Origin: an endosymbiont of Bathymodiolus septemdierum str. Myojin knoll
GTDB taxonomy: Bacteria > Pseudomonadota > Gammaproteobacteria > PS1 > Pseudothioglobaceae
Length of the DNA stretch: 64,000 bases
Direction: 5' to 3'
Assembly: GCF_001547755.1 (NCBI RefSeq)
Contig: NZ_AP013042.1
Coordinates: 62,001-126,000, forward strand
The notes below the pieces were generated by a model. It saw nothing but the letters and a program-made list of their open reading frames with translations. It had not been told where the DNA came from and searched no databases. Positions 1 through 64,000 of the stretch are shown here, piece after piece (within the stretch, counting starts at the first letter, position 1; the number at the start of each line of letters is the position of its first letter). Both the position numbers and the translations under genes were made by a program.

Positions 1-597
1 GGTTTTGGCGTCAAAAAAGTCATTCAAAAGCCCAGCCGATTGATGCTCCAAAATGCATTTCGCAACAGCTCTATCCGCCACCTAATGTTCCGAGACAGAC
101 AAGACAAAGCCGTTATCAAAACTAAAGACATTCACATCAACCTCTCTGCCATCGCCAAAGGCTATGCTGTGGATCAAATTGCCAAACTTCTCAACGCTCA
201 AAATTATCTTGTAGAAATTGGCGGAGAAGTTCGTGCCCAAGGTGTTAAACATAATGCTCCATGGACAATTGCTATTGAACACCCCAACAACACGACCCCA
301 ATCCCAATCACCCTTGTCAACCAATCCATTGCCACTTCTGGCAATTATCGTAACTTTTTCATTTGGAAGGGTAAGCGTTATATGCATATCCTTAATCCTC
401 TCACTGGACTCCCTGCCGATACTGACCTATCCTCCGTTAGTGTTCTCCATCCTAGTGCTATGCTTGCCGATGCCTACGCCACTACCCTTATGGCAATCGG
501 TAGTCGCAATGCTACCGCCTTAGCAAAAATACTAGGTTTAAAAGCAATCCTAATTTTGAATCAAGCCGCCAACTTCAGAGTGATCGAAATTAATTGA
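1..597 (+). CDS. apbE: FAD:protein FMN transferase (ApbE family), C-terminal part
   Basis: The open frame runs in from the left edge and stops at 595-597, so only the C-terminal ~198 residues are present. Members of this family attach FMN through a phosphoester bond to Thr/Ser of Nqr, Rnf and related periplasmic redox proteins. Visible family marks are an FGFGVKK-like stretch at the edge, the segment INLSAIAKGYAVDQIA, the LVEIGGEVRAQG core, ATSGNYRNFF and YMHILNPLTGLPA, and a late LADAYATTLM segment carrying the usual metal-binding region. No partner flavoprotein gene lies in the window, so its target is unknown. I am confident of the family. Confidence 0.9.
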   Translation, partial: GFGVKKVIQKPSRLMLQNAFRNSSIRHLMFRDRQDKAVIKTKDIHINLSAIAKGYAVDQIAKLLNAQNYLVEIGGEVRAQGVKHNAPWTIAIEHPNNTTPIPITLVNQSIATSGNYRNFFIWKGKRYMHILNPLTGLPADTDLSSVSVLHPSAMLADAYATTLMAIGSRNATALAKILGLKAILILNQAANFRVIEIN

Positions 598-724
598 TTT
601 TGCGCTAAAATTACCTTTGCCACTTGAAATCTTTGACCCCAGTCAAGGACCCCCTCTAATAATTTTATCGCTGACACAACTGAATATCAAGTATTATGCT
701 AGAAAAAATATTATCAAGCGTTTT

Positions 725-1969
725 ATGAAGCCATTAGCAGAAAAATTACGACCGCAAAATTTGGATGAATTCTTTGGGCAGAGGCATTTGCTAGATGAAG
801 ACTGTCCGTTGAGGCAGGGACTGGAGAAGGGGCAGTTACATTCGATGATTTTGTGGGGTCCATCGGGGACGGGAAAAACCACTTTAGCGCGGATTATTGC
901 AGGGTATGTGGAGGGGCATTTTGCACAGATTAGTGCGGTGTTGGATGGGGTGAAGGAACTGCGGGCGGTGATTGAGGATGCTAAGAAATTCCAGAACATT
1001 GGGCAAAAAACGGTGTTATTTGTAGATGAAATTCATCGGTTTAACAAGGCACAACAGGACGGCTTTCTACCGCATATTGAGTCGGGATTGATTACGCTGA
1101 TTGGGGCAACGACTGAAAATCCATCGTTTGAACTTAATCGTGCTTTATTGTCACGGATGAGTGTGTATGTGTTGAAGGTGTTGAGTGCGGAGGAGTTGGC
1201 ACAGATTTTGCAACGGGCATTGGCGCACGAGGGTTTGGAGGCGATGGATGGGGAAGCGCGGGCGCTGGTGATTAAGGTGAGTGGGGGTGATGCACGGCGC
1301 TTGATTAATATTGTAGAACAGGTGGCGTTGGCAAAATTGGCAGTACTGGATAAAGTATCGATGGGGGTGTTGTTGCAGGAAAAAATCAATGCATTTGATA
1401 AAGGTGGGGATATTTTTTATCAGCAACTCTCGGCGTTTCACAAATCGGTGCGGGGGTCGTCGCCAGATGGCGCGTTGTATTGGATGGCGCGGATGTTGGT
1501 GGCTGGGTGCGATACAAAGACGATTGCGAGACGATTGTTGGCGATTGCATCGGAGGATATTGGTAATGCCGACCCACGAGCTTTGGAAATTACCCTGAAT
1601 GCTTGGCAGATTTTTGAACGAGTGGGCGCGAAAGAGGGTAATCGGGCGATTGCACAGGCGGCAGTTTATTGTGCGGTAGCACCGAAATCAAATGCAATTT
1701 ACAAGGCTTTTAATCAAGCGATGAGTGCAGCGCGGGAAAGTTCAGATTTGGCAGTGCCGAAGCATTTGTGTAATGCACCGACTGGGTTAATGGATGAATT
1801 GGGATATGGCGAGGGGTATCGGTATGCACATGATGAGGTAGACGGGTTTGCTAAGGGGCAAAGTTATTTTCCTAAGGAGATGGGAGAACAGATTTATTAT
1901 GAACCTGTTGATAGAGGTTTAGAAATTAAGATTAGTGATAAATTAAAACAATTAAGGAGTGAAAAATGA
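725..1969 (+). CDS. rarA: Replication-associated recombination protein A (RarA/MgsA AAA+ ATPase)
   Basis: AAA+ ATPase related to clamp-loader subunits that acts at stalled replication forks. The Walker A GPSGTGKTT lies near residue 46 and a Walker B VLFVDEIHRF near residue 100. An ATTENPSFELNRALLSR sensor/arginine-finger stretch follows, and the C-terminal tetramerisation part is of normal kind. I chose the ATG at 725 (MKPLAEKLRP), because the frame upstream (from 617) encodes non-conserved sequence and the family starts with this motif; this gives 414 residues against about 447 in E. coli. The stop overlaps the start of crcB (ATGA), so the two are probably translationally coupled. Confidence 0.93.
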   Translation: MKPLAEKLRPQNLDEFFGQRHLLDEDCPLRQGLEKGQLHSMILWGPSGTGKTTLARIIAGYVEGHFAQISAVLDGVKELRAVIEDAKKFQNIGQKTVLFVDEIHRFNKAQQDGFLPHIESGLITLIGATTENPSFELNRALLSRMSVYVLKVLSAEELAQILQRALAHEGLEAMDGEARALVIKVSGGDARRLINIVEQVALAKLAVLDKVSMGVLLQEKINAFDKGGDIFYQQLSAFHKSVRGSSPDGALYWMARMLVAGCDTKTIARRLLAIASEDIGNADPRALEITLNAWQIFERVGAKEGNRAIAQAAVYCAVAPKSNAIYKAFNQAMSAARESSDLAVPKHLCNAPTGLMDELGYGEGYRYAHDEVDGFAKGQSYFPKEMGEQIYYEPVDRGLEIKISDKLKQLRSEK

Positions 1970-2358
1970 CATTTTTTCCAACAGTTTTAGCCATTGGCGT
2001 GGGGGCGACGATTGGCGCAAGTATGCGTTATTATTTAACAGTATTCATTAATTCTATTTTTGGGCATGGGTTTCCTTATGGGACTTTGAGTGCGAATGTG
2101 TTGGGGTCATTTTTGGCGGGTATTTTTGTGGTAATTATTTTAGAAAAAGCGATGTTAAATGAGGTATATCGGTTGTTGTTACTAGTGGGGTTGACGGGGT
2201 CATTGACGACGATGTCAACACTGTCATGGGAATCGGTGGAGATGATTAGTATGGGGCATTACGAGCAGGCGGGATTGAATATTTTGTTGAATATTGTGTT
2301 GTCGTTGTCGGCTGTAGGTGTGGGGGTTGTGTTGGCGCGTTATTTGCTTGGGCAATAA
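1966..2358 (+). CDS. crcB: Fluoride efflux channel CrcB/Fluc
   Basis: 130-residue inner-membrane protein with four hydrophobic segments, the usual length for a Fluc fluoride channel, which works as an antiparallel dimer. Diagnostic segments are GATIGASMRYYL at the N-terminus, GTLSANVLGSF in helix 2 and GLTGSLTTMSTLSWE in helix 3, the last being the Fluc signature. It overlaps the rarA stop by four bases (ATGA). No fluoride riboswitch is visible, which fits its position inside a transcript that starts upstream of rarA. Confidence 0.93.
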   Translation: MTFFPTVLAIGVGATIGASMRYYLTVFINSIFGHGFPYGTLSANVLGSFLAGIFVVIILEKAMLNEVYRLLLLVGLTGSLTTMSTLSWESVEMISMGHYEQAGLNILLNIVLSLSAVGVGVVLARYLLGQ

Positions 2359-2472
2359 AAAATGGTATAAAGTATACAGGGTACTATATATGTACACTAT
2401 GAAAAATAATGAAGACAATGGCGTCAGCACACGCCAACAAATATTGATGCACATTTTGATATCAATCGACAA

Positions 2473-3351
2473 ATGGTACATCGCCACTTGAAAAAACTTG
2501 TTGAAGTGGGGAAGATTCAAAAAATTGGTTCTGCGCCGAAAGTTTTTTATGCGACGATTAGCAGGGACATGACGCATTTAGATTATCAACTTGATACTGA
2601 GACGCAAGAAATTGTTGATAAGAATTTTTTCTTTATTGAGCCGACAGGTGTGGAGTTGTCGGGCATAGATGGGTTTGAAAAGTGGTGTGGGAAACGGGAT
2701 TTTGATGTTACCCAGAAAGCCAAGGAATTTAACAAAATTCATCAGAAATATCAAAAACAAAAGCACAATGATTTGCTAGATGCCAGCGTGAAAATGCGTA
2801 AGACTTTTGGCGTGGGTTGTTGTGTGGACCGATTATTTTATTTTGATTTTTATGCGGTGGAGATTTTTGGTAAAACTCGAATGGGGCAAAAATTACTGCA
2901 TGCGAAACAAGGGCAAAATAAGGCAAAGATAAAAGAGATTGCAATTTTGGTTAAATCGTCGATTGTTGAAATAATTGTCCATCATCATATTGACTCTGTG
3001 GTTTTCGTACCGCCAACGGTGCCAAGGGCAGTGCAGTTTATGAAAGTATTGGAAACTGAGTTGGCACTAAGTATTGCAAAGGTCAATGTGATTAAGGTAA
3101 TTGGTGATATTCGTGTGCCACAAAAAACCTTGAAAAAATTGGCAGACCGTGTGGAAAATGCACAGCATACTTTTATGGTTGACAATATGGCAAAGTTTAA
3201 AACCACGCTGATTATTGATGATGCAGTAGGCTCTGGTGCGAGCATTAATCAGATTGCTTGTAAATTAAAGCACGCAAAACATACGAATAAAGTGATTGGT
3301 TTTGCGATTACGGGCAGTTTGCATGATTTTGAAGTTATTTCTGAAGTCTGA
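2473..3351 (+). CDS. Winged-helix/phosphoribosyltransferase-like protein with damaged N-terminus
   Basis: 292-residue frame with two recognisable parts. The first ~35 residues look like the second half of a DeoR/MarR-type winged helix (RQMVHRHLKKLVEVGKI then a short wing). The C-terminal half ends in a PRPP-loop-like LIIDDAVGSGAS (about residues 244-255), typical of type I phosphoribosyltransferases. The missing first HTH helix is encoded just upstream in another frame: from the ATG at 2399, MKNNEDNGVSTRQQILMHI. A frameshift and probably a short deletion near 2450 therefore separate the two pieces, and translation could only start internally at 2473. It overlaps the convergent gshB remnant by 17 bp. 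The function is not known to me; a nucleotide-responsive regulator is one possibility. Confidence 0.6.
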   Translation: MVHRHLKKLVEVGKIQKIGSAPKVFYATISRDMTHLDYQLDTETQEIVDKNFFFIEPTGVELSGIDGFEKWCGKRDFDVTQKAKEFNKIHQKYQKQKHNDLLDASVKMRKTFGVGCCVDRLFYFDFYAVEIFGKTRMGQKLLHAKQGQNKAKIKEIAILVKSSIVEIIVHHHIDSVVFVPPTVPRAVQFMKVLETELALSIAKVNVIKVIGDIRVPQKTLKKLADRVENAQHTFMVDNMAKFKTTLIIDDAVGSGASINQIACKLKHAKHTNKVIGFAITGSLHDFEVISEV

Positions 3352-4051
3352 TTTTTTCAATCGCATCAAACAACACGCCAGCAATATTTAAATTAAATTG
3401 CTTGTCAAGCTCACGGATACAGGTTGGACTAGTCACATTGATTTCGGTAATGTAGTCGCCGATAACATCAAGGCCGACGAACACTAAACCTTTTTGTTTG
3501 AGCGTTGGGGCAATTTGTTCACACAGGTAATAGTCGCGTTTACTTAAGGGTTGCCCAATGCCTATTGCGCCAGCAGCGAGGTTGCCTTTGAAGTTTCCCT
3601 TGGCAGGTATTCTTGCTAGGGCGTAATCAATCGGTTTGCCATCAATTAGCAAAATTCGTTTATCTCCCTTGGCAATTTCAGGCAAAAACGCTTGCACCAT
3701 GATTGGAGATTTTCCGTTGTTGGTGAGGCGATTTAGGGTGGTATCTATTGCTGTATCTCTAGCATTAAATTTGAAAATATCACGACCACCCATGCCATCT
3801 AAAGGTTTTACTACGGCGGTTTTTTGGGTGTTAATAAAGATTTTTATTTGTGATTGATTAGCAGTGACCAAGGTTTCGGGCATACAATGAGGGAAGTTTA
3901 GAGCGAATAATTTTTCGTTAGCATCGCGTAAGGACTGGGGTTTGTTGATGATTAAGCTGCCTTGTTTTTCTGCTTGCTCTAAAAAATAGGTGGCATAGAT
4001 ATAGTCCATATCAAATGGTGGATCTTTACGCATTAAGATGACATCGAAATC

Positions 4052-4077
4052 GACCCTGTAAACCAGATTGTGTAAAC
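4052..4077 (+). repeat. Left terminal inverted repeat of the IS
   Basis: 26 bp beginning GACCCTGTAAACC and ending GTGTAAAC. It is the exact reverse complement of 5406-5431. Confidence 0.93.
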
Positions 4078-4113
4078 CCTCATATTTTATAATCCCTAAA
4101 AAGGAGAAAAAAC

Positions 4114-5391
4114 ATGAGTAACGCAACACTAAGAAAAAACCAAAAGAACCAACTGAACAACACAGGCATTAACCAACAAAAACTCCGTGCTTTTGCTGGT
4201 GAGCTTGCCAAAGACATCCACACCCAAGATGACTTGGCAGACTTGTCTGCATCATTGGTTAAGATGACCATAGAAGCGGCACTTGGTGCTGAGATGGAAC
4301 ATCACCTTGGCTATCCAAAATATGGACAAAATGGCAATGAATCTAATGCCAGTAATAACGCTCGCAATGGCTACTACTCTAAAATTGTTAAAGGTAATCA
4401 TGGCGAAGTTGAACTTGCTATTCCAAGGGATCGCAATGCTAACTTTGAGCCTGCTATCATTGAGAAGGGTCAAACCAGATTAGGCGCTTTTGATAATCAA
4501 ATATTAAGCCTGTATGCCAAAGGCATGAGCACCCGTGATATTGTCACAACCTTTAAAGAGATGTATGACGCTGACATCTCAGCAACGTTGGTGTCCAATG
4601 TAACACAAGCGGTTATTACTCAAGCCACAGAGTGGCGTAATCGTCCATTGGATGAGATTTACCCCATTGTTTATTTAGACGGTATTGTCATTAAAGTTAG
4701 GCAAGATAAACAAATCATTAAAAAGACCATGTACATTGCCCTAGGCGTTAATCTTGAGGGTAAAAAAGAATGTCTTGGCTTATGGTTGTCCAAAAATGAA
4801 TCTTCTAAGTTCTGGTTGGGCGTTCTTAACGATATTGCTAATCGTGGCGTAAAAGACATTCTGATCGCCTCAGTCGATGGGTTAACGGGATTCCCCGAAG
4901 CTATTAATGCCGTGTTCCCACAGGCTGATGTACAACTGTGTATTGTTCATATGGTTCGCAACTCGCTTAAATATGTGGGCTATAAGGAACGTAAGAATGT
5001 TGCTAGTGATTTAAAGCAAATCTATCAGTCTATTACTGAAGAAGAAGCTTTATTGGCGTTAGATGAGTTTGAGTATAAATGGGATACGCAGTTCCCAAGT
5101 ATCGCCAAATCGTGGCGACGAAATTGGGATAATGTTGCTACTCTATTTGCTTATCCTGAGGCAATCAGAAAGGCAATCTATACCACTAATGCCATTGAAT
5201 CCTTAAACTCAGTGATTAGAAAATCTATCAAAAACAGAAAGATTTTTAATCATGATAACTCTGCTTTTAAAGTGGTCTTTTTAGCCATTGAAGCAGCCAG
5301 TAAGAAATGGACAATGCCAATACGAAATTGGTCACAAGCAATGAATCAGTTTATAATCCTACATGAGGATAGATTAAAGGATTATGTCTGA
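4114..5391 (+). CDS. IS256-family (Mutator-type) DDE transposase
   Basis: 425 residues, a normal length for this family, with a good ribosome-binding site (AAGGAGA) before the ATG. Recognisable parts are the N-terminal LAKDIHTQDDLADLSASLVK, MEHHLGYPKYG, the NARNGYY segment, YLDGI with the first catalytic Asp, SVDGLTGFPEAINAVFP with the second, CIVHMVRNS, and the C-terminal YTTNAIESLNSVIRK containing the catalytic Glu. Nothing looks broken, so the element is predicted active. A GC-rich hairpin plus T-run just past the right end (5438-5459) could end its transcript. Confidence 0.95.
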   Translation: MSNATLRKNQKNQLNNTGINQQKLRAFAGELAKDIHTQDDLADLSASLVKMTIEAALGAEMEHHLGYPKYGQNGNESNASNNARNGYYSKIVKGNHGEVELAIPRDRNANFEPAIIEKGQTRLGAFDNQILSLYAKGMSTRDIVTTFKEMYDADISATLVSNVTQAVITQATEWRNRPLDEIYPIVYLDGIVIKVRQDKQIIKKTMYIALGVNLEGKKECLGLWLSKNESSKFWLGVLNDIANRGVKDILIASVDGLTGFPEAINAVFPQADVQLCIVHMVRNSLKYVGYKERKNVASDLKQIYQSITEEEALLALDEFEYKWDTQFPSIAKSWRRNWDNVATLFAYPEAIRKAIYTTNAIESLNSVIRKSIKNRKIFNHDNSAFKVVFLAIEAASKKWTMPIRNWSQAMNQFIILHEDRLKDYV

Positions 5392-5405
5392 TTTTTGAAA
5401 GAGGT

Positions 5406-5431
5406 GTTTACACAATCTGGTTTACAGGGTC
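5406..5431 (-). repeat. Right terminal inverted repeat of the IS
   Basis: 26 bp, the exact reverse complement of 4052-4077. The target duplication TCGAAATC follows directly at 5432-5439. Confidence 0.93.
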
Positions 5432-5437
5432 TCGAAA

Positions 5438-5459
5438 TCCCCGAGGGGGATTTTTTTTA
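5438..5459 (+). terminator. Possible hairpin terminator just downstream of the IS
   Basis: ATCCCC and GGGGAT arms around a short purine loop are followed by a run of eight T. The same bases encode residues 70-79 of gshB on the other strand, so this may be a chance structure that happens to stop transposase readthrough. Confidence 0.35.
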
Positions 5460-5640
5460 CGGGCTGCTTTTCAAACCAATGGTCTAAATTATCAAAAACA
5501 CTTGTTTTTGAGGCGTTTGCGTAAACAACTTCTTTTTCTGCAAATAAATCAAAGCTGTCAAAGGTATAAATGGCGTGTGAACGACGCGTAGCCTCTAACA
5601 TCATAGCTAGTGAAGTGTCTTTTTTCGGATTGATATCGGC

Positions 5641-5682
5641 AATATCATCCATTAATACAGCGATTTTCATACATATATTATA
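5641..5682. repeat. Direct repeat flanking the DGR cassette, left copy (gshB start region)
   Basis: 42 bp covering the first ~10 codons and the upstream bases of gshB. It matches 11304-11345 at 41 of 42 positions (A/G at 5647/11310), in the same orientation. The two copies bracket about 5.6 kb containing the whole retroelement. Confidence 0.9.
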
Positions 5683-5735
5683 TCCCTATCTTTGGATTAG
5701 AGAAAAAGCAAAAAAAAACACGATTATTTTCTGTG

Positions 5736-5741
5736 TATAAT
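5736..5741 (+). promoter_or_regulatory. Candidate -10 box for the DGR target gene
   Basis: A perfect TATAAT lies 54 bp before the chosen start codon. The -35 region is A-rich and not clear, so this is tentative. Confidence 0.35.
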
Positions 5742-5754
5742 GCATGTTTTATCT

Positions 5755-5790
5755 TAGTCCATTATTAATTTATAGTCCATTATTAATTTA
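5755..5790 (+). repeat. 18-bp tandem duplication in the leader of the DGR target gene
   Basis: Two perfect copies of TAGTCCATTATTAATTTA (5755-5772 and 5773-5790) lie between the -10 box and the start codon. Repeat-number change here could alter expression; that is inference. Confidence 0.8.
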
Positions 5791-5794
5791 TATT

Positions 5795-8700
5795 ATGAAT
5801 ACATTATTAACAAACTCAACCCAAACCCACTCATCAATAGCAAATATCGCGGGGGGGCACATTTCTAATGTACTCAACAAACTCAAACAACTCCTCCTCT
5901 TCAGCGCACTAACCTTATCACTGAATGTTACCGCTGTTGACAAGCCTCAAAGCTTTGATAAAGAAGCCTACTTAAACCTTAACCAAGAATACAACTGGAA
6001 CAACCCTCAAACTTATTACAAAAAAGACAACCAAGGGCTGCTAATACTCAAGCAAGTCGGTAGCACAGTGCGTAACACTCTAGGCGCTACTAATTCAGAC
6101 AATGCCAACCAATTTGGCAGCACACTTAAAAACAACCTTAAAAACCAAGCCATTAACCAAGTTGTTAGTGGTACCGAAGGCTATATCAACAACAAAGCCA
6201 ACGAATATGCCAATCAATTTGGCGCTGGTCGCACTGAAATCCAATTAGGTGGATTTAACTCAGAAGCACTCAATTACAACATTAAAACCATTCAACCCCT
6301 CTCTGAACTTAACGAAGACAGCCAAGATTTAATCTTCTTCCAAGGACAACTAACCTCAGGTCAAAATCACAGCGAACGCCGTGAAACCTTAAACCTAGGT
6401 ATCGGCTATCGCAAATTACTAGAAGCAGGGCAATCGATTGCCGGCATCAACCTCTTCACCGACTATGAAACCCAATCTGCACACAAACGCGCCAGCATCG
6501 GCTTAGAATACCAAAGAACCAATTTTAAAGCCAACTTTAACAAATACCAATCACTCTCAGACAAAAAAGTCATTGGTAGTTTTACTGAAGAAGTACTTGA
6601 TGGTTATGATGTGAAACTAGAAGGACAAATCCCTTACCTGCCTTGGGCTAAAATCAAAGGCACCCGCTATGTTTGGGACAAAACCACCAACGCCAACAGC
6701 GTAGATATTAAAGGCACCATTCTTGGTGTTGAAGTGCAACTCTCTGACGCCGCTCGCTTTGAGTTCGGCACTGAGAAGTCCAACAGCGCTGATAGTAACA
6801 GCTACGCCCGCCTAAGCATGGCAATACCTTTTAAAGACAGTAAGTTCACCAACTTTAAAATAGCCGATAAAGCCTTTAAAAACACAAACAAAATGCAATT
6901 GGGTGAATTTGCCTGGGTAGAACGAAGCAACAAAATCCGTATTGAAAAAGTCACAAATGGTGGCACTATTATCCTAGGTGAATACAATGCCTTTACTGTC
7001 GGCGCAACTTGTACCATCACTGACAGTGCAAGCGTATCAACAGTCGCAACCACAGGATCCGATGGCTCTGTTACCCTGCCAAGTCTTAGTATTCCAGCAG
7101 GCTTAGTGACTATGAGTTGTACTGGCGGTACTTACACCGATGAGGCAACTAACGCTGCAGGCACCGTAGCAGCAACTCTTCGTGTAGCTACGATTTACTC
7201 AGGCACAGGTCCTTTAACGATTTTAGCCTCACCACTGTCTGAAATTGCTTATCAATTGGCAGACGCAGCAGGTGGTATTGCAACTGATATTACCGCTCAA
7301 AACATCGCTGTTGCAACCGCCTTTGGTATCGCAGGGGTTGACCTTGCTGCCACCATTCCAACCGACATTAGCCCTACCACTGGCACTGTCGCAGGCAATG
7401 ACCCTGCAGGCAAGTTTGCTATTGCCTTAGCCGCTGTCTCACAGATAATGGAAAACTCAGCCACCGACGGTGGACAATCGCCCTCTGCTGCAAAGACAAA
7501 GGCACTTATTACTGCCCTAGTAATTGATATGGGCGATGGTGACATCGATGGCATAGATGACGGTACTGGCACTATGATTGATATCGCTATGGCAATTAGT
7601 AACTTTGATAACGGCACAGGCAATAACAACCCAGCCGCCGATACTGGAAGTAGTAATGCAGGCACTGCAGCCACAGCCGTCAAAGACAACCTAGCCATTC
7701 TTGCCTCTGACAGTGTGCTAGCCGATATTGGTACTGATGCTAATACTGCTAGCACCTCTGACACCACCATTGCTGAGTTTGGCAGTATCTTGCCAGCACT
7801 CACTGATTTTGTGAATGCCAACTTGAGCGCTTATCAAACTTACATTGATGCCAACCCAGGCAGTTTTGCCTCGCCTGCCACGCAAGCTGAAGTACAAGCA
7901 ATGATTACTGCGGTGAATGCTGCGGTAACTGCTGCTGCTGCCTCTGACAGTGTGCTAGCCGATATTGGTACTGATGCTAATACTGCTAGCACCTCTGACA
8001 CCACCATTGCTGAGTTTGGCAGTATCTTGCCAGCACTCACTGATTTTGTGAATGCCAACTTGAGCGCTTATCAAACTTACATTGATGCCAACCCAGGCAG
8101 TTTTGCCTCGCCTGCCACGCAAGCTGAAGTACAAGCAATGATTACTGCGGTGAATACTCCACCAACTCTAAGCAGCTCTACCCCAGCTGACAATGCATCT
8201 GCTGTTGCTGTCGCTAGCAATATCGTACTAACCTTTAGTAAACCTATGATAAAAGGCAGCAGTGGTGATATCGTACTCCGTAGATTGATTTCAGGCACCG
8301 ACACAATCATTGAAACCTTTGCTTTTAATAGTGCAAAAGTTACGATAGGCACAGGTGCCACACAAAATGTGGTTACCATTAACCCAACGGCTGATTTAGT
8401 GTTTAATGGTGTCTACCATATCACCATTGCCAGCGGTGCACTAACAGATGTTTCAGCCAATGCCTATACAGGTATTACTAATGCTACGACACTGAACTTT
8501 GAAGTGATTGCACAAAGTATAGACGGCTATAAAACAGTGCGCTCTCCAGATACAGATAAACTATGGCTAGATAGAAACCTAGGAGCAACACAAGTAGCCA
8601 CTTCAAGCACAGATAGCGCTAGTTATGGTGATTTATACCAATGGGGCAGAAAGGCTGATGGACATGAAGACAGAACAAAGACTAGCACATCAAGCACACT

Positions 8701-9121
8701 GACTTCTGATATCACCAATGCAAGCACAACGCTATTTATTACTAGTGCTAGTGATTGGGTAAATGTAGATTCATTAGGTGCATCGCGCACTGCCGCTTGG
8801 GCAGATGGCGGAGTCAATGACATTTGTCCAGCAGGCTTTAGTGTGCCAACTGATGCTGAACTAGCCGCTGATACTACCGGTGCCACCACCACGGATATTA
8901 TCAACAGCGCCACAGCCTTCTCTAGCTTCTTGAAAATCCCACTTGCTGGCAACCGCTATCGGTCGGATGGCACGCTTTACAGTGTTGGCACTTTCGCCAC
9001 CTTGTGGAGTCGCTCTGCTGATGGGTCGTATGCTCGCCGTTTGGGCATCGATAGTGGCGATGCGTGCTTCGACAGCAATGATCGTGCCGACGGCTTTAGT
9101 GTTCGTTGTATTAAGGATTAA
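5795..9121 (+). CDS. Inverse-autotransporter (intimin/invasin-like) surface protein, DGR target with variable C-terminal domain
   Basis: About 1108 residues from the ATG at 5795; the frame is open further upstream but reads AT-rich leader. The order of parts is: a long signal peptide with its hydrophobic core near residues 31-47 (LLLFSALTLSLNVTA); an inverse-autotransporter beta-barrel at about 142-348, starting FGAGRTEIQLGGF and with the family's GYRKLLEAGQSIAGINLFTD stretch; Ig-like and Thr/Asp/Ala-rich passenger segments; two perfect 72-residue repeats; an SbsA-type Ig domain starting PPTLSSSTPADNAS; and a C-terminal FISUMP domain with LWLDRNLGA and DICPAGFSVPTDAEL. The FISUMP/C-type-lectin-like fold is a usual DGR substrate. 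In inverse autotransporters the C-terminus is exported to the cell exterior, so the variable face is predicted to point outward, suiting adhesion to host, phage or other cells. It heads the retroelement. Ligand unknown. Confidence 0.88.
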   Translation: MNTLLTNSTQTHSSIANIAGGHISNVLNKLKQLLLFSALTLSLNVTAVDKPQSFDKEAYLNLNQEYNWNNPQTYYKKDNQGLLILKQVGSTVRNTLGATNSDNANQFGSTLKNNLKNQAINQVVSGTEGYINNKANEYANQFGAGRTEIQLGGFNSEALNYNIKTIQPLSELNEDSQDLIFFQGQLTSGQNHSERRETLNLGIGYRKLLEAGQSIAGINLFTDYETQSAHKRASIGLEYQRTNFKANFNKYQSLSDKKVIGSFTEEVLDGYDVKLEGQIPYLPWAKIKGTRYVWDKTTNANSVDIKGTILGVEVQLSDAARFEFGTEKSNSADSNSYARLSMAIPFKDSKFTNFKIADKAFKNTNKMQLGEFAWVERSNKIRIEKVTNGGTIILGEYNAFTVGATCTITDSASVSTVATTGSDGSVTLPSLSIPAGLVTMSCTGGTYTDEATNAAGTVAATLRVATIYSGTGPLTILASPLSEIAYQLADAAGGIATDITAQNIAVATAFGIAGVDLAATIPTDISPTTGTVAGNDPAGKFAIALAAVSQIMENSATDGGQSPSAAKTKALITALVIDMGDGDIDGIDDGTGTMIDIAMAISNFDNGTGNNNPAADTGSSNAGTAATAVKDNLAILASDSVLADIGTDANTASTSDTTIAEFGSILPALTDFVNANLSAYQTYIDANPGSFASPATQAEVQAMITAVNAAVTAAAASDSVLADIGTDANTASTSDTTIAEFGSILPALTDFVNANLSAYQTYIDANPGSFASPATQAEVQAMITAVNTPPTLSSSTPADNASAVAVASNIVLTFSKPMIKGSSGDIVLRRLISGTDTIIETFAFNSAKVTIGTGATQNVVTINPTADLVFNGVYHITIASGALTDVSANAYTGITNATTLNFEVIAQSIDGYKTVRSPDTDKLWLDRNLGATQVATSSTDSASYGDLYQWGRKADGHEDRTKTSTSSTLTSDITNASTTLFITSASDWVNVDSLGASRTAAWADGGVNDICPAGFSVPTDAELAADTTGATTTDIINSATAFSSFLKIPLAGNRYRSDGTLYSVGTFATLWSRSADGSYARRLGIDSGDACFDSNDRADGFSVRCIKD
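7703..7918 (+). repeat. Perfect 216-bp repeat in the passenger, copy 1
   Basis: Identical to 7940-8155 at every base (72 codons, 237-bp period). Perfect identity points to a recent duplication and to a passenger that can change length by recombination. Confidence 0.93.
7940..8155 (+). repeat. Perfect 216-bp repeat in the passenger, copy 2
   Basis: Second copy of the unit at 7703-7918. It is separated from the first by a short Ala/Thr-rich linker (7919-7939). Confidence 0.93.
8943..9120 (+). repeat. DGR variable region (VR)
   Basis: The last 178 bp before the stop of the target gene. It aligns without gaps to the template repeat 11088-11265. There are 20 base differences, all at positions where the template has A (20 of 48 template adenines, 0 of 130 other bases). 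They change 16 of 18 Asn codons of the template to Tyr, Asp, Ser, Phe, Thr, Arg, Gly or Cys. The final 28 bp or so, starting CGGCTTTAGTGTTCG, are identical in both and would serve as the initiation-of-mutagenic-homology region. Confidence 0.96.
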
Positions 9122-9204
9122 GCGCAGCGTGCCACTTTGACAATTTGCACACTTTGACCCTTGACACAGACATCTCGCAGGGTGGCTGGGTGCTCTTGGC
9201 TTTG

Positions 9205-9228
9205 TGCGCCGTAGGCGCAAGTTTTTTT
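9205..9228 (+). terminator. Hairpin with T-run downstream of the VR
   Basis: TGCGCC (9205-9210), loop GTA and GGCGCA (9214-9219) are followed by a T-rich run. It looks like a rho-independent terminator for the target gene. It also lies about 85 bp after the VR, where DGRs often carry a hairpin that promotes retrohoming; either or both roles are possible. Confidence 0.65.
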
Positions 9229-9250
9229 AAAATTTTAAGGCACTAAAACT

Positions 9251-9425
9251 ATGGATAAAGATAGGGCGGGCGCCTTCATCTATTGCTAGTTTTGAGCTTC
9301 AACAAAAAGAAATTGTTAATGCTATTGCTGAATTTTCAATAGCACAAAGTACGCGCTTGGAGGCGTTAGAATTTTTGCTGAGCTTAAGAGAAAAAACTAG
9401 GTATTTTTATCAAGAAAATGAATGA
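9251..9425 (+). pseudogene. Small ORF upstream of the reverse transcriptase, frame-broken
   Basis: From the ATG at 9251 (MDKDRAG) the frame closes at a TAG within 13 codons. One base out of frame, a continuous reading follows: APSSIASFELQQKEIVNAIA, then a Leu/Glu-rich helix-like stretch ending YFYQENE. It stops at 9423-9425 and overlaps the reverse transcriptase ATG at 9418. The overlap and helical character suggest a real small accessory gene of about 57 residues with a one-base frameshift in the G/C run near 9263-9272. I do not recognise its family. Confidence 0.4.
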
Positions 9426-10619
9426 TAAATTTGACAATTTGGTCTATCAGTTGTATTTGGCTTATTACGATGCGCGTAAAAACAAACGCAATAGCCAAAT
9501 CAGTTAGCATTCGAGTTTGATTATGAATCAAAATTGATTGAATTAGCAACACAAATTAATAATCAAACTTACCAGCCTAAGTCATCCACTGTATTTATGG
9601 TTAACAAGCCTGTTAAGCGCGAAATATTCGCTGCTGATTTTGTTGACAGGGTGGTACATCATCTTATCTATCGGGCAATTTATGGCGATATTGAAAAGTG
9701 CTTTATTGAGGATAGTTATAGTTGCCGACAAAATAAAGGCAGTTTGTATGGTATTAAACGAGCCACTAAGTTTATTCGCCAAGCAACGGATAACTACCAA
9801 AAACAAGCTTTTATTTTAAAACTCGATATCCAAGGGTATTTTATGCACATCAGGCATGAGGTGATTTACCAGAAAGTTTTGCAAATTTTAGATAAAGACA
9901 AAACTTATAATGGATTGTCTTTTGAGTTGATTACTTACTTACTGTAAAAGACTATTTTTAATGAAGTAACACAAAATTGCATGCTTAAAGGCAGTAGAAA
10001 AGATTGGCATGGCTTACCTAAGGATAAGTCATTATTTGGCAATGAAAAAGGTGTAGGGTTGCCTATTGGCAATCTTACCTCGCAGATGTTTGGCAATTTG
10101 TATTTGAATGATTTAGATCGTTTTATTAAGCAAGATTTGGGGATTAAATATTATGGTCGTTATGTAGATGATATGTTGTTTGTGCATGAAGACAAGGCGT
10201 ATCTAAAGGCTATTATTAGTAAAATCCAGGCGCAGATTAAACCAATAGGTTTAAAACTACATCCCAAAAAAATCTATTTACAGCCCTATCAGCATGGGGT
10301 TTTATTTCTAGGGCAATATATCAAACCTTATCGTAATTATGTGAGTAATAGAGTGAAAGCTAGTTTCTACCAAACACTAAGAAAAGTGAATGAATTACTG
10401 GTTGAAAGTGAGAGGATTGAGTGGGTAATCATAAAGAGCATTCAATCCAAACTAAATGCTTATTTGGGTATCTTAAAACACGCCAGTAGTTATCAGCTCA
10501 TTAAAAAAGCCACAGCTATTTTGATTAAGCGATTTTATTGTTTCTTTGCCTTTGCAAAAAACTACACTAAGGTGACGATTAATAAAGGATTCTGGCAATG
10601 GCATTATTTAGCGAATTAA
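9418..10619 (+). pseudogene. DGR-type reverse transcriptase with a frameshift and an in-frame stop
   Basis: Reads as a DGR reverse transcriptase of about 400 residues if two lesions are ignored. The N-terminus starts at 9418 (MNDKFDNLVYQLYLAYYDAR). A one-base loss in the A-run near 9497-9500 moves the reading frame, which continues QLAFEFDYESKLIELATQ. An in-frame TAA at 9945-9947 then interrupts between ELITYLL and KTIFNEVTQNC, and the same frame runs on to 10619. Motifs present are KREIFAADFVDRVVHH, the LKLDIQGYFMHI segment with a catalytic Asp, the DGR-typical LPIGNLTSQMFGNLYLNDLD, the catalytic YVDD in YYGRYVDDMLF, and FLGQYIKPYR. The intact motifs point to recent damage, a sequencing error at the A-run, or recoding. 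The end overlaps avd by 22 bp. Confidence 0.88.
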
Positions 10620-10957
10620 GTGTTTATAAAATAGGCTATGATTTTTTACTGGAGATTTATAATCGCACAAAAAAATTCCCAAGAGAATACAAATTTAGCC
10701 TAGGTGAAAAAATGAAGCAGGCTAGTTTGGATTTGTTGATTGATGTGTATAAAGCCAATAAAAGTAGAAAAGAAACCAGAATTATCCATATTGAAAATGC
10801 TAGACAAAGCGTGGAAGTGCTAAGATTATTTTTGCGAATTAGTAAGGATCTGCAACTATTAAGCACTAAAGGCTTTGCCTCTTTAAACATAATGATACAA
10901 GATTTATCCAAACAACTAACAGCATGGCAAAAGTACATGACCAGAGTTGGTAAATAG
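10598..10957 (+). CDS. avd: DGR accessory variability determinant (Avd-like four-helix protein)
   Basis: 119-residue basic, all-helical protein of the four-helix-bundle (S23-like) family. In DGRs, Avd forms a pentameric ring that binds the reverse transcriptase and template RNA and is needed for mutagenic retrohoming. The start KIGYDFLLEIYNRTKKFPRE followed by an EKMKQASLDLLIDVYKAN helix is typical, and many Lys/Arg residues are present. The gene is intact and overlaps the end of the reverse transcriptase by 22 bp, so it depends on translation through the damaged RT or on its own initiation. The template repeat follows within 130 bp. Confidence 0.85.
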   Translation: MALFSELSVYKIGYDFLLEIYNRTKKFPREYKFSLGEKMKQASLDLLIDVYKANKSRKETRIIHIENARQSVEVLRLFLRISKDLQLLSTKGFASLNIMIQDLSKQLTAWQKYMTRVGK

Positions 10958-11087
10958 CGAGTGCTTTTATCAAGTGTGTCTGTCTTTATCCTAACAAACC
11001 CTTGTTTTTAAACAACAGGACAATAGTCAACCTTTATGAGAGAAAAAAACTTATAAAATTAAAAGTGTTTGTTTTTAAAGTTGCCAG

Positions 11088-11265
11088 TTGCTGGCAACCG
11101 CAATCGGTCGAATGGCACGCTTAACAATGTTGGCACTAACGCCAACTTGTGGAGTCGCTCTGCTAATGGGTCGAATGCTCGCAATTTGAACATCAATAGT
11201 GGCAATGCGAACTTCAACAGCAATAATCGTGCCAACGGCTTTAGTGTTCGTTGTATTAAGGATTA
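11088..11265 (+). repeat. DGR template repeat (TR)
   Basis: 178 bp donor copy for the VR, in the same orientation and downstream of avd. It has 48 adenines, concentrated in 18 AAY codons, so mutagenesis at A can give many residues but never a stop. Similarity to the target also extends weakly 5' (TTGCCA against ATCCCA), but with non-A differences, so the mutagenic tract is taken to begin at 11088. The open frame over it (11069-11266) has no start signal and is best read as non-coding template RNA. Confidence 0.95.
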
Positions 11266-11303
11266 GGGCTTTTGTGATGCTGGTTTGAATTAGGGTGTAA
11301 GGA

Positions 11304-11345
11304 AATATCGTCCATTAATACAGCGATTTTCATACATATATTATA
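11304..11345. repeat. Direct repeat flanking the DGR cassette, right copy
   Basis: Second copy of the gshB start region (41 of 42 bp identical to 5641-5682). It would encode MKIAVLMDDI on the minus strand before losing similarity. It lies 80 bp before tRNA-fMet, suggesting that gshB once adjoined this tRNA and that the cassette entered between them. Confidence 0.88.
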
Positions 11346-11425
11346 CAATTTTTTAATAAAATCAGTGAATTAAAGTAATTTAATTAGACAATAGCAATAT
11401 AATGGCGTAAAATTGCCGCTTTTAG

Positions 11426-11502
<77 letters not shown>

Positions 11503-11511
11503 AATTTTTAG

Positions 11512-11534
11512 ACCCCCTTTTTTAGGGGGTTTTG
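11512..11534 (+). terminator. Rho-independent terminator after tRNA-fMet
   Basis: ACCCCC, loop TTTTTTA, GGGGGT, then a T-rich tail. It probably only partly separates the tRNA from the rimP operon, as in other proteobacteria. Confidence 0.8.
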
Positions 11535-11551
11535 TTTATCTAAGAGAAAAT

Positions 11552-12013
11552 ATGGCAAAGATTACAGACAAAATTGAAGTATTAATTAAACCTGTGATTG
11601 AGGATATGGGCTATGAGTTGGTGGGAATTGAATATATTTCCAGTGGTAAGCATAGTATTTTGAGGGTTTACATTGATACAGAACAAGGTATTGGGATTAA
11701 AGATTGTGAGCTGATATCGCGTCAATTAAGCAGTATTTTTGATGTGGAAGACCCGATTACGATGCCTTATAATCTGGAAGTTTCATCACCAGGTGTTGAA
11801 AGGCCGTTGTTTAATATTGGGCATTATCAACGATTTTTAGGTAGTGATATTTCGTTGAGATTACTAAGACCAATAAATGGTCAAAGAAAATTTAAGGGTG
11901 CTATTGGCAGTGTAAGTGAGAAAAATCATAGTATTGAGTTAATGACAGAATTGGGGTCCGTTGAGTTGGATATTGATTTAATTGAGAAAGCGAATTTAAT
12001 TGCGCATTTTTAG
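11552..12013 (+). CDS. rimP: Ribosome maturation factor RimP
   Basis: 153 residues, full length for RimP, which binds the small ribosomal subunit and promotes 30S maturation. Family marks are GYELVGIEY, the LRVYIDTEQGIGIKDCELISRQ stretch in shortened form, and EVSSPGVERPLF. It stands between tRNA-fMet and nusA, the standard gammaproteobacterial order. Confidence 0.95.
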   Translation: MAKITDKIEVLIKPVIEDMGYELVGIEYISSGKHSILRVYIDTEQGIGIKDCELISRQLSSIFDVEDPITMPYNLEVSSPGVERPLFNIGHYQRFLGSDISLRLLRPINGQRKFKGAIGSVSEKNHSIELMTELGSVELDIDLIEKANLIAHF

Positions 12014-12022
12014 GAGAATAAA

Positions 12023-13498
12023 GTGGAAAGTAAAGAATTATTTTTAATGGTTGAGGCAATTTCTAATGAGAAGAACATCACACAAAATGATGTTTTTGAA
12101 GCGCTGGAAGAGGCAATGGCAGTAGCAACCAAGAAGCGTCACGGAATTGATGCCTGTGTTAAAATTGATAGAAAAACTGGCGATTTTTCTACTTTTAGAC
12201 AGTGGATGGTGATTGTTGATGGCGATAATTTTGTTGACGATGATGGCACGGAGTTTGACGAGGCTTTGCACATTCACGAAGCCGATGCTAAGGGTGTTGT
12301 AGTTGACGATTTTGTGCGTGAACCGATAGAGACCGAAGCGTTTGGTCGTGTTGCTGCGCAAATTGTCAAGCAAGTGATTATTCAAAAGGTGCGTGAAGCG
12401 GAAAGAGAAGTAATTGTCGCAGACTACACGCAACGAGTGGGCGAGGTGATTATGGTTACTGTAAAGCGTATTGACCGTGGTAATGCTTATGTAGATATGG
12501 GTGGTGTCGATGGAATGATTTCTAAGTTTGACCTAATTCAAAATGAATCTATTCGTAAAAATGACCGTTTGCGTGCCTATATTAAAGAAGTGAAATCAAG
12601 CCCCCGTGGTGCACAAATTTTCCTGAGCCGTACTGTTCCTGAAATGATTATTGAATTATTTGAGATGGAAATGCCAGAGATTTCTGAAGGCGTGATTGAG
12701 ATTATGGGTGCGAGTCGTGACCCAGGTTTGCGCTCGAAATTGGCAGTAAGAACTAAAGATAAACGATTAGATCCAATCGGTTCTTGTATCGGTATGCGTG
12801 GTGCGCGTGTCCAGGCAGTTTCTAACGAACTCAATGGTGAGCGCGTTGATGTGATTTTATGGGATGAAGACCCAGCGCAATATGCAATTAACGCAATGGC
12901 ACCGGCAGAAGTGAGCACGATTATCATCGATGAAGATAAAAACACAATGGACATTGCGGTTGAAGAGGATCAGTTGGCGTTGGCAATTGGTCGTGGTGGA
13001 CAGAACATTAAATTGGCTTCTCGTTTGACGGGTTGGAAATTAAATGTTATGTCAGTTAGTGATTCGGAAGATAAGCAAGCAGAAGAAAACCAAAGAATTA
13101 GTGATAAATTGGCCGAGCAATTGGGTATCGATTCAGAAGTGTCAGCAGTCTTAATTGACGAAGGTTTTGGCACCGTTGATGATGTTGCAGATGCAGAAGT
13201 GGCAAGTTTGGAAGCAATTGAAGAATTTGATGCGAAAATGGTAGAAGAAATGCAATCTCGTGCTGCTGATGCGCAGTTAGTACAAGCGTTTGGCGATGCA
13301 GATTCTTTTGAAGTATTATCAACAGTTGAAGGTGTTGATGAAGATTTGGCACAGGCATTAATTAAGGCTGAAATTACAACAGTTGACGATTTGGCAGAGT
13401 TATCTATCGATGAATTATTAGACATTAGAAGTATTGATAAAGAGTTAGCATCATCGGTTATTATGACCGCAAGAGAAAATGAAGGATGGTTTAAATAA
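12023..13498 (+). CDS. nusA: Transcription termination/antitermination protein NusA
   Basis: 491 residues from a GTG start with AGGAG just upstream (E. coli has 495). The order is: N-terminal RNA-polymerase-binding domain (about 1-125), S1 domain (about 135-200, VKRIDRGNAYVDMGG), two KH domains (GSCIGMRGARVQAVSNEL and LAIGRGGQNIKLASRLTGW), and two acidic helix-hairpin-helix repeats at the C-terminus. It controls pausing, termination and antitermination, and follows rimP by 9 bp in the same operon. Confidence 0.96.
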   Translation: MESKELFLMVEAISNEKNITQNDVFEALEEAMAVATKKRHGIDACVKIDRKTGDFSTFRQWMVIVDGDNFVDDDGTEFDEALHIHEADAKGVVVDDFVREPIETEAFGRVAAQIVKQVIIQKVREAEREVIVADYTQRVGEVIMVTVKRIDRGNAYVDMGGVDGMISKFDLIQNESIRKNDRLRAYIKEVKSSPRGAQIFLSRTVPEMIIELFEMEMPEISEGVIEIMGASRDPGLRSKLAVRTKDKRLDPIGSCIGMRGARVQAVSNELNGERVDVILWDEDPAQYAINAMAPAEVSTIIIDEDKNTMDIAVEEDQLALAIGRGGQNIKLASRLTGWKLNVMSVSDSEDKQAEENQRISDKLAEQLGIDSEVSAVLIDEGFGTVDDVADAEVASLEAIEEFDAKMVEEMQSRAADAQLVQAFGDADSFEVLSTVEGVDEDLAQALIKAEITTVDDLAELSIDELLDIRSIDKELASSVIMTARENEGWFK

Positions 13499-13534
13499 TC
13501 CATTTTTGATCAATAAAAAACACAGGTAAGCGCT

Positions 13535-15850
13535 ATGGCACATACAGTTAAATCACTTTCTAAATTACTAAAAAAGTCGGAAGACGAAATTATTGCAAAT
13601 CTAGCGGATGCTGGTATTGCAGGGAAAACGACCGATTCTGAGGTTTCAGCAAGCGAACTAAAAATTTTAATGAGTAGTAAAAAGCGTTCCAAGCTTACTG
13701 CACCAGTTGTTAATAAAGACGCCGAAGAAGAAGCAACAAAAGCAAAAGCAGCATTAGAAGCGGGGCGTAACGAAGATGATAAGTTAGCAGAGCAAGATGC
13801 GAAGCGTAAAGAAATGATGCAAAAGCAGAAATTAGAAGCGGAAGCTTTGAAAAAGCAACAGGCGGAAGCCAAACAAGAAGCAGAAAAGCCTAAAGTAACA
13901 CCGAAAGAAGAGAAAGAAGAGGCTAAAAAGCCAAAACGCTTACGCAATGCTAGCACAGCAGGTGCGGGAAATGGACGCACGCAACTGCATGTGGCTAAAA
14001 AGACCAACAGAAAACTTAAGAAAAAAGACAGAACCCGTCTTAGTCAAAAAATCCAACAAGAACAAGCGCAACACGGTTTCCAAAAGCCGATTGAAAAAGT
14101 CACTCACGAAGTGGCAGTACCTGAGAACATAAAAGTAGTTGATTTGGCACAAAAAATGAAAACCAAAGCCGGAGAAGTGCTAAAGGTCTTGATGGGTATG
14201 GGTGTAATGGTAACGCTGAATGATGTAATTGACCAAGATACCGCACTTTTAGTGGTCGAAGAAATGGGGCATAAGGGCGTTGCCAGTAAAGAGGCAACGA
14301 TTGAAGATGTGGCAATTGAAAGGTCAAAAGCGACAGGAGAAGAGACCATTAGGCCGCCAGTAGTAACGATTATGGGTCATGTTGACCATGGTAAAACTTC
14401 GCTTTTAGATTATATTCGTAAAGCGAAAGTTGCCGACGGAGAAGCGGGTGGAATCACCCAACATATCGGCGCTTATCAAGTAGAATCAAATGGCAACACT
14501 ATCACTTTTGTTGATACACCAGGACACGCGGCATTCTCAAAAATGCGTTCTCGTGGTGCTAGCACAACAGATGTTATTATTCTTGTGGTGGCAGCTGATG
14601 ACGGCGTAATGCCACAGACGATTGAGTCTATCGAACATGCAAAAAAAGCAGGTGTTCCGATTATTGTAGCGGCAAATAAGATTGATAAAGAAGGTGCCAA
14701 TCTTGATAAGGTAAAGCAGGAGCTTTCTGCGCACGATGTGATTTCAGAAGAATGGGGCGGTGATGTGATAATTGTTGGCGTATCGGCAAAAACAGGCGAG
14801 GGTGTCGATGCATTATTGGATGCGATTATTTTAACTGCTGAAGTGGCAGAATTCTCAGCCGCTACCAAAGGTCCAGCGCAAGGCGTAGTATTAGAAGCGC
14901 GCCTTGAAAAAGGTCGTGGTAAAGTTACAACGATTCTTGTACAGTCGGGTTCTTTGAAGAAAGGCGACATTATGATTGCTGGTTTGGAATATGGTAAAGT
15001 TAAGCAAATCATTAATGATCAAGGCAAGGTTTTGAAAGAAGCGGGCCCATCAATGCCAGTTGAAGTATTGGGTTTATCGGGTGTACCAGATGCAGGTGAT
15101 GAAGTTTTGGTGGTAGAGACCGAACGAAAAGCGCGTGAAGTGGCTGATTTCAGAAAAGCCCGTAATCGCGAGGCTGAGTTACAAAGACAGCAAGCATCTA
15201 AGATGGAAAACTTTTTGCAGAAAATGGAAGAAGGCGATGTTTCTACTGTTAATGTCCTGCTTAAATCAGATGTGAGAGGTTCGGCACAGGCATTGGTTGA
15301 GGCGCTTGAGGCGTTGTCAACCGATGAAGTGCGCGTTAAAGTGGTTTCAAGTGGCGTGGGCGGCATTAATAATACTGATATTAATTTGGCAGCCACTTCT
15401 GGTGCTTTAGTGCTCGGTTTTAATGTGCGTGCTGATGTAGTAGCACGAAAAACTGCCGATAACGAAGGTGTGCGTATTGAATATTATTCAATTATCTATA
15501 ATTTAATTGACGATGTTAAGGCAATCATGAGTGGTTTGTTAAGCCCTGAATTGAGTGAAAATATCATTGGTATTGCCAATGTGAAAGAAGTGTTTAGGTC
15601 GCAAAAACTCGGCGATATCGCAGGTTGTATGGTTGAAGAAGGCACGGTTAGAAAAGATTCGCCAATTCGCGTCTTGCGTGACAATGTCGTTGTGTTTGAA
15701 GGCGAGCTAGAGTCTCTAAGACGCTTTAAAGACGATGTTAAAGAAGTTAAATCAGGTACAGAATGTGGTATTGGCGTTGCCGGTTACGATGTGGAAGCAG
15801 GCGATCAGATTGAAGTTTTTGAACGCGTTGAAAAAGCCCGTACGCTGTAA
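13535..15850 (+). CDS. infB: Translation initiation factor IF-2
   Basis: GTPase that places fMet-tRNA on the ribosome. 771 residues, shorter than E. coli (890) because of a compact Lys/Glu/Ala-rich linker (about 65-180) after the N-terminal IF2-N segment. The G domain has [11 protein letters not shown] near residue 279, [12 protein letters not shown] and a SAKTGEG-like loop; the C-terminal IF2 domains follow. Its place after nusA matches the conserved operon. Confidence 0.97.
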
Positions 15851-15856
15851 TTATTA

Positions 15857-16195
15857 ATGGCAGAGCAAGCGTCTTATAGGGTTGAAAGGGTGAACGAACT
15901 GATTCGTCGAGAATTGGTAATATTGTTGAAAAAAGAAACCAAAGACCCAAGATTGCAAGTTGTCAGTATTACCGATGCGATTGTTAGTCGTGATTTGAGC
16001 TCTGCCAAAGTTTTCTATACCGTGCCAGAAGAGCAAAAAAACATTGTTGCCCCCCTACTTTACAAAGCCAGCGGTTTTTTTCGCTCTCGTCTGTCTAACA
16101 TTTTAGATTTACGCCACACGCCAGCCCTAAAATTTATCTACGATTCAGCCCCAAATACAGGCGCTAGAATTGACGAATTACTCGCAAAACTTTAA
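15857..16195 (+). CDS. rbfA: Ribosome-binding factor A
   Basis: 112-residue KH-like cold-shock/16S maturation factor. YRVERVNELIRRELVILLKK at the start and SRDLSSAKVFYTV are typical, as is LDLRHTPALKFIYD near the end. It starts 6 bp after infB. Confidence 0.94.
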   Translation: MAEQASYRVERVNELIRRELVILLKKETKDPRLQVVSITDAIVSRDLSSAKVFYTVPEEQKNIVAPLLYKASGFFRSRLSNILDLRHTPALKFIYDSAPNTGARIDELLAKL

Positions 16196-16204
16196 TTCAG
16201 TCTT

Positions 16205-17107
16205 ATGTCAAGACGCAATCCAAAAGGCAGGGATATCAACGGTATCATCTTACTTGATAAAGATACAGGACTGAGTTCTAACGCCGTCTTGCAAAAAGTC
16301 AAACGCTTATTTTTTGCCAAAAAGGCGGGGCACACAGGCGCACTTGATCCGCTTGCCAGTGGTATCTTGCCGATTTGTTTGGGGCAAGCGACCAAGGTGG
16401 CAGGATTTTTATTGGATGATAATAAACGCTATTTTGTGAAGGGAAAATTGGGAGAAACGACCGATACCTTAGATTGTGAGGGTGAAATTACCAGCACTAA
16501 AGCATTTGAATTGAGTGAGGCGCAAGTCAAAGAAGTGGCGTTTAGTTTTCAAGGTGATATTGAGCAAATACCACCAATGTATTCAGCACTCAAAAAAGAG
16601 GGACAACCTTTGTACGAACTTGCCAGACAAGGTATTGAAATCGAACGCCCCGCGCGCCCTGTAACGATTTTTAACATTGATTTTTTAGGTTATGAAAGCG
16701 GTATTCTTACTTTGGAAGTGGCGTGTTCTAAGGGTACTTATATTCGTTCATTAATTGCTGATATTGGCGAGAAATTAGGATGTGGCGCGCATGTTATTGA
16801 ACTTAGGCGCATGGGTTTTGCTCATATGGATATCAAGCAAGCGATTAAATTCTCTGAATTAGAAAATTTAGTCAGTGATGATTACATAAAATTAGACGCT
16901 AAGATTTTCCCAAGTGAGGATATGTTGCCGAATATTCATAGTGTTACTATTGATGAAGAGCAGGGCATTGACATTCGTTATGGTCGAACGGTGAAAGTCG
17001 AAAACCAAGCAGATAATTTGGTTAAAATATTCGATGAAAACGCTATCTTTTTGGGTATTGGAAAGATAGAAAATAACATTTTACAACCTAAACGCTTATT
17101 CGTATGA
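16205..17107 (+). CDS. truB: tRNA pseudouridine(55) synthase TruB
   Basis: 300 residues. It makes pseudouridine 55 in the T-arm of tRNA. The catalytic Asp lies in HTGALDPLASGILPI (near residue 42); FVKGKLGETTDTLDCEG and VACSKGTYIRSLIADIG are the other family blocks, and the C-terminal segment is a normal one. Its stop overlaps the next gene (ATGA), where rpsO would be expected in enterics. Confidence 0.96.
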   Translation: MSRRNPKGRDINGIILLDKDTGLSSNAVLQKVKRLFFAKKAGHTGALDPLASGILPICLGQATKVAGFLLDDNKRYFVKGKLGETTDTLDCEGEITSTKAFELSEAQVKEVAFSFQGDIEQIPPMYSALKKEGQPLYELARQGIEIERPARPVTIFNIDFLGYESGILTLEVACSKGTYIRSLIADIGEKLGCGAHVIELRRMGFAHMDIKQAIKFSELENLVSDDYIKLDAKIFPSEDMLPNIHSVTIDEEQGIDIRYGRTVKVENQADNLVKIFDENAIFLGIGKIENNILQPKRLFV

Positions 17108-17730
17108 ACAAAAAAAATGCACTTGTTGGTTATTATTTTAACAACAATTTAATGCACTCTATTAAGGGAGATAAAAGCCTAAGAGAAAGTGTTTATAACC
17201 GTGAACGAACGCTAAACAGTGTCGATAAAAATATGAAAAAACTCTCACAGGTTTGGCTATATTTGTTGATGGAAACAGGGGCTTATCGTTTGGTGATTGG
17301 GCTCAATAACGCTGAGGTGCGTGTGTCTAGTGTGTTTGATCCGTTAAATACCGAGGTGCATTTGGCAGGGGATTTACTTGACCCTGAATATATGGATTTC
17401 CATTTCAATAAAATCCCACTCAAAGAAAAAAGCCGATTGATTAAGCGTATCTATAAGATGCTAGAAAGTGACACTGCTTTTGAATTATTGTCTAAAGAAT
17501 GGCAAACATCGTTGCTCGAACGCAATCAAAGAATGGAAAAATTGACCAATGTTGATGACCTGCGTTTTATTATGGAAAATTTGCCTAAACTTCGAGATTT
17601 AGAGGGTTACTATTTGCGTACGATTACCATTAATTTGTTTAATTCAACGGTATCAATGGCATTTAATTGTGATGGCACGCAGATTATGTCGCACGCAAAA
17701 TTTAGAGAATTTATAGAGCATTACATATAA
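17104..17730 (+). CDS. Uncharacterised protein following truB
   Basis: 208 residues, soluble, with no signal or membrane segment. I do not recognise a family. It starts in an ATGA overlap with truB. The middle has regular strands (YRLVIGLNNAEVRVSS) and a helical region (IPLKEKSRLIKRIYKMLES). It sits in the position between truB and purD that also holds the NTPase gene, so it may belong to the same insertion, but the overlap with truB argues for an older association. Confidence 0.6.
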   Translation: MNKKNALVGYYFNNNLMHSIKGDKSLRESVYNRERTLNSVDKNMKKLSQVWLYLLMETGAYRLVIGLNNAEVRVSSVFDPLNTEVHLAGDLLDPEYMDFHFNKIPLKEKSRLIKRIYKMLESDTAFELLSKEWQTSLLERNQRMEKLTNVDDLRFIMENLPKLRDLEGYYLRTITINLFNSTVSMAFNCDGTQIMSHAKFREFIEHYI

Positions 17731-17760
17731 ACTTTGTAAATTTTTCAAAATAAAGAAACT

Positions 17761-19461
17761 ATGAATATTACAAATTTAAAAGAAAAATTAGAAAATATTT
17801 TTAAAATAAATGAACCCATCGTTATTTTAATTAATGGCAAGTGGGGCGTGGGGAAAACTTATTTTTGGCATAAATTTAAAAAAGAACTGACGGATAAAAA
17901 AACTGCCTATGTTTCTTTGTTTGGCAAGGAAAAAACCGCAGATATTCGAACAGATATATTTTTGCAGGTTATGTCTAAAAATGAGAGAATTGTAAATAAA
18001 ACCAAAGATTTATTTAAAGGTATAAAAACCCCGTTTATTGATATTTCAACGCTTATAGCCTCACTTGGCAGTCAAGAATTTAAAGATATAATCGTGTGTT
18101 TTGATGATTTTGAAAGATTATCATTAATAAAACTAAAGGAAGTTTTGGGTCTTATATCAGAATTAAAAGAACAAAAACGATGCAAGATTGTTATGATATT
18201 GAATGAGGAAGAGTTAAATGGAGAAGACCGTAAAACTCTATCTAAATACAAAGAAAAGATTGTTGATTATGAATTTAATTACGCTCCCAGTCCATCTGAA
18301 TCGTTAGCAATATTGCAAAATAAATTAACTGCTTTTAAAGATTATCCTTTAGAGAAATACTTAATAGAGCATAAAGTAAACAATATACGGATTATTAGAC
18401 GGATTATTAACGCACTAAATGATTTTTGTTTTATCCAGACCCATATCGAAGACGCATCAGAAGTTGCAACTGAGATAGTGGGTAATATTATCTCAGTTGC
18501 CGCTATTAACGCACAAACTTCTTCTTTTGATGGGTTTATACAATATGCTGACAATAAACAACAGTCTGAATTTGATGAATCTTTTGAGTTTCAAGAAGAT
18601 ATAAAATATGAGGATTTATTATCCTTAATTGAGGGCGATTATCGGAGTAAAAGCTATTTTTTACACAGTGATCTTGTATCTATCCTTCGCAAATATTGCC
18701 AAACTTCTCTTGTTAATGATAAATCCCTTATAGAAATTATTAAATCTAGAGCCGGTAAACAATATTTATATTCTGCGCATAAAAAGATTAGAAAAAAACA
18801 GGATAAGCGTTTATACGATATGTCATATGAAGTCGATAGTTATGTAAAAGATTTGTGGGGGCTCTTAAAAGATAAAGGCAGTGAATTTATTATTGCTGAA
18901 GATGCATATCTACACCCTGGAAATTTTATATACTATATTGAGCAATTAAAAGAACTAGATATTAAAAACGAAGAAGAATATCATAATTTTGCTATTAAAT
19001 GCTTAAAAACTTTTATTAAAAATAATCTTGACTGGATGAAAAATGATCATTTTGGAGGTGCGGAAAAGATTTTAGATTTTGATGTGCAATTATCTAATTA
19101 TTATAAAGAATGCATTAAAGAAAGCAACCAAGGTGCTATTAGTTCAGTTGAACAAATAATAACCATGATGCGCGATATAAGAATAAACTCTGACTGGAAC
19201 AATGAACCAGAAGTATTATCTAAAATCCAATTAACAGATATAAGGCAATATATTTTAAATAATCCGAAATATTGTAAAGAGGTTTGTAGTTTTTTGTATC
19301 ATCATGGAAATTCCCCGGAATTTAGAGGATATGTGAAAAATACAGTATCCATTTTCCGAGATTTATCCATATCTCAGGATAAAAATCATGCGTATAAAGC
19401 CAAAGAAATATTAAAATATTTAGAAGAAAACAACAAAATAAAATCACAGGAGGATATATGA
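17761..19461 (+). CDS. KAP-like P-loop NTPase, possible defence protein
   Basis: 566 residues. Walker A INGKWGVGKTYFW begins at about residue 25 and the Walker B IIVCFDDFERLS near 109, the acidic-pair-plus-Glu form seen in STAND/KAP-type NTPases. The remaining ~400 residues are helical and Lys/Glu-rich with no domain I can name. No transmembrane helices are evident, unlike many KAP proteins. The gene is more AT-rich than the housekeeping genes around it and ends in an ATGA overlap with purD, so it has been fitted precisely into the operon. An antiphage role is a guess from relatives. Confidence 0.6.
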   Translation: MNITNLKEKLENIFKINEPIVILINGKWGVGKTYFWHKFKKELTDKKTAYVSLFGKEKTADIRTDIFLQVMSKNERIVNKTKDLFKGIKTPFIDISTLIASLGSQEFKDIIVCFDDFERLSLIKLKEVLGLISELKEQKRCKIVMILNEEELNGEDRKTLSKYKEKIVDYEFNYAPSPSESLAILQNKLTAFKDYPLEKYLIEHKVNNIRIIRRIINALNDFCFIQTHIEDASEVATEIVGNIISVAAINAQTSSFDGFIQYADNKQQSEFDESFEFQEDIKYEDLLSLIEGDYRSKSYFLHSDLVSILRKYCQTSLVNDKSLIEIIKSRAGKQYLYSAHKKIRKKQDKRLYDMSYEVDSYVKDLWGLLKDKGSEFIIAEDAYLHPGNFIYYIEQLKELDIKNEEEYHNFAIKCLKTFIKNNLDWMKNDHFGGAEKILDFDVQLSNYYKECIKESNQGAISSVEQIITMMRDIRINSDWNNEPEVLSKIQLTDIRQYILNNPKYCKEVCSFLYHHGNSPEFRGYVKNTVSIFRDLSISQDKNHAYKAKEILKYLEENNKIKSQEDI

Positions 19462-20723
19462 AAATTTTAGTCATTGGCGGTGGTGGTCGTGAGCACGCAT
19501 TAGCATGGCAGTGTGCTAAGTTTGATAGTGTTGAAGAAGTGTTTGTTGCACCGGGTAATGCAGGCACGAAATTAGAAGATAAACTCACAAATGTTGATAT
19601 TGGTGTAGAAGATATTAGTGCCTTGATTGACTTTTCTAAGAGTAACAATATTGACATTACTATCGTCGGTCCAGAGGCACCACTTGTCATTGGTGTAGTC
19701 GATGCATTCCAAGCGCAAGGTTTGGCAATTTTCGGACCCACAGAAGCTGCGTCACAACTTGAAGGTTCAAAAGCATTCTGTAAAGATTTTTTAGAGCGTA
19801 ATAATATCCCAACTGCTTATTACGATGTTTTTACTGAAGTTAAACCGGCCGTGCAATATGTTAAAGACAAAGGTGTGCCGATTGTGATTAAAGCCGATGG
19901 TTTGGCAGCAGGAAAAGGTGTGATTATTGCCAATACCCAGGTTGAGGCCGAAGATGCGATTAACGATATGTTGGAAGGTAATCGTTTTGGCGAAGCGGGC
20001 TCCCGTGTGGTGGTTGAAGAATTTTTAGTCGGTGAAGAAGCCAGTTTTATTGTTATGGTTGATGGTAAAAATATTTTGCCAATGGCAACTTCCCAAGACC
20101 ATAAAGCCAGAGATAACGGCGATAAAGGTCCAAATACAGGAGGCATGGGCGCTTATTCACCTGCCCCAATCGTTACCGATGCAATTTTCCAAGATGTGAT
20201 GGACACTGTTATTCGTCCGACTGTTGATGGTATGGCAGCCGAAGGTAACACCTACACAGGATTTTTATATGCGGGCTTGATGATTGACGACAATGGAAAT
20301 TCCAAAGTTTTAGAATATAATTGCCGTTTTGGCGACCCAGAGACCCAGCCAATTATGATGCGTTTAAAATCTAATTTAGCAGATTTATGCCTATTGGCCA
20401 CCCAACAAAAATTAGACCAAGCAAGTATTGAATGGGATACCCGTTCAGCAATGGGTGTGGTTTTGGCGGCAAATGGCTATCCAGATGCTTATCCATCAGG
20501 TGAAGTGATTGGCTTGCCAGCAGACAATGAATCAACAAAAGTATTTCATGCTGGCACTAAGATGGAGGGTGATAATGTTGTTTCAAGTGGTGGTCGCGTG
20601 CTATGTGCCACCGCACTTGGCACAGACACCAAGGATGCACAGATAAATGCCTATGCATTAGTACAAAAAATTGACTGGGAAAACGCCTATTACCGTACAG
20701 ATATTGGTTTTAAAGCAATTTGA
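19458..20723 (+). CDS. purD: Phosphoribosylamine-glycine ligase
   Basis: 421 residues, full length. ATP-grasp enzyme of purine synthesis that joins glycine to phosphoribosylamine. GGGGREHALAW at the N-terminus, VIKADGLAAGKGVII for ATP binding, GPNTGGMGAYSPAP and EYNCRFGDPETQ are all present. The start overlaps the NTPase gene by four bases, with GGAGGA in its 3' end as ribosome-binding site. Confidence 0.96.
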   Translation: MKILVIGGGGREHALAWQCAKFDSVEEVFVAPGNAGTKLEDKLTNVDIGVEDISALIDFSKSNNIDITIVGPEAPLVIGVVDAFQAQGLAIFGPTEAASQLEGSKAFCKDFLERNNIPTAYYDVFTEVKPAVQYVKDKGVPIVIKADGLAAGKGVIIANTQVEAEDAINDMLEGNRFGEAGSRVVVEEFLVGEEASFIVMVDGKNILPMATSQDHKARDNGDKGPNTGGMGAYSPAPIVTDAIFQDVMDTVIRPTVDGMAAEGNTYTGFLYAGLMIDDNGNSKVLEYNCRFGDPETQPIMMRLKSNLADLCLLATQQKLDQASIEWDTRSAMGVVLAANGYPDAYPSGEVIGLPADNESTKVFHAGTKMEGDNVVSSGGRVLCATALGTDTKDAQINAYALVQKIDWENAYYRTDIGFKAI

Positions 20724-20770
20724 TAGATTTTTTCCATTATTTACACCAAAGTTTTTTCAGGTCGGATAAA

Positions 20771-20782
20771 AAACCGATAGTT
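20771..20782. promoter_or_regulatory. Single half-site of the Fic-gene operator
   Basis: AAACCGATAGTT repeats the right arm of the palindrome at 20875-20907, about 110 bp upstream of it. It could be an auxiliary binding site for the same regulator. Confidence 0.45.
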
Positions 20783-20874
20783 CGAAATAATATACGCTTA
20801 TATTTACATAAACTATTAGTATAAAAAGTTAAAAAAAACAGTGTTAAATCAACAATAAGCAGAGTTATAAATAA

Positions 20875-20907
20875 CTAACTATCGGTTTTTACAAAACCGA
20901 TAGTTAG
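20875..20907. promoter_or_regulatory. Palindromic operator in front of the Fic gene
   Basis: Perfect 15-bp arms, CTAACTATCGGTTTT and AAAACCGATAGTTAG, separated by TAC. A TATAAT lies 4 bp downstream (20911-20916) and the ATG at 20944. The palindrome covers the -35 region, as a repressor site would. The Fic protein carries a C-terminal winged helix, so autoregulation is the simplest reading. Confidence 0.7.
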
Positions 20908-20943
20908 TGTTATAATGTATTTTATTTTTAATCATTTCTTAGC

Positions 20944-22263
20944 ATGAAAATTGCACCGCCACCTAAGCCACTACCTACAAAGGAACTTGTTGAATTAGCG
21001 GTTGAGAAAACCCGGTCGGGCGTGATGCCGTGTGTGACGGATAAAAAAGGGCGTTATTCACATTGGGATAAAATTAGACACTTGGAAATCCCTGAGGCGT
21101 TTGATGACATTGAACAGTATTGGCATTTTTTGAAATTTTCTCGTGTAGGGCAACAAAAAACACTGCCTTTTACCGAAATGTTTTCTTATGTTTTGACAGA
21201 TGATATTCAGAAAAATATCCACGAAATAGATTCCCAAATGCATGGTTCGGTTGAATCTAAAAATATTGGCAACAATAAAGAAAGATATATCATTCGTTCG
21301 TTGATGGATGAGGCTATTAGTTCATCTCAACTTGAGGGGGCGGCAACCACTAGAAAAGTTGCACGCGATATGTTGAAGTACAATAAAGAGCCTGAGGATT
21401 ATTCGCAACGCATGATTTACAACAATTACCAAGCGATTAAATTTATTGATAAGCATAAAACAGATGACTTAACGCCAGCATTGGTATTAGAATTGCACAA
21501 AATTGTTACTGACAACGCTATAGACAACCCTGATGATGCAGGCAGACTTAGGCAGGATGACGATATTAATGTGGTTGACAATCGCACAGGGAGCGTCTTA
21601 CACCGCCCTCCAGAACACCAATCATTGCCCGATAGGATGAAAGTTTTATGTGATTTCGCTAATGGCAACGCACCTGATTATTTTATTCACCCCATTATTC
21701 GGGCAATTGTTATACATTTTGCTTTAGCATATGACCACCCTTTTGCCGATGGCAATGGGCGCACCACACGCGCTCTGTTTTACTGGGTAGTGCTAAAAAA
21801 TAATTATTGGCTATTTCAATATATTACGCTATCAACCTATATTAAAAAAGCACAAAGTCAGTATGGAGAATCGTTTTTAATGGTTGAAAGTGATAATTTT
21901 GATTTGACTTATTTTATTAATAGCCAACTAAAATTCATCAACCAAGCCATTAACGGCCTGTTTGATTATGCAGATAACAAGCAGCATGAACAAAAAAAGG
22001 CATTAGAGTTACTAAGCGCTTATTTGGCAGATGGTAAGCTTAATTCACGCCAAGCGATGATTATTCAGCATTCCATCAAACACTTGGGTGAAGTTTATAC
22101 AATTGAAGGGCATAAGATATCTCAAAATATTGGTTATGCAACTGCTAAATTAGATTTGGAGAAATTAGCAAAATTAGGGCTTTTACAAAAATCTAAACGA
22201 GGACGCGCGTTTATCTTTATCGCACCGAACGACTTAGAACAGCGTATTAAGGCATATAAATGA
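20944..22263 (+). CDS. Fic family AMP-transferase with C-terminal winged helix
   Basis: 439 residues. The catalytic motif HPFADGNGR begins at residue 265 with its His, and an inhibitory-helix motif S-x3-E-G (SSQLEG, Glu 131) lies N-terminal to it, as in class II Fic proteins. Fic enzymes transfer AMP or another nucleotide group to target proteins and are used as toxins, regulators or effectors. The last ~75 residues (LNSRQAMIIQHSIKHLGEVY, then ATAKLDLEKLAKLGLLQKS) form a winged-helix DNA-binding domain. The protein can therefore probably bind the palindrome before its own gene. It overlaps rnhB copy 1 by four bases. Confidence 0.92.
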   Translation: MKIAPPPKPLPTKELVELAVEKTRSGVMPCVTDKKGRYSHWDKIRHLEIPEAFDDIEQYWHFLKFSRVGQQKTLPFTEMFSYVLTDDIQKNIHEIDSQMHGSVESKNIGNNKERYIIRSLMDEAISSSQLEGAATTRKVARDMLKYNKEPEDYSQRMIYNNYQAIKFIDKHKTDDLTPALVLELHKIVTDNAIDNPDDAGRLRQDDDINVVDNRTGSVLHRPPEHQSLPDRMKVLCDFANGNAPDYFIHPIIRAIVIHFALAYDHPFADGNGRTTRALFYWVVLKNNYWLFQYITLSTYIKKAQSQYGESFLMVESDNFDLTYFINSQLKFINQAINGLFDYADNKQHEQKKALELLSAYLADGKLNSRQAMIIQHSIKHLGEVYTIEGHKISQNIGYATAKLDLEKLAKLGLLQKSKRGRAFIFIAPNDLEQRIKAYK

Positions 22264-22823
22264 TTATTGTCGGCGTAGATGAAGTTGGCCGAGGTTGTTT
22301 GGTGGGCAATGTGGTGGCAGGAGCGGTGATTTTGCCTGATGATTTTTATTTACCAGAACTCACTGATTCAAAAAAACTCAGTGAGAAAAAACGCGAAATT
22401 CTATACGCACAAATCACCGAGCAATGTCAATGGGCAGTGGGTGAGTCGGATGCGAATGAGATTGATAGCATCAATATTTTACAAGGCACAATGTTGGCAA
22501 TGAAACGAGCCGTTGAAAATTTAAATATTAAGTATGACCGAGTATTGGTTGATGGCAATCGTTGTCCAGAGTTACACAATTGTCGGGCAATTATTAAAGG
22601 AGATTTAAGCGAACCTGTGATTTCTGCAGCATCGATTATTGCCAAAGTAACCCGTGATAGACAGATGTTTGAGTTGGATAAATTGCATCCAAAGTATGGT
22701 TTTTCCAAGCATAAGGGCTATGGCACAAGACAACATTTAGAGGCATTAGCAGAATTTGGTGCGATTGACAATCAGCACCGTTTTTCATTTTCTCCGATTA
22801 AAAACCTAAGGCCGCCTCTGTAG
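22260..22823 (+). CDS. rnhB: Ribonuclease HII, copy 1
   Basis: 187 residues. It removes RNA and single ribonucleotides from DNA hybrids. The acidic residues are present: the GVDEVGRG motif (Asp, Glu), VLVDGN and VTRDRQM. The family-typical GRGPL is changed to GRGCL. From 22326 to 22805 it is nearly identical to copy 2 (35609-36088; three differences in 480 bp), while the first ~65 bp and the C-terminal tail differ. It is coupled to the Fic gene by an ATGA overlap, unlike copy 2. Confidence 0.94.
   Translation: MIIVGVDEVGRGCLVGNVVAGAVILPDDFYLPELTDSKKLSEKKREILYAQITEQCQWAVGESDANEIDSINILQGTMLAMKRAVENLNIKYDRVLVDGNRCPELHNCRAIIKGDLSEPVISAASIIAKVTRDRQMFELDKLHPKYGFSKHKGYGTRQHLEALAEFGAIDNQHRFSFSPIKNLRPPL
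22326..22805. repeat. 480-bp long direct repeat (rnhB), left copy
   Basis: 477 of 480 bases match 35609-36088 by my reading, in the same orientation. It brackets the nitrate respiration region together with the right copy. Confidence 0.93.
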
Positions 22824-22906
22824 TGTGAGACTTAGAGAATACAAAAAATAGCATTTGTTTTTACGCATTTCATCAGTTATGATGAGTCATAATAGCAGTT
22901 ATTTTT

Positions 22907-23389
22907 TTATGACACATCCTCAAATGGATTTTTATCTCTAAAACTGCCTACTGCAATAGCAACAATAAGCAATATTAAAGAATTGAAGAAAATCGGCATA
23001 ATAACGAACGCATAGCCCAAGTGGTGTATCATTTCTCCACCGATAATAGCGGTTACCGCTGTTGCGCCACCAGGTGGATGCATACATTTTAAAAGATGCA
23101 TACCAACAAGCGCTAACGGAATAGCAACTGAAGTTGCTAATAGGGTGTTGGCAATTAAATAAAAACAACTAACACCAATAATCGCTGAGACAGTATGTCC
23201 AACAATTAAGTTCCATGGACGAGAAACCAAGGCGTGTGGCAAGCCAAACATTAGTATTGCTGATGCGCCAGCCGAGGCAATAATTAAGGGCGAGTTAAAA
23301 TTTTGTAAAATAATATTAGAAAAAAATCCAGCCACAAAAACAGCGATAAATGCACCAATTGCTGAAATTAATAATTCTTTATTATTCAA
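22907..23389 (-). CDS. HPP-family membrane protein, last gene of the nitrate operon
   Basis: 160 residues with four transmembrane helices and the family's MHPPGGATA motif. Some HPP proteins of chloroplasts and cyanobacteria have been described as nitrite transporters. Its position at the end of a nitrate reductase operon fits a nitrite- or nitrate-related transport role, but the sequence alone does not prove this. It ends the leftward run of genes; rnhB copy 1 faces it. Confidence 0.82.
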   Translation of the reverse strand: MNNKELLISAIGAFIAVFVAGFFSNIILQNFNSPLIIASAGASAILMFGLPHALVSRPWNLIVGHTVSAIIGVSCFYLIANTLLATSVAIPLALVGMHLLKCMHPPGGATAVTAIIGGEMIHHLGYAFVIMPIFFNSLILLIVAIAVGSFRDKNPFEDVS

Positions 23390-23408
23390 TGTAATTTAAT
23401 AATATGCG

Positions 23409-23744
23409 TTAACCTGTGCTCCAACCTCTTGGGCGTCTCATTCCAGCAATCTTACAAGTTTGCTTGACATAGCCATAAGGAAACATTTCAAATAGTTTGG
23501 TTTTTGCTACTTTTTTATCAACCCCTAAATCCACTCCCATTTGTTTTGCTGTATGTCGAACATCAGGCGCTGCTCCATGTTCACTATAGTAAATCCTCAT
23601 AAAGTTAAATATAGGCCAATACTCATCTGTTAGTGTTATGTTTTCTGATTTAGCTAATTCTAACGCTACCTCTTTATCCCAGTCTTCTGGGTGAACTAAA
23701 TAGCCTTCAGTGTCTAGTTCTATTTCTTTATTGTTAATATTCAT
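23409..23744 (-). CDS. DsrC/TusE-family protein lacking the penultimate cysteine
   Basis: 111 residues with the family fold marks LDTEGYLVHPEDWDKEVA, ITLTDEYWPIFNFMRIYY and FPYGYVKQTCKIAGM. True DsrC carries two redox cysteines in its C-terminal arm. Here the first (Cys97) is kept, but the position of the essential terminal one is Trp108 and the tail reads RPRGWSTG. It therefore cannot form the DsrC trisulfide in the usual way and is not a standard TusE, which keeps the terminal Cys. Its place in the nitrate operon suggests a link between nitrate respiration and sulfur signalling; function unknown. Confidence 0.88.
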   Translation of the reverse strand: MNINNKEIELDTEGYLVHPEDWDKEVALELAKSENITLTDEYWPIFNFMRIYYSEHGAAPDVRHTAKQMGVDLGVDKKVAKTKLFEMFPYGYVKQTCKIAGMRRPRGWSTG

Positions 23745-23757
23745 AATGTTATAAATT

Positions 23758-24213
23758 TTATTGTATTTTTATATTCATCGCACTAGGGTCTTTAAAATCA
23801 AATCCTTTTATATCTGCATCAGCAGCAAGCACATTAATATATTCCTTAATGCCAGAAGTGGTAGATTGGTTTTGTAAATACTCTTTAATATGCTCTTCTA
23901 CCATTGTAAATGACAAAGTTTCATTTCGCTCTTTGTCTAAGAATTTAACTTTATTGTTATCATAATAACGCTGACAAGACTCTATACTTGCTGTAGGAAT
24001 GACGACATTATCACTGATTAGTTGGTTAATCTTTTCTTCTTCATTAGCATCATTTTTTTTAATGCTAGCTTCTTGTAGTAATAACTGCTGTACTACCAAA
24101 GCTTGTGCTGCTTTAAAAATAACCTCTTCTACATTTGAAGCATCTGTTTGATATTGCATTTCTTGAAATACATCATCATCGCTAATTTCCACATTATTAA
24201 TTTTAATAGGCAT
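23758..24213 (-). CDS. NifM/parvulin-like chaperone without the isomerase domain
   Basis: 151 residues. Nitrate operons often carry a PpiC-type peptidyl-prolyl isomerase after narI. Here the N-terminal helical part (VEEVIFKAAQALVVQQLLLQ) and the C-terminal helical part (VEEHIKEYLQNQ, IKEYINVLAADADIKGFDF) are both present. The ~90-residue parvulin domain that normally separates them is missing at YYDNNKVKFLDKERNETLSF. It is open and in frame, 5 bp from narI, so it is probably expressed as a holding chaperone for nitrate reductase assembly. The family assignment is from pattern memory. Confidence 0.65.
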   Translation of the reverse strand: MPIKINNVEISDDDVFQEMQYQTDASNVEEVIFKAAQALVVQQLLLQEASIKKNDANEEEKINQLISDNVVIPTASIESCQRYYDNNKVKFLDKERNETLSFTMVEEHIKEYLQNQSTTSGIKEYINVLAADADIKGFDFKDPSAMNIKIQ

Positions 24214-24218
24214 AGTAC

Positions 24219-24899
24219 TTATCTTTTTCTAACTATCTGGTAATTTGTGCGTGTTAGATATTGTACTGGTACACTCCAGATATGCACCAATCGAGTAAAT
24301 GGGAAAATAACAAAAAGTGTCATGCCCAATACTAAATGCAACTTAAACACCCAAGCCTCAGCAATAATAAAATCAGCAGCACCTGTTCTAAAAGTAGTAA
24401 TGTGTTGCGCCCAATTAGCCAAGGCAACCATTGAACTGCCATCTAAATGTTGTGCTGAATAAGGAATGGTTAACAAACCCAGTAACAATTGTGCGAACAA
24501 ATAAAGCAAGATAAAAGTATCACTAAACTTACTGGTTTTGCTAATACGTTTATCAAACAAGCGTCTATTTAATAAAATTAACATGCCGATTAAACACATT
24601 GTGCCAAAAATACCACCAGCAGTCATTGCCATTATTTGCTTAGTACCAGCACTCATAAATGGGTGATATACCCATTCTGGGGTTAATAAACCAACAAAGT
24701 GACCAAAGAATAGTAGAATAATACCAATATGAAATAAATTACTGCCTAATAACATACCTTTTTTTCGTAGCAATTGTGACGAATCTGCTTTCCAAGTATA
24801 TTGGTCTCTGTCATAACGCAATGCACTACCAGCAATAAATATTGTCATTGCAATATAAGGATAGTAACCGAAAAAAAACTGTTCTAAAAAAGTATTCAT
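24219..24899 (-). CDS. narI: Respiratory nitrate reductase gamma subunit (cytochrome b)
   Basis: 226 residues with five hydrophobic segments. It is the membrane anchor that passes electrons from quinol through two hemes b to NarH. Candidate heme-ligand histidines sit in NLFHIGIILLFFGHFVG and in the C-terminal KLHLVLG and LVHIW segments. It ends the narGHJI block and keeps normal length. Confidence 0.95.
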   Translation of the reverse strand: MNTFLEQFFFGYYPYIAMTIFIAGSALRYDRDQYTWKADSSQLLRKKGMLLGSNLFHIGIILLFFGHFVGLLTPEWVYHPFMSAGTKQIMAMTAGGIFGTMCLIGMLILLNRRLFDKRISKTSKFSDTFILLYLFAQLLLGLLTIPYSAQHLDGSSMVALANWAQHITTFRTGAADFIIAEAWVFKLHLVLGMTLFVIFPFTRLVHIWSVPVQYLTRTNYQIVRKR

Positions 24900-24909
24900 A
24901 ATATATCTC

Positions 24910-25569
24910 CTAGTGTGTTAGTGTAGCACTGGTCTCACAAGTGCTACATTCTGATGATTCTCCGCCAAAGGCTTCTTGCTCTTGCCATAATTCATCCAAT
25001 TCTTCTAATGTTTCTGGCTCTTTAGGACTATTTTGTATTGCTTCTGCCACTTTAAATTTATTTACTTTAGCATTAGATAACTCCTCTAATGCAGAAAAAA
25101 TAATGTGATAAGGTGATTCATTCTTTTTCAATTGACCACCAATTAAAGCAATAATATCAATCGTATCGCCCAATGACTCTATGGCTTCTTTTTCATCGCA
25201 TAAAGATAAGTATTCTAAAAATACAGGTAAATAATCAGGTAATTCTTTCTTATCAACAAACAGATTTTTCTTTGCATACATCTGAGCTAAATCAACCATA
25301 GCTGGGCCACGGTCGCGCGATTCGCCATGAATATGTTCAAATAAATTTAAACAATGTGCACGACTTCTGTCAAAAGTTGATACAAAACGTTCTTGTAATT
25401 CTAAGAAATCTTTATTTTTGTAATCTTCTATAAAAGACAATAATTCTTTTAAAGTTTTTTTAGATAATAAAGATTCCTGTTTTAAAACCTCAGCCAACTC
25501 GTCAACATTTTTATAAACATTGATATCTGGGTAAGACAGTAAAACAGCTAAGACTTTAAGTGTTTGCAT
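24910..25569 (-). CDS. narJ: Nitrate reductase assembly chaperone (delta subunit)
   Basis: 219 residues. I took the start MQTLKVLAVLLSYPD at 25569, which overlaps the narH stop by one base (TAATG); the frame upstream reads antisense to narH and is not conserved. NarJ guides molybdenum-cofactor insertion and membrane attachment of NarGH. LLSYPD, FVSTFDRSRAHCLNLFEHIHGESRDRG and the YLPVFLEYLSL stretch are typical. A C-terminal CSTC pair near the end is a small oddity. Confidence 0.94.
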   Translation of the reverse strand: MQTLKVLAVLLSYPDINVYKNVDELAEVLKQESLLSKKTLKELLSFIEDYKNKDFLELQERFVSTFDRSRAHCLNLFEHIHGESRDRGPAMVDLAQMYAKKNLFVDKKELPDYLPVFLEYLSLCDEKEAIESLGDTIDIIALIGGQLKKNESPYHIIFSALEELSNAKVNKFKVAEAIQNSPKEPETLEELDELWQEQEAFGGESSECSTCETSATLTH

Positions 25570-27107
25570 TAAACTTTCCCATCCATTGTGTTGGTATGTG
25601 TTTTTCCACCAAACAAAGTGGCTGTGGTAGAACCCTCGGAACAACCATTGCCAAAGCTAAATCCACAAGAAGACCGAGTATCAAAAGCAATTTCATTGTC
25701 AAAAGGTGTCTCACCCGCATATTCCTTATGGTTGGTAGGAATAACAAATCTATCTTCATGAGCAGCAAGTGCCATGGTTCTATACATATCATCAACCATT
25801 TCCTCTGTTAAACCCACTTCTTCCAATACCTCTGTCAAGACAATATTATCAACGCGTTTTGCGCGCATAAAATTACGCATCGCAATCATGCGCTTTAATG
25901 CAAAAATAATAGGCTCATCATCACCTGCAGTCAACATATTGGCTAAATAACGAATTGGAATGCGTAATTCTTCAACATTTGGAATAGGGCCTCGATGGTT
26001 AATCACACCTTTTTCAACCGCATTTTGAATTGGCGATAAAGGTGGTACATACCAAACCATAGGTAGTGTTCTATATTCAGGATGTAGTGGGAATGCCACT
26101 TTCCAATCAATTGCCATTTTATAAACTGGAGAGTTTTTAGCCGCTTCAATCCAACTATCAGGCACACCATCTTTTTTAGCTTGTGCTTGCACAGCCTCAT
26201 CATTTGGGTCTAAGAACATTTTTAATTGAGCTTCATATAAATCTTTCTCATCGCTCATATTTGCCATTTCTTCAATTTTGTCCGCATCATATAGAATAAC
26301 ACCCAATGAACGAATTCTACCAACACAGGTTTCAGAACAAACGGTTGGTTCTCCAGATTCTATTCTTGGGTAACAGAAGGTACATTTTTCTGATTTTCCA
26401 GATTGCCAGTTGTAGTAAATCTTCTTATAAGGGCAAGCGCTAACGCACATTCTCCAGCCACGACATTTGTCTTGGTCAATTAAAACAATACCGTCTTCTT
26501 CACGCTTGTAAATAGCACCAGATGGGCATGCTGCCACACAAGCTGGATTAAGACAATGCTCGCATAGGCGTGGTAAATACATCATAAATGTATTCTCAAA
26601 CTGTCCATAAATTTCTTTTTCTATGGTTTTAAAATTGTAATCTTTTGAGCGTTTTTCAAACTCACCACCCAAAATTTCCTCCCAGTTAGGACCCCATTCT
26701 GGTTTTTCCATCACTTCGCCAGTAATCATAGAATGTGGTCTTGCTACTGGTGGAGTCGGCATTTCAGGTGCATTTTGTAAATGTGCATAATTAAAGGTAA
26801 ATGGCTCGTAGTAATCGTCAATTTCAGGTAAATCAGGGTTGGCAAATATTTTTGCTAACAATCTAAATTTACCGCCAATCTTAGGCTGTAATTTACCATT
26901 TTTAGAAACCCAGCCACCATTCCATTTATCTTGATTTTCCCAATCAACAGGATAGCCAATACCAGGTTTTGATTCTACATTATTAAACCAAGCGTATTCT
27001 ACGCCTTGGCGTGAGGTCCATACATTTTTACAAGTGACTGAACATGTATGACAACCAATACATTTATCCAGATTTAGAACCATTCCTATTTGTGCTCTTA
27101 TTTTCAT
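25569..27107 (-). CDS. narH: Respiratory nitrate reductase beta subunit
   Basis: 512 residues. Iron-sulfur subunit carrying electrons from NarI to NarG. Four cysteine groups are visible: CIGCHTCSVTCKNVW near residue 16, CEHCLNPACVAACP, CRGWRMCVSACPYKK (the Trp marks the 3Fe-4S site) and the CTFC/CSETCVGR pair. The start overlaps narG (ATGA). Confidence 0.97.
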   Translation of the reverse strand: MKIRAQIGMVLNLDKCIGCHTCSVTCKNVWTSRQGVEYAWFNNVESKPGIGYPVDWENQDKWNGGWVSKNGKLQPKIGGKFRLLAKIFANPDLPEIDDYYEPFTFNYAHLQNAPEMPTPPVARPHSMITGEVMEKPEWGPNWEEILGGEFEKRSKDYNFKTIEKEIYGQFENTFMMYLPRLCEHCLNPACVAACPSGAIYKREEDGIVLIDQDKCRGWRMCVSACPYKKIYYNWQSGKSEKCTFCYPRIESGEPTVCSETCVGRIRSLGVILYDADKIEEMANMSDEKDLYEAQLKMFLDPNDEAVQAQAKKDGVPDSWIEAAKNSPVYKMAIDWKVAFPLHPEYRTLPMVWYVPPLSPIQNAVEKGVINHRGPIPNVEELRIPIRYLANMLTAGDDEPIIFALKRMIAMRNFMRAKRVDNIVLTEVLEEVGLTEEMVDDMYRTMALAAHEDRFVIPTNHKEYAGETPFDNEIAFDTRSSCGFSFGNGCSEGSTTATLFGGKTHTNTMDGKV

Positions 27108-30100
27108 GATTGACCTCCTGTTACTGGTTCATCCTTCCAGTCTACTTTATCCATTTTTCGTACAACAACAAATTCATCACGATTAGAGCCTACGGTACCG
27201 TAATAGTTGAATCCATAAGACAATTGCGCATAACCACCAATCATATGTGTTGGTTTAGTGATGGCTCTAGTAACTGAATTATGAATGCCCCCTCTAAAGC
27301 CTGATTTTTCTGCCACTGGTGTGGTGGTAATTTTTTCTTGAGCGTGATACATCATTGACATACCTTCTGGTACTCTTTGTGATACAACGGCACGAGCCGC
27401 AATTGTGCCATTAACATTGTACAGTTCAATCCAATCATTATCTTGGACACCAATCTTCTTAGCGTCAATCTCACTTATCCATACTACTGGACCGCCTCGA
27501 TTAAGTGTTAACATTAACAAGTTGTCAGAGTAAGTGGAATGAATGCCCCATTTTTGATGTGGTGTAATCCAATTTAAAACAACTTGAGAACGACCATCAT
27601 TATTCTCATTGATAATAGGTGCAATTGTTTTGGTATTAATAGGTGGCTTATAAGTACATAAGTTTTCACCAAAATCTACCATCCATTTGTGGTCTTGATA
27701 GAATTGTTGCCTACCTGTGAGTGTTCTCCAAGGAATGTATTCATGTACATTGGTATAACCTGCGTTATAACTTACATGCTCATCCTCAAGTCCAGACCAA
27801 GTTGGTGATGAAATAATTTTTCTAGGTTGTGCTTGGATATCTCTAAAGCGAATTTTTTCATCTTCTTTTGGTTTTGCTAGGTGTGTATGGTCTCTGCCTG
27901 TTATTTTTCCTAATGCCTCCCAAGCCTTAACAGCGACTTGTCCATTGGTTTCAGGTGCAAGAGATAAAATAACTTCGGTTGCATCAATATCAGTTTCGAT
28001 TTTAGGTAGTCCTTTAGAGACACCTTCCTCTCTAACAACACGATTTAAATCAGCAAGTAAGGATACTTCGTCTTCAGTATTCCAAGAAATACCCTTGCCA
28101 CCATTGCCTATCTTAGACATCAGCGGACCTAGTGAGGTAAACTTTTTATAAGTATCTGGATAATTCCTTTCAACTTCAATAAAGTTTGGCATAGTCTTAC
28201 CAGGAATAGCTTCACACTCGTCATCAAACCAAGCTTTAACATCAGTTGCTTGCGCCATTTCTGCTGGTGTATCATGCAAAATAGGCAAGGCAACCACATC
28301 TTTTTCTTCACCTAAATGTCCAGGACAAAGTTCTGAGAATTTTTTAGCTAAGCCTTTATATATATCCCAATCACTTCTTGATTCCCAAGCAGGGTCTACT
28401 GCTTTAGATAGTGGATGGATAAATGGATGCATATCTGAGGTATTTAAGTCGTTCTTTTCATACCATGTTGCTGATGGCAGAACAATGTCTGAATACAAAC
28501 AGGTGGTTGACATTCTAAAGTCTAGTGTTACAAATAAATCAACCTTACCTTCTACTCCATCACGCCATTTAACTTCAGAAGGCTTTTTATCTGTTTCATT
28601 GCCTAATACTGCATTTTGCGTACCTAATAAATGCTTTAATAAATACTCATGGCCTTTACCACTAGAGCCCAATAAATTAGAACGCCAAATAAACATATTA
28701 TGAGGGAAGTTTTTTGGATTATCAGGGTCCTCACAAGAGAACTTAAGTTCTTTGGATTTAAGTTGCTTAACAATATAATCTTTAACATCCATGCCTGCTT
28801 TTGCCGCTTGCTTGGTAATTTCTAATGGATTTTCTTCAAATTGTGGTGCCGAAGGCAACCAACCCATTTTTTCACTACGAACATTACAATCTATTAGGGA
28901 ATAATCACCCCATTCTTTCTTGTCAGCCAGTGGAGATAAAATATCATCAACTTCGAGTTTCTCGTAGCGCCATTGGCTAGAGTGATTATAAAAGAATGAA
29001 GTTCCGTTCATATGGCGAGGTGGGCGATGCCAATCCAAGCCAAATGCTAATGGTTGCCATCCTGTTTGTGGACGAAGCTTTTCTTGTCCCACATAATGAG
29101 CCCAACCACCACCTGATTTTCCAATACAGCCACACATCATCAACATATTGATAATGCCACGATAAATCATATCCATGTGATACCAGTGATTAACAGCAGC
29201 ACCTAAAATAACCATTGATTTACCTTGCGTTTTATCCGCATTTTCTGAGAATTCTTTAGCAATACGAATGGTCTGCTCACGCGGAACACCTGTCACTTTT
29301 TCATTCCATGCTGGTGTATAAGGCACATCATCGTCAAATGAAGCTGCAACATTATCACCACCCAATCCTTGGTCAACACTGTAGTTTGCCATCATCAAGT
29401 CAAACACTGTAGCAACCTTAACTTCTTTGCCGTCTAGTGTCTTGACCTTCTTAATTGGTACATTTCTCATTAAGATAGAGTCATGGTCTGTGCTAGTAAA
29501 TATTTTTTGGTCATGCTCTTGATTATTAAAATACGGGAAACCAACAGAGACAATTTCATCATTATCATCTTTAAGTGTGGTTTTTGGGTCAATGTCTGCA
29601 CCATTCATGGCGTTCTTATTTTCAATATTCCACTTTCCAGAACCATCCCAACGAGAGCCAACCGTTCCTGTTGGAACAACGATTTCATTGGTAGTGCCAT
29701 CAATCAATAATGGCTTCCATTCAGTATTATCTTTTTCACCTAAGGTACCATCAATATCTGAAGCTCTTAGTGTTCTACCGGCTGCGAGCACACCTTGTTT
29801 TTCTTCTAACATAACCAAAAATGGCATATCCGTATATTGCTTGATATAGTTGGTAAAGTATTCACTCTTATTGTTAAGGTGATACTCTTTTAAAATAACA
29901 TGACCCATTGTCATTGCTAAGGCAGCATCTGTGCCTTGAGTTGGACTCATCCACTCATCAGAAAGTTTGGCAACTTCACTAAAATCTGGTGTTACTGCAA
30001 TTGTTTTAGTACCGTTATAACGCGTTTCTGTAAAGAAATGTGCATCTGGTGTACGGGTTTGAGGTACATTAGAACCCCATGCCATAATATATGATGAGTT

Positions 30101-30838
30101 ATACCAATCAGCACTTTCTGGTACATCAGTTTGTTCACCCCAAGTTTGTGGAGATGATGGTGGTAGGTCACAGTACCAATCGTAAAAACTTAAACAAGTG
30201 CCACCAATGAGTGATAAATAGCGAGAACCCGCTGCATAAGATACCATTGACATTGCAGGAATTGGAGAGAAACCAACCACTCTATCTGGACCATAAGTTT
30301 TTGCAGTATAGACATTAGAGGCTGCAATAATTTCATTAACTTCATCCCAATCAGCACGAATCATGCCACCTAATCCACGAACTTTTTTGTATTCCTGTGA
30401 TTTTTCTTTATCGTCCATAATAGACTTCCAGGCATTAACTGGGTCGCTATGTTGTTCTTTAGCACTACGCCAAATGCGCAATAATCTAGAACGAATGAGA
30501 GGATATTTAAGACGAGTGGCACTGTATAGATACCACGAATAGGTTGCACCTCTCTGACAGCCTCTAGGCTCATGGTCTGGTAAATCTGGACGTGTTCTTG
30601 GGTAATTTGTTTGCTGCGTCTCCCAAGTTACCAATCCATTTTTTACATAAATTTTCCAACTACATGACCCTGTGCAATTCACACCGTGGGTTGAACGCAC
30701 AACTTTGTCGTGTGCCCAGCGATTACGATAAGCTCTTTCCCAATCCCTATTTTCATGTACTAACTTACCATGTCCATCAGAAAATTCTTCGGGTTTTGTC
30801 TTGGTAAAAAAAGATACTCTATCTAATAAATGACTCAT
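27104..30838 (-). CDS. narG: Respiratory nitrate reductase alpha subunit (molybdopterin)
   Basis: 1244 residues, full length for cytoplasm-facing membrane-bound NarG. It reduces nitrate to nitrite at a bis-MGD molybdenum centre. The N-terminal 4Fe-4S motif HGVNCTGSCSWKIYVKNGLV starts with the His ligand typical of NarG. The Mo-ligand Asp is expected in the YNSSYIMAWGSNVPQTRTPD region. No Tat signal is seen, as usual for this type. A strong ribosome-binding site (GGAGAGAG on the coding strand) precedes the start. Confidence 0.97.
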   Translation of the reverse strand: MSHLLDRVSFFTKTKPEEFSDGHGKLVHENRDWERAYRNRWAHDKVVRSTHGVNCTGSCSWKIYVKNGLVTWETQQTNYPRTRPDLPDHEPRGCQRGATYSWYLYSATRLKYPLIRSRLLRIWRSAKEQHSDPVNAWKSIMDDKEKSQEYKKVRGLGGMIRADWDEVNEIIAASNVYTAKTYGPDRVVGFSPIPAMSMVSYAAGSRYLSLIGGTCLSFYDWYCDLPPSSPQTWGEQTDVPESADWYNSSYIMAWGSNVPQTRTPDAHFFTETRYNGTKTIAVTPDFSEVAKLSDEWMSPTQGTDAALAMTMGHVILKEYHLNNKSEYFTNYIKQYTDMPFLVMLEEKQGVLAAGRTLRASDIDGTLGEKDNTEWKPLLIDGTTNEIVVPTGTVGSRWDGSGKWNIENKNAMNGADIDPKTTLKDDNDEIVSVGFPYFNNQEHDQKIFTSTDHDSILMRNVPIKKVKTLDGKEVKVATVFDLMMANYSVDQGLGGDNVAASFDDDVPYTPAWNEKVTGVPREQTIRIAKEFSENADKTQGKSMVILGAAVNHWYHMDMIYRGIINMLMMCGCIGKSGGGWAHYVGQEKLRPQTGWQPLAFGLDWHRPPRHMNGTSFFYNHSSQWRYEKLEVDDILSPLADKKEWGDYSLIDCNVRSEKMGWLPSAPQFEENPLEITKQAAKAGMDVKDYIVKQLKSKELKFSCEDPDNPKNFPHNMFIWRSNLLGSSGKGHEYLLKHLLGTQNAVLGNETDKKPSEVKWRDGVEGKVDLFVTLDFRMSTTCLYSDIVLPSATWYEKNDLNTSDMHPFIHPLSKAVDPAWESRSDWDIYKGLAKKFSELCPGHLGEEKDVVALPILHDTPAEMAQATDVKAWFDDECEAIPGKTMPNFIEVERNYPDTYKKFTSLGPLMSKIGNGGKGISWNTEDEVSLLADLNRVVREEGVSKGLPKIETDIDATEVILSLAPETNGQVAVKAWEALGKITGRDHTHLAKPKEDEKIRFRDIQAQPRKIISSPTWSGLEDEHVSYNAGYTNVHEYIPWRTLTGRQQFYQDHKWMVDFGENLCTYKPPINTKTIAPIINENNDGRSQVVLNWITPHQKWGIHSTYSDNLLMLTLNRGGPVVWISEIDAKKIGVQDNDWIELYNVNGTIAARAVVSQRVPEGMSMMYHAQEKITTTPVAEKSGFRGGIHNSVTRAITKPTHMIGGYAQLSYGFNYYGTVGSNRDEFVVVRKMDKVDWKDEPVTGGQS

Positions 30839-30889
30839 TTTCTCTCTCCTATAAATTGTTTTTATTAATTAACCTATATTTAATAAAAA

Positions 30890-32509
30890 TTATGGGTTGT
30901 GGAATTCAGCATTTTTACGCAAATAAAACCACCAATTAATAACCATGCATACGCCGTAAAACACTGCAAAACCATAGAGTGCATTTTCAGGTGTTGTTAG
31001 TTTAATTTGCTCACCAAATACTTTAGGAATGATGAATGCACCATAAGCTGCAATCGCAGAAGTCCAACCTAGAACTGGACCAGCCTGCTCTTTGTTAAAT
31101 ACTTGAGAAATTGTTCTAAAAGTGGAGCCATTGCCTAAACCTGTCATTGCAAACAATATGACAAACAAAATTAAAAACGGCCAAAAGAACTCTTCAGGTG
31201 TGGCAGATGCATAGGCTTGCTTCATAAAGTAAGCCACACCCAGTGCGGATAACACCATAACACCAGAGATAATCTGTGTTACCTTTGCCCCGCCTATCTT
31301 ATCGGCAATCATGCCGCCAATTGGACGAATAAGCGCACCAACAAAAGCGCCCATCCATGCGTAAGTGAGTGCCGATGGTCCATTTGGATTTGCGATATTA
31401 TGCGTCATAACGCCATCGACCATAATATGTTGGAAGCCAAAAATTACTTTAATCGATAAAGCCAAAGTTGCCGCATAACCAATAAATGAACCAAAGGTCA
31501 TGGTGTATATAATAGTCATTACCCAAGTATGCTTGTTATTAAATATTTTATATTGACGCTTTAATCCTTCTTTATAATCATGACCAAGTGGTAATAATTT
31601 AAGTAATAAAACCGTTAAGGCAATAACAATTGGGAGTGCTATCCATTTACTTAGCATAAGCCCAGAGCCAGATACGACTTTTGGCAATATCAACCATAAA
31701 CCAAATGCTGCCGTTGCTAAGCCCAAAATTAGCATCACTATAATCTTAATAAAAGCACCTAAGGTTGATCCAATCTTAGGGGATACATGGCTCTCAGTAA
31801 TGTTGTTCATACCCATCCAAGAGGCAATAGCAAGCGGAATTAGTATAACTAACCAGACATAACCTGCATTTTGCAAGTGAGTTTCAGTGCCAACAGCAAT
31901 TTTGCCAATTAAAGTTCCAGAGGTAATTTTTAATATTTGTGCATCACCCAAGCCGGCAACTGCCAAAGTCATCACTAATGGGATAACAATTTGCATTGTA
32001 GTAACGCCAAAATTGCCCAACCCAGCATTCATACCTAAAGAATAACCTTGGATTTTTTTTGGAAAGAAAAAAGAGATATTTGACATTGAAGAAGCAAAAT
32101 TACCACCACCAAAACCCGATAATAATGCTAGAATTTGAAACACCCAAAACGGTGTATTAGGGTCTGATAAAGCTATTCCCAGTCCTAGCGCTGGTAATAT
32201 TAAAAGTGTGGTGGTCAAGAAAATGGTATTTCTGCCCCCTGCTAAACGAATAAAGAAAGTTGAAGGAATTCTTAGTGTTGCACCAGACAGACCGGCAATT
32301 GCAGCAAGTGTAAACAACTGAGACTTGTCAAAACCGCCATAGCCTGTGTTTAACATTTGCACAGTAATAATGCCCCACATTAACCATACGGCAAAACCTG
32401 CCAATAAACTTGGGATAGAAATCCACAGATTGCGATTAGCAATTGCCTTACCAGTGCTTTCCCATTCAGACGGGTTATCTGGATCCCACTTTTTTAAATC
32501 TTGAGCCAT
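30890..32509 (-). CDS. narK2: NarK2-type nitrate/nitrite antiporter (MFS)
   Basis: 539 residues, about 12 to 14 membrane helices. The nitrate-signature stretches SGFGGGNFASSMSNISFFFP and GMNAGLGNFGVTTMQIVIPL are present. This subgroup is thought to exchange nitrite for nitrate during respiration. It carries an extra N-terminal cytoplasmic segment of about 30 residues. It lies between narK1 and narG on the same strand, with AGGAGG before its start. Confidence 0.92.
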   Translation of the reverse strand: MAQDLKKWDPDNPSEWESTGKAIANRNLWISIPSLLAGFAVWLMWGIITVQMLNTGYGGFDKSQLFTLAAIAGLSGATLRIPSTFFIRLAGGRNTIFLTTTLLILPALGLGIALSDPNTPFWVFQILALLSGFGGGNFASSMSNISFFFPKKIQGYSLGMNAGLGNFGVTTMQIVIPLVMTLAVAGLGDAQILKITSGTLIGKIAVGTETHLQNAGYVWLVILIPLAIASWMGMNNITESHVSPKIGSTLGAFIKIIVMLILGLATAAFGLWLILPKVVSGSGLMLSKWIALPIVIALTVLLLKLLPLGHDYKEGLKRQYKIFNNKHTWVMTIIYTMTFGSFIGYAATLALSIKVIFGFQHIMVDGVMTHNIANPNGPSALTYAWMGAFVGALIRPIGGMIADKIGGAKVTQIISGVMVLSALGVAYFMKQAYASATPEEFFWPFLILFVILFAMTGLGNGSTFRTISQVFNKEQAGPVLGWTSAIAAYGAFIIPKVFGEQIKLTTPENALYGFAVFYGVCMVINWWFYLRKNAEFHNP

Positions 32510-32548
32510 TATGACCTCCTTTTATTAAAAAATTAAAATGCAACTTTC

Positions 32549-33832
32549 TTATTTATTAGATGCTTCTGCTACTGCATGTTTAATATTTTTAGCTCTTTCA
32601 TCCTTGCCAAAAGTAAAATGCATCCAAATAAGCGACACTGCTGTTGCCCCATATAACAACATAAAAATGACCGAATTAATACCTGTAAAATCAATTAATG
32701 CACCAAACATGATAGGCAATATAAATCCGCCCATGCCGCCAGCAAGACCAACAATGCCTGAGACAACGCCAATATTTTCTGGGAATTCATCGGATAAAAA
32801 CTTAAACACACTTGCTTTGCCAATCCCCCAAGAAATGCCTAAAGTAAATAAAAGTGCTGTAAATACCCAAATATTGAGACCAATATCAAATCTAACATCG
32901 CCTGCGGTAGTTTTAATCAATAACGCAGTTTGAGGGTAGGACATAAAAAATAAACAAACGAGAGAAACCCACATTACCCACCAAGTTACTTTATAAGGTC
33001 CAAATTTATCAGAAAACCAGCCGCCAAGCGCACGAATGACGCCCGAAGGCAGAACAAAAATTGCGCCTAATAAAGCAGCGTCTTTTAAATCAAAACCATA
33101 TTCATTGATATAGTATTTAGTCATCCATAAACTCAGTCCAACAAAGCCACCAAATACTAAAGAGTAATATTGCATATATTTCCATACTTTAGGGTTTTTT
33201 AAAACCTGCAATTGCTCTTTAATAGTAACTTTTGTAGAGTGGCTATGATCAGGATCGGTGTAAGTAAACATCCAATATAAAATAACCACAACCATCATAG
33301 CAATCGCATATATTTTGGGCACCATTTGCCAACCAACGGATGCAACAATAACAGGGGCAACAAAATTGGTAATTGCAGCGCCAGCATTGCCAGCGCCAAA
33401 TATTCCCATGGCAAAACCTTGATGTTTTCTATCAAACCATTTTGCTGTATAAGCAATACCAACCGTAAATGATGCGCCAGCGACACCTACCAACAAACCC
33501 AGGATTAAAAATTGCCAATATTGTGTTGCTGAACCGATAAACCAAAGCGGGGTTAAAACCGTTAATAGCAGAATAAAATAAACAATTCTGCCACCAAATT
33601 TATCCGTCATCATTCCAACTGGCAATCTAAAAAGCGAACCGGTTAAGATTGGCGTGGCAACTAAAACACCAAATTGAGTGTTGTTAAGAGATAACAATTC
33701 TTTGATTGGAATACCAATCACTGAAAACATAACCCATACAGCAAAACAGGCTGTAAACGCAATAGTATTAGCCGCTAAAACTGAATTGGCTTGTGTATTT
33801 TGATTTTTGATTATAGGTAACCCCATACTCAA
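32549..33832 (-). CDS. narK1: NarK1-type nitrate transporter (MFS)
   Basis: 427 residues with 12 predicted helices. The stretches VGVAGASFTVGIAYTAKWF and GIFGAGNAGAAITNFVAP match the NarK1 nitrate signatures; this subgroup is believed to bring in nitrate with protons. The first gene of the leftward operon, 108 bp from the divergent NIT-CRP regulator. In some bacteria NarK1 and NarK2 are fused; here they are separate adjacent genes. Confidence 0.92.
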   Translation of the reverse strand: MSMGLPIIKNQNTQANSVLAANTIAFTACFAVWVMFSVIGIPIKELLSLNNTQFGVLVATPILTGSLFRLPVGMMTDKFGGRIVYFILLLTVLTPLWFIGSATQYWQFLILGLLVGVAGASFTVGIAYTAKWFDRKHQGFAMGIFGAGNAGAAITNFVAPVIVASVGWQMVPKIYAIAMMVVVILYWMFTYTDPDHSHSTKVTIKEQLQVLKNPKVWKYMQYYSLVFGGFVGLSLWMTKYYINEYGFDLKDAALLGAIFVLPSGVIRALGGWFSDKFGPYKVTWWVMWVSLVCLFFMSYPQTALLIKTTAGDVRFDIGLNIWVFTALLFTLGISWGIGKASVFKFLSDEFPENIGVVSGIVGLAGGMGGFILPIMFGALIDFTGINSVIFMLLYGATAVSLIWMHFTFGKDERAKNIKHAVAEASNK

Positions 33833-33913
33833 CCTTATTATTTAATAAAACTTAAGAAAAGTTTATCTTATCTTAGTTATTTTTATGGATAAAATATAAC
33901 CTTTTATTAAAAG

Positions 33914-33929
33914 TGTGACTTATGTCACA
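33914..33929. promoter_or_regulatory. CRP/FNR-type binding palindrome between narK1 and the regulator gene
   Basis: TGTGACTTATGTCACA is a perfect palindrome of the form TGTGA-N6-TCACA. It lies 11 bp before the ATG of the NIT-CRP regulator and about 80 bp upstream of narK1. At that place it could repress the regulator while activating the nar operon; this is inference. Confidence 0.75.
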
Positions 33930-33940
33930 TAAAAAGAATT

Positions 33941-35485
33941 ATGCAACAATTACAAACACTGAGTGATACCGTTCATAAATTACAAAATGAGCGTGGTTTT
34001 GTAATGCTTTATTTAAGCGAGAATACATTGCGACATAAGCGAGAGATGTTGGGTTATTTTGTTAAAAGTGATACGAGCGTTAAACAATTAAGAGCGAATA
34101 TTGAGCAACAGGAAAACAACCGCCAATTAGATTCAGAAGAGCAAAGACTTATTCAAATTATTAATCAAAATTTAAAACGATTAAAGGCTAAACGCACAGC
34201 ATTGCTAAGTTTAAAAATTAATGCTAGCGCTATATTTGATTTATATTCTTATCAACTTATTTCTCCTATTATTCAATTAATGACGCATTTAACTGTAAAG
34301 ATTAAAAATATTCATCCCAGCGCCGTTAGTGCTTATTGCTTTTTTCTACAATGGAAAGAAAAAGTTGGTTTAGAGCGCTCTATTATTATTGTGCGTGGTT
34401 TTATTGAAGGGAATGCTAATAAAAATCAATGTATTGAGCACATTAAAGTTTTAATTAATGAACAAAAACACTATAAAGAGTCGTTTTTATCTTTGGCAAC
34501 AATTGAACAAAAAAGATTGATTAATGATATTTATAAAATGCCCGATGTTGGTACACTACATATGATTCACCAACAATTTTCTACACAAGGCGAATCAGAC
34601 ATACTCTCTAAGATGAATACCAAAAGCTGGTTTGTGCTTATCTCAAAAAAGATAAACAAATTACATGATATTGAAAAGCAATTACACCTTACTCTGGCAA
34701 ATGATCATCAATTAAGCAAACATAAAATCAAAGCATTCAAGGCTTCAGAACGCTTAGCATACAAAATTACGCTTTTTCAAGGTATGGCTACGAATGAAAT
34801 AGAAAAGATTATTAACCATTCTGCCATTTATCAAATTCCAAGAAACAAAGTATTTATCTTGGAAAGCAACCCTGTGACACACTTGCATATTGTTTTAATG
34901 GGCTGGGTTAAAGTTTTCAAACAAAGTAATGCCAAAGATGAAATCTTGCAAATTATTGGTAATAATGAAACTGTATTGGAGAATTGCCTATTTACAAATC
35001 AAATTTTTAATGCAAGTGCCAAAGTTATCACTGATACACTGATGTTGTCTATTCCAATTAACAATGTTAGTAATTTGTTGAAACAATCTCATAAATTTAC
35101 ACATAATCTTATTATTATGAATGCACAAAAGGCCAATGCGGCTTTACAAGATCTTTATTCTATTAAACACAAAAATACCGAGCAAAGAATGGGTGAGTTT
35201 TTCTTAAAACTTGTTAATGACAAAAAATGGAAAGAAAACACTCTGCAATTGCCTTATAACAAATCTTTTATTGCTTCTTATTTAGGTATGAGTAGGGAAG
35301 TGTTTTCGCGCAATTTAAAACATTTATTCTCTCAAAGTATTGAGATTACAGGAAAGACACTTAGTATTACCAACAAAGAAAAGTTATGTAAATATTGCTA
35401 TTTTGATAATAATAATTATTGCTATAATTTTCAGCGTGATCGATGTTGGCCAAGTTTTACGCAAAGCGTTATGATAAACAAATAA
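33941..35485 (+). CDS. Nitrate-sensing NIT domain fused to a CRP/FNR-type regulator
   Basis: 514 residues. Residues 1 to about 235 look like a NIT nitrate/nitrite sensor, with the conserved LQNERGFVMLYLS helix near residue 15 and the second half-motif VGLERSIIIVRGFIEGN. A cyclic-nucleotide-binding-like beta barrel follows at about 280-400 (VFILESNPVTHLHIVLMGWVKV), then a CRP-type helix-turn-helix at about 420-490 (SFIASYLGMSREVFSRNLKHL). The C-terminal tail has four cysteines (483, 486, 494, 502; C-x2-C-x7-C-x7-C) that could bind metal or an iron-sulfur cluster. No signal or membrane segment is seen, so it should sense cytoplasmic nitrate. It is divergent from narK1 and is the obvious regulator of the operon. 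Confidence 0.85.
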   Translation: MQQLQTLSDTVHKLQNERGFVMLYLSENTLRHKREMLGYFVKSDTSVKQLRANIEQQENNRQLDSEEQRLIQIINQNLKRLKAKRTALLSLKINASAIFDLYSYQLISPIIQLMTHLTVKIKNIHPSAVSAYCFFLQWKEKVGLERSIIIVRGFIEGNANKNQCIEHIKVLINEQKHYKESFLSLATIEQKRLINDIYKMPDVGTLHMIHQQFSTQGESDILSKMNTKSWFVLISKKINKLHDIEKQLHLTLANDHQLSKHKIKAFKASERLAYKITLFQGMATNEIEKIINHSAIYQIPRNKVFILESNPVTHLHIVLMGWVKVFKQSNAKDEILQIIGNNETVLENCLFTNQIFNASAKVITDTLMLSIPINNVSNLLKQSHKFTHNLIIMNAQKANAALQDLYSIKHKNTEQRMGEFFLKLVNDKKWKENTLQLPYNKSFIASYLGMSREVFSRNLKHLFSQSIEITGKTLSITNKEKLCKYCYFDNNNYCYNFQRDRCWPSFTQSVMINK

Positions 35486-35530
35486 ATATTTAATATTTCC
35501 TATGAAAAATGCCTTCTCAATTACATCACA

Positions 35531-36103
35531 ATGACTAAAAGTGCGATTATTGTTGGTGTTGATGAAGTTGGGCGTGGACCATTGGTGGGTTCGGTTGTTG
35601 CGGGTGCTGTGATTTTGCCTGATGATTTTTATTTACCAGAACTCACTGATTCAAAAAAACTCAGTGAGAAAAAACGCGAAATTCTATACGCACAAATCAC
35701 CGAACAATGTCAATGGGCGGTGGGTGAATCGGATGCGAATGAGATTGATAGCATCAATATTTTACAAGGCACAATGTTGGCAATGAAACGAGCCGTTGAA
35801 AATTTAAATATTAAGTATGACCGAGTATTGGTTGATGGCAATCGTTGTCCAGAGTTACACAATTGTCGGGCAATTATTAAAGGAGATTTAAGCGAACCTG
35901 TGATTTCTGCAGCATCGATTATTGCCAAAGTAACCCGTGATAGACAGATGTTTGAGTTGGATAAATTGCATCCAAAGTATGGTTTTTCCAAGCATAAGGG
36001 CTATGGCACAAGACAACATTTAGAGGCATTAGCAGAATTTGGTGCGATTGACAATCAGCACCGTTTTTCATTTTCTCCGATTAAAAACTTGTACCACCAT
36101 TAG
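35531..36103 (+). CDS. rnhB: Ribonuclease HII, copy 2
   Basis: 190 residues with the standard GVDEVGRGPLVG start and all catalytic acids, so this copy looks the more canonical. Its core 35609-36088 is nearly the same as copy 1, while the 5' end differs by many silent changes (GTTGGTGTTG against GTCGGCGTAG) and the tail is NLYHH instead of NLRPPL. It overlaps the convergent dolP gene by 23 bp. Confidence 0.95.
   Translation: MTKSAIIVGVDEVGRGPLVGSVVAGAVILPDDFYLPELTDSKKLSEKKREILYAQITEQCQWAVGESDANEIDSINILQGTMLAMKRAVENLNIKYDRVLVDGNRCPELHNCRAIIKGDLSEPVISAASIIAKVTRDRQMFELDKLHPKYGFSKHKGYGTRQHLEALAEFGAIDNQHRFSFSPIKNLYHH
35609..36088. repeat. 480-bp long direct repeat (rnhB), right copy
   Basis: Partner of 22326-22805. 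Recombination between the two would remove about 13.3 kb, including all nitrate genes and their regulator. Confidence 0.93.
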
Positions 36104-36806
36104 GGTCTAATGCATTTATTTGGCGACGCAACTCTGCTTTCTTGGCTTCAATGGTAGCGCGTTTTACTTCTAATGCTTTTTTTCTTTCCGCCTCTAATTC
36201 CTTTTGTTTTGCACGCGCAATTTCGCCAGCAGGAATGTTTTCTAAATAATGAAACAATTTAACGATACGCTTAACGCCACTAATGCCAGATGCAATTTTA
36301 GTTGCTTTATTGGCTTCACGCCTTGTCAAATCACCCATTAAGTAAATTGTACGATTTTCAGTCGTTATTTCAATATGTAGTGGATTAAAAACTTCTTGAT
36401 TGTGAAACAATGCTTTTGCTTTTATTGTAATCATAGAGTCTTTGGCTCTGCTCAATAGACTGCTACTCTTCGCAATACGCAATTCATCAATTACCTTTTT
36501 GATTTTAAAATCTTTGTTTGGTGCTTGTTTGATAATATAATCACGCACAGCTTGGGTTGGTACTTCACCAGTAATCAGCACCTCCTTGTTGTAAACCAAA
36601 AAATTTAAATGGGCATTTTCTAGTCTATTTTCTTTATCATTCCAGGCAAATAGATTGAACTCAATACTTTTGTCATCAACGATTTCACCCGTAGTGCGTC
36701 GGTCATTAGCAACAATAATAGCAGTGCTGAGTGCTGATGATAAGAGACAACTGCTTAAAAATAGCGTGCTTGCAGTGACGATTAAAGAATAAATTATTTT
36801 TTTCAT
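36081..36806 (-). CDS. dolP: BON-domain outer-membrane lipoprotein (DolP/YraP-like)
   Basis: 241 residues from MKKIIYSLIV at 36806; the longer frame overlaps yraN without support. A lipoprotein signal with lipobox LSSC is followed by two BON domains (about 45-105 and 120-190). In E. coli, DolP binds anionic phospholipid and supports outer-membrane integrity. The C-terminus has an extra charged coiled-coil-like tail of about 50 residues (ARAKQKELEAERKKALEVKR), not typical of E. coli DolP. It overlaps yraN by four bases. Confidence 0.88.
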   Translation of the reverse strand: MKKIIYSLIVTASTLFLSSCLLSSALSTAIIVANDRRTTGEIVDDKSIEFNLFAWNDKENRLENAHLNFLVYNKEVLITGEVPTQAVRDYIIKQAPNKDFKIKKVIDELRIAKSSSLLSRAKDSMITIKAKALFHNQEVFNPLHIEITTENRTIYLMGDLTRREANKATKIASGISGVKRIVKLFHYLENIPAGEIARAKQKELEAERKKALEVKRATIEAKKAELRRQINALDPNGGTSF

Positions 36807-37177
36807 AGGGCCCCAAATGCGTCTTTTATCCAATTAATATTTGGATATTTTAAATCAGATTCAAGCCCAATAACATCAAACCGACAGATAAAATCGTCAT
36901 ATTGTGAATGACATTGTAAGAAGTGTTTCGCAGTACGAATGAGTTTTGTCTGTTTGCTGGCGTTAATTGTATCAATGGCAGAGCCGAAATAAGTATTTTT
37001 ACGATAACGAACTTCAACAAAAACTAGATTTTGTTCCGATTTATCAAGCATAATAAGATCTATTTCACCCATTTTGGTTAAATAGTTTTGTTCGATGAAT
37101 TTGAGCCCATTTTTTTCTAAATATTGAAGTGCTAAATTTTCCGCTTTATTGCCCGTTTGTCGTTTTAAACTAAACAT
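36803..37177 (-). CDS. yraN: YraN family nuclease-fold protein (UPF0102)
   Basis: 124 residues with the PD-(D/E)xK-like pattern: KAENLALQYLEKNGLKFIEQNY, then MGEIDLIMLD and LVFVEVRYRK. Exact role unknown. It is divergent from rsmI by 3 bp and overlaps dolP, the same neighbours as in enterics. Confidence 0.93.
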   Translation of the reverse strand: MFSLKRQTGNKAENLALQYLEKNGLKFIEQNYLTKMGEIDLIMLDKSEQNLVFVEVRYRKNTYFGSAIDTINASKQTKLIRTAKHFLQCHSQYDDFICRFDVIGLESDLKYPNINWIKDAFGAL

Positions 37178-37180
37178 ATT

Positions 37181-38005
37181 ATGCCTTTATACATTGTCGC
37201 TACACCGATTGGAAACCTAGATGATATTTCATTTAGAGCCGTTGAAACACTTAAAACCGTGGATATTATTCTAGCAGAAGACACTCGCCATAGTAAAAAA
37301 CTTCTGAGTAATTATGACATCGGCACACCCGTTCGCGCCTTTCACGAGCATAACGAAGTTGCCAAAACGACCGTCGTCGTCGCTGAATTACTTTCAGGTA
37401 AAAACATCGCACTTATTAGTGATGCAGGCACACCCCTTATCAGTGACCCAGGTTATGTCCTGGTTAGCGAAGCAAAAAAAGCTGGCATTATCGTCTCTCC
37501 AATTCCAGGGGCATCTGCCATCATTAGCGCCATGAGTAGCAGTGGCATTGCCAGTCATTCATTCACATTTTTCGGCTTTTTACCTTCCAAAACCACAGCC
37601 CGTATTAAGGCCATACAAGCCGTCGCGCACATTGGCGAAACGGCAATTTTTTACGAGTCTCCAAAACGCATTTTAGCTTGTGCAAAAGATTTATTGCAAG
37701 TATTGGGTGATGAACGCATTGTCTGTTTTGCTAAAGAAATCAGTAAATCTTTTGAAACCATCATCACCGACACCCTACCAAATATCATCGAATATTTGAT
37801 CGTAGACGATGTCCATCAAAAAGGTGAATTTGTGATTTTAATCAGTGGCATCAATAAAGACGACAGTGTTGAAGGCGAAGCGCAATTAGACAAAATTCTA
37901 CCAATTTTGCTCACAGAAATGGGCGCTTCTAAAGCTGCAAAACTTGCTGCCAAAATGACAGGTATCGATAAAAAATACTGCTACCAAAGGGCAATCAATC
38001 TATGA
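37181..38005 (+). CDS. rsmI: 16S rRNA 2'-O-ribose C1402 methyltransferase
   Basis: 274 residues of the tetrapyrrole-methylase fold. LYIVATPIGNLDDISFRA, AEDTRHSKKLL, ALISDAGTPLISDPGY and IPGASAIISA are the family blocks. It overlaps the following 2Fe-2S protein gene by four bases. Confidence 0.96.
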   Translation: MPLYIVATPIGNLDDISFRAVETLKTVDIILAEDTRHSKKLLSNYDIGTPVRAFHEHNEVAKTTVVVAELLSGKNIALISDAGTPLISDPGYVLVSEAKKAGIIVSPIPGASAIISAMSSSGIASHSFTFFGFLPSKTTARIKAIQAVAHIGETAIFYESPKRILACAKDLLQVLGDERIVCFAKEISKSFETIITDTLPNIIEYLIVDDVHQKGEFVILISGINKDDSVEGEAQLDKILPILLTEMGASKAAKLAAKMTGIDKKYCYQRAINL

Positions 38006-38313
38006 GTCATTACACCCGACACATTTTTTTCTGCAACAATATTCGCAAAGATGGAAAATCGTGCTGCTCGCAATTTGATGCTAAAGAGTTGTATCGTTAT
38101 GCGAAGGGTAAATGCCGTGATATGGCATTACTCGGCAAAGGAAAAATCGGTGTCAGTGAATCGCGTTGTTTAGGGCGCTGTGAACATGGACCAGTCGCCG
38201 TGGTATATCCCGATAATATTTGGTATCAGTATATTGACAAAGAGGACCTTGATAACATTATTTCCGAACATTTGGTCGGCGGAAAGCCTGTAAAGCGCCT
38301 ACAAATTGATTAA
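38002..38313 (+). CDS. Thioredoxin-like 2Fe-2S ferredoxin domain protein
   Basis: 103 residues. HIFFCNNIRKDGKSCC and SRCLGRCEHGPVAVVYPD give the cysteine spacing of shallow 2Fe-2S thioredoxin-like ferredoxins (NuoE-like fold). The partner is unknown. Start overlaps rsmI; the end overlaps the convergent coaE. Confidence 0.9.
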   Translation: MSHYTRHIFFCNNIRKDGKSCCSQFDAKELYRYAKGKCRDMALLGKGKIGVSESRCLGRCEHGPVAVVYPDNIWYQYIDKEDLDNIISEHLVGGKPVKRLQID

Positions 38314-38910
38314 TTGGTTATAAAGTTGCTCTGCTTGTTGTTTTAAATCATAAATACTGCCATTATTCTCAACAGTATAATTTTTCATCAATTTTGCTAT
38401 TTTTATCTTATTTTTTTGACTGATTTGTATAGAAATCATCTGTTTTGCAGTCTTTTCATCAATGTTCGCACGATTTTTTAATCTTTTTAATTGTTTTCCA
38501 TCATCGCAAGTGATAATAATAACGCTATCGAATAAGTATGCCAATTTTTTTTCAAAAAGTAGTGGTATTTCAACAATTACCACTTGTTTTTTTGATTTTT
38601 CCTGTAACCCTTGCATCTTTTTGAGTATTTTTGGATGTAAAATACGCTCAATTTGTGCTTTATCGTCTTCACTATTTAATAAAATATTTCGTAACATCTT
38701 TCTATTTAAACAACCATCTTGTCTAAGGATATTTTCACCAAAAGCAGCGGTAAGCTCTTTTAGCCCCTCTGAGTTAGGTGTAGTTATCTCTTGTGACAGG
38801 TCATCCAGGCGAATAATATCCGCCCCTAGTGCCTCTAAAAAATCTCCAAATTGTGATTTTCCACAAGCAATACCACCTGTCAGTGCAATTCTTTGAGTTG
38901 TCATAAGCAT
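38299..38910 (-). CDS. coaE: Dephospho-CoA kinase
   Basis: 203 residues; last step of coenzyme A synthesis. The P-loop reads GGIACGKS, LGADIIRLDDLSQEI follows, and VIVEIPLLFEKKL is the substrate-binding block. Start is either the ATG at 38910 or the second Met two codons on. It overlaps the facing 2Fe-2S gene by 15 bp. Confidence 0.94.
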   Translation of the reverse strand: MLMTTQRIALTGGIACGKSQFGDFLEALGADIIRLDDLSQEITTPNSEGLKELTAAFGENILRQDGCLNRKMLRNILLNSEDDKAQIERILHPKILKKMQGLQEKSKKQVVIVEIPLLFEKKLAYLFDSVIIITCDDGKQLKRLKNRANIDEKTAKQMISIQISQKNKIKIAKLMKNYTVENNGSIYDLKQQAEQLYNQLINL

Positions 38911-38981
38911 TGATTTTAAATAATATTAGCGTTCATCTATTGACTTTTTTATTAAAAGTTTGGATAATACGCCCTCTTTAT

Positions 38982-39003
38982 GATTATGTAGCTCAGCTGG
39001 TTA
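38982..39003 (+). pseudogene. 5' fragment of a tRNA-Met gene
   Basis: 22 bp matching the first 22 bases of the intact tRNA-Met at 39068 with one difference (GATTATG for GGTTATG). A TTTAT just before it is also shared. The rest of the tRNA is missing. It is probably a remnant of a short duplication. Confidence 0.75.
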
Positions 39004-39067
39004 TTGATTTTCCACCAGTATTCATCTTCATAACTGCTTGATATGAAAAAAAAAGGAAGATTTATAC

Positions 39068-39144
39068 GGTTATGTAGCTCAGCTGGTTAGAGCACAGCAT
39101 TCATAATGCTGGGGTCGGTGGTTCAAGTCCACCTATAACCACCA
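39068..39144 (+). tRNA. tRNA-Met (anticodon CAT, elongator type)
   Basis: 77-nt cloverleaf with encoded CCA. Acceptor GGTTATG/TATAACC, anticodon stem CAGCA/TGCTG around TTCATAA. It has no initiator features and resembles elongator Met more than the Ile-CAT isoacceptor. Confidence 0.93.
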
Positions 39145-39202
39145 TATTTTGAAATTTGTACAATCTACAATAAAAAAGGCATATTTATTTTAGATAAGAT
39201 TG

Positions 39203-39208
39203 TATAAT
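39203..39208 (+). promoter_or_regulatory. Candidate -10 box for tRNA-Thr
   Basis: TATAAT 13 bp before the mature 5' end. The -35 region is not clear. Confidence 0.45.
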
Positions 39209-39220
39209 TTCTTAAATTAT

Positions 39221-39296
39221 GCCGAAGTAGCACAGTTGGTAGTGCAACTGACTTGTAATCAGTAGGTCGCCAGTTCGAGTCCGGCCTTCGGCACCA
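39221..39296 (+). tRNA. tRNA-Thr (anticodon TGT)
   Basis: 76-nt cloverleaf with encoded CCA. Acceptor GCCGAAG/CTTCGGC, anticodon stem ACTGA/TCAGT around CTTGTAA. Confidence 0.96.
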
Positions 39297-39301
39297 TCTT
39301 T

Positions 39302-39333
39302 AAAAAGGGTTATCGTTTAGATAGCCCTTTTTT
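39302..39333 (+). terminator. Rho-independent terminator after tRNA-Thr
   Basis: AAGGGTTATC and GATAGCCCTT arms around GTTTA (one G-T pair) are followed by six T. Confidence 0.85.
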
Positions 39334-39391
39334 ACTGTCTGAAATATGGCAATTCTTCAATTGATTGATGGGGCAAGGGTTTGCGTTAGGG

Positions 39392-39420
39392 TTGATAAAT
39401 GGACAAAGTCTGCGTATAAT
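39392..39420 (+). promoter_or_regulatory. Sigma-70 promoter of the transketolase gene
   Basis: TTGATA (39392-39397), 17-bp spacer and TATAAT (39415-39420), 29 bp before the start codon. AAGGAAAT precedes the ATG as ribosome-binding site. It likely drives tkt-gap and perhaps the genes after. Confidence 0.8.
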
Positions 39421-39449
39421 TATTCAGTTTTTGTTCAAGGAAATTTAAT

Positions 39450-42462
<3,013 letters not shown>

Positions 42463-42471
42463 TTTAAAAAT

Positions 42472-42852
42472 ATGGGACATATTTGGGCAGATATAGAGTT
42501 GAGCAATCCTAAAGAGGAAGCGTTAGCCAGTATTAAAGTGAATGCATTGGCTGATACTGGGGCATTAATGTTGTGTATTCCGCAACACATTGCCAATCAG
42601 TTGAATTTAGAAATAAATTCTGAGCGTGAAGTTTCTGTTGCAGATGGCAGAAGTCTGAAAGTGCCTTATATGGGACCTATAAAAATTAATTTTAAAAATC
42701 GCTCTTGTTTTGTTGGTGCTTTAGTAATGGGAGATGAAGTGTTATTAGGTGCTGTGCCGATGGAAGATATGGATTTAACACTCAATCCAGCGCGCCAAAC
42801 TATTGGCGTCAATCCAAATAGCCCAAATATACCGCATGCAAGAGTGAAATAG
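42472..42852 (+). CDS. Clan AA (retropepsin-like) aspartic protease-like protein
   Basis: 126 residues. ALADTGALMLCIP gives the Asp-Thr-Gly active-site triad of single-domain retropepsin-like proteins, which act as dimers. The second half (VLLGAVPMEDMDLTLNP) fits the fold's last strands. No signal peptide, so cytoplasmic. It sits 9 bp after gap and 9 bp before pgk, so it is co-transcribed with central carbon genes; substrate unknown. Confidence 0.8.
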   Translation: MGHIWADIELSNPKEEALASIKVNALADTGALMLCIPQHIANQLNLEINSEREVSVADGRSLKVPYMGPIKINFKNRSCFVGALVMGDEVLLGAVPMEDMDLTLNPARQTIGVNPNSPNIPHARVK

Positions 42853-42861
42853 AGGAAAAAT

Positions 42862-44025
42862 ATGTCAGTTATTAATTTATCAGATTTAGAGTTAAGTTCA
42901 AAGAGGGTGTTGATTCGTCAAGACCTTAATGTTCCCATCAAGGATGGGGTGGTTACCAGTGATAAGCGCATTAAAGCGTCATTGCCAACGATTAAAATGG
43001 CAATGAAACAAGGGGCAAAAGTAATGCTAATGTCACACCGTGGTCGCCCAACTGAAGGCGAGTATAGTGATGAATTTACATTGCAACCCGTTGCCGAGCG
43101 TTTGACAGAGTTATTAGGCGTTACAGTGCGTTTAGAAAAAAACTGGTTGAATGGCGTTGAAATGAACGATGGCGAAGTGGTACTTTGCGAGAATGTGCGT
43201 TTTAATGAAGGCGAAATGGCAAATAGCGATGATCTGTCTAAACGCATGGCAGCGATGTGTGACATCTTTGCAATGGATGCTTTCGGTACAGCACATCGTG
43301 CGCAAGCCTCAACACATGGTGTTGCTAAGTATGCACCAGTTGCTTGCTCTGGTCCACTATTATCAGGCGAGTTAGAGGCATTGGGTAAAGCACTTGATAA
43401 CCCTAAACGACCAATGGTTGCAATCGTTGGTGGTTCTAAAGTATCTACTAAGTTGACAGTGCTTGAATCATTGTCTAAGATTGTTGACCAATTGGTTGTT
43501 GGTGGCGGTATTGCCAATACTTTTATTGCAGCACAAGGTCATAATATCGGTAAATCTTTATGTGAGAACGACCTAATTCCAACGGCTAAAAAGTTAATGG
43601 AAGACTGTGAAATTCCAGTGCCAACAGATGTTGTTTGTGGTAAAGAATTTTCTGAAACTGCTGATGCTACAACGATGGCATCTGGCGATGTTGCCGATGA
43701 CGATATGATTTTTGACATTGGTCCAGCGTCTGCAGCACAACTTGCTGAGATTATGAAAAATGCAGGGACCATCGTTTGGAATGGCCCAGTGGGCGTATTT
43801 GAGTTTGACCAGTTTGCTAGTGGAACAAAAACAATTGCAATGGCAATTGCTGAATCTGATGCATTTTCAATTGCAGGTGGTGGCGATACATTGGCAGCAG
43901 TTGACAAATACAACATTGAAGACAAAATCAGTTACATTTCCACAGGTGGTGGTGCATTCTTAGAATTCCTAGAAGGTAAAAAATTGCCAGCAGTAGAAAT
44001 TTTAGAACAAAGAGCAGCGGAGTAA
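42862..44025 (+). CDS. pgk: Phosphoglycerate kinase
   Basis: 387 residues, full length. [15 protein letters not shown] at the N-terminus, [22 protein letters not shown] and the nucleotide-binding [15 protein letters not shown] and [10 protein letters not shown] blocks are present. AGAGGA precedes the ATG. It works with gap in both Calvin cycle and glycolysis. Confidence 0.97.
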
Positions 44026-44028
44026 ATT

Positions 44029-45480
44029 TTGCCTAGAAGAACTAAAATATTAGCAACTTTGGGTCCAGCAACGGACAAGCCTGGCATTTTAGAGAGTGTT
44101 TTAGCGGCCGGTGCAAATGTCGTTCGTATTAACTTTTCGCACGGCTCGCAAGAAGAGCATTTAGGTCGCGTTAGAGCGGTGCGTGATTGGGCGCATGCGA
44201 ATAATACTTATGTGGGTGTTTTGATGGATTTACAAGGTCCAAAAATTCGCATCGCTCGTTTTAAAGACGGAATGAAAATTCAGTTGAACAATGGTGATAA
44301 ATTTACTTTGGACGCTGACCAAGATGAGGCGTTGGGCAATCAAGAGTCGGTTGGTATTGCTTATAAAACTTTACCGCAAGATGTGAAAAGTGGTAATATT
44401 TTATTGCTGGACGATGGTAAAGTTGTACTAGAAGTGTTGAGCGTTAAGGGTAATAAAATCAACACCATAGTTACTCAAGGTGGCGAATTATCAGACAAGA
44501 AAGGTATTAATCTTCGTGGTGGTGGTTTGTCAGCAGACGCATTAACTGAGAAAGACAAAAAAGACATTTTGACAGCGGCAAAGGCCAACGCAGATTATGT
44601 GGCTTTGTCATTCCCAGTCAGCGGCGATGATGTACGTTTAACGAAGAAATTATTGAAAGAAGCAGGCTCTGATGCTGGCGTGATTTCAAAAATTGAACGA
44701 GCCGAAGCATTAGTAGACGAAGTTATTACTGACATTATCAAAGAATCTGCAGGCATTATGGTGGCGCGCGGAGATTTGGGCGTTGAAATCGGCGACCCAC
44801 AATTACCCGCAGAGCAAAAACGCTTGATTAAATTAGCGCGTTCTTATGACCGTGTGGTGATTACCGCAACGCAGATGTTAGAGTCAATGATTCACAGTCC
44901 AATTCCAACCCGTGCAGAAGTATTTGATGTTGCCAACGCAGTTTTAGATGGCACAGATGCGGTGATGTTGTCAGCGGAAACAGCAGCAGGCGATTATCCT
45001 GCGAATGCAGTGAGAACCATGCACGATGTTTGCATTGAAACCGAAAAAAGCCCAACGGCAAAAGTATCGCATCACCGTTTACATGAAGGGTTTGAGCATA
45101 TTGATGAGACTATTGCAATGAGCACCATGTATGCAGCCAATCATTTGGGCGTTAAGGTTGTAGTAGCATTGACAGATAGTGGAAAAACACCGTTGTGGAT
45201 GTCGCGTATCAGCTCTAATATTTCAATTTATGCAATGAGTGATAAAGTTGCCACTTTGCGTAAGACGACGCTTTATCGCGGTGTTTACCCTTGCGGTATT
45301 GAAACATTATCCAGTTCAGAGTGGGAAAAAGTCAATGCTACAGTGATTGGCACATTGATAGAAAAAGACATCGTCGAAAAAGGCGATTTGGTCGTGTTAA
45401 CCAAAGGTATGCATAGCGACACCTCTGGTGGCACCAACCTAATGAAAATTTTGCGTGTGGGTGATAAGACCTACGGGTAG
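44029..45480 (+). CDS. pyk: Pyruvate kinase
   Basis: 483 residues from a TTG start 3 bp after pgk (PRRTKILATLGPATD). DLQGPKIRI, the catalytic SKIERAEA, GIMVARGDLGVEIG and ITATQMLESMI are all present. The C-terminal allosteric domain is complete. The weak TTG start suggests tuned expression relative to pgk. Confidence 0.96.
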   Translation: MPRRTKILATLGPATDKPGILESVLAAGANVVRINFSHGSQEEHLGRVRAVRDWAHANNTYVGVLMDLQGPKIRIARFKDGMKIQLNNGDKFTLDADQDEALGNQESVGIAYKTLPQDVKSGNILLLDDGKVVLEVLSVKGNKINTIVTQGGELSDKKGINLRGGGLSADALTEKDKKDILTAAKANADYVALSFPVSGDDVRLTKKLLKEAGSDAGVISKIERAEALVDEVITDIIKESAGIMVARGDLGVEIGDPQLPAEQKRLIKLARSYDRVVITATQMLESMIHSPIPTRAEVFDVANAVLDGTDAVMLSAETAAGDYPANAVRTMHDVCIETEKSPTAKVSHHRLHEGFEHIDETIAMSTMYAANHLGVKVVVALTDSGKTPLWMSRISSNISIYAMSDKVATLRKTTLYRGVYPCGIETLSSSEWEKVNATVIGTLIEKDIVEKGDLVVLTKGMHSDTSGGTNLMKILRVGDKTYG

Positions 45481-45564
45481 AGAATAGTGAAAAAGATGTA
45501 TGCCCGTTAATGAGCAGCGTTAAGTTTCTAAGTATTTAGTTAAAAACAAAAAAGGAGAAAAAAT

Positions 45565-46626
45565 ATGTTAATATCATTAAGAGAATTATTAGACCACGCC
45601 GCTGAGAATGGCTATGGTATGCCAGCGTTCAATGTCAACAATATGGAGCAAGTTCACGCAATTATGCAAGCAGCGGACAGAACAAATAGTCCAGTCATTA
45701 TGCAGGGTTCTGCAGGTGCAAGGGGCTACGCAGGTGAGCCGTTCTTGCGTCATTTAATCATTGCAGCGACTGAAATGTACCCACATATCCCAGTTGTTAT
45801 GCATCAAGACCATGGCAGTGAGCCAGCCGTATGTTTGCGCTCAATCCAGTCAGGTTTTTCATCGGTAATGATGGACGGTTCTTTGGAAGCAGACTGTAAA
45901 ACCCCTTCATCATTTGAATATAATGTTGCCGTGACTAAAGAAGTGGTAAAGATGGCACATGCAGGTGGTGTTTCAGTAGAAGGGGAATTAGGTTGTTTAG
46001 GTTCACTTGAAACAGGTGAAATGGGTGAAGAAGACGGTCACGGTGCTGAAGGTAAATTAGACCTTGACTTGCTACTGACTTCAGTTGAAGAAGCAGCGGA
46101 TTTCGTTAGAGAAACCAATGTTGATGCCTTGGCAATAGCAATCGGCACTTCACACGGTGCATATAAGTTTACCAAAGAGCCAGATGGTGAAATTCTGCGT
46201 ATTGACCGTATTAAAGAAATCCACGCGCGCCTGCCAAACACACACTTGGTTATGCATGGCTCATCTTCAGTGCCACAAGATTGGTTAGAAATCATCAATT
46301 CACACGGTGGTGATATGGGTCAAACTTACGGTGTTCCAGTCAGTGAAATTCAAGAAGGCATTAAAAACGGTGTGCGTAAAGTCAATATCGATACCGACTT
46401 GCGTATGGCTTCAACGGGTGCAGTTCGCAAACACTTAATTGAAAACACTTCAAACTTTGACCCGCGTAAATTCTTAAAAGAATCTACTAATGCAATGGCC
46501 GACATCTGTGCCGCTCGCTTTGAAGCGTTCGGTTCTGCTGGTCAAGCCGACAAAGTTAAAGTATCTTCATTAGACACAATGAGCCAAAGATATTTATCTG
46601 GTGCGTTAGATGCAAACATTAAGTAA
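45565..46626 (+). CDS. fba: Class II fructose-bisphosphate aldolase
   Basis: 353 residues. Zinc-dependent aldolase with zinc-ligand region [11 protein letters not shown] and later [10 protein letters not shown] and [11 protein letters not shown]; the Asn/Asp-rich [11 protein letters not shown] block completes the active site. GGAGA precedes the ATG. It is the type found in Calvin-cycle operons, where it may also make sedoheptulose bisphosphate. Confidence 0.96.
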
Positions 46627-46644
46627 GCGTTGAACGATTAAAAC

Positions 46645-46676
46645 AAAAAAGGCTTGATTTTAATCAAGCCTTTTTT
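46645..46676 (+). terminator. Rho-independent terminator after fba
   Basis: GGCTTGATT and AATCAAGCC arms are flanked by A-run and T-run. It ends the carbon-metabolism transcript. Confidence 0.9.
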
Positions 46677-46693
46677 CATTAGGCGAATGTAAT

Positions 46694-48556
46694 ATGAAAT
46701 CAAAGCATTATTCAATTATTGTCATCGGTGGCGGTCATGCAGGCACAGAAGCAGCGCTGGCTTCTGCACGCATGGGTGTTAAAACTTTATTGATTTCTCA
46801 TAATATTGAAACTTTAGGGCAGATGAGTTGTAATCCTGCGATTGGTGGGATTGGCAAGGGGCATTTGGTCAAGGAGATTGATGCAATGGGTGGGGTGATG
46901 GCGCGAGCAATTGATAAGGCGGGGATTCAATTTCGTACGCTGAATGCTTCCAAAGGCCCTGCGGTGCGTGCGACGCGAGCGCAGGCAGATAGGGTTTTGT
47001 ATAAGGCGGCGGTGCGATTTTCGTTGGAAAATCAAGAGAATTTGTCATTGTTTCAGCAGGCAGTTGGTAATTTAATTATTGAAAATGATGTGATTAAAGG
47101 TGTTAAAACTGAAATGGGTTTAGACTTTTTAGCCGATAAAGTGATTTTGACAACAGGGACTTTTTTGGGCGGTATTATTCATATTGGACAAAGAAATTTT
47201 CAAGGTGGTCGTGCAGGTGATGCGCCTTCTAATGCATTGTCACGCACATTGCGAGCGTATGATTTGGGTGTGGGGCGATTGAAGACTGGCACACCACCGA
47301 GGCTTGACGGTAGGACGATTGATTTTAGCATCTTGCAAGAGCAACCAGGTGATACGCCGTTACCGACTTTTTCTTTTATGGGGAAAGCCACCGACCATCC
47401 TCGGCAAATTCCTTGTTATATTACGCATACCAACGAAAAAACCCACGATTTTATCCGTGATGGATTAAAAGACTCGCCAATGTACACGGGGAATATTGAG
47501 GGGGTTGGACCCAGATATTGTCCGTCGATTGAGGACAAAGTTGTGCGTTTTGCAGAGCGAGATTCTCATCAGATTTTTGTTGAACCCGAGGGCTTGACGA
47601 CGAACGAGGTGTATCCGAATGGCGTTTCCACCTCATTGCCATACGAGGTGCAAGAGGCCTTTATTCGCTCTATTAAAGGCTTTGAGAATGCAGAAATTAT
47701 GCGACCAGGTTATGCGATTGAGTATGATTTTTTTGACCCTCGTGGATTAAAGCAAACATTAGAGGTTAAAAATATTTCTGGCTTGTATTTTGCCGGGCAA
47801 ATTAATGGCACCACGGGATACGAGGAGGCGGCAGCACAAGGCTTGTTGGCAGGTATTAACGCAGCCTGTGTTGTGCAGGGGAAAGATGCTTGGCTACCGA
47901 GGCGCGATGAGTCTTATATTGGCGTGATGGTCGACGATTTGATTACCAAAGGCACCAATGAACCTTATCGAATGTTCACCTCAAGGGCAGAATATCGTTT
48001 GTTATTGCGTGAGGATAATGCTGATAAACGCTTGACGCCAAAGGGCAGAGAGTTGGGCTTGGTAGATAATGACAGGTGGGCAGCATTTCAGATGAAGTAT
48101 GAGAGGATTGAGCAAGAAGCAGAGCGATTAAAGACCACTTGGATTCAAGCAGACGATGTGCAAGCGGGTGAAGTATTGGGGCAAAAATTAAACCACGAAT
48201 ATTCGTTATTAGAGTTATTGAAACGACCAAAAGTAAACTATCAACTTTTGTCTAAAATTGAATCAGCACAGCCATTTTTGACTGATAAAATTTTAAGTGG
48301 CGTGGTTGAAAATGAGATTAAATACGAGGGCTATATCAAAAGGCAATTGGAAGAAATTGAAAAGTATCGTAAGAATGAAGACACTAAATTGCCAGAAGGT
48401 ATGGACTATGCCTCTATTAAGGCATTGTCTGCTGAAGTGATACAAAAACTTACCGACCACCGCCCAGAAACCATCGGTTTAGCAAGTCGATTGCAAGGCA
48501 TTACCCCTGCCTCTATTTCTATTTTGTTGGTGTATCTTAAGACTTATAAACAATGA
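46694..48556 (+). CDS. mnmG: tRNA uridine-5-carboxymethylaminomethyl modification enzyme MnmG
   Basis: 620 residues. FAD enzyme that with MnmE modifies the wobble uridine. [19 protein letters not shown] (FAD), [31 protein letters not shown] and [18 protein letters not shown] are diagnostic. It overlaps rsmG by four bases. Confidence 0.97.
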
Positions 48557-49164
48557 TGCATAAGGCATTATTGGCAGCGGGTGCTAAGGAAATGGGGATA
48601 GCGTTGAGTGAAGTTCAAATAACACGATTGCTTGACTATCTTAGATTGATAATTAAATGGAACAAAACCTACAACCTAAGCGCCATTCGCACGGTGGAAG
48701 AGGGGGTAAAAAAACATCTGCTGGACAGTTTGTCAATTATGCCTTTTATTAAAGAAACACCCTTGCTTGATGTTGGTGCAGGTGCGGGATTGCCAGGGAT
48801 TGTGATTGCGATTATGAGACCTGAAGTTGTCGTTACTGTTTTGGATGCAGCAGGTAAAAAATGTCGTTTTATGCAGTTTGCCAAAACACAATTGGGACTG
48901 CAAAATTTAACAGTCGTTAATAAACGCGTTGAAGACTTCCAGTCCAAACAGTGTTTTGAGCAAATCACTGCCCGTGCATTTGCTGAAGTGCGTAAAATAT
49001 TAGAATTAACACAACATTTATTATGTGATGATGGGTGTTATTTGCTCATGAAAGGTGCAAACTTTAAGCAAGAATGCTTACCTAAAGAGACCAAGGTTGA
49101 GCAATTGTCTATACCCGGTGTATCAGACCGACGATTTTTATTAAAAATAAGGAGTAAAAAATGA
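48553..49164 (+). CDS. rsmG: 16S rRNA (guanine-527-N7) methyltransferase
   Basis: 203 residues. [24 protein letters not shown] and the SAM-binding [17 protein letters not shown] are present. It is coupled to mnmG and to the next gene by ATGA-type overlaps. Confidence 0.95.
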
Positions 49165-49943
49165 AAAAAATAGCCTACATATTATTCAGTTTGGTTATTG
49201 TTGTGGTAATTGCTATTATGCTTGGCATAAATCCGATGGGAAAAAAATACGCACAAGAATATGCAAGTGAGCTACTTAAAACGCCTGTAAGCATTAGTCA
49301 ATTTGATGCCAGTCTATTAGAAAAATCCCTTAATATTGATTTTGTTGAAGTGCAAAACCCGCCTAATTTTAAAAACAAAAATGCACTATCCCTGGATTAT
49401 TTCTCTTTAAAAGTGGGCGATATTGATGATAGTTTGATTGTTATTGATGAGATTAAACTTGATGGATTGAAATTTATTCTAGAACAAAATTCTAGTAAAG
49501 TTAATTTAATCCAGTTGTTGGATAATCTGGAAAAACCAAGCCAAAACAGCACCTCAACAAGTGCCGGTAAATCAGCAGCCCAAGAAAAACGCATCAAAAT
49601 AAAACATTTCAAAGTCAGTAATATCAGCCTAAAAGTAGATACTAAATGGCTAAAAAGCACACTCAAAGTCCCCAACATTTCGGTGCGTAATTTTGGTGGC
49701 GCTTCAGGAGCAAAAGTTGATGAAATTGGTAAGGCACTGGTTAAAGAAGTTCTACATAATCTAAAAAAAGCATTGGAAAAAGAAGGCATTAACGCTGGAA
49801 AAAAAGAAATCGAAGCCAGTTTGCGTCGTAAAATTGAGCAAAAACTTGGCATTGAGAATGGCTTAGGAGGTATTAAGAAACAGTTTAATGCCGATGAAAT
49901 TAATAACAAGGTTAAGGGTTTATTTAAAGAGCTTGGTTTTTAA
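49161..49943 (+). CDS. Membrane-anchored AsmA-like hypothetical protein
   Basis: 260 residues with one N-terminal membrane anchor (IAYILFSLVIVVVIAIMLG) and a periplasmic remainder. The part after the anchor (LKTPVSISQFDASLLEKSLN, IDEIKLDGLKFILE) resembles the start of AsmA/DUF748-type lipid-transport proteins, but it is short. The end is a Lys/Glu-rich helical tail. It starts in an ATGA overlap with rsmG. The family assignment is tentative. Confidence 0.6.
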   Translation: MKKIAYILFSLVIVVVIAIMLGINPMGKKYAQEYASELLKTPVSISQFDASLLEKSLNIDFVEVQNPPNFKNKNALSLDYFSLKVGDIDDSLIVIDEIKLDGLKFILEQNSSKVNLIQLLDNLEKPSQNSTSTSAGKSAAQEKRIKIKHFKVSNISLKVDTKWLKSTLKVPNISVRNFGGASGAKVDEIGKALVKEVLHNLKKALEKEGINAGKKEIEASLRRKIEQKLGIENGLGGIKKQFNADEINNKVKGLFKELGF

Positions 49944-50048
49944 TACGCCTTATCTTTAAAACAAAGACTGCCATGGGCAAGCTAAGATGAATAAGGCAAA
50001 CTTAGCAATTATCAAGCCCATTAAAGATAATTTTTATAGGAGGAAAAA

Positions 50049-51365
50049 ATGCAAAAATTAATACAATTATCTACTTTGACTTTTTTACTAATTACTACAA
50101 CATTAGTAAACGCATCCACACAGGATACTTGTAATACCGGGGTGCGTTGTTTTGATCTTGGGCTTATGTATGCCAAAGGCAGAGGCGTTAAACAAGATGA
50201 TTCTAAAGCCATCAAATTTTATCAAAAAGCTTGTAAGTTAAATACTGGCGCAGGTTGCTCAAATATTGGGTTTATGTATAAGAGAGGCAGGGGCGTTAAA
50301 CAAGATGATTCTAAAGCCATCAAATTTTATCAAAAAGCTTGTAAGTTAAATACTGGCATGGGTTGCAATAATCTTGGATCTATGTATAAAAAAGGCGAAG
50401 GCGTTAGGCAAAATTATTTTAAAGCCGCTGAGTTTTATCAAAAAGCTTGTAAGTTAAATAATGACGCAGGTTGTTTTAGTCTTGGGCTTATGTATGTCAA
50501 AGGCATGGGCGTTAAACAAGATGATTTTAAAGCCACTGAGTTTTTTCAAAAGGCTTGTAAGTTAAATCATGGCACAGGTTGTTCTAATCTTGGATCTATG
50601 TATAGAAAAGGCGAAGGCGTTAGGCAAAATTATTTTAAAGCCACTGGGTTTTTTCAAAAGGCTTGTAAGTTAAATTATGGCGGAGGTTGCTATAATCTTG
50701 GGGTGGCGTATGTCAAAGGCAAAGGCGTTAAGCAAGATGATTTTGAAGCAGTTAAGTTCTATCAAAAAGCCTGCAAGTTAAATAATGGCTCTGGTTGCTC
50801 TAATCTTGGGGTTATGTATGAAAAAGGCAAAGGCGTTAAGCAAGATGATTTTAAAGCAGTTGAACTGTATCAAAAGGCTTGTAAGTTGAATAATGGCAGG
50901 GGTTGTTTTAATCTTGGATCTATGTATGGAAAAGGCATGAGCGTTAGGCAAGATGATTTTAAAGCAGTTGAACTCTGGAAAAAGGCTTGTAAGTTAAATA
51001 TTGGCTTGGGTTGCTTTAATCTTGGGTTTATGCATGCTAAGGGCAAAGGCGTTAAGCAAGATGATTTTAAAGCAGTTGAACTCTGGAAAAAGGCTTGTAA
51101 GTTAAATATTGGCTTGGGTTGCTTTAATCTTGGGTTTATGCATGCTAAGGGCAAAGGCGTTAAGCAAGATGATTTTAAAGCAGTTGAACTCTGGCAAAAG
51201 GCTTGTGAATTAAATGATGGCAGGGGTTGCAATAGTCTTGGGCTTGTGTATGCTAAGGGCAAAGGCGTTAAGCAAAGCAACGCTAAGGCATTAGAGTATT
51301 TTGGCAAGGCTTGTGACTTGAAGAATCAACGAGGTTGTAAAAATTATGCAATTCTTAATCAATAA
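50049..51365 (+). CDS. Secreted Sel1-repeat protein (11 Cys-containing repeats)
   Basis: 438 residues. A signal peptide (QLSTLTFLLITTTLVNAS, cut near residue 22) is followed by 11 tandem 36-residue units of the form C-x-N-L-G-x-M-Y-x-K-G-x-G-V-K-Q-D-D-x-x-A-x-x-x-x-x-K-A-C. The paired cysteines per unit are like those of Helicobacter Hcp proteins, which form disulfide-bridged alpha/alpha solenoids in the periplasm or outside. Units 8 and 9 are nearly the same in DNA. GGAGG precedes the start. Such proteins often mediate contact with eukaryotic hosts or envelope signalling; this is inference. Confidence 0.9.
   Translation: MQKLIQLSTLTFLLITTTLVNASTQDTCNTGVRCFDLGLMYAKGRGVKQDDSKAIKFYQKACKLNTGAGCSNIGFMYKRGRGVKQDDSKAIKFYQKACKLNTGMGCNNLGSMYKKGEGVRQNYFKAAEFYQKACKLNNDAGCFSLGLMYVKGMGVKQDDFKATEFFQKACKLNHGTGCSNLGSMYRKGEGVRQNYFKATGFFQKACKLNYGGGCYNLGVAYVKGKGVKQDDFEAVKFYQKACKLNNGSGCSNLGVMYEKGKGVKQDDFKAVELYQKACKLNNGRGCFNLGSMYGKGMSVRQDDFKAVELWKKACKLNIGLGCFNLGFMHAKGKGVKQDDFKAVELWKKACKLNIGLGCFNLGFMHAKGKGVKQDDFKAVELWQKACELNDGRGCNSLGLVYAKGKGVKQSNAKALEYFGKACDLKNQRGCKNYAILNQ
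50949..51164 (+). repeat. Perfect 108-bp tandem units inside the Sel1-repeat gene
   Basis: The 108-bp period repeats through most of the gene. In this stretch two neighbouring units are the same or nearly the same base for base, implying recent expansion. Confidence 0.75.
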
Positions 51366-51413
51366 AAACTTGGATTGTTTGATTTTGCTCTTAGAGATAG
51401 AATAAAAAATATA

Positions 51414-51458
51414 ATGAAAATAATAGACTCACATTGCCATTTAGACAAGGTAGATTTA
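51414..51458 (+). pseudogene. Diverged 5' relic of tatD
   Basis: 15 codons starting MKIIDSHCHLDKVDL, matching the intact tatD start at 53369 in 14 of 15 residues but only 36 of 45 bases (silent differences). It ends abruptly in the palindrome at 51463. It marks the left edge of the restriction-modification insertion. Confidence 0.8.
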
Positions 51459-51462
51459 TACC

Positions 51463-51491
51463 CTCGTTCCCACGCTTGGCACGGGAACGAG
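51463..51491. repeat. REP-like palindrome
   Basis: CTCGTTCCC and GGGAACGAG arms around an 11-base loop. It resembles the CTCGTTCCCACGC palindromes that are scattered in many gammaproteobacterial genomes. It lies at the junction between the tatD relic and the restriction-modification genes. Confidence 0.65.
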
Positions 51492-51527
51492 AGTAAGAAT
51501 TTGTTTAAAGATTTAGGATTTTAGTTT

Positions 51528-52421
51528 ATGAAAAAAATAGAAGCAATTGATTTATTCTGTGGCGTTGGTGGTCTAACATATGGTCTGCAACAAGCAAAAA
51601 TAAAGGTACTCGCTGGTCTTGATAATGATAAATCATGTGAATATTCATACGAAAAAAACAACGGTATTAATTTTATCTGTGAAGATGTTTCTGAATACGA
51701 TTTTAAAACTATGAAGAGTATGTATTCTAAAGATAGCATTAAGGTTTTGGCAGGTTGTGCGCCCTGTCAAACATTCTCATCTCACACTTTTAAAGTTAAA
51801 AATAAAGAGGATGATAAAAGATGGAATATGATTGACCATTTTTTGCGAGGCATTAAAACGATAGAGCCAGATGTTATTTCTATGGAAAATGTGCGAGGGA
51901 TAACAAAAACCCAAGTATTTTTTGATTTTGTTAAGCAAGTAAAAGAGATGGGGTATAAGGTTTCTTACGAAGTTGTTAATTGTGCAGATTACGGTATTCC
52001 ACAAAATAGAAATAGGCTGGTTTTTTTAGCTTCTAAATTAGGCGATATATCTGTGCCGCAAAAAACCCACACAAAAGACAAACATATTTCAATTGATAAG
52101 ATTATTAAAACCCTGCCAACGCTAAAAAGTGGCGAGGCTTGCAAAAAAGACAAAGTGCATAAATCTAGAAATCTTTCTAAATTAAATATAAAAAGAATAC
52201 AGCAGTCAAAACCGAGTGGCACTTGGAGAGATTGGAATAAAAAATTACTACCAAATTGTTATAAAAAGGAAAGTGGACAAAGTTATGCAACCGTTTATGG
52301 TCGTATGAATTGGAATAAAGTTTCCCCCACAATAACAACACAATTTACCAGTTACGGTTCAGGCAGGTTTGGACATCCTGAGCAAGATAGGTGGCTATCG
52401 CTTTCAACTCTAACTTTTTAG
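51528..52421 (+). CDS. DNA (cytosine-5) methyltransferase, C-terminally short
   Basis: 297 residues. Motif I DLFCGVGGLTYGL, motif IV with catalytic Cys GCAPCQTFSSH, motif VI MENVRG and motif VIII QNRNRLVF are present, as is the ITTQFTSYGSGRFGHPEQDR stretch of motif IX. After it the protein ends at LSLSTLTF, so motif X (the GNAVPP-type helix that completes the SAM pocket) is missing. It is either a truncated, weak enzyme or one that relies on another peptide. It is the modification half of a type II pair with the next gene. Confidence 0.9.
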   Translation: MKKIEAIDLFCGVGGLTYGLQQAKIKVLAGLDNDKSCEYSYEKNNGINFICEDVSEYDFKTMKSMYSKDSIKVLAGCAPCQTFSSHTFKVKNKEDDKRWNMIDHFLRGIKTIEPDVISMENVRGITKTQVFFDFVKQVKEMGYKVSYEVVNCADYGIPQNRNRLVFLASKLGDISVPQKTHTKDKHISIDKIIKTLPTLKSGEACKKDKVHKSRNLSKLNIKRIQQSKPSGTWRDWNKKLLPNCYKKESGQSYATVYGRMNWNKVSPTITTQFTSYGSGRFGHPEQDRWLSLSTLTF

Positions 52422-52428
52422 TAAAAAT

Positions 52429-53355
52429 ATGAATGTTGTTTCTGAAAATAATGAAGTTTTTAATGCTTCTGTATCGGTGCAAACGATAGAGGGTCGTTCT
52501 GGTCTTGTAATAGAGTCCAGAGGGGGAACTAGAAATAGTGCAAACGAAAGGAATACCGATTATATCCTTGCATTGGAGACAGTATTATCAAGACTTTTTA
52601 AATTAAATGTAGGGACGATTAGGGTGTTTTTGGTTTCTAAAAACGCATTCAGAATATGGTCTTCTATGGAGGAAAGAGCACTGGAAATAGAAAGTTCCAT
52701 CGATATAGAATTATCTTCAAACATACAAGAGTTAAAAGGATTAATTTGCAAAGCACAAAAAGATAAAAAAGAAAACCCTGATAGCAAAGGCGGGAATTCA
52801 ACAAAAAAAATACTCATTTGCACCAATTTAAACGATAAACAATGGGAATTTGTAGCATTAGGCGATACTAAAGTCCACACAATTTCAGAAGATGAAATAA
52901 GTGGCGAGACATTTGATCCAAAAGATGTGGAAAATGCCAAAGAGAATATCTTTCGGTCTATTGCGAATAGACGAGGACAGGCTAAATTTAGAAGCAAACT
53001 ATTGAAAACATATAATCAAAAGTGTGCTATTTCAGCAACAAATTTACCATCTGTTCTTGAGGCGGCGCATATTGTGCCTTATCAAGGCGTGAAAACAAAC
53101 AATATTAGTAATGGTGTTTTATTAAGAGCCGATCTTCATATATTGTTTGATCTTGGGCTTGTCGGCATTAATCAGTCTTATAAAGTTGTTGTTTCATCAT
53201 CACTAAGTGACACAGAATATGAAAAATATCATGAATCGGATATTCTTCTACCAAGAAAAGTAAGTGAAAGACCGAGTTTTAAGGCACTTAATTCTCGCCC
53301 ATTGCCATATAGAAAGGAAAAAAATATGCTAGGATTTAGAAGTGCGACCTATTAG
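52429..53355 (+). CDS. HNH restriction endonuclease
   Basis: 308 residues. The C-terminal third carries an HNH_2-type nuclease: RSKLLKTYNQKCAISATNLP, then LEAAHIVPY and NGVLLRADLHILFDLGL. The N-terminal two thirds have no domain I can name and should hold target recognition. It starts 7 bp after the methyltransferase, which fits a type II restriction-modification pair; recognition site unknown. Confidence 0.82.
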   Translation: MNVVSENNEVFNASVSVQTIEGRSGLVIESRGGTRNSANERNTDYILALETVLSRLFKLNVGTIRVFLVSKNAFRIWSSMEERALEIESSIDIELSSNIQELKGLICKAQKDKKENPDSKGGNSTKKILICTNLNDKQWEFVALGDTKVHTISEDEISGETFDPKDVENAKENIFRSIANRRGQAKFRSKLLKTYNQKCAISATNLPSVLEAAHIVPYQGVKTNNISNGVLLRADLHILFDLGLVGINQSYKVVVSSSLSDTEYEKYHESDILLPRKVSERPSFKALNSRPLPYRKEKNMLGFRSATY

Positions 53356-53368
53356 GCGCTGATTAGTC

Positions 53369-54139
53369 ATGAAAATAATTGATTCACATTGTCATCTTGA
53401 TAGAGTTGATTTATCCGCTTTTGGTGGCAGCATGGAAAGCATGTTGGCACACGCTAAGACGCTATCGGTTGAAGAATTTTTATGCGTTTGTATTGATTTA
53501 GAACATTTTGATGATGTGTTTTCTTTGGCAAAAAAGTATCCGCGAATTTATGCGTCGGTTGGCGTGCATCCCTGCGAATTAGAAGGTCAAGACCCCACAG
53601 TAGAAGAATTATTAATCCTTGCAGCGCACGATAAAATCATCGCTATTGGTGAAACGGGGCTGGATTATTTTCATGTAGAAAAAGACACGGCTGATTGGCA
53701 ACGAGAACGGTTTAGACGACACATTGCTGCGTCTAATCAATCGGGTAAGCCGATGATTATTCATACGCGTAATGCGAGAGAGGATACCATTGCCATTATG
53801 CGCGAGGAAAAAGCCGAGAAAGGGGTGATACATTGTTTTTCCGAAAATTGGGATATGGCTAAAAAGGCGATGGACTTAGGTTTTTATATTTCATTTTCAG
53901 GTATTGTTACTTTTAAAAGTGCAAAAGAGTTGCAAGAAGTGGCTAAAAAAATGCCATTGGATAGGATTTTAGTAGAAACAGATTCACCCTATTTGACACC
54001 AGTACCATTTCGTGGCAAGCCTAATTCTCCCGCTTATACTTATTATTCTGTGGAAAAAATTGCAGAAATTCGAGGCGAAAGTATTGAGAAGATTGCCGAA
54101 TCGACGACGAATAATTTTAGACAATTGTTTTCAATGTAA
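53369..54139 (+). CDS. tatD: TatD family metal-dependent hydrolase
   Basis: 256 residues. SHCHLD, VGVHPCE, AIGETGLDYFH, MIIHTRNA and VETDSPYLTP are the metal-site blocks. It acts as a deoxyribonuclease in DNA quality control. It overlaps the next gene by one base. A second, diverged start of this gene stands 2 kb upstream. Confidence 0.95.
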   Translation: MKIIDSHCHLDRVDLSAFGGSMESMLAHAKTLSVEEFLCVCIDLEHFDDVFSLAKKYPRIYASVGVHPCELEGQDPTVEELLILAAHDKIIAIGETGLDYFHVEKDTADWQRERFRRHIAASNQSGKPMIIHTRNAREDTIAIMREEKAEKGVIHCFSENWDMAKKAMDLGFYISFSGIVTFKSAKELQEVAKKMPLDRILVETDSPYLTPVPFRGKPNSPAYTYYSVEKIAEIRGESIEKIAESTTNNFRQLFSM

Positions 54140-55044
54140 TGGCAGTTAGTTTTCAAACGATTGATGAATTTGCCACTGGTCAGCGCTTAGATAATTATCT
54201 ATTAAAGCACCTGAAAGGTGTGCCGAAATCGCATATTTATCGCGTTATTCGTAAAGGTGAAGTGCGGGTCAACAAAGGTCGAAAAAAAGCAGACTATAAA
54301 TTAGTGCTGAATGATATAGTGCGGGTGCCACCAATTCGGGTGTCGGAAACTAAAACGCTTAAAACCTCAGATAGCCTTAAGAAGTTATTAACCGAAAGCA
54401 TTTTGTATGAAGATAAGGGTTTGTTAATCCTCAATAAGCCGAGTGGTTTGGCAGTGCATGGTGGTAGTGGTATTGATATTGGCGTGATTGAAGCCCTCAG
54501 AGATATGTATCAAACACCTGTTGAATTGGTGCATCGTATTGACCGCAGCACTTCTGGCGTGCTATTGATTGCTAAAAAGCGTTCGGTGTTGAAAAATTTG
54601 CACGAGCAATTGGTCAATCATCACATGGAAAAACGCTATACCGCTTTGGTTAAAGGCACTTGGTCAAAAAAACGCCATACTATTGACGCGCCTTTATATC
54701 AAAATTCGCGTTGCACGGTGGTGGATGCCAAAGGTAAAGATGCTGTTAGTCATTTTCAACCGATTAAGAATTTTGAAAACCTTGACGCGTCCTTGGTTGA
54801 GGTATTGATTGAAACAGGGCGTATGCATCAAATTCGTGTGCATGCACAATATGCAGGGCATCCGTTAGCAGCTGATGACAAATATGGTGATAGAGAATTT
54901 GACCGAAAAGTGCATTCACAAGGGTTAAAGCGCTTATTTTTACATGCCCATCAACTGACTTTTACCAACCCAACAACCGAAGAAATTCAAACTGTTAAAG
55001 CCCCACTTTCTAAGGAATTGATTAAATTTTTAGATAAGTTATGA
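54139..55044 (+). CDS. rluC: 23S rRNA pseudouridine synthase (RluC type)
   Basis: 301 residues. N-terminal S4 domain (GQRLDNYLLKHL, VRVNKGRKKADYKL) and catalytic block VHRIDRSTSGVLLIAK. GRMHQIRVHAQYAGHPL is near the end. RluC or RluD cannot be fully separated by eye; length and S4 favour RluC. Confidence 0.92.
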   Translation: MAVSFQTIDEFATGQRLDNYLLKHLKGVPKSHIYRVIRKGEVRVNKGRKKADYKLVLNDIVRVPPIRVSETKTLKTSDSLKKLLTESILYEDKGLLILNKPSGLAVHGGSGIDIGVIEALRDMYQTPVELVHRIDRSTSGVLLIAKKRSVLKNLHEQLVNHHMEKRYTALVKGTWSKKRHTIDAPLYQNSRCTVVDAKGKDAVSHFQPIKNFENLDASLVEVLIETGRMHQIRVHAQYAGHPLAADDKYGDREFDRKVHSQGLKRLFLHAHQLTFTNPTTEEIQTVKAPLSKELIKFLDKL

Positions 55045-55883
55045 ACGCCTACTACCGTCTAATGCGTCTTGATAAGCCAATTGGCATTTATTTATTGCTG
55101 TGGCCAACGCTGTGGGCATTATTTTTGGCAGCTGATGGTTTTCCAGATGTAAAAAATTTACTCATCTTTATTGTCGGTACGATTTTAATGCGTAGTGCGG
55201 GTTGTGTGATTAACGATTATGCCGATAGAAAAATCGATAAATTGGTTGAGCGCACGCAACAGCGCCCAATTACTTCGGGGGAGGTTTTGCCAAAGTCGGC
55301 ATTGGTTTTGTTTTTTGTGATGATGTTGCTTGCTTTTGTATTGGTATTGCTTACAAACATATTGACCATTCAATTGGCTATTATTGCAGGTGCATTGGCA
55401 ACACTTTACCCTTTTACAAAACGCTGGACGCATTTGCCACAGTTTGTTTTGGGCGTCGCATTTGCAATGAGCGTGCCGATGGTATTTGCTGCAACGAATG
55501 GCTTTGTGCCGATGTCTGCATGGTGGTTATTTTTAGCGACCATTATTTGGACGGTTATTTATGACACGATGTATGCAATGGCAGATAGAGAGGAGGATTT
55601 GAAAATCGGGGTCAAATCCACGGCGATTTTGTTTGCAAAATACGATAGATTTATTATTGCTATTCTGCAAATTCTCCTACTTTTGACATTAATTCAGGTG
55701 TCGAAAGCCTTTAATCTAGATATTTTTTACGATATTTCTTTAGCAATAGTTGCCGTTTTAATGATTTTTCATCAAAAATTGATAAAAAACAGAGAAAAAA
55801 ATGCCTGCTTTCAGGCTTTTTTGCATAATAATTTCATCGGCATGGCAATTTTCATCGGCATTGCATCTTCTGTTACATTGTAA
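55041..55883 (+). CDS. ubiA: 4-hydroxybenzoate octaprenyltransferase
   Basis: 280 residues with eight or nine membrane helices. First Asp-rich motif NDYADRKIDKLVERTQQRP and second YDTMYAMADREED. It attaches the prenyl tail in ubiquinone synthesis. Overlaps rluC by four bases. Confidence 0.95.
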   Translation: MNAYYRLMRLDKPIGIYLLLWPTLWALFLAADGFPDVKNLLIFIVGTILMRSAGCVINDYADRKIDKLVERTQQRPITSGEVLPKSALVLFFVMMLLAFVLVLLTNILTIQLAIIAGALATLYPFTKRWTHLPQFVLGVAFAMSVPMVFAATNGFVPMSAWWLFLATIIWTVIYDTMYAMADREEDLKIGVKSTAILFAKYDRFIIAILQILLLLTLIQVSKAFNLDIFYDISLAIVAVLMIFHQKLIKNREKNACFQAFLHNNFIGMAIFIGIASSVTL

Positions 55884-55887
55884 AAAA

Positions 55888-56703
55888 CTAAATGCCCCTT
55901 AATAATTCGTTAATACCAACTTTTGAGCGTGTTTTCGCATCCACCTGCTTAACAATCACTGCGCAATAAAGTGAATAACTGCCATCTTTAGAAGGTAAGT
56001 TACCAGAAACAACCACCGAACCTGCTGGTATGCGACCATAAGTTACTTCGCCAGTTTCACGATTGAAAATCTTAGTCGATTGACCGATATAAACACCCAT
56101 TGAAATCACCGCACCTTCTTCAACAATCACACCTTCAACCACTTCCGACCTTGCGCCAATAAAACAATTGTCTTCAATAATCGTTGGACTGGCTTGCAAT
56201 GGCTCTAATACGCCACCGATACCCACGCCACCTGATAGATGCACATTTTTACCAATTTGTGCGCAAGAACCGACCGTTGCCCAAGTATCAACCATTGTGC
56301 CTGAATCGACATACGCACCGATATTCACATACGACGGCATTAGCACCGTATCTTTACCAATGAACGAACCTCGACGCGCCATCGCAGGTGGCACGACACG
56401 AACCCCCATTGCATCAAAATCAGCTGGCGACATATCTGCAAATTTTGAAGGCACTTTGTCATAATATTGTGTAAAACCACCTGACATCGGAACATTGTCT
56501 TCTAATCTGAATGAAAGCAAAACTGCCTTTTTTAACCATTCATTCACCACCCAGTCGCCAACACCTCGTTGCTCGGCAACACGCGCTTGACCTGAGTCAA
56601 GCATTTGGATGGCTTGTGCAACAGCTTCTTTGATTTGCGCGCTGGCAGTTTGCGGAGTAAGGTTTGCCCTGTCTTCAAAGGCAGCTTCAATGATATCTTT
56701 CAT
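55888..56703 (-). CDS. dapD: 2,3,4,5-tetrahydropyridine-2,6-dicarboxylate N-succinyltransferase
   Basis: 271 residues; lysine/diaminopimelate pathway. Left-handed beta-helix repeats ([40 protein letters not shown]) and the [16 protein letters not shown] block. It ends 4 bp from convergent ubiA. Confidence 0.96.
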
Positions 56704-56771
56704 AATATGTCCGTAAGTTCTAAAAAGTAGATATTATATCAGAGGAGCTAACTGCATTAACCCATCACAAC

Positions 56772-57509
56772 TTAATCTTCGTGGCAATGGTTGTGATGAT
56801 GCTCATAAGTTGCCATCAATTCATCCATTTGGTCGGCAAACAAATCGTTAAATTGACTGTCTTTAATAATGGTCTCTGGTTTTCCCATGCAACAAATATG
56901 GTGATATAGGCATAAAACCTGTGTTGATTCCTTCATCACCCGATGCAAATCGTGAGAAATCATCAATACCGCACAGCCCTTTTGCTGGTGGATGTCTTGA
57001 ATGAGTTTGTAGAGTTGCATCTGCCCACTGACATCCAAATTTTGTGCGGGTTCATCGAGAATTAACACATTTGGTTTATTTAATAAAGCACGAGCAAGCA
57101 AAACGCGTTGCAATTCACCCCCTGATAAATTTTTTAACGGGGCATCTAATAGGTCTTCAATTCCTGTTAATTGTGCTGTTTCATGCAAAAAATATCGCTC
57201 AACTTTTAAATTTAAATTAAGAAAATCAATGACAGAAATCGGAATAAACGGATTTGGCGTAAAAGTCTGCGGCGTATAGCCCAATCTAATATTTTTTGAG
57301 CGTTTAACGCGACCACTATCCGCCTTAATCAAGCCTAATAAAACTTTAATCAGCGAACTTTTTCCAGCCCCATTTGGACCAATCACCGTGACAAAATCAC
57401 CTTGCTGTAACTCAAAACTAACTTTGTCCAGCACGCTTTTCCCTTGATGTGTTAGACTGATATCGTGAGCGCTAATCAATGTTTGTGAGTCTTTCATATT
57501 GTCATTCAA
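56772..57509 (-). CDS. znuC: Zinc ABC transporter ATP-binding protein (ZnuC-like)
   Basis: 245 residues. Walker A GPNGAGKSS, signature LSGGELQRVLLARALL, Walker B VLILDEP and switch His in MISHDLHRV. The His-rich tail (HHHNHCHED) and CCMGKPE block are typical of ZnuC. No znuA or znuB is adjacent in the window. A second in-frame start lies at the fifth codon. Confidence 0.9.
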   Translation of the reverse strand: MNDNMKDSQTLISAHDISLTHQGKSVLDKVSFELQQGDFVTVIGPNGAGKSSLIKVLLGLIKADSGRVKRSKNIRLGYTPQTFTPNPFIPISVIDFLNLNLKVERYFLHETAQLTGIEDLLDAPLKNLSGGELQRVLLARALLNKPNVLILDEPAQNLDVSGQMQLYKLIQDIHQQKGCAVLMISHDLHRVMKESTQVLCLYHHICCMGKPETIIKDSQFNDLFADQMDELMATYEHHHNHCHED

Positions 57510-57552
57510 AATAACACCTATTTTATACTGTTGATGGGTAAAATTTTCCCCT

Positions 57553-60285
57553 ATGCCACATAAACTTATATTACTTGACGGTTCAGCCTTTTTATTTAGG
57601 GCTTATTTTTCCACGATTTCACAAAATCTTACCAATGATGCGGGTTTTCCAACGGGTGCAATGTTTGGCGTTATCAACGCTATCAAACAATTGCAACGGA
57701 AATACCCAGAGGCAAAAATGATTGCCATTTTTGACGCCAAAGGCAAAAACCATCGCCACGAACTTTATTCAGATTATAAAGCCCATCGCAAGCCTGCTGA
57801 AGACGATTTAGTGGTGCAAATCGAGCCTTTATATGAAATCATTCGCGCTATGGGTCTTCATTTTATGTGTGTGCCCAGCGTAGAGGCGGATGATGTGATT
57901 GCGACTTTGGCAAAGATTGCTGATAAACGCCAAATCAAAACTATCATTGCCAGTGGCGATAAAGATTTGATGCAGTTGGTCAGTGACAACATTACTCAAT
58001 TGGATATGAAGGGGCAATTATACGACCGCCAAGCCGTGATTGAAAAAATGGGTGTTGCTCCTGAATGCATTTTAGACCTATTAGCGCTCACGGGTGATAG
58101 TGCAGATAACATTCCTGGGGTACCGAGTGTTGGGCCAAAAACAGCAGTCAAATGGTTAGAGAAATTTGAAACTATTGAGGGTGTGAAAGACAATGCCGAA
58201 CAAATAGGTGGAAAAGTTGGCGAAAAACTGCGTGACAGTTTTGATAAATTAGACCTGTCTTACCAATTGGTTAAGCTCAAGTCTGATGTTGAATTACCAT
58301 GCAATATCTTAGACGATGAGCCTGGCGTTGACAATGTAAAACTTGCCAATCTATACCAGCAATATGGTTTTGCAATGTGGTTGAAGCAGTTAGATGGCAC
58401 AACCCCCACACCTGTTCAGACGCCACAACCAACCGAACCTGCTGCCGAAGTAGAACGCCCCTCTACTGAGTGGCTAAACGACTACACTCAAACCACTATA
58501 TTCGCACAATCCGATTTTGATAATTTGATCAAACGCCTAGAATCGTGCAAGACTTTTGTCTTTGATTTAGAAACCACCTCATTAGATTATATGAACGCCA
58601 AAATCGTTGGTTGGGTATTCTTAGTTGATAAAGACAGTTTCTACATCCCTGTTGCCCATGATTATTTGGATGCGCCACAACAATTGAATTTTAACGCTGT
58701 ATTAAATATTTTAAAGCCGATTTTAGAAAGCAATACCATCGGCAAAATTGGACAAAATCTTAAATACGACAGTCACATTTTGGCCAATTATCAAGTAACT
58801 TTGCAACATATTGCCGACGACACTATGATAAAGTCTTACTGTCTAAATTCAGTTGCCACTCGTCATAATATGGACGATTTATCTGAGCATTATTTGGGGC
58901 ATAAAACCATTCATTTTGCCGATGTTGCTGGCAAAGGTAAAAAGCAACTGTCGTTTAATCAAGTTAATTTGGAAGTCGCCGCCCCATACGCCTGTGAAGA
59001 TGTCATTGTCACCCACAGACTTAATGAAGTGTTGGCTAATGCGTTGGTTAAATTCCCTGATTTATACAAACTTTATCTAAAAATAGAACTGCCTCTCATT
59101 CCCATCTTGGTGCGAATGGAGCGCAACGGCGTGGCATTAGATGTACAAGCCCTTGCCACCCAACAAGTGGATATCGTCAAACAAATGGCAGATATTACCA
59201 CGCAAGTGTTTGCATTAGCGGATAAAGAATTCAACTTAGAGTCGCCAAAACAAGTCGGTGAGGTGTTATTCTCAGAAGAGGGCTTGGGTTTAGAAGCCAA
59301 AAAGAAAACCCCAAAAGGTGTGCCTTCCACTAACGAAGAGGCATTGAGGTTATTAGACCATCCTGTTGTTGATTTAATCCTCAGTTACCGCGCCCTGACC
59401 AAACTCAATTCTACCTATCTTGAGGCCTTACCAAAACAAGTTGATTTGCACACCAAACGCCTACATACTTCTTATCATCAGGCTTTAACTGCCACAGGTC
59501 GCTTATCTTCCTCTAATCCAAACTTGCAAAATATTCCGATTCGCTCTGAGCAAGGTGCTCGTATCCGTGGTGCTTTTATCGCCCGCGAGGGCTGTAAAAT
59601 CCTCGCTGCCGATTACTCACAAATCGAACTACGAATTATGGCACATATCTCTCAAGACACCCATTTATTAGATGCTTTCAACAACGATATGGATGTCCAT
59701 AGTGCCACTGCATCAATGATGTTCGGCATCCCCATTGACGAAGTTACCAAGGACCACCGTCGCAAAGCCAAAGCCATTAATTTCGGACTCATCTATGGCA
59801 TGAGTGCGTTTGGTCTTGCCAAACAAATTGACATTTCTCGCACAGAGGCTAAGCAATACATTGACGCTTATTTTGCTAATTATCCTGGCGTCGCCCAATA
59901 TATGGAAAACATAAAAGAAACCGCCAAATCCCAAGGCTTCGTAGAAACCGTCCTAGGTCGTCGCCTCTATCTCCCCCAAATTAATCACAAAAACAAAATG
60001 CTGCAACAGCACGCCTTACGCACCGCCATTAATGCCCCGATGCAAGGCTCTTCTGCCGACATCATTAAAAAAGCCATGATTGATGTCAACAACTGGATTG
60101 GCAAAGATAATCCTGATATTAAAATGATTATGCAGGTGCATGATGAATTGGTGTTTGAAGTTAAAGATTCAAGGATAGATGAGTTTGCTCAGAAAATACA
60201 AAGTCTGATGGAAAATGCACACGGACTAGATATTCCGCTAAAAGTGGACGCGGGTATTGGTGATTCTTGGCAGCAGGCACACTAA
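57553..60285 (+). CDS. polA: DNA polymerase I
   Basis: 910 residues. The order is: 5' nuclease domain (1 to about 290), 3'-5' exonuclease-like domain with FDLETTSLDYM (about 315-510), and polymerase domain with motif A DYSQIELRIMAH, motif B RRKAKAINFGLIYGMS and motif C QVHDELVFEV. The DxE pair of the exonuclease is kept, so proofreading is probably active. Complete. Confidence 0.97.
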   Translation: MPHKLILLDGSAFLFRAYFSTISQNLTNDAGFPTGAMFGVINAIKQLQRKYPEAKMIAIFDAKGKNHRHELYSDYKAHRKPAEDDLVVQIEPLYEIIRAMGLHFMCVPSVEADDVIATLAKIADKRQIKTIIASGDKDLMQLVSDNITQLDMKGQLYDRQAVIEKMGVAPECILDLLALTGDSADNIPGVPSVGPKTAVKWLEKFETIEGVKDNAEQIGGKVGEKLRDSFDKLDLSYQLVKLKSDVELPCNILDDEPGVDNVKLANLYQQYGFAMWLKQLDGTTPTPVQTPQPTEPAAEVERPSTEWLNDYTQTTIFAQSDFDNLIKRLESCKTFVFDLETTSLDYMNAKIVGWVFLVDKDSFYIPVAHDYLDAPQQLNFNAVLNILKPILESNTIGKIGQNLKYDSHILANYQVTLQHIADDTMIKSYCLNSVATRHNMDDLSEHYLGHKTIHFADVAGKGKKQLSFNQVNLEVAAPYACEDVIVTHRLNEVLANALVKFPDLYKLYLKIELPLIPILVRMERNGVALDVQALATQQVDIVKQMADITTQVFALADKEFNLESPKQVGEVLFSEEGLGLEAKKKTPKGVPSTNEEALRLLDHPVVDLILSYRALTKLNSTYLEALPKQVDLHTKRLHTSYHQALTATGRLSSSNPNLQNIPIRSEQGARIRGAFIAREGCKILAADYSQIELRIMAHISQDTHLLDAFNNDMDVHSATASMMFGIPIDEVTKDHRRKAKAINFGLIYGMSAFGLAKQIDISRTEAKQYIDAYFANYPGVAQYMENIKETAKSQGFVETVLGRRLYLPQINHKNKMLQQHALRTAINAPMQGSSADIIKKAMIDVNNWIGKDNPDIKMIMQVHDELVFEVKDSRIDEFAQKIQSLMENAHGLDIPLKVDAGIGDSWQQAH

Positions 60286-60287
60286 AA

Positions 60288-60737
60288 ATGAAAAAATTTA
60301 ATCAAAACAATTTTATTAAAAGGCTATCTGAAAATATAATGTCTGAAGCTGAATTTGATCAGTGGATGGATAATGAAAAAAATTGGAATGATAATAGGAC
60401 TAGAAATAATACTAGAAAACATGCTGACACTCATTGGAATAAAATAAGAAGGGTATTTAATGAGGCACATAAAAACCACAATACAGCTAACCCAGATGAA
60501 GAAAATCAATTAAATAAAAACTTTTTAAATAAGCGTATTGGATTGGAAGAGTATTTTAATAGGCTAAAAAACGGTCCTATGTCTGATGAGACATTTAAAA
60601 AGATATGTTCCTCTGATAACACCTCATCTGAGTTTAATGAATACAAAAAGAATGGAGAGAAAAACAAGAATAAAAAAGTTGTTTTTTATAATTTAATAAG
60701 AAAATATATTAACCACATTTACAAAAAACAGATATGA
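60288..60737 (+). CDS. Small Lys/Asn-rich protein leading the McrBC locus
   Basis: 149 residues from MKKFNQNNFI at 60288. I do not recognise it. The composition is strongly Lys/Asn, and two segments resemble each other (RLSENIMSEAEFDQWMDN and RLKNGPMSDETFKKICSSDN), suggesting a small internal duplication. It overlaps mcrB in ATGA, so it is coupled to it. Its AT-rich codon use differs from polA in front, marking the start of the transferred defence island. Confidence 0.65.
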   Translation: MKKFNQNNFIKRLSENIMSEAEFDQWMDNEKNWNDNRTRNNTRKHADTHWNKIRRVFNEAHKNHNTANPDEENQLNKNFLNKRIGLEEYFNRLKNGPMSDETFKKICSSDNTSSEFNEYKKNGEKNKNKKVVFYNLIRKYINHIYKKQI

Positions 60738-62950
60738 ATACAAAAGAAATACACGAAAAAGCATTTGGCGTTTACTTAAGATATTACGAGTCCACAAAAC
60801 AAACTTTTTATTTACGCAAGAATAAAACAAAAGAGTTGATTAATGGCTATTGGTTCCAAGGAAAGAAGGAAAATAATTATGTTGCTACTTCACCATTTAA
60901 ACCAGCTGATAACGATAATAAAACTCAAAGAATATGTTTTGTAATCAAAAATGATAAAAGCTGTTGTTTAGAATTTTCTTATAGGGCGTTTACTACAGAA
61001 GAAGAAAAATATCAAGACTTTTACAAAAGCGTGCTTGAATATTTTGATATTTCTTTTGGTAGCCTTAAAAATAGACATATTAAAAAAATCAATTATTCAT
61101 CCACTCATCAAAACTGGGAGACAGAATTACAGAAGTTTTTACATACAGATGTAAAAAAAATTATCGAGATTGCAAAAGAGCATAATGTTCCAGATGAATA
61201 TTTGTTTTTTTCAGATCAAGAGTTTGAAACAAGAAGGTCAGCTATCAATAAGATACAGATAGTGTTAAAACAAATGGATTTGTATGATGCCCGTTCTGGT
61301 GGTTTTAAAATTAATGCTAATGTCCATTGGCATTTTAAAATACTAGGCAGGGAGGGTGAAAAATCTTACCCCACTAAGGCAATCACAAAAAATATTGCTA
61401 GTGAAATAGACTTAGCTAACGAATACTCTACTCGTCAGGCAGAGTCTAATTTAAAAAGTATTTTTGGCAAATATGTTGGGTTTATTGATATTAATGATAA
61501 AGGATACACAATGACGGCATCAAAACAACCACTAAACCAAATTTTGTACGGACCACCAGGCACAGGAAAAACTTATTCTACCGTTGAGAAAGCGTTAAAA
61601 ATTCTCGCACCTGATGACTATGAGTTACAAAAAGAATCAATCACAAGTATTGGAAAATTAAAAGAAAAATTTACCCACCAGGTGGAATTTGTTACTTTTC
61701 ATCAAAGTTTTAGTTACGAGGATTTTGTGGAGGGGTTGAAAGCTAAAACTGAGAATGGGAAAATTTCTTATGAAATCGAAAACGGTGTTTTTAAAGAAAT
61801 TTGTAATAATGCATCATCAAAAGCAGAAATAACAAATGTAGGTATAGATCTTAAGACAGATATAACAATTTGGAAAATGTCTCTTGGTAGCAAAGGGGAC
61901 ACAGCAAAACAATATTTTTCTGAGGCTGAAGAAAGCGATTCTTTAGTGCTTGGCTGGGGTGAATTGGTTGATTTTACTGATTGTAAAAATAGAGAAGAAA
62001 TTAACGACAAATTAGGCAACAATATCAAAGCCTCCCAAGTTAATTATTTTAAAAATGAGATGAAAATTGGCGATATTGTTATTATTAGCGACGGTAACTA
62101 TAAATTTAAAGCTATTGCTGAGATTACGGGAGAATATTATTTTGACGAAGCGTCAGAATTGCCACAAAAAAGAAAAATAAAATGGCTACAAAAGTTTTCA
62201 AATTCTCGCCCAGTATTGGAAATCAGTAGCAAAAACTTTACGCAAACTACCATTAACAAGCCAAAACATATTGATAGAGGTAAGTTGCAAGCCTATTTAA
62301 CCGATACGCAAAGTATCGATAACAACAAGCCCTACATCTTAATCATCGATGAAATCAATCGTGGTAATATCTCACGGATTTTTGGCGAGTTGATTACCTT
62401 GATTGAGCCGAGTAAACGAACAGAAGAGGAGGAAGAAATATCCGTTAAATTACCTTATTCTAAAGATGATTTTTCAGTGCCAAAGAATCTTTATATTATC
62501 GGCACGATGAATACCGCTGATAGAAGTTTGGCGTTGATGGATACGGCACTTCGTAGGCGGTTTGATTTTATTGAAATGATGCCAGATGTCGGTTTAATTA
62601 CTAATGATTGTGGTGGTGTCAATTTACAAGAAATGCTAGAAACTATCAACCAAAGAATTGAGGTTTTGTACGACAGAGAGCATACGATTGGACATTCTTT
62701 TTTAATGGGTATTGATAATTTAGAACAATTACGAAACGCGTTTAAAAATAAAATTTTGCCGTTATTAGAAGAATATTTTTATGATGATTTTGAAAAAATA
62801 AATCTTGTTTTAGGTAACGATAGTTTTTATAAAAAAGAAACAAAACAAGTAGGAGAAATTAGTAAGGATATTTATCAAAAACAAGATATTAGCGAATTGA
62901 ATGCCGAATACTTTATTCAAATTTATTCACAGAAAGCTGATACGGAATAA
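60734..62950 (+). CDS. mcrB: McrB-type AAA+ NTPase of a type IV restriction system
   Basis: 738 residues. The N-terminal ~265 residues have no clear family and should hold DNA recognition. The AAA+ module has Walker A LYGPPGTGKTYST near residue 272, Walker B YILIIDEINRGNISRIFGE near 535 and sensor GTMNTADRSLALMDTALRRRFDF. An EVE/YTH-like domain (about 375-480, beginning TDITIWKMSLGSKGD with VLGWGELVDF) sits between Walker A and B. McrB drives DNA movement by GTP or ATP hydrolysis and passes it to McrC. The stop overlaps mcrC by one base. Confidence 0.9.
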   Translation: MNTKEIHEKAFGVYLRYYESTKQTFYLRKNKTKELINGYWFQGKKENNYVATSPFKPADNDNKTQRICFVIKNDKSCCLEFSYRAFTTEEEKYQDFYKSVLEYFDISFGSLKNRHIKKINYSSTHQNWETELQKFLHTDVKKIIEIAKEHNVPDEYLFFSDQEFETRRSAINKIQIVLKQMDLYDARSGGFKINANVHWHFKILGREGEKSYPTKAITKNIASEIDLANEYSTRQAESNLKSIFGKYVGFIDINDKGYTMTASKQPLNQILYGPPGTGKTYSTVEKALKILAPDDYELQKESITSIGKLKEKFTHQVEFVTFHQSFSYEDFVEGLKAKTENGKISYEIENGVFKEICNNASSKAEITNVGIDLKTDITIWKMSLGSKGDTAKQYFSEAEESDSLVLGWGELVDFTDCKNREEINDKLGNNIKASQVNYFKNEMKIGDIVIISDGNYKFKAIAEITGEYYFDEASELPQKRKIKWLQKFSNSRPVLEISSKNFTQTTINKPKHIDRGKLQAYLTDTQSIDNNKPYILIIDEINRGNISRIFGELITLIEPSKRTEEEEEISVKLPYSKDDFSVPKNLYIIGTMNTADRSLALMDTALRRRFDFIEMMPDVGLITNDCGGVNLQEMLETINQRIEVLYDREHTIGHSFLMGIDNLEQLRNAFKNKILPLLEEYFYDDFEKINLVLGNDSFYKKETKQVGEISKDIYQKQDISELNAEYFIQIYSQKADTE

Positions 62951-64000
62951 TGCAATTGCTATACATTCGTGAGTTTGGAAAAATTGTCAGGGGTGAAGAA
63001 AACGAACAGAAAAGTGTTGATGAGATAACACTCAATCGCAGTGCTTGGGATTTTTTGGCAAAGTATGCTGAGTCTGATAAAGAAGACGATAGATTTATTA
63101 GATTTGTTAAGTCTACAACCTTGAAAGTTAAAAATTTTGTCGGCGTAATCACAACACCTGATGGCACGCAGATTGAGATTTTGCCGAAAATTGAAGAAGT
63201 GGCAAATGACAAGAGCGTTGAGCAGAGTCGTTCTATTTTAGAAAAAATGCTCAAAGTAGTGAATGATTTGCCGTTTATTCAAACAACTGAAGCGGATTTA
63301 AAATTAAAAAACCGACCTTTGCCTGAAGTGTTAATTGGGTGGTTTTTAAAATCGGTTGATAAAATTATCAAGCAAGGTATTCGCAGGGATTATTTAAGAA
63401 TGCGAGGGCACGAAAAGTTTTTAAAAGGGCAACTGCAAACACATAAACAACTCAACGAACCGCCACACAAGCAGCATTTATTTCATATTGAGTACGATAT
63501 TTTATCGCCTAATCGATGCGAAAATCGGTTGATCCATTCGGCACTTTTGCAGATATTGAAGTGGAGTAAGGATTTTGATCATCAGAAAACGGCAAAGCAT
63601 TTTTTGATGCTTTTTGACGAAGTGCCTGCGTCTGAAAATATCAAAAATGATTTTAATCAATGGGCAAGTGGGCGAGATATGAATTATTATCAAAGCGTTT
63701 TACCGTGGTTGAAATTGATTTTAAATCAACAAAGCCCTTTTGCTTTGAAAGATAAAAACGCAGGTATTTCGTTTTTGTTACCGATGGAGGTTTTATTTGA
63801 AAGGTATGTGGCAAAGAAGTTGGCAGAGCGGTTGCCAAAGGGTTATAAACTGACTGAGCAAAAACCACAAAAACCTTTGGCGTATTTTGAAAATAACGGT
63901 GTTTTTATGATGAAACCAGATATTGTCATTTCAAAAATTTCAAATAAAAACCCTGTTTGCATCCTTGATACTAAGTGGAAGTTGATTGATGAAAATCAAA
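62950..64000 (+). CDS. mcrC: McrC-type nuclease subunit, cut by the window end
   Basis: The frame from ATG 62950 stays open for 350 codons to the right edge. The N-terminal region (IEILPKIEE) resembles the McrC part that contacts McrB. Near the end, MKPDIVI followed by CILDTKWKLID gives the PD-(D/E)xK nuclease core (Asp, Asp-x-Lys). It is needed for cleavage of modified DNA with McrB. Confidence 0.9.
   Translation, partial: MQLLYIREFGKIVRGEENEQKSVDEITLNRSAWDFLAKYAESDKEDDRFIRFVKSTTLKVKNFVGVITTPDGTQIEILPKIEEVANDKSVEQSRSILEKMLKVVNDLPFIQTTEADLKLKNRPLPEVLIGWFLKSVDKIIKQGIRRDYLRMRGHEKFLKGQLQTHKQLNEPPHKQHLFHIEYDILSPNRCENRLIHSALLQILKWSKDFDHQKTAKHFLMLFDEVPASENIKNDFNQWASGRDMNYYQSVLPWLKLILNQQSPFALKDKNAGISFLLPMEVLFERYVAKKLAERLPKGYKLTEQKPQKPLAYFENNGVFMMKPDIVISKISNKNPVCILDTKWKLIDENQ

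Follow-up and report, generated by a model that had tools for sequence, protein, structure and literature searches.

Probable inactivation of the sole reverse transcriptase of a four-target diversity-generating retroelement in a Bathymodiolus septemdierum symbiont

Layout of the element and its adhesin targets

The genome of the endosymbiont of Bathymodiolus septemdierum str. Myojin knoll is assembled as one contig of 1,469,434 bases (1.47 Mb, 100% complete), and the window considered here, i.e. the whole 64,000-nucleotide stretch that was analysed, covers its positions 62001-126000. A diversity-generating retroelement (DGR) of the RT-Avd-TR order spans positions 5744-11265 of the window. It comprises, all on the + strand, an adhesin gene whose 3' end holds a variable region (VR), a small open reading frame (ORF), a reverse transcriptase (RT) gene, the gene for the accessory protein Avd and the template repeat (TR). 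Outside the DGR, genes are densely packed across the window and their frames are long and open, those of the neighbours of the RT gene included.

The first target gene (5744-9121) encodes an adhesin of 1125 residues, assigned to the inverse autotransporters (intimin/invasin type) by its IAT beta-barrel (PF11924, 3.8e-33, residues 120-396). Apart from the barrel, it carries a Big_5 domain (PF13205, 1.7e-13) and a C-terminal FISUMP (Fib_succ_major) domain, the latter a weak profile match below the curated cut-off (PF09603, 1.1e-6), inside which the VR (8939-9120) is located. This domain is a candidate for the C-type-lectin-like fold that harbours the VR in surface-exposed DGR targets. Avd (10598-10957, 119 residues) is intact, with matches to PF22296 above the cut-off (2.3e-19), to the PHROG Avd profile (4.7e-23) and to NF033474, where 62.7 bits fall short of the cut-off of 80; its dN/dS against the thiotrophic gill symbiont of B. 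heckerae (BHECKSOX) is 0.198. The TR (11084-11265) occurs as a single copy in this genome. The disrupted RT gene (9418-10619) matches the PHROG RT profile (1.5e-77), and a read-through alignment with other DGR RTs recovers DGR motif 4, (L/I/V)GxxxSQ, as IGNLTSQ along with an intact YVDD catalytic motif at 10161-10172, in agreement with the initial annotation, which had described the motifs as otherwise complete.

The TR matches four VRs, located at 41, 71 (window), 189 and 325 kb of the genome, each of which ends a paralogous adhesin. The three outside the window (G000:C1:41501, 189357 and 324733) had been overlooked in the initial annotation, as had two features described below, the 4-bp duplication that disrupts the small ORF and the deletion in a second genomic copy. 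Of the 49 A sites of the TR, each of the four VRs has 20-26 changed, as against 0-3 of the 133 non-A sites; in the window VR the numbers are 20 and one, respectively, and its sole non-A difference sits at the 5' edge. The earlier observation that TR, VR and Avd are undecayed thus holds. Such an A-specific pattern shows A-directed diversification; that it came about by retrohoming is deduced by analogy with known DGRs. The genes at 71, 189 and 325 kb show 0-3 differences over ~700 nt ahead of the VR, and their VRs differ pairwise at 24-25 A sites. Either the VRs would have been rewritten after the genes were last homogenised, or gene conversion would have halted at the VR, and both scenarios fit a recently active element.

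The VR at 189 kb (L034, 189357-189541) contains an in-frame three-base insertion relative to the TR. The adhesin at this locus is flanked by a gene and its partial second copy (L034 3170-3970 and 8298-8908), as if an insertion had duplicated its surroundings. A Y1 (IS200-like) transposase gene follows the adhesins at 41 kb (L033 6320-6976) and 189 kb (L034 7663-8320), with a broken frame at the latter.

Lesions of the reverse transcriptase and their age

The RT gene is divided into three open pieces (9418-9507, 9534-9947 and 9981-10619). The first frame begins with the ATG at 9418 and runs for 29 codons to a TAG at 9505-9507. The rest of the RT is read in the frame of 9534, and the offset of two bases between the frames amounts to the loss of one base. 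The initial annotation had placed such a loss in an A-run near 9497-9500, and comparison bears this out: the window has three A (lesion 1, 9497-9499) where the relative G005 and an RT fragment of G007 (L044) have four, and the downstream RT is out of frame. Lesion 1 removes an N-terminal Y..(A/C)R.NKR-like motif found in nearly all other aligned RTs; therefore, a restart at 9534 should not yield a working enzyme. Lesion 2, the previously noted in-frame TAA at 9945-9947, occupies the site of a glutamine codon in both BHECKSOX and G005. It is a substitution, for which a homopolymer error offers no explanation, as had been argued earlier; the ATG opening the third piece lies 33 nt past this stop.

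A third defect affects the small ORF abutting the RT gene (9251-9425), which is broken by a 4-bp GGGC duplication near 9265-9272. The copy of this ORF at 41 kb is free of the duplication, and its frame is open across that point. A Pfam search with the ORF gave no credible family match, and G005 showed no such ORF at the corresponding position. Judged by its sequence, the element is a DGR by descent that lacks an intact expressible RT and would thus be incomplete as a working DGR.

The age of the inactivation can be approached from the divergence of the RT. Its dN/dS is 0.091 against BHECKSOX (273 codons) and 0.103 against G005 (179 codons), with dS of 0.8-0.9 in both comparisons, and zero indels are present in 825 nt aligned with BHECKSOX. 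At 75 columns conserved to at least 90% in ~21 other DGR RTs, the window RT deviates five times, each deviation being common to BHECKSOX or G005 and none private, while the RTs of BHECKSOX and G005 each carry private deviations. A mild excess of nonsynonymous changes on the window branch is not significant (12 nonsynonymous and 17 synonymous changes versus 15 and 38 in the relatives; Fisher p = 0.33). Because dN/dS is ~0.09 and no change at a conserved column is private, the RT appears to have been functional for most of its separate history, and its inactivation is probably recent compared to the divergence of the relatives. The initial description of the event as "very recent" is therefore upheld in part: purifying selection until late, fresh VRs and the lack of private changes at conserved columns favour it, whereas a deletion shared with the second copy may make lesion 1 older.

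This second copy lies at 41 kb, where ~600 nt of the region downstream of the window adhesin recur behind the adhesin. They contain a 5' RT fragment, which carries the same one-base deletion as lesion 1 and ends near the Y1 transposase gene. Apart from one scrambled stretch of ~35 nt, this copy has diverged from the window by roughly 1-2%. Lesion 1 may predate the copying to 41 kb, although a transfer of the deletion by gene conversion from one copy to the other would account for its presence in both as well. If shared by descent, the deletion would predate the 1-2% split, yet the other VRs are nearly devoid of non-A changes; this weakly hints that lesion 1 is somewhat older than the last VR rewriting and that some rewriting followed it. 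The argument is limited by small numbers, by constraint on VR sites and by the chance that gene conversion moved the deletion. Rewriting later than lesion 1 would be impossible with a dead RT and would speak against plain inactivation.

Recurrent loss of the enzyme in related symbionts

Counterparts of this RT are also broken in BHECKSOX, G005, G007 and G006, four genomes in all. In BHECKSOX, a TGA replaces the codon of a tryptophan that is invariant in other RTs; it lies only 21 codons from the stop of the window, and Avd and TR are intact. The RT of G005 has a nonsense codon near lesion 1 and a miniature inverted-repeat transposable element (MITE) inside, and a second MITE replaces its 3' part and Avd; G007 holds several RT fragments with stops and MITEs, and G006 an RT remnant only. 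By comparison, the genome scan turned up 21 RTs in other organisms, all of them open over the match. As the lesions differ between genomes, the losses are independent, and the window RT represents one case of recurrent, independent loss in the symbiont group.

The MITE is ~160 bp long and has the ends GAGACCTTTGCATAAATA; in several relatives it is inserted into RT sequence or stands in its place (L041 7563-8418; L114 2045; L043; L044), and it is absent from the window. Intact RTs of another type are kept in G002 and BHECKSOX. The second DGR of BHECKSOX (L112, G058:C9) has the Avd-RT order and an open RT, which is close to the RT of G002 and 47-49% identical to the type considered here. In the relative G002 (G002:C1, L036-L040), ten identical TR copies and at least ten Avd copies stand beside adhesin genes; only two RTs, differing by 2 nt, are full-length, and most other units have an RT cut off after ~92 residues, identical over 700 nt.

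Interpretation and comparison with known systems

The evidence is best explained by a once-active, four-target DGR whose sole RT has, very probably, been inactivated by a genuine deletion and a nonsense mutation, recently and as one of the recurrent losses. In this reading, one TR and one RT served four paralogous adhesins, whose C-terminal FISUMP domains would have been diversified through A-directed mutagenic retrohoming. The only RT would then have been inactivated by the one-base deletion and the nonsense mutation, both absent from the compared relatives. With both lesions in the only RT, no full-length enzyme is expected, and four adhesin variants would be frozen in that genotype. The suggestion of the initial annotation that inactivation freezes one adhesin variant is thus retained as to recent inactivation and amended as to number, since four paralogous adhesins share the TR.

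The null allele may, however, be polymorphic rather than fixed. It is possible, albeit tentative, that real lesions are carried by part of a mixed, recombining population in which the DGR stays alive, with VRs renewed by recombination or by RT-positive lineages. Symbionts of B. septemdierum have an effective recombination rate among the highest reported in bacteria and occur as mixed genotypes within hosts (PMC7473567), which is in line with such a segregating allele. The fresh VRs in all four targets and the weak sign of rewriting later than lesion 1 point the same way; the latter would be accounted for if intact and null RT alleles coexisted in the population. Against this, the comparison rests on one assembled genome of the species, and the RT decays to remnants in relatives, so that loss is completed in some lineages.

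An error of assembly or sequencing, behind which the RT would be intact, is very unlikely. Although lesion 1 falls within an A-run and the genome may stem from a mixed population, the run is just 3-4 bases long, and the presence of the same deletion at a second assembly locus argues against the assembly error that the initial annotation had allowed for at this point. The substitution nature of lesion 2, the open neighbouring genes and the independent lesions of the same gene in relatives count against it as well.

Still more doubtful is a split or recoded enzyme, in which 9534-9947 and 9981-10619 would act as two polypeptides, or frameshifting and readthrough would restore the full length. Both longer pieces are open, and the stop of BHECKSOX lies close to that of the window; nevertheless, lesion 1 cuts off the N-terminal motif that other DGR RTs retain, the RNA around it shows no notable structure (z = -0.50), the stop in BHECKSOX replaces an invariant tryptophan codon, and larger parts of the gene are gone in G005, G007 and G006. 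Recoding, raised initially, is further disfavoured by TAA being an ordinary stop, which ends the RT frame and all four adhesins, and by the shift of frame in addition. Lastly, RT provided in trans by another locus of the same cell, also considered earlier and made conceivable by the coexistence of two DGRs, one with an intact RT of another type, in BHECKSOX, is hardly credible and already refuted for chromosomal copies: the complete one-contig genome yields a single PF00078 match (the window RT), a single Avd in the search for a second and, besides the RT gene, only the dead 5' fragment as a match to the RT sequence.

For the favoured reading of a recently inactivated sole RT, the wider implication concerns how long diversification is needed. 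DGRs are commonly regarded as a lasting source of diversity. That the RT has been lost repeatedly and independently in one genus of animal symbionts, while the targets, the template and the accessory gene were retained, suggests that diversification pays temporarily and becomes dispensable or costly once the adhesins fit. A further, rather unlikely proposal is that, in a highly recombining symbiont population, the DGR is toggled by null RT alleles that emerge, spread and are displaced in turn, giving bursts of rewriting in RT-positive lineages and constancy in RT-null ones; burst-wise diversification is raised because the rewriting of the VRs seems to be as young as lesion 1 or younger. The related genomes represent different stages (intact, single stop, MITE-ridden, remnant) and would allow the loss to be timed and to be related to host association.

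In the literature collection searched, "diversity-generating retroelement" together with Bathymodiolus gave no paper, and "retroelement" gave animal-genome papers only. DGRs with a dead RT and fresh VR/TR are already known, while recurrent loss within one symbiont genus is new. In the DiGReF survey, RTs disrupted by a nonsense mutation, an insertion or a frameshift are described beside VR and TR that differ only at A, for example in Ruminococcus gnavus ATCC 29149 (nonsense), Acaryochloris marina (insertion element) and Bacteroides sp. 9_1_42FAA (frameshift) in its Fig. 4, and the authors of the survey inferred very recent inactivation (PMC3521204). The window resembles these in its dead RT and its VR/TR differences at A; it differs in having two lesions in one gene, four frozen targets, a lesion-sharing second copy and independent losses within the genus. 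Multi-VR DGRs with paralogous targets, e.g. those of Nostoc and Magnetospirillum, are listed in Table 2 of the same survey (PMC3521204); as in the window, one RT and TR serve several paralogues with different VRs, whereas the targets here are symbiont inverse autotransporters and the RT is dead. The closest named relative is the DGR of BHECKSOX (NZ_FQTP01000053.1, L082), which shares the RT-Avd-TR order and an RT ~85% identical in DNA and ~87% in protein. The RT is broken and Avd and TR are intact in both, but BHECKSOX differs in its lesion and in its possession of a second, intact DGR of another type.
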